From contig JACVJG010000007.1 of the NCBI GenBank assembly GCA_015711875.1, positions 1 through 17,221 on the forward strand: DNA of 17,221 bases, written 5' to 3'. Position 1 is the stretch's first letter; each line of letters begins with the position of its first letter. Source of the stretch: Candidatus Solincola jinzensis. GTDB taxonomy: Bacteria; Actinomycetota; Geothermincolia; Geothermincolales; RBG-13-55-18. A model generated the notes under the pieces. The model was given only the letters and a program-made list of their open reading frames with translations, ran no database searches and was not told where the DNA came from. A program made the position numbers and the translations under genes. Of this stretch, positions 1 to 17,221 are shown piece after piece.

Positions 1-2839
1 CCTTGAGCAGGGTGGCGGGGTGACGCAGCTCGTGAGCGGCGACATCCAGGAAATCGCGCAGCTGCTCGGCTCGCGCCTCCAGCTCGCGCTCGTAGATCTT
101 CTTGTCGGTGATGTCCATGAGGGAGATGACGCTGCGCTCGATATCGGGGAGCATGTTCACGCTGATGAGGGCGTCGATGGCCCTGCCGCTCTTGTGCCTG
201 GCCTTGATCTCGAACTGGGCCGGTCCCCTTATTTCGCCCTTGAGCAGGAGACGGGAATAGCGTTTGACCCTCTCCACCTCCTCGGGCATGAGGAGGTCCA
301 TGTAGCGCATCCTGCCCACCACCTCGTCGCGGGAATAGCCGAAGACGCTCTCCATCTCGCGGTTGGCGTCGATGATAAAGGCCTTCCTGTCCACCAGGAA
401 CATGGCCGTGCCGGTGGCCTCGAAGGTGGCGCGGTACCACTCCTCGCTCTCCCGCAGCGCCTGCTCCATGCGTTTTCTCTCCGTGATGTCGCGCACCATG
501 GCCAGGACGCGCTCCTCTCCCGCAACGGTCCCGCGTTTGAGGTTGACCTCTACCCAGAAAAGGCTCCCGTCCTTGCGCCTGGCGTGCCACTCGAAGAGCT
601 GCGGCTCCCCCTCCGCCGCCATGCGCACCAGCTCCACCGCGCGATCCTGGACGAAGGGCGGGGTGCCGGAGCTGATGTCCTCCACCCGCAGGGACCGCGC
701 CTCCTCCGCCGTGTAACCGTACATCTCCGTCATCCTGCGGTTGACGTCCAGGATGGCTCCCGTCTTCAGGTCGTGGACGAAGATGGCGTCGTTGGCGGCG
801 TCGAAGATCTCGCGGTAGGTGGCCTCCGAGCGCTTCAACTCATCCTCGACCCGTTTGAGGTCCGTGATATCACGGGCAACTCCTATTAAACCCAGGGGGC
901 TTCCCCTCTCATCTTTGAAGACCGTGGTGCTCATCATAGTGGGGAACACGGTGCCGTCCCTGCGCTTGTGCCAGACTTCACCGCTTAACGCTCCTCGTTT
1001 CAAAGCCTCGCGGTTAAACGGCGCCACCTCATCGCGCATCTGCTCCGGGGTATGGAATATCTCCAGGTTTTTCCCTACGAGTTCCTTCTGGACCTCGTCT
1101 CTCCCGTACCCGTGCATCTCCGCCCAGGCGCCGTTGGCGTAGATGATCCTGCCCTCCAGGTCGGCGATGGCGATGCCGTCCACGGACTGCTCCACCGCTT
1201 GCAGAAGGCGCTCCCTCTCCGCCTCGGCCCGCTTCTGCTCGGTCACGTCCAGGGCCAGGTTTGTGACCGCTATAACCTCTCCCGCGGGATTGAGTATTCC
1301 AGCCGAAGTGACGTCTACGAGCATCTCCGACCCGTCCTTGCGGACAAAGCGCAACTCGTCGCGCACCGGGCTCTCGCCCGCCAAAAGCCTCTCGATGTTC
1401 CCCGCCACTTTCTCGAAATCCCCGGGGTGGAGGATTCCGAGCTCCAGCACGTTGCGGCCCAGGAGCTCCTCCGCCCCGTAGCCCACCTTTTCGCACGCGG
1501 TGCGGTTGACGTTGGTAAGCGTCAGGTCGCGGTCAAAGATATATATCGCCTCCCCGGCGTGGTCGAAGAGGAGGCGGTAGCGTTCCTCCGAGTCCCTGAG
1601 CCTTCCCACCAGGCGGGCGCGGGCCATGGCCTGGCTGATATGCCCGAGCACGGAAAAGACGGCGCGCCGCGACGGCTCGGGCACCTCCTCGAGGGTGTGC
1701 GAGGCAAGGTTGAGGCACCCCACTACCCTTCCCTCGTGCGCTATGGGCAGGAAAACGACCGCCTTCAGGCCCTCCTCGACGCGCTCGGGGGGAAGGGAAA
1801 GGTCCGTCTCTTCATATCTCGCGAAAACCGCCTCGCCCTTGTTCACGAGGCGCGCCTGCGGCGTATGCGGCCCGTAGGAACGGACCAGCTCCACGAACCT
1901 CTCCGAGAGCCCGGCGTGAGAGGCGAGGCGCAGCTCGCCGCTGCATTCATCCAGAAGATATATGCCGCCGCTGTCCATGCCCGAGGCCTCCATGGCGGCG
2001 CGCAGGGAGACCTCGCATATCTCGTCTATATCGTCTGTGGCGCCCAGCTTCATGCCCAGCTCCCCCTGGAAGAGCAGGAGGCGTTCAGTCTCCCTGCGTT
2101 CGGTGATGTCGCGGGAGTTGATCACCATTCCCCGCACCACGGGATGCTCCAGGAGGTTATACGATTCCGCCTCGTGAACGCGCCAGGAGCCGTCGGCGTG
2201 GCGTACGCGCAGCTCCACGGTTCCGGTGACCCCGGGACGCGAGCAGGCGAACTCCAGCGCCGCCCTCGCGCCCTCCACGTCGTCGGGATGCAGGAGCGAG
2301 AACAAGGTCCTGCCCGCGAGGTCCGCCGGCCGGTAGCCCAGGATCCTCTCCACCGAAGGGCCGGCGAAGAGGATGGTTCCATCGCAGTCGAGGACGGAGA
2401 CAAGGTCGAGGGCGTTCTCGATGAGCAGGCGGTAGTAGTCCTCGCCTCTCCTCAGTTCCTCCTCGGCCCCCGCCCGCTCCGTCACGTCCATGCCCAGGCT
2501 CAGGGCGAGCAGCGGTCTTCCTTCGTCGTCCCTTAGCACCGCCGTCTTCCAGGACACCAAGCTGATGTGGCCTTCCCTGGTGCGCAAGGGATAGATTATC
2601 TCGTCCGGCTCGCCGCCTGAGGCAAAGCTCTCATATAGCGCGGAAACGCGTTGCTCGTAGCTCTGGGGCACGAAGAAATCCAGCACATTCCGGCCCGAAA
2701 TCCCCTCCGAGCTGTAACCAGTGACGCGCTCCAGAGCGGGGTTAATAAAAGCGATCCTGCCCTCTCCGTCGACCCCGATGAAGAAGATGTCCGGGTGGTG
2801 GAAAATGGCTTGGAAGAGTTTTCCTTCGTCCAGGTCCAC
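1..2839 (-). CDS. Multi-PAS/GAF sensor histidine kinase (C-terminus cut by window edge)
   Basis: Sensor kinase expected to autophosphorylate on His and pass phosphate to an unseen response regulator. The reading frame is open for 946 codons and runs off the left edge. Domains in order: PAS1 (about residues 6-117), PAS2 (125-245), GAF (250-412, starting LLFQGELGMKLGATDDIDEI), PAS3 (417-531), PAS4 (538-658), PAS5 (665-784), PAS6 (790-909), then the start of a HisKA domain with the H-box DVAAHELRHPATLLK, phospho-acceptor His about residue 936. Each PAS ends in the usual D(I/V)T(E/D) PAC signature. No membrane segment is seen, so it is probably a cytoplasmic sensor of ligand or redox signals. The start is GTG at 2839: an in-frame TGA lies five codons upstream, and GGAGG sits 6 nt before the GTG. 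The ATPase domain lies outside the window. Family call is secure; the signal sensed is unknown. Confidence 0.93.
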   Translation of the reverse strand, partial: MDLDEGKLFQAIFHHPDIFFIGVDGEGRIAFINPALERVTGYSSEGISGRNVLDFFVPQSYEQRVSALYESFASGGEPDEIIYPLRTREGHISLVSWKTAVLRDDEGRPLLALSLGMDVTERAGAEEELRRGEDYYRLLIENALDLVSVLDCDGTILFAGPSVERILGYRPADLAGRTLFSLLHPDDVEGARAALEFACSRPGVTGTVELRVRHADGSWRVHEAESYNLLEHPVVRGMVINSRDITERRETERLLLFQGELGMKLGATDDIDEICEVSLRAAMEASGMDSGGIYLLDECSGELRLASHAGLSERFVELVRSYGPHTPQARLVNKGEAVFARYEETDLSLPPERVEEGLKAVVFLPIAHEGRVVGCLNLASHTLEEVPEPSRRAVFSVLGHISQAMARARLVGRLRDSEERYRLLFDHAGEAIYIFDRDLTLTNVNRTACEKVGYGAEELLGRNVLELGILHPGDFEKVAGNIERLLAGESPVRDELRFVRKDGSEMLVDVTSAGILNPAGEVIAVTNLALDVTEQKRAEAERERLLQAVEQSVDGIAIADLEGRIIYANGAWAEMHGYGRDEVQKELVGKNLEIFHTPEQMRDEVAPFNREALKRGALSGEVWHKRRDGTVFPTMMSTTVFKDERGSPLGLIGVARDITDLKRVEDELKRSEATYREIFDAANDAIFVHDLKTGAILDVNRRMTEMYGYTAEEARSLRVEDISSGTPPFVQDRAVELVRMAAEGEPQLFEWHARRKDGSLFWVEVNLKRGTVAGEERVLAMVRDITERKRMEQALRESEEWYRATFEATGTAMFLVDRKAFIIDANREMESVFGYSRDEVVGRMRYMDLLMPEEVERVKRYSRLLLKGEIRGPAQFEIKARHKSGRAIDALISVNMLPDIERSVISLMDITDKKIYERELEARAEQLRDFLDVAAHELRHPATLLK

Positions 2840-2928
2840 GCCGCGCCTCCAACCTGATCAATCCAGCCTTATTCATATCCATACTGGCGACAGAACACCA
2901 TCCCATGCCGTTGAAACATTGTTCTTTC

Positions 2929-2956
2929 ATTCTAGCATCTGTCCAGGGCCTGGAAA
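2929..2956 (-). promoter_or_regulatory. Possible promoter of the PAS kinase
   Basis: Read on the minus strand, TTTCCA (2956-2951) is followed after 16 nt by TAGAAT (2934-2929), and the -10 is preceded by TGC, giving an extended -10. It lies about 90 nt upstream of the GTG start. The -35 is weak, so this is only a candidate. Confidence 0.35.
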
Positions 2957-3151
2957 CCACATCGCGGCCGCGCTCCCTGAAATACGGATTTAAACGGACA
3001 GGTCGTGGCACAGGTCCAGGGTGGGCGAGCCATGCCTCTCTCGAGGCCCATGGCCTGTGGTCATATGTTCGTAAGCCTGGGCAACCCCGCGGCTTTCAAT
3101 CGATCGCTTTTTTACCCACAAAAGGGGCCATCACCTTACATACCGAATAGC

Positions 3152-3286
3152 ATTACGGGTCGCAGGTCATTCCAGGCTCCGCGGGCAGAGTTGGGGTTGT
3201 GGGGAATTAATGTCCCGGCCGAACGGCTATCACCTCGTGTCACAATCGAGATTACGGGTCGCAGCTTGTTCCCCGGCTCCGCGAGC
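3152..3286. repeat. Pair of imperfect 36-bp direct repeats, 99 bp apart
   Basis: Copy 1 is 3152-3187 and copy 2 is 3251-3286. Both begin with the same 14 bases, ATTACGGGTCGCAG, and after a short variable stretch share GGCTCCGCG. They lie between two same-strand genes. Function unknown; they could be decayed copies of a dispersed intergenic element or regulatory sites. Confidence 0.6.
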
Positions 3287-3352
3287 AAGAAAGCGACCGC
3301 ATGGGGATCATGTCCTGGACGGAAAACTGGTTGCGCGATCCTTCACGGCGCT

Positions 3353-4504
3353 TCACTCCTTAACCTCCGAGGGCGCCGCTTCTCCTTTTGCGGTGCTCTC
3401 GACGCCGGCGTCTCCATCACCGCAAGGCTCTGTCTGCGTGGAAGGGATCTCATGTTCTGGAGGAGCCTGCTGCCCGGAAAGGTTTTCCGGCCCGGTGGGA
3501 TTTTGCCGTTGGGAGGGAATCGGCTGCCCGGAGGGAGTTTTCTGCCCTGAGAGGTTCCCTTGCCCGGGATCCGCACCCCCTTCCCCGAGCGAGGTTTCCG
3601 TTGGAGATACCGATCCCTCTTGCGAGGGTTTAGGGGGCCTGCCTGCCTCTTCGGCGGACGACGTTTCGCCGCTCTTCCCGTCAATCCCTGGTTGCGCGGC
3701 GGGAGCGGGTGAAGGCTTCGGGGGCAGGATATCCGCAGGGGTTATAAAGCCCTCAAGGAGCAACGGCTGATTCTCCGCCGCTAGAAACACTACGTCATAT
3801 CTCATTCTGGGAGCACCGCGCAGGTCGAAGCGCACCTCCAGCCTGCCTTCCCCGTTCCACGCCACAGCCCCTTCGAGCAGCATGCCGGGAGCTACCGCAT
3901 ATGCCCTGGTTATACCAGCCCCCGACCCGTTGCCGGCAACCAGCTTGAGCAACCCGGGGCTTCCGGCATCCGTCAACTTTGCCCAAGCCTCCGTGCCTGG
4001 CCCCGAACCCCCTTGCGAAGACATCGGGCTCGCGCCGCCATCCGCTCCTGATGAGGTCGGATTGAAACTACAATTGCCCCATCGCACCACCCTGAAGCCC
4101 CCGTAAAGCACGGCCTTTCCGCCATCGCTGAAATCCAGGCGCAGATCGTACGCGCCTTCGGCCGCGCCCCGCAGGTCAAAAACGGCGTAGATCGCGGAGG
4201 AGCAGAGGACCCATGTCTTCACCGCCGGCAGCGACAGGCCTCCTTTGGCCAGGCTGGCGGCAGCTTCCTCCCTGAAACCCTTTCCGTAGATGAAAACAGG
4301 CCAGCGACAGGCTCCGGCGAGGCCCCAGTCAGGACAGAGCCCGCATATCTTCGCCACGGGAACCGGCTCCCAGGTGCCCGCGCCCATCCCGCACCTTGAT
4401 GTCTCCCTGTCGCTGAAGCCAGCTTTTGCCGGCGGCAGAGACACCAGCGACATGGCTACGGCCAATAAGAGCATCAACATCAGGTGCTTCTTCAACCCAC
4501 GCAT
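3353..4504 (-). CDS. Secreted SipW-type-signal protein with two IPT/TIG-like repeats and a Pro/Ser-rich tail
   Basis: Predicted 383-aa exported protein. Start chosen at ATG 4504 (MRGLKKHLML...) because it gives a proper signal peptide and has GAGGG just upstream; the frame stays open 29 codons further but that N-terminus is Arg-rich and lacks signal character. Residues 1-28 form a signal peptide ending PPAKA, followed at once by GFSDRETS, the ETS signature of SipW/TasA-type substrates. Residues about 48-140 look like an IPT/TIG Ig-like domain (FIYGKGF, YAVFDLRG, YDLRLDF, GGFRVV); residues about 178-255 repeat the pattern (RFDLRG, YDVVF, EGFITP). From 258 to the end the chain is rich in Pro, Ser, Gln, Glu and Gly with NLSGQ repeated, suggesting a disordered stalk or wall-spanning tail. 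No sortase motif. Last in the SipW/TasA gene row, 179 nt after the preceding gene; likely a surface or matrix protein, function inferred. Confidence 0.75.
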   Translation of the reverse strand: MRGLKKHLMLMLLLAVAMSLVSLPPAKAGFSDRETSRCGMGAGTWEPVPVAKICGLCPDWGLAGACRWPVFIYGKGFREEAAASLAKGGLSLPAVKTWVLCSSAIYAVFDLRGAAEGAYDLRLDFSDGGKAVLYGGFRVVRWGNCSFNPTSSGADGGASPMSSQGGSGPGTEAWAKLTDAGSPGLLKLVAGNGSGAGITRAYAVAPGMLLEGAVAWNGEGRLEVRFDLRGAPRMRYDVVFLAAENQPLLLEGFITPADILPPKPSPAPAAQPGIDGKSGETSSAEEAGRPPKPSQEGSVSPTETSLGEGGADPGQGNLSGQKTPSGQPIPSQRQNPTGPENLSGQQAPPEHEIPSTQTEPCGDGDAGVESTAKGEAAPSEVKE

Positions 4505-4683
4505 CCTTCCCTCGCGCTTTCCTTCATCTGAGTCCCGCCTACCTACACGACTCGCCCGTCTTGTCCTGGCCGCTACACTTACTCGCAGCAATCCCCATCG
4601 GCGCTCGTTGGCCGGGTGCTTTTCGTGTTCCCGCGTCTAGGCCAGGCAAATATTCCCTGCGGCAACCCCCCACGCAGCTCGCC

Positions 4684-5355
4684 CTACTGGCCGCTGCACT
4701 GGTTCAATGTATAGACCAGGCACACGCTCAACCCCACTCCCATAAAGCGGTCGTCCGCCTCCGCCGCGAATCTCACGCCCATCCTCATGACCGGGCATCT
4801 GCTCTCACCCATCCAGGATTGCGGGGGCGGGAGGTCGTCGAGGGGATCGTCGCTCAGATCACGGAAGGTTATCCTCCCGTCCCTGTCCCTGTCCTCCACC
4901 GTCCAGTCGCCTGGCCTGAATCCCCCCGGAGTCGGGAGCGAGCCGTTAACCTTTCCCGTGAGCAGGTCTATGCTCCAATCGCTATTGCCGTATTCCAGCC
5001 TGGTTATCGTCATCATCCTGGCCATCTCGCCGGCCGTCACCGCCGCCGAAGCCCCTCCCGGGCCGGCCAGAAAGTATTCCATGCCTATCTCGAGATGGTC
5101 GGCGCAGAGGAGCCCGCGGTTGCGCAGGCTGACGAAAGACTCCTCGAATGGATATTCCTCGCCGGGTCTCATGTTCGGGGCGGTCCAGGTGCGGTTTACC
5201 CCATCCCTCCACGCCTCGTCCTGGTCCCTTATCTTGAGGTCGAAAAAGCCCGTGCCGACGCACGCCCTGGATTCTGCCTGCCATGCAAGAAGCCAAGCCA
5301 CCAAGGCAGCGACCAGAGCCACGATCACGATGGCACGGATCAGGATCTTCCCCAT
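4684..5355 (-). CDS. TasA-like exported protein, divergent paralog with DxDxDG loop
   Basis: 223-aa protein and clear paralog of the next gene upstream (5623-6306): the two share FDLKI/MDLKV, DQDE.W.DGV, a TRLEY motif, a PGDW motif and an Asp-rich loop (here DRDRDGRITFRDL, residues 155-167) like an EF-hand or dockerin calcium loop. Residues 5-25 form a hydrophobic membrane segment. Where the family normally has (S/F)D.ETS, this protein has only WQAESRAC, so SipW cleavage may be impaired or the protein may stay membrane-anchored. ATG 5355 is preceded by AGAGGA. It is 267 nt from the preceding gene, too far for translational coupling but same strand. Likely a minor or accessory component of the surface fibre system; this role is inferred. 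Confidence 0.72.
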   Translation of the reverse strand: MGKILIRAIVIVALVAALVAWLLAWQAESRACVGTGFFDLKIRDQDEAWRDGVNRTWTAPNMRPGEEYPFEESFVSLRNRGLLCADHLEIGMEYFLAGPGGASAAVTAGEMARMMTITRLEYGNSDWSIDLLTGKVNGSLPTPGGFRPGDWTVEDRDRDGRITFRDLSDDPLDDLPPPQSWMGESRCPVMRMGVRFAAEADDRFMGVGLSVCLVYTLNQCSGQ

Positions 5356-5600
5356 GCCCTTATCCTCTCGTCGGCAGACTCATGGCGTCCACATCCAAGC
5401 CGCACTTGCCCTCCCCTCCATCCAGGAGGTATCAAGAGCGATACCGTTACCATCCACTGACAACATCCACGCCGCACAATGCCATTCTCCACCCTTGAGG
5501 GGGCGAGTAGGCGCGTCCCCGGCGGGGGACGAGCTGTGTTCCTCCTCCTCCACCGCGCACCACGCCAGGACCTTTAAGGGGGTGGGGTGGGCCGCCCCCC

Positions 5601-5619
5601 GAGAGGGACGGCCCCTCTC
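5601..5619 (-). terminator. Hairpin directly after the second TasA-like gene
   Basis: A perfect 7-bp stem (GAGAGGG pairing with CCCTCTC, 5-nt loop) begins 3 nt past the stop codon at 5623. It is not followed by a T-run on either strand, so it may protect a mRNA 3' end or partly attenuate rather than terminate transcription. Confidence 0.35.
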
Positions 5620-5622
5620 AGC

Positions 5623-6306
5623 TTATTGCTCCTTTGTCTGGTTGAGGGTGACTTCGATGTCGACCAACAGCCTGTCTCCCTGGATCTCGTTGCCAGCGCC
5701 TTCGACGCACTTAAGCGATAGCTCGATGTGCAACGGGCCCAGGTTGTCCTTCAGTGGCTTGGGAAGGTTATCCACGTCCTGGTGAGCCAGGTCGTAGAAG
5801 GTCCTGATCCCGTCGCCGTCAACATCCTTTATCACCCAGTCTCCAGGCTGGTAGCCCGGCGGGTAAGGCGGACTCCCTCCCATGGTGCCCGCGGCGAGGT
5901 CCAGCCACCAGCCGGTATCCCTGTACTCGAGCCTGGTGATCTGCAGGCATCTGGCGAAATCGTCGGCCGAATTGGAGGGGCTGCCCGATTCCGCCGTTCC
6001 CTGCTCGATGTCGTACGAGCATGTGAGCTCCACGTGGTCGGCTTCCACGTTCCCAAAGTTGCTGAAAAAGAGGGACTGTGCGTAATCCTTCTCCCAGCCG
6101 GGATAGATGTTGTCGGCCCACCACGTCACGTGCACGCCGTCTGCCCAGAGTTCATCCTGGTCCTTGACCTTGAGGTCCATGACGCCGTCCTCGAACATGT
6201 TGCCGTGGCTGGTCTCGGCGTCGAAGAACGAGGCGTGCACTCCCAGCCCGAGCAGGCCGGCCACCAGCACGGTCGCCAGGAGCAGGCAAGCGATCCTGGC
6301 CTTCAT
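5623..6306 (-). CDS. TasA/CalY-like SipW-dependent exported protein with DVDGDG loop
   Basis: 227-aa exported protein. Residues 1-26 are a signal peptide (MKARIACLLLATVLVAGLLG..HA) followed by SFFDAETS, the ETS signature recognised by SipW-type signal peptidases, then MDLKVKDQDELW as in TasA/camelysin proteins. The mature domain (27-227) is predicted to be a beta-sandwich by family. An Asp-rich loop DVDGDGIRTFYDL (161-173) resembles a calcium-binding EF-hand loop; this is not part of standard TasA and is shared with the next gene (4684-5355). AAGGAG lies 9 nt upstream of the ATG. The gap from the preceding TasA-like gene is only 34 nt, so the two are very probably co-transcribed. Likely a structural or accessory subunit of a surface fibre or biofilm matrix. 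Confidence 0.8.
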   Translation of the reverse strand: MKARIACLLLATVLVAGLLGLGVHASFFDAETSHGNMFEDGVMDLKVKDQDELWADGVHVTWWADNIYPGWEKDYAQSLFFSNFGNVEADHVELTCSYDIEQGTAESGSPSNSADDFARCLQITRLEYRDTGWWLDLAAGTMGGSPPYPPGYQPGDWVIKDVDGDGIRTFYDLAHQDVDNLPKPLKDNLGPLHIELSLKCVEGAGNEIQGDRLLVDIEVTLNQTKEQ

Positions 6307-6340
6307 ATACGTACGCTCCTTCTACCCTCTGCCGGCCTCC

Positions 6341-6889
6341 TTAATGCAGCGAGAACACGATGTCGAAGGTGCAGATATCGCTCATGATGTTGTTGCCGGC
6401 GTTGGGATCGACCTTCCAGGCGATGGTAAGTTTCTTGCTCTCTCCGGCCGGGAGAGCGCCGAGGTCAAAGTCCTGGCAGAAGAGATCTTTAAGGGTTCCG
6501 GATTTGACCAAGACGTCATCATAACAGATGTCCAGAATTATCGCCTGGGACAGCTCGCCGGTGGTGGCATCGTCCGGGATCTCCGGCTCGTAGACGCCGT
6601 TCTCGTCATCAACAAGATTCGTGATGTGCAGGTCGGCGGTGCCGTCCAGGGACCCGGCGTTGGTGAGCTTGATATCCACTTCCCCTGCGTCGCCGGGCTT
6701 TACGTTCTTGACCTCGAAGTAGGTGGCCACGTTGGGGTCGTCCTCGCCGTCCACCTTCAGGTCCAGGGAGCCGGCCTGGAAGTAGTTCTTGCTGCTGGTC
6801 TCGGTGTCCGAGAAGGTGGCGTAAACGCCCAGCCCCACCAGGGCCGCCACCAGGGCCAGGGCCATGGAGGCCATGAGCACCTTTTTCAT
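6341..6889 (-). CDS. TasA-like (camelysin family) fibre protein
   Basis: 182-aa protein and the most canonical TasA/CalY relative in the window. Signal peptide at 1-24 (MKKVLMASMALALVAALVGL..YA) followed by TFSDTETS, the diagnostic motif after the SipW cleavage site, then SLDLKVDGED. The mature part keeps the family pattern: NVKPGD turn (about 62-67), TNAGSLDG (76-83), LPAGES (146-151) and a final beta strand CTFDIVFS. Start is ATG 6889: GGAGG lies 9 nt upstream; an in-frame TTG three codons earlier abuts the GGAGG and is unlikely. Cys at 122, 138 and 173 could form a disulfide. By homology it is secreted through Sec, cut by SipW and assembled into extracellular fibres. First gene of a same-strand set of four candidate SipW substrates downstream of sipW. 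Confidence 0.88.
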   Translation of the reverse strand: MKKVLMASMALALVAALVGLGVYATFSDTETSSKNYFQAGSLDLKVDGEDDPNVATYFEVKNVKPGDAGEVDIKLTNAGSLDGTADLHITNLVDDENGVYEPEIPDDATTGELSQAIILDICYDDVLVKSGTLKDLFCQDFDLGALPAGESKKLTIAWKVDPNAGNNIMSDICTFDIVFSLH

Positions 6890-7432
6890 GTCTTCCAACC
6901 TCCTTCATTCACGTTCCGTTCCCAAACGTCGGCCCCCAGTCGTTACGTGTGAGGGCCTTCACCAAAGTGGCCCCTCCGGCGCCTGTCTTCATCACCTGCA
7001 GCAGAATCCGCACCACCTCCTTTCCACGCGGTTTGGCGCCCTCGGCTGCCACCCATGGCTTTTGTGCAGGTCGAGGAAATGCGATGGCGGCCTTTCCTCA
7101 ACCCGCGAAGGCACGCCTCCCCTGCCGGACCCCTGGAAACCGGGGCTATCCGCGTGGAAGGATCAGCGGCATCGACCCTTCCCTTTGAACCCATTCCCCG
7201 CCTATAATGAAAACAGGGTGCACAAAGGCCTGGCAGAGGCTCGGCGTGTACCACCGGGGGCAGTGGCAGCTGCCCCCACCTTATTTATGGCGCCTTTTCC
7301 TCACACGAACGCATCAATTTGCGGCTTTCACCACCGCGCTCGTTCGGATGTAGAAAAACCGGCGCCTCTCTTCTCCCAGCATCCCTCCTTAATATGGCTG
7401 TTCTCAATCCTGTAATCACATGGCATAAAGTT
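6890..7432. other. Intergenic region upstream of the TasA-like genes
   Basis: About 540 bp with no supported gene. It should carry the promoter of the TasA-like genes, but I see no convincing minus-strand -35/-10 pair. On the plus strand there is a TATAAT at 7203-7208 with TTGAAC 12 nt upstream (spacing too short), and 7256-7277 forms a strong hairpin (GGGGGCAG pairing with CTGCCCCC) without a clean T-run. On the minus strand an 8-base GAGGGGCC/GGCCCTC hairpin lies about 70 nt before the TasA start. None of these is assigned a function. Confidence 0.5.
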
Positions 7433-7455
7433 AAAAACCCGACCTCACGATCGGG
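7433..7455 (-). terminator. Rho-independent terminator, minus strand
   Basis: On the minus strand CCCGATC - GTGA - GGTCGGG forms a 7-bp stem (one G-T pair) closed by a GNRA-type tetraloop and followed by TTTTT. It lies 230 nt past the sipW stop and well upstream of the TasA-like gene, so it should separate sipW transcription from the substrate genes, or end a small RNA starting near 7556. Confidence 0.8.
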
Positions 7456-7556
7456 CCGGTTTCACCACTTGCTCCTCGCACCACAAAGTGACCAGTCCTA
7501 CGCAGTGCGATTCATCGCATCCCTATCGCTACATTATGATGCCCTATATATCAGCG
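7433..7556 (-). ncRNA. Candidate small RNA or structured 3' UTR downstream of sipW
   Basis: An AT-richer island in an otherwise GC-rich window. On the minus strand a possible -10, TACAAT (7568-7563), with a weak TTTTCA -35 18 nt upstream, would start a transcript near 7556 that ends at the terminator at 7433, about 124 nt. Within it are complementary segments: TGCGA-TGAA-TCGCA, TCGCAC pairing with GTGCGA, and CACTT with AAGTG. No ORF with a ribosome binding site is present. It may equally be just the sipW 3' UTR. I do not recognise a known RNA family. Confidence 0.3.
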
Positions 7557-7684
7557 TAAATTATTGTATACATATTTTTCACACTTTGAAAAGTCTTTTT
7601 TCTGTGTTTTTGCTCCTTCGTTTTCCTCCCGGGAACCATGGGCTGAGCGCGCATGTTTCCGGTATTCTCAGTTACGTTTCCGCG

Positions 7685-8974
7685 CTATCCTCCCCCTCCT
7701 AATCGGCTCTCCGCTTTTCTTTTCTCCTCGCGCAATTCCACGATGCCCTTCCAGAGATCCCTGCCGAAGATCAGGAATAGCAGGGTCGCGGGCACGCACA
7801 TGAAAAGAAAAAAAGCGAACCTTGTCCGCATGAACCTCACGAAAAACCCGATATAAGGCAAATGGAGGATAACCTTGTCCACCTTGTCATCGGTGATAGA
7901 GACAAGGCTGGGGTCGGGGTCCTCGTTGGCATCCCCCTTGGTCTGGAACCACCTCTTGCCGTCCTCGTCCTCGATGGCAATCACCCTGTGGGTGACCTTC
8001 GTGCCATCGGGGGTGTTGAAACCTATGACATCGCCGACGCCTATCTCTTCCACTGGAACGGATCTGCATAGGATCATGCCCCCCACCTTCAGTGATGGCT
8101 CCATGGAGCCCGACAGGACAGGGTGCGCCTGCATCCCAAATCTGGGAGCGATCATGAGAAAAGCGGCGAAGAGGAAGACCAGGGCAAGGGCAAAGGTCAA
8201 CACCCACTCGAGGAAGCGGAGAAGCGGCTTGAGGCGTTTAGGCAACAGGCCGGTGCGGTCGCTTCGCGTGCCATCCTTTCTTCCCTTTTTCTGCCAGCGG
8301 GACGGTTTATTCGCGGTGCCCTTCTGCCCGGTCTCACGGTAAACGTCCGGCGGGTCGGGAGCCCCCGCCCCTTTTTTTACCCCGTCGACTCCAGCCTCCG
8401 TTCCTTCCGCCCCGGAGGGCCCGTTCTCCATTTCCGTCGAACGCTCTCCGTTGCCATCCTTCGCGACCGACAAGCGCCCTGCCTCCGTAAAGACCTTGCT
8501 CTCGTCTCTCTCCGGGTGAGCACCTTCAACAACAGCTTTGGCCTTCGCTTCGGGGGCGTTAAGTACCCCAGCCCGACCTGCCTCGAGCTCATCCATTCCT
8601 TGATCATCCGGATCCAGCCGCGTTCCCGCACTATTTCCGGCCATCTCCAAAACCCTCCTCGCCCCGTGGATACAGGGGTCGGTTTCCAGAAGCAACTCCG
8701 CCACCATGCTCCCGATAGCGGTATGGGAATACCGCGGGAAGGCCAAGACCCATCTCTCACGGTTCAGCGCGTCCGCTTCAAGCCTCTCTCGCAGCGCATA
8801 CTTTATCAGGCCTTCAGCCGGGGCAACGAGAGCGTAGTAGAACTCTCTCTCCTCCGAAGTGTAGTCAAGGGGCGGATTGGAGAGCGCCCGCACCACCCCC
8901 CGCGAAAGCCTCTTTCCCCGCTCCGCGAAATAAGCCTTCAGCTCTTCAACGTAAAGATTGCAGGCTTCTCTCAT
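7685..8974 (-). CDS. sipW: SipW-like signal peptidase I with a long unknown N-terminal extension
   Basis: 429-aa membrane serine protease of family S26B (ER/archaeal type), expected to cut the signal peptides of the TasA-like proteins encoded just downstream. Catalytic pattern: Ser290 in SGSMEPS, His329 in KVTHRVIAI (replacing the Lys of ordinary bacterial signal peptidases), Asp348 in TKGDANEDPD. A membrane segment at about 255-276 precedes the catalytic domain and another at about 380-405 follows it; the C-terminus is charged. Residues 1-115 form a predicted folded helical domain I do not recognise, joined by a low-complexity linker (about 116-245, first acidic, then Lys/Arg-rich). Typical SipW is around 190 aa, so the extension more than doubles it. 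ATG 8974 has no good Shine-Dalgarno, but a TATAAT lies about 40 nt upstream and no better internal start precedes the unknown domain. The peptidase part is certain; the extension's role is unknown. Confidence 0.9.
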   Translation of the reverse strand: MREACNLYVEELKAYFAERGKRLSRGVVRALSNPPLDYTSEEREFYYALVAPAEGLIKYALRERLEADALNRERWVLAFPRYSHTAIGSMVAELLLETDPCIHGARRVLEMAGNSAGTRLDPDDQGMDELEAGRAGVLNAPEAKAKAVVEGAHPERDESKVFTEAGRLSVAKDGNGERSTEMENGPSGAEGTEAGVDGVKKGAGAPDPPDVYRETGQKGTANKPSRWQKKGRKDGTRSDRTGLLPKRLKPLLRFLEWVLTFALALVFLFAAFLMIAPRFGMQAHPVLSGSMEPSLKVGGMILCRSVPVEEIGVGDVIGFNTPDGTKVTHRVIAIEDEDGKRWFQTKGDANEDPDPSLVSITDDKVDKVILHLPYIGFFVRFMRTRFAFFLFMCVPATLLFLIFGRDLWKGIVELREEKRKAESRLGGGG

Positions 8975-9015
8975 TATGTTCGTGGTCCCGTGAAATAGAT
9001 ATAGCCCTCATGCTG

Positions 9016-9021
9016 ATTATA
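9016..9021 (-). promoter_or_regulatory. Extended -10 promoter of sipW
   Basis: On the minus strand TGG-TATAAT is a perfect -10 hexamer with the TGn extension, placed so that transcription would begin about 35 nt before the sipW ATG. There is no good -35; the position where it would be is occupied by the tandem repeats at 9022-9068, which suggests activator-dependent or extended -10 initiation. Confidence 0.6.
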
Positions 9022-9068
9022 CCAGGATACTCAAAATATGAACCCCAGGATACTCAAAACGTGAACCC
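9022..9068. repeat. Tandem 24-bp direct repeat (23-bp period) at the sipW promoter
   Basis: Copies at 9022-9045 and 9045-9068 differ at only two positions; shared parts are CCAGGATACTCAAAA and TGAACCC. The first copy ends right at the sipW -10 box. The period of about two helix turns puts both copies on one DNA face, as for tandem activator or repressor sites. A remnant of an insertion-sequence end with internal repeats is the main alternative. Confidence 0.7.
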
Positions 9069-9099
9069 TTGAAGAGGCTCGGCTCGGGAAGAATAGAAT
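9069..9099 (+). promoter_or_regulatory. Possible promoter of the 77-aa protein gene
   Basis: TTGAAG (9069-9074) and TAGAAT (9094-9099) separated by 19 nt, about 75 nt upstream of the ATG at 9173. Spacing is long and the -35 imperfect. It would be divergent to the sipW promoter, with the tandem repeats in between. Confidence 0.3.
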
Positions 9100-9172
9100 C
9101 TAGCGTGGAGTCCTTCTTGAGGGAATAATGGATATGACCGTCATGCGGTGACATGGCCTTCGGGAGGTAGTG

Positions 9173-9406
9173 ATGGCTGATGCTTTTCCGGCCTTCAGGA
9201 AAAAAGCGCGGGAGATACTGGAGGGCTCCTCAGGCCTCGAGGACATGGAGGACTACCGGGAGCTGCTGTGCGGGGACTGCCCCTTCTACCATCACGGCGA
9301 GGAGGAGAACGAGGAGTGCGGCAGCTTCCTCTTATTGAAGGCGTTGCTGGAAAGAGACGCCTTCGACCTCGAGAAGGCGCTGCGGGAGCTGGAGAAGGGA
9401 CGCTGA
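9173..9406 (+). CDS. Small acidic protein with a Cys/His cluster, function unknown
   Basis: 77-aa cytoplasmic protein, not recognised. GGGAGG lies 5 nt upstream of ATG 9173; a GTG one codon earlier would be only 2 nt from it and is less likely. The centre carries C33-x2-C36-x3-HH-x7-C49 (LLCGDCPFYHH ... ECGSF), a plausible metal or Fe-S site. The flanks are predicted helical, and the second half is repeatedly Leu/Glu (LLLKALLERDAFDLEKALRELEKGR), consistent with a helix pair. No signal peptide or membrane segment. It lies 0.7 kb before the radical SAM gene on the same strand, too distant to claim an operon. The last 48 coding bases are imperfectly duplicated downstream (9475 onward), which suggests past local duplication. 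Confidence 0.65.
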   Translation: MADAFPAFRKKAREILEGSSGLEDMEDYRELLCGDCPFYHHGEEENEECGSFLLLKALLERDAFDLEKALRELEKGR

Positions 9407-9536
9407 AGGGCTGTTGCTCCGCCGCATGAAGCTGAGGTGTCGGGCATAGGACCCGAGGGCGGCGATGTTGAAAAGCCTTCGACCTCGAAAGGGCGCTGCG
9501 AGAGCTCGGGAAGGGATGCTGAAGGGCTGCCGCTCC
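9359..9536 (+). repeat. Imperfect duplication of the 3' end of the 77-aa gene
   Basis: Bases 9359-9420 (end of the CDS plus its stop) and 9475-9536 match at 54 of 62 positions with no gaps, an offset of 116 bp. Similarity continues patchily after (shared GTCGGGCAT), as expected of a decayed tandem duplication of about 116 bp. Because 116 is not a multiple of three and the second copy lacks a start, it is not a second gene. Confidence 0.75.
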
Positions 9537-10089
9537 TTTGTGCATCCCTGTGGCGTCGGGCATGGAGCTCGAAAGGCGATCGCGTTGGACGGATGTTTAC
9601 CGTGTCCTTCTCACGCGGGGCTTGCACACAACGCTGTTGCTCCAGCAGACACCGGCAAGGTTCTCACAGTTTGAAAGCCGGGGCAGCCATGGCCACAATA
9701 GGGGGTGCTGATAGAATATGGGGTTATTAAGCGCGCTGAAGAAAGCGGGGCGATCGCATCGCGGCTTGAGGGCGGAGATATCAGGATAGGAGCAACCGCT
9801 TGTCCCTATTTATGCGCGGCTTTAATCTATCTGCGGCTTAAAGGCGATGACATCAAGAGGACGAGCGACAGCGGCCGCAACACCGCGGAACGGGGCCGGC
9901 ATGGGCAAGGACGTTTCATGGAAGGGTTGGAGGCACCTCCTTCCTTCGAGGCCTAAAGCTGAGATGCAGGAGATAAGAAAAAGAGGAGGGCAGCTGGATC
10001 AATCCAGGATTCGAAAGCCGTAAGGCAAGACGCAACCGGAACCTTCGCGGGATGCGCACCTTTCACGGCCCTAAAGCAGGGAGATCAGT
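9407..10089. other. Gene-free stretch before the radical SAM gene
   Basis: About 0.68 kb. It begins with the decayed duplication of the preceding gene's tail. Two open frames (9705-9956 starting GTG, and 9847-10023, 58 codons) lack a sensible ribosome binding site and recognisable features. Close to the radical SAM gene are two small hairpins, CTGGA-TCAA-TCCAG (9994-10007) and GCC-GTAA-GGC (10017-10026), in a likely 5' leader. No RiPP precursor with a Cys-rich core was found here. Confidence 0.5.
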
Positions 10090-11271
10090 ATGGCAGGCAA
10101 TGTAGGGGAAGTGGTCTCGGGCAAGGATTTCCTGAGGCTCGCGGACGGGTGTTTCCTAAAGCGCCTGGAGGAGCCGTGCGTTTACGACGCGCCTCATGAT
10201 GAGCTGTACGAGCTCTCGGAGGAAGCGCTTGATTTTCTGGCCCTTTGCGACGGCACTCGCACGGTGGAGGAGCTCCGCCCCCAGGAGGATTTCCTCGACT
10301 ACTGCCTAGAGGAGGGGGTGCTGGAGGCGACGCGGGAGCCTCGCCCCAGGGAAATGCCGGTGGGGGTGAACGAGGTACCCTCGCTGCGCTATCTGATGGT
10401 GGAGGTCACCGACCGCTGCAACCTGCGCTGCCGCCACTGCTATCTCGGGGACGCCGGCACCACGGACCTCGATTACGCCATCCTCGCAGCGGCGCTCGAC
10501 GGCTTCGACGACATGGGGGGCCTCAGGCTGATGATCACCGGCGGCGAGCCCCTGCTGTACCCGGGATTCGCCACCCTCAACGAGGCCCTAGCGCACCGGA
10601 CATTCCGGCCCGTGCTCATCACCAATGGCACCCTGCTGCGCCGTGAAGACATCCCGAGCCTGAATTTCATGGAGATACAGTTCTCGGTGGACGGCCTCGA
10701 GGAAGGGCATGACTTCCTGCGCGGCGCAGGTTCCTTCTCCAGGGTCATGGATTCGCTGCGCGCTGCGCTGGATACGGGTATCGACGTCTCGGTGGCCACG
10801 GTAATCCACGCGCGCAACCTGCGAGAGCTGGAGGGGCTCGGCACCCTGCTCTCGGATATGGGGGTATCGGCCTGGAACCTGGAATACCCGGTGGTCGCCG
10901 GGCGCATGGGCGAGAACCCCGAGCTCATGCTGGCGCCCGAGGAAGCCGCCCCATATTTCGAGCTGGAGTGGGGCTGGGGGGCCCACGAGGGCGCGCCTGG
11001 CTACGCGTGCGGGGCGCACCTGGCCGCCGTGGAGCCGGGGGGGCGCCTTGTGAAATGCGGCTACTACCGGGAGATAAGCGGCGGGCACCTGGAAAAGGGC
11101 CTGCGGAGGGCGTGGCGCGAGCTGCCCAAAATGAGGCTGGAGGGGGAATGCGCCTCCTGCGAGCTGCTGGCGGATTGCGGGGGGGGCTGCCGCTTCCGGG
11201 CGGAGTCAACGGCGGGTCCGGGCGGCCCCGACCTCCTGATGTGCGTTCGCATGGGCCGCCGCAGCTTATAG
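10090..11271 (+). CDS. Radical SAM/SPASM peptide-maturase-like protein with N-terminal PqqD-like domain
   Basis: 393 aa. Residues about 1-85 resemble a PqqD-like fold used by peptide-modifying enzymes to bind a precursor leader (DELYELSEEALDFLALCDGTRTVEEL). The radical SAM core starts at C110-NLR-C114-RH-C117, which binds the SAM-cleaving [4Fe-4S] cluster, with ITGGEPLLY as the SAM-contacting GGE motif and ITNGTLL following. The C-terminal SPASM domain has all seven cysteines: C307, C323, then C354-x2-C357-x5-C363-x3-C367, and C385, predicting two auxiliary clusters. This is the layout of enzymes that crosslink or modify ribosomal peptides (PqqE, sactisynthase and anSME relatives). ATG 10090 follows GGGAGATCAGT. 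No precursor gene is adjacent; the nearest candidate is the 21-aa Cys-containing peptide 377 nt downstream. The enzyme class is clear; substrate and reaction are not. Confidence 0.88.
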   Translation: MAGNVGEVVSGKDFLRLADGCFLKRLEEPCVYDAPHDELYELSEEALDFLALCDGTRTVEELRPQEDFLDYCLEEGVLEATREPRPREMPVGVNEVPSLRYLMVEVTDRCNLRCRHCYLGDAGTTDLDYAILAAALDGFDDMGGLRLMITGGEPLLYPGFATLNEALAHRTFRPVLITNGTLLRREDIPSLNFMEIQFSVDGLEEGHDFLRGAGSFSRVMDSLRAALDTGIDVSVATVIHARNLRELEGLGTLLSDMGVSAWNLEYPVVAGRMGENPELMLAPEEAAPYFELEWGWGAHEGAPGYACGAHLAAVEPGGRLVKCGYYREISGGHLEKGLRRAWRELPKMRLEGECASCELLADCGGGCRFRAESTAGPGGPDLLMCVRMGRRSL

Positions 11272-11608
11272 GTATCGTGGGCGGAGCAACCTCAAGGTGT
11301 GAGCAGGCGCCCTCGGCAAAGGAGTAAACCGCGAGAGTCATCACCGCCCGTGGCATGATGCCACCATCCCGCAAAGGCCGCATGCGGTCTTGCCGCACCG
11401 AAGGTATTCCTGGCATCGATTTCCATCGAGTGTTCAGGGGGCGCGTCTTCGGCAGGCATACACCGGAGCTTTTTCGCAGGCGTTGAAACGGCGGGCGCTC
11501 TCAGCGGTTTCCGCGCTCCGCGGCAGGAAATGACTCCGGCTCTGGCCTCCCCGCGGGACCATGCACGGCGAGGTTGACGGTTGTGGTTTAAGGCTTGCGG
11601 GGCGGGTG
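11272..11608. other. Gene-free stretch between radical SAM and mini-peptide genes
   Basis: No ORF with a ribosome binding site on either strand. It contains a perfect hairpin GTGGCA-TGA-TGCCAC (11350-11364) and the palindrome CCGCATGCGG shortly after it, neither followed by a T-run, so transcription from the radical SAM gene may or may not stop here. Confidence 0.5.
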
Positions 11609-11614
11609 TATAAT
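11609..11614 (+). promoter_or_regulatory. Promoter -10 box of the 21-aa peptide gene
   Basis: A perfect TATAAT preceded by a GC-rich stretch and followed by AT-rich DNA. Expected start of transcription is near 11621, giving a leader of about 27 nt. A TTGACG at 11574-11579 is too far (29 nt) to act as -35; TTTAAG at 11587-11592 (16 nt spacing) is a weak alternative. Confidence 0.65.
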
Positions 11615-11647
11615 CTTATTAGGAACCACTACCAAGGAGGTGGTGAG

Positions 11648-11713
11648 ATGAGGATCACGAAGATCCCCAGACGGAAGGGCGGCACTTGCAAGTGCAATAA
11701 GAGCTGCGGTTAG
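11648..11713 (+). CDS. 21-aa basic peptide ending in a CxCxxxC motif (candidate RiPP precursor or leader peptide)
   Basis: A 21-codon ORF. The first ten residues are MRITKIPRRK, then GG, then TCKCNKSCG to the end. Seven Lys/Arg and no acidic residue give about +7 net charge. The three Cys (14, 16, 20) form CxCxxxC. Support that it is a real gene: AAGGAGG ends exactly 7 nt before the ATG, a perfect TATAAT lies 33 nt upstream, and a strong intrinsic terminator starts 14 nt after the stop, so the transcript is about 135 nt and encodes nothing else. The GG before the Cys segment could be a leader/core junction as in double-glycine leaders, though the leader would be very short. It lies between a radical SAM/SPASM enzyme with a PqqD-like domain and a secreted hydrolase. 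Alternatives: a metal-binding or antimicrobial mini-protein, or a cysteine-sensing leader ORF. Not recognised from any named family. Confidence 0.7.
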   Translation: MRITKIPRRKGGTCKCNKSCG

Positions 11714-11727
11714 CACGCCCTAACCGG

Positions 11728-11755
11728 GAGGGGGGCCGAACGGCTCCCCTCTTTT
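11728..11755 (+). terminator. Strong rho-independent terminator after the 21-aa peptide gene
   Basis: GAGGGGGGCC(G) pairs with (C)GGCTCCCCTC in a 10-11 bp stem with a 2-4 nt GAAC loop and one G-T pair, followed directly by TTTT. It closes a compact monocistronic unit and isolates the peptide gene from the hydrolase gene downstream. Confidence 0.85.
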
Positions 11756-11823
11756 CATGCCGTAAATATACGCATGGAACCCTCTGCCCCACTATATCGC
11801 CCGCTCATTCCATATAAAAACCC

Positions 11824-11853
11824 TTGCGATGTTCATATATTGCATGTTATAAA
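11824..11853 (+). promoter_or_regulatory. Promoter of the secreted hydrolase
   Basis: TTGCGA (11824-11829), 18 nt spacer, TATAAA (11848-11853) preceded by TGT (extended -10), in a locally AT-rich patch. The leader of about 70 nt contains a GGGAA-ACTC-TTCCC hairpin at 11884-11897. Confidence 0.5.
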
Positions 11854-11927
11854 TAACCCGAGTCGCAAAAGAGGGGTTGCCGGGGGAAACTCTTCCCGCC
11901 GCACTTCGTCGTCTGAAGGGGGTAACG

Positions 11928-13838
11928 ATGACGAGATCATTCCGTTTTCGTGTGATACTGCTGCTCGCCGTGGCCATCGTGCTCGCGGTCATGTCGGTTG
12001 CGCCGGCGGTGGGCGCCGGTGCAGCGGCGACCGGGACGGACAGCGGGGAAACCAGCGTTCCCTCCGGCCTTGCATCCTCACACGAGGTGATCAGGGTCGA
12101 CGAACAATGGACCATGGAAGACGGGGTGAAGCTGCCGGTATCGGTGTTTTATCCCGCCGGCGGGGACGCGGATGGCACGCCGCAGGAGGACTATCCCGCC
12201 ATCGTCTTCGTGCACCCCTGGGACTGCGACAAGCTCATCTTCGAGAAGATGGCCGAGGAATACGCGGGTGACGGCTACGTGTGCGTCACCTTCACCATGA
12301 GGGGATGGTATGGAGCGGGCGGCCAGATAGGCTGCATGGACCCGGAGAAGGAGATCAGGGACGTCAGGAACATAATCACCCTGTTGTCGGAAGACGAGCG
12401 CTTCCCGGTGCTCTGGGACGACAAAGGCCCGGTGGTGGGTATCACCGGTTATTCCATGGGGGGCTGCACCTCCTTCCTGGCGGCGCCACGCAGGGACCCC
12501 AGGCCGGGAGACCCGGGGGACCAGCGCATCCGCGCTGTGGTGCCCATGCACGGCGGAGCGGACCTGCTGTTCTCCATCCTCCCCAACGGGGCCTCCAAGG
12601 CGCTGTGGGGGGTGTTCCTGGTGGCCGGCTCCTATATCGGCAATCTCTCCGGCTTCATGATGCACATACTGGACATCATGATGAAACAGGGCATGGATCC
12701 CTGGCAGAAGCTGCAAGCCGCCATAGACGCCTTCTGGAAGGCCATGCCGCCGGTGAGCAACGTCACCGACATGCTGGTATGGATAACCGGGGCCGCCATG
12801 CAGCGGCGCATGGAGGACTTGGAGAAGGGGCGGCAGTATCTGCGCGAGCGTTCCGCCCGCTACTGGTGCGATGGGGAATACGACGGCGTGGTGGAGCACC
12901 CCATCGTGGCCCCCACCCTTATCCTGGCGGGCTGGAACGACGACATCTTCTATGCCAACGAGGGGCTGCGCATATTCTCCACCGCCGTGGACGCCCCCGC
13001 GCGCATGATCATCACCAACCACGGGCATATCGGGGGCATGGGGGACAATTTCTTCATCGACCTCCCCGAAAGCCCCGAGTACCAGTGGGTGAGCGAACAG
13101 ATCAAAGCGTGGTTCGACCGCTTCCTCAAAGGCGTGGACAATGGGGCAGACAGGGAGCCGCGCCTGGTCTTTTACCGCGACCGGGACCCGCAGAGCTATG
13201 GACAGGCTGATTCCTATCCCCTGCCGGGAACGCAGGAGACTCCTTTCTACCTCAACGCCTCGAACGGCAACCTGCTCCTCACCAAGACCAAGCCCCGCAG
13301 CTCTAACGGGGATTTCGAGCTGCTGGTTAACGTCGGCCTCACCGGCTCCGTCTCCCTTCCCTATTACCAGGACGTCCCGAACATGGTGGGTGGGGAGACC
13401 ATGCAGGTGCCCACGAGGATCAAGCTCTTCGGCATCCCCCTAACGGAACGCTGCTATCTCTCGCAGCCCCTGACCCGCGATCTAACCATCATGGGGGCGC
13501 CTAAGCTCGAGCTCTATTACAAGAGCTCGCAGCCCTTCACGCAGTTGATACCCTGGATCTACGAGGTAGCTCCGGACGGCACCGAGACGCTGGTGAGCCG
13601 TGGCTATTACGAGGGCTACAATCCCGACGTCTGGACCATGTGCGACACCGTGGCGCAGCCGGTGGAGATGCAGGCCTGTTACCATCGCTTCGCGAAGGGG
13701 AGCCGCATAAAGCTGGAAATATCCACCGCCGACCTCTTGATGACCTGGCCATACTTCGGGCTCACCTTTATCCAGCTCCAGCGCAATCGCGTTTCGGCAT
13801 CCCGCCTCATATTGCCGGTGGTGCCGAACACTTACTGA
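11928..13838 (+). CDS. Secreted CocE/NonD-family (S15-like) serine hydrolase
   Basis: 636-aa exported alpha/beta hydrolase of the X-Pro dipeptidyl-peptidase/cocaine-esterase type. Start chosen at ATG 11928: AGGGGGT lies 4 nt upstream and it gives a clear signal peptide (MTRSFRFRVILLLAVAIVLA..., cleavage around AVGA, residue ~30); an in-frame TTG 17 codons earlier would bury it. Catalytic triad candidates: Ser176 in GYSMGG, Asp338 in GWNDD, His365 or His367 in TNHGHIGG. The N-terminal strand region has the family's MEDGVKLPVSVFYPAGG and VFVHPWDCDK. From about residue 410 on is the beta-sandwich PepX_C-like domain (LPGTQETPFYLNAS, GAPKLELYYKSS, SRGYYEGYNP, SRIKLEIS). Substrate (peptide or ester) cannot be told from sequence. 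It follows the mini-peptide gene but has its own promoter. Family call is firm; any role with the peptide is speculation. Confidence 0.9.
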   Translation: MTRSFRFRVILLLAVAIVLAVMSVAPAVGAGAAATGTDSGETSVPSGLASSHEVIRVDEQWTMEDGVKLPVSVFYPAGGDADGTPQEDYPAIVFVHPWDCDKLIFEKMAEEYAGDGYVCVTFTMRGWYGAGGQIGCMDPEKEIRDVRNIITLLSEDERFPVLWDDKGPVVGITGYSMGGCTSFLAAPRRDPRPGDPGDQRIRAVVPMHGGADLLFSILPNGASKALWGVFLVAGSYIGNLSGFMMHILDIMMKQGMDPWQKLQAAIDAFWKAMPPVSNVTDMLVWITGAAMQRRMEDLEKGRQYLRERSARYWCDGEYDGVVEHPIVAPTLILAGWNDDIFYANEGLRIFSTAVDAPARMIITNHGHIGGMGDNFFIDLPESPEYQWVSEQIKAWFDRFLKGVDNGADREPRLVFYRDRDPQSYGQADSYPLPGTQETPFYLNASNGNLLLTKTKPRSSNGDFELLVNVGLTGSVSLPYYQDVPNMVGGETMQVPTRIKLFGIPLTERCYLSQPLTRDLTIMGAPKLELYYKSSQPFTQLIPWIYEVAPDGTETLVSRGYYEGYNPDVWTMCDTVAQPVEMQACYHRFAKGSRIKLEISTADLLMTWPYFGLTFIQLQRNRVSASRLILPVVPNTY

Positions 13839-14252
13839 GTCCCAAGGGGGCATAAAAGCGTGGGGGCATTGCTTCGCGTGTGTCTCTGAGCGAAACGAAG
13901 CCCCTGACGTGGCGAAGTTCTCTTTGAGAGGGACCGGGATCAGAGAACTCGAAAAGGGGTCTTTGGCTCCCCGGCATGATCACGTGATGCGAAAACGGCT
14001 GCAGCCCGGATGAGTGGAGAAGTTGCAGGCGCGTTTTTCACGGCACCGCTCATCAGGCAGGGAAACCGTCACGGTAGTAATATGTCATTATATTCCAGCT
14101 TACCCCTTTGGCCCCTCCGCTTTAGCTCCATAGAACCAAGTCGGGAATTTTTCCTTCCATAACCTCCCAGAAAGGCGACGTGCTCTCCCGCCTATCACTC
14201 CAGAGAACAGTACCTGGCGTTTTCCAGCTCAGAACCAGGAGGCCTGCGGCCC
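13839..14252. other. Gene-free stretch between convergent genes
   Basis: About 410 bp between the 3' ends of the hydrolase (plus) and the DNA-metabolism protein (minus). No ORF with a ribosome binding site and no clear terminator with a T-run. It holds a 10-bp perfect palindrome ATCACGTGAT (13979-13988). Confidence 0.5.
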
Positions 14253-15008
14253 CTAAGCGTTGTACGGCCTTTTTCCCGAAGGCTCCTCGATGAGCATACG
14301 CCAGTACCTCTCAGGCATGAGGTTCCTCTGCAAGCGGGGATTGCGCCTTTCCGGCACCGCGATGACCTCGAAGTAATCGCGCCACAGCTTCTGCGCGCGG
14401 CGCTCGCAGTTCGATAGATCGGGCTCGAAGCCGGGCGCGGCGACGAAGGCGAGTTCGGCGCCGCTGCACAGGGCGGCCCGACCCCGCCCGAGGTCGTGGA
14501 TCATCCAGTCCTGGTCGCCCATGCGTCGCAGGAAATGCGGCGCCACCAGCCGCAACACGTCATGCTTCGCCTCCATGGGCGCGTAATACAGGCCGCTCCT
14601 CAAGCGGCGGAACCTCAGGAATCCGCGCATACGGTGTGCCTCGCGCGCAGTTCGCCTTCCCATGTCGCGCACCTCACGCACGCTGTCGTGATGCAGGTGG
14701 GCATCGACCCCGCGCCCGTGGACAAAACCGAGCCGCAGGTAATGGAAGATGTGAGCCTCGCGACCCTTTTCCTCCGAGAGGAAGGCGTACAGGCAGCGCC
14801 TGAGCGCGCCGGCGGAGATGTGACCGCATATTCGCGCGCACATCTCCTCGACGCTGGCGGGGTCCGTTTCCACCGCGACCTCCTCCGCGAAGAGGCTTGT
14901 CTGCGCCGCGGAGCCCCGCGGCAGGAAATAATCCGGTTCCTCACCCTCATCGAGGCAGCGCGCCACGGCGCACAGAAAACCCTCGAACTCCCCGTCATAA
15001 ACAAGCAC
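14253..15008 (-). CDS. Probable DNA-metabolism protein, partner of the UDG-linked radical SAM protein (TIGR03915-type)
   Basis: 251 aa. Matches the family of proteins encoded beside, or fused to, a uracil-DNA-glycosylase-like domain and next to the radical SAM protein present here at 15719-17026. Recognisable family parts: N-terminal VYDGEFEGFLCAV, a central VREVRDMGRRTAREAHRMRGFLRFRRL, LYYAPMEAKHDVLRLVAPHF, the DWMIHDLGRGRAAL segment, and the C-terminal LWRDYFEVIAVPERRNPRLQRNLMPERYWRML. About 250 residues is the usual stand-alone length; there is no fused glycosylase domain. GTG 15008 is the first conventional start after an in-frame TGA, but the very strong GGAGG is 18 nt away; a CTG at 15017 would be 9 nt from it and could be the real start, adding three residues. 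No signal peptide. Biochemical activity is unknown; repair or modification of DNA is a context-based guess. Confidence 0.85.
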   Translation of the reverse strand: MLVYDGEFEGFLCAVARCLDEGEEPDYFLPRGSAAQTSLFAEEVAVETDPASVEEMCARICGHISAGALRRCLYAFLSEEKGREAHIFHYLRLGFVHGRGVDAHLHHDSVREVRDMGRRTAREAHRMRGFLRFRRLRSGLYYAPMEAKHDVLRLVAPHFLRRMGDQDWMIHDLGRGRAALCSGAELAFVAAPGFEPDLSNCERRAQKLWRDYFEVIAVPERRNPRLQRNLMPERYWRMLIEEPSGKRPYNA

Positions 15009-15020
15009 TGTTCCCAGGCC

Positions 15021-15032
15021 GGATCACCTCCT
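15021..15032 (-). promoter_or_regulatory. Full-length Shine-Dalgarno with unusual spacing
   Basis: Minus-strand AGGAGGTGATCC is complementary to the whole usual 3' tail of 16S rRNA. It is 18 nt (from GGAGG) before GTG 15008 but 9 nt before an in-frame CTG at 15017. This favours the CTG as a non-standard start of the gene at 14253-15008. Confidence 0.6.
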
Positions 15033-15718
15033 CCTGGAAACCATCACGCCGGTTGCCGCGCTCATCACATCGCCTAACTCATGTCCACGTTTCGAAAACC
15101 CCGTGCCATCCAGGGCTTTTCGCCAGCTTGCCGCGTTCGGCATAATATCTTCAATGTATGACCACCCCGCTATGGCCCGCCCCGGCACGACCGACTCCTC
15201 TGGACCGCCATGTCACGATGTCACGGCATGATATCCATACCCATGCCGGCCATCCTTACGCGACAGGCGGCCAGTAGGCGGCCAAGCCTGGCGTTATGCT
15301 CGCAAGCCATGAACTCAGGGCAGTGCCACGTTTCAATCGTTCTTTCACCTGCATGAGGAGCTCCAATCACTCATACAGCAGGCCAAAACAGGGGGCGCAG
15401 CCACGTTTCAACAGGGTGGCAGGTAACCCAGGCATCATATTGCGTGCCTCGCTTCATCCGAGAGTCGGAAGTTCGGTCGAAAAAAGCGAAGCGCGATGTA
15501 TTTGCCATATATTAGCAACATGATACGGAGGTATTACCGTCATGAACCAGCTTCCTTTCGACCCATGGTGAGCCCGTAACGGTCTCCCCTAACGGGGAAA
15601 TCCTCCCATTCTTTTCACATGGCCACCTCGTGAAGGCCCGACCGTGCACGAGGCGAGGCCTGACCCTATCGGCTGCTCCTGCCTCACCAGGCACGAGGCG
15701 AGGCCTGACCCCATTGCC
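15033..15718. other. Gene-free stretch between the two DNA-metabolism genes
   Basis: About 0.69 kb with no convincing gene. Contents seen: a 9-codon plus-strand ORF at 15542-15571 with GGAGG 10 nt upstream, followed by a small CCCC-TAAC-GGGG hairpin; a 12-base GCCACGTTTCAA present at 15325 and 15400; and the 21-bp direct repeats at 15646 and 15691. The repeats are too few and irregular to be a CRISPR array. Confidence 0.5.
15646..15711. repeat. Two 21-bp direct repeats, 45 bp apart
   Basis: GCACGAGGCGAGGCCTGACC plus one more C occurs exactly at 15646-15666 and again at 15691-15711, just past the 3' end of the radical SAM gene. The repeated GGCCTGACCC core looks like a dispersed intergenic element; function unknown. 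Confidence 0.7.
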
Positions 15719-17026
15719 TCACAGCTCCCCGGTCGCGCTGGTCAGGGCATCGCTGGCGCCCACGCTGAAAGCCTCCGGCGCGAAAAGGGGCATCTGACCC
15801 CTCCCACTCAAGCTTTCCGCCTCCCGGTAATGGGTGGAGATCCTTCGTCTTATCTCCTCATCGCTCGCCCGGGAGTCAGCGTAATATCTGCCCCGGCAGG
15901 TGATGAAATAGCGCGCCCTTTTCATCACCACTCCGATCTTGCGCAGGTCCTCGAAATCCAGGGAATGCACGCGCCGCGCGGATATGATACGGCGCGCCGA
16001 CCTCACCCCCAGGCCGGGTACGCGCAACAAGGTCCCGTAGTCCGCGCGGTTGACCTCCACGGGAAAGAACTCGGGATGCCGCATAGCCCATGCCGACTTG
16101 GGGTCCAGCTCCTCGTCGAGAAAGGGATGCTCCTCATCCACGATCTCCTCGCATGAAAAGCGGTAGTGGCGCAGTAGCCAGTCCGCCTGGTAGACACGGT
16201 GCTCCCTCAACAGAGGAGGCCGCTCCAGGAGCGGGAGGCGGGGGTCGTCGGAAACGGGTACGAACGCGGAGTAATAGACCCGCCTGAGCTTGAAATCGCC
16301 GTACAGCCTCTCGGCCAGCTTGAGGATGTGCAGGTCGCTTTCCGGCGTCGCTCCCACGATCAGTTGGGTGCTCTGGCCTGCCGGCACGAAGGCCGGGGCT
16401 TTGCGCTGTCGTCTTCTTTCCTCGCGGCTCTCCTCGATAAGCGCCGCCAGCTCGCCCATGGGCCCGAGGATATCCTCCCTCCTTTTATCCGGAGCCAGAA
16501 GCCGGAGGCTTTCCTCCGTAGGCAACTCGATGTTCACGCTCATGCGGTCGGCGTAAAGGCCGGCGCGACGCAGCAGCTCCGGGCTTGCACCCGGTATGGC
16601 CTTGAGGTGGATATAGCCGTTGAAGCCCTTTTCCTTTCTCAAGAGCTCGGCGGTACGGAGCAGCATCTCCATGGTATGGTCCGGGCTTTTCCACACCGCG
16701 GAGCTGAGAAAGAGGCCTTCGATGTAGTTGCGCCGGTAGAAGTCCATGGTTAGGTCAGCCAGCTCCCGCGGCGTGAAGGAGGCGCGCGGCCGGGAAGCGG
16801 AGGCGCGGTTGGCGCAGTAGGCGCAGTCGTAGATGCAGCGGTTTGAGAAGAGCACCTTGAGCAGGGAGATGCAGCGACCGTCGTCTGACCAGCTGTGGCA
16901 TACCCCGAAGCTGGAGCAGTCACCAAGCTTTCCGCGCCGTCCCGGTCTCCTCACCCCGCTGGAGGAACAGGAGACATCGTAACGGGCAGCTCCACCCAGT
17001 ATCCTGAGCTTCTCCTCCATATCCAT
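15719..17026 (-). CDS. Putative DNA modification/repair radical SAM protein (UDG-linked, TIGR03916-type)
   Basis: 435 aa. N-terminal ILGGAARYDVSCSSSG and GDCSSFGVCHSW are hallmark segments of this family, followed by the radical SAM cluster motif C64-IYD-C68-AY-C71. The core continues with GLFLSSAVWKSPDHTME, YIHLKAIPG and RMSVNIELPTEESLRLLAPDK, then FVPAGQSTQLIVGATPESD. Residues about 328-360 (LLRVPGLGVRSARRIISARR) are a helix-hairpin-helix, a sequence-independent DNA-binding element, which is why a DNA target is assumed. ATG 17026 was chosen because family members begin a few residues before this point and GGGA lies 10 nt upstream; the open frame extends 14 codons further to a TTG without a ribosome binding site. 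The partner protein (14253-15008) follows on the same strand after a 0.7-kb gap rather than directly. The reaction is not known. Confidence 0.9.
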   Translation of the reverse strand: MDMEEKLRILGGAARYDVSCSSSGVRRPGRRGKLGDCSSFGVCHSWSDDGRCISLLKVLFSNRCIYDCAYCANRASASRPRASFTPRELADLTMDFYRRNYIEGLFLSSAVWKSPDHTMEMLLRTAELLRKEKGFNGYIHLKAIPGASPELLRRAGLYADRMSVNIELPTEESLRLLAPDKRREDILGPMGELAALIEESREERRRQRKAPAFVPAGQSTQLIVGATPESDLHILKLAERLYGDFKLRRVYYSAFVPVSDDPRLPLLERPPLLREHRVYQADWLLRHYRFSCEEIVDEEHPFLDEELDPKSAWAMRHPEFFPVEVNRADYGTLLRVPGLGVRSARRIISARRVHSLDFEDLRKIGVVMKRARYFITCRGRYYADSRASDEEIRRRISTHYREAESLSGRGQMPLFAPEAFSVGASDALTSATGEL

Positions 17027-17221
17027 TCTCACGCCGTCCCTTCTCCGCGAGATCGGCATCCACCACAAGTATGAAGGACGCGTATGACATCCTCTCCCCG
17101 TAGCCTTGTCGTATCGGCGGAGAAGCTATCCTTTGCAAAACGACGCCCGCAGCGGTGGACGAACGCGCACTGACAGAGAGGGCGCAGGTGCCGTGGGAGG
17201 GATCTTTCGTCAGTCGATGAC
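17027..17221. other. Right edge, upstream of the radical SAM gene
   Basis: 195 bp with no supported gene. One minus-strand frame is open from the edge to a TGA just before ATG 17026, but its translation is Cys/Arg-rich with no recognisable motif and may be chance. No clear promoter was identified. Confidence 0.4.

Follow-up and report, generated by a model that had tools for sequence, protein, structure and literature searches.

The window, the whole stretch of 17,221 nucleotides analyzed from Candidatus Solincola jinzensis, carries between a radical SAM gene and a hydrolase gene a set of expression signals wrapped around 21 codons; the question is whether this mini-gene is real and, if so, what its peptide is for. 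A sequence-only reading had placed TATAAT, AAGGAGG and the ORF within 147 bp, and had held such a set improbable by chance. All of them are there: the -10 box TATAAT at 11609..11614, the Shine-Dalgarno (SD) sequence AAGGAGG at 11634..11640, near-invariant in 11 aligned sequences, and, at 7-nt spacing, an ATG at 11648 opening a frame of 21 codons closed by TAG at 11711-11713 (gene 11648..11713, all on the + strand). The 21-aa product, MRITKIPRRKGGTCKCNKSCG, has seven K/R and no acidic residues, in agreement with the charge of +7 attributed to it. The improbability holds as well, since simulated windows of the same composition (n=60) contain 0.05 SD-preceded three-Cys mini-ORFs each, and the family is conserved in three phyla, represented by a class of 31 genomes which we take to be Geothermincolia and by two further phyla, presumably Nitrospirota and Desulfobacterota. 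The mini-gene, which bears the signals expected of a separate transcription unit, is real: a single copy alone would be merely suggestive, and conservation in three phyla confirms it.

The -10 box is conserved in position, as is the box GGTTTA (11585-11590) found 18 nt before it, a poor -35. A terminator-like hairpin follows at 11726..11753 (+ strand), 12 unpaired nt separating the stop codon from a 12 bp stem (-23.3 kcal/mol); a longer alternative fold pairs largely the same bases. The strong terminator previously proposed is sustained in part: five pairs of the stem have changed with compensation among the 11 sequences of the window's group, while the peptide stays constant, but the T-tract after the stem is short, and a promoter/terminator scanner called no terminator, nor any sigma-70 promoter, on the + strand of the mini-gene region. 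The scanner called no promoter in the relative L008 either. In relatives the positions of TATAAT (or CATAAT), of the GGTTTA box and of the terminator stem are kept, some instances being broken. A hairpin with a T-rich tail lies behind 64 of 69 peptide genes (weak in three of the 64) and is missing from the other five; a TATAAT-like box is absent from many Nitrospirota and Desulfobacterota copies. Upstream of the -10 box, GGTTTA is accompanied by TTGACGG (window 11574-11590), a motif common to six of the 11 aligned sequences, and the two boxes are a possible operator.

The amino acids of the peptide are under purifying selection, pN/pS being 0.09 in Geothermincolia (11 sequences), 0.28 in Nitrospirota (18) and 0.36 in Desulfobacterota (27). 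The earlier reading proposed to test whether the cysteines and a GG pair are conserved while synonymous sites vary: the cysteines are conserved, GG is variable, and in the window's group codons 2-7 are constrained at synonymous sites also. The reverse pattern, conservation of the hairpin alone, is not seen, as the peptide is conserved and the terminator stem varies. Near-invariance, synonymous sites included, characterizes ~40 nt spanning the SD and codons 1-7 in the window's group, a block which folds into two tandem hairpins with 5-nt loops. The first, CACTACC-aagga-GGTGGTG (11627..11645, +), covers the SD, its seven pairs being present in 11/11 sequences with one A-U to G-U change and no compensatory changes; the second and smaller, GGATC-acgaa-GATCC (11652..11666, +), spans codons 2-7, over which pS is 0.117 vs. 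0.494 farther downstream. Because the block is near-invariant even synonymously and folds in this way, it suggests that the start region may have an additional, RNA-level role in this group. Control by CsrA through the GGA in the loop of the SD hairpin was considered and is not supported, CsrA being found in just 7 of 20 genomes and missing from many that bear the hairpin.

Members of the family are 19-21 aa long and conform to M-x-I-x-K-[VI]-x-[KR]-x4-[TL]-C-K-C-x-x-S-C(-G). No family was recognized by Pfam and NCBIfam scans of the window peptide and five relatives. To assess the motif, every ORF of 17-26 codons that follows an SD and has three or more Cys within its last nine residues was collected at 83 enzyme loci (the window, 22/22 loci of the class, 30/98 of Nitrospirota and 30/38 of Desulfobacterota, these being loci for which DNA was returned). 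All 65 ORFs so collected end in CKCxx[ST]C(G), and at least one was found at 64 of the 83 loci, the peptide being absent next to the enzyme at the other 19; for comparison, in 878,530 bases of larger regions (L189-L248) there were five ORFs which satisfy these criteria with a different sequence. Fifty-one of the 65 peptides are 20 aa long, 13 are 21 aa and one is 19 aa. Among 53 unique sequences I3, K15 and the three Cys are invariant, K5 and S19 are found in 52. Residues 9-12 are variable, positions 11-12 being GG, SS, QG, TT, RG and others; a double-glycine leader is thus unsupported. A 19-aa form, MI[KR]K[VI]SGKxxxTCKCKxSC, resides in small Nitrospirota genomes (L229-L234, L239-L242, L248), at 11/11 loci upstream of the same two genes (TPR-like and, by eye, IspE-like), with a Prs-like gene next in 10 of the 11, an unusually fixed neighborhood. 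A genome may hold two different CKC peptides, which are sometimes adjacent (L186, L209, L283/L287), as CKCKSSC together with CKCHSSC in L186.

The gene preceding the mini-gene (10090..11271, + strand) encodes a protein of 393 aa in which profiles, alignment and a structural model point to a PqqD-like (RRE) N-terminal domain followed by radical SAM/SPASM. Cysteines 110, 114, 117, 307, 323, 357, 363, 367 and 385 are invariant in 63 homologues; the first three form CX3CX2C, and the spacing of the later ones is presumably that of SPASM. The predicted structure best matches the RiPP maturases SkfB, CteB and SuiB. Alignment extends over 354 residues for SuiB (14-390) and 325 for SkfB (19-372), spans which imply that at least 45 of the first 92 residues are aligned; the N-terminal domains of SuiB and SkfB involved are, we assume, RREs, and the model is consistent with a recognition domain of the RRE type on the enzyme. 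By sequence PqqD is reached weakly (3/63 members, best E 0.0078). None of the best 25 of 73 NCBIfam matches scores above its own cut-off. The enzyme is not assigned to mycofactocin MftC (TIGR03962, 65.9 bits, cut-off 265) or GeoRSP (TIGR04303, 88.1 bits, cut-off 400), and values of 85.2 of 625 bits for StsB and 60.7 of 340 for PapB place it outside those subfamilies only. Nor is it assigned to the PQQ system, PqqE being absent from the best 25 matches, and the window peptide having neither Tyr nor Glu. Homologues number at least 1033 at E<=1e-30; the 120 listed bear generic names such as 'radical SAM protein', 'SPASM domain' protein, 'AdoMet-dependent heme synthase' or 'hypothetical protein'. 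One copy (G201, C1:1271441-1272637) has an in-frame TAG.

Peptide and enzyme travel together. When one genome per species was searched with the enzyme (84,980 species), 13 loci were found, 10 of which are clear relatives (47-86% identity), nine labeled Actinomycetota, Actinobacteria or Candidatus Solincola and one Nitrospirae. The mini-ORF lies directly 3' of the enzyme gene in nine of the 10, the Nitrospirae copy reading MTIRRVSRKGTTTCKCKSSC; in the tenth it is on another contig, behind a different gene. Within Geothermincolia an enzyme orthologue (>=260 bits) was found in 22 of 31 genomes, and the peptide in 21 of these, G015 excepted. Three of the 21 (G012, G014, G021) have the two genes in divergent orientation, and four (G002, G020, G026 and G029) have the peptide gene on a different contig, possibly through assembly breaks. 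Seven of the nine genomes lacking the enzyme gave loose DNA-pattern matches, none of those inspected, one per genome, being such a peptide (G022 had two matches, one of which was inspected).

The enzyme was found in 98 of 295 Nitrospirota genomes (E <= 1e-30) and 38 of 395 Desulfobacterota genomes (E <= 1e-40). The pattern CKCxx[Ser-like]C-stop matches 96/98 enzyme-bearing Nitrospirota vs. 13/197 others (Fisher p 2.9e-60, the genomes being related), and 37/38 vs. 26/357 Desulfobacterota (p 8e-34); 96 and 37 are genomes with a pattern match, part of these matches having been inspected at the locus. As the reversed pattern matches similarly often (23/295 Nitrospirota and 31/395 Desulfobacterota, counted by eye), the rate in enzyme-less genomes is that expected by chance. 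Three of the 13 enzyme-less Nitrospirota matches are family-like by letters (G139, G316 and G262, the last holding two peptides at the locus inspected); enzyme-less G287 has a 19-aa SD-preceded ORF which ends in CKCLSSC and lacks the basic N-terminus. Twenty-four of the 26 enzyme-less Desulfobacterota matches were translated and seven fit CKCxx[ST]C-stop, two of which (L251 and L261) showed no such mini-ORF on inspection. No peptide was found in the enzyme-bearing genomes G015, G068, G326 and G543. In some single contigs enzyme and peptide are far apart, at 691,728 and 1,368,062 in G114, 855,617 and 1,000,692 in G087, 1,271,441 and 1,393,638 in G201. Seventeen of 246 Actinomycetota genomes have the enzyme, three of them outside the 31 of the class, and the peptide was present at both of the extra loci inspected; an uncalibrated search of 200 Pseudomonadota genomes gave none. 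The arrangement found, in which a small conserved precursor and a modifying enzyme are tied together genetically, is the one expected of a RiPP.

A survey of neighbors across 44 genomes, of which 41 have the enzyme cluster, yielded one convincing partner, a small Cys protein (LLCxDCxFY...ECG), encoded in the window at 9170..9406 (+), 683 nt before the enzyme gene, and proposed as a third component. It is ~73-82 aa long, and at 22/22 loci of the class its gene precedes that of the enzyme in the same orientation, overlapping the enzyme start at some. Profile matches were found near the enzyme at 29/30 Desulfobacterota loci, 17 of the 29 in the first, uniterated round; in at least six a single long open frame contains both match and enzyme, and L168 and L177 are scored as 'opposite' strand because the enzyme frame was not located there. 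In Nitrospirota matches were found at 9/30 loci, eight on the other strand; it is doubtful that these are genuine, and they may result from profile drift. The window protein has no match in a Pfam scan, and its model (pLDDT 86.4) a single, weak PDB match (E 8.7). Other recurring neighbors in the 44 genomes are PAS-kinase-like (16) and TIGR03916-like (10, Geothermincolia only) genes; the small Cys protein itself was retrieved by BLAST in nine, an ABC-type ATPase cluster in five, CocE hydrolase relatives in five of the fetched regions, and the rest in six or fewer. No exporter, immunity, regulator, peptidase or dehydrogenase gene recurs widely near the enzyme in this set. In the window the mini-gene is followed by a CocE/S15 hydrolase gene (11877-13838), and the gene at this place differs between genomes.

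The rest of the window has features of its own. At 14253-17068 (-) TIGR03915 and TIGR03916 occur as a pair, a putative DNA repair protein with a radical-SAM protein, each scoring above its cut-off; genes resembling TIGR03916 are close to the enzyme in 10 genomes of the class, and in G002 the mini-gene directly follows such a pair. A Cyclic-di-GMP-II riboswitch at 7445-7531 (-) (63 bits, cut-off 53.5) precedes, in the same orientation, the genes for a camelysin/M73-like protein (6341-6898, -) and for two small proteins similar to it by eye (5623-6306 and 4684-5355, -), with a signal peptidase S26 domain protein at 7685-8974 (-). The region looks like a c-di-GMP-controlled surface-fibre locus.

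Many Nitrospirota genomes hold further peptides, ending in CKCHxSC, away from the enzyme; two such paralogues are found in each of G203 and G262. The count of copper genes covered 23 CKCHxSC-bearing Nitrospirota genomes among the matches listed, plus two Desulfobacterota CKCH and two Nitrospirota CKCY peptides. A heavy-metal P-type ATPase lies within 8 kb of 21/27 CKC[HY] peptides vs. 1/65 of other types, the window's own among them (p 2e-14, with related copies and, for some, short flanks); for H against all others the figures are 19/25 vs. 3/67. ATPases were assigned by tblastn at E 1e-20, and for one representative by the copper model TIGR01511 (604.9 bits vs. 397); this protein has two YHS domains. 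Three further proteins set 20 CKCH regions apart from 20 K-type regions, in which none of them was found: a YHS-thioredoxin-reductase-like protein at 8 CKCH loci, a Met-rich one at 6 and a SHOCT protein at 4. Neither the two Desulfobacterota CKCH peptides nor the window's CKCN type (0/16, several with short flanks) are near copper genes. A CKCH match in G073 was left out of the count, its frame being broken as sequenced; CKCHLWC in G082 and CKCYYSC in G049 were not taken as family members.

Taken together, near-complete co-occurrence, the succession of an N-terminal pattern, a variable spacer and a fixed core, and the enzyme's fold are best explained by a new radical-SAM RiPP class, in which the mini-gene probably specifies the precursor and the enzyme serves as maturase; the suggestion of a minimal RiPP precursor, one among several made at the outset, is the one which comparative data strongly favor. 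The basic N-terminal half (I3, K5, V/I6) would be the recognition sequence bound by the PqqD-like domain, and the radical-SAM/SPASM domain would modify the CKCxxSC core, probably at or beside the cysteines, with the possible assistance of the small Cys protein. Since precursors can lie hundreds of kilobases off, and can number two or three per genome, one enzyme may serve several of them in trans. What the product does is more conjectural. It might be a small intracellular metal ligand, a tentative assignment which falls short of an even chance: the paralogues whose CKC is followed by His or Tyr, in copper-efflux loci, probably handle Cu(I), and the window's K/N type would bind either copper too or a different metal, or act as a redox or cluster ligand. 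Metal binding, also anticipated by the sequence-only reading, is thus backed indirectly by the surroundings of the paralogues, but not by those of the window's type.

Of the alternatives, the one to be taken most seriously is that the peptide, still a RiPP, gives rise by processing to a small redox cofactor, in the way that PqqA yields PQQ and MftA yields mycofactocin. PQQ likewise has a tiny precursor, a PqqD-like domain and a radical SAM/SPASM enzyme, with the precursor separated from the enzyme in certain genomes. The near-invariant core, the scattered genes, the K-type peptides away from copper genes and the lack of a widely recurring exporter or immunity gene would all suit a cofactor better than a metal ligand. 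Yet the cores of PqqA and MftA are Glu-Tyr and Val-Tyr, not CKCxxSC, no dehydrogenase partner recurs, and H/Y paralogues sit at copper pumps; the precursor is unrelated to PqqA, and the PqqD-like domain is fused to the enzyme. A cofactor is rather unlikely. That the peptide acts unmodified, as a mini metallochaperone or cluster ligand, the radical-SAM protein being a mere genomic companion, is improbable: CxC...C motifs can bind metals unaided, and paralogues are near copper genes, but companionship hardly accounts for near-complete co-occurrence with one enzyme in three phyla, even when unlinked, nor for the RiPP-maturase fold. A secreted signal peptide or cationic antimicrobial, the latter raised by the earlier reading, is very improbable, since the core of this small, basic, Cys-rich peptide barely diversifies, the GG site is unconserved, and exporter, immunity or regulator genes do not recur widely by the enzyme, RiPP-like as this may be. 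Least credible of all is a cysteine-responsive leader or attenuator of the downstream gene, also raised then, to which the Cys codons ahead of a terminator-like stem and the start-region hairpins lend some appeal, but against which stand a next gene so variable that no constant target is seen (CocE relatives in 5/44 genomes), copies distant or, in G012, G014 and G021, divergent from the enzyme, and selection on amino acids beside a mini-gene's own stem that varies while the peptide does not.

The precursor-maturase pair can be set against further known systems. Mycofactocin and streptide are among the nearest. SkfB and CteB (sactipeptides and ranthipeptides), with SuiB the best structural matches to the enzyme, act on Cys-containing substrates; here, in contrast, the precursor is of 20 aa, conserved across phyla and present in several copies per enzyme, and no exporter recurs. 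Bufferins are reported as copper-linked, Cys-containing RiPPs made by MNIO enzymes, mostly with signal peptides (PMC12452194), and methanobactins as copper-linked RiPPs too (PMC3621798); unlike bufferins, the family described here has a radical SAM enzyme, 20 aa and no signal peptide. Biarylitide precursor genes, with a five-residue precursor and a P450 enzyme, are described in PMC13417212 as too short for automatic detection, and the mini-gene is likewise short enough to be missed. The motif strings were not found in the open-access text of PMC, nor was a description of the family among the titles and abstract openings covered there, so that the class is apparently undescribed, and an account elsewhere is possible.

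At this size the precursor genes fall short of the minimum length that gene callers usually apply, and standard gene-finding programs are prone to overlook them. With them, a substrate is proposed for a family of at least 1033 radical-SAM homologues. More speculatively, one maturase acting in trans might give rise, in at least three phyla, to a set of 20-residue metal-binding RiPPs, minimal metallothioneins or cofactors, in which His/Tyr rather than Lys/Asn/Ser after CKC would mark the members that belong to copper efflux. The lineages concerned are known mostly as anaerobes, and the data suggest that they may make ligands for copper or other metals by radical chemistry.
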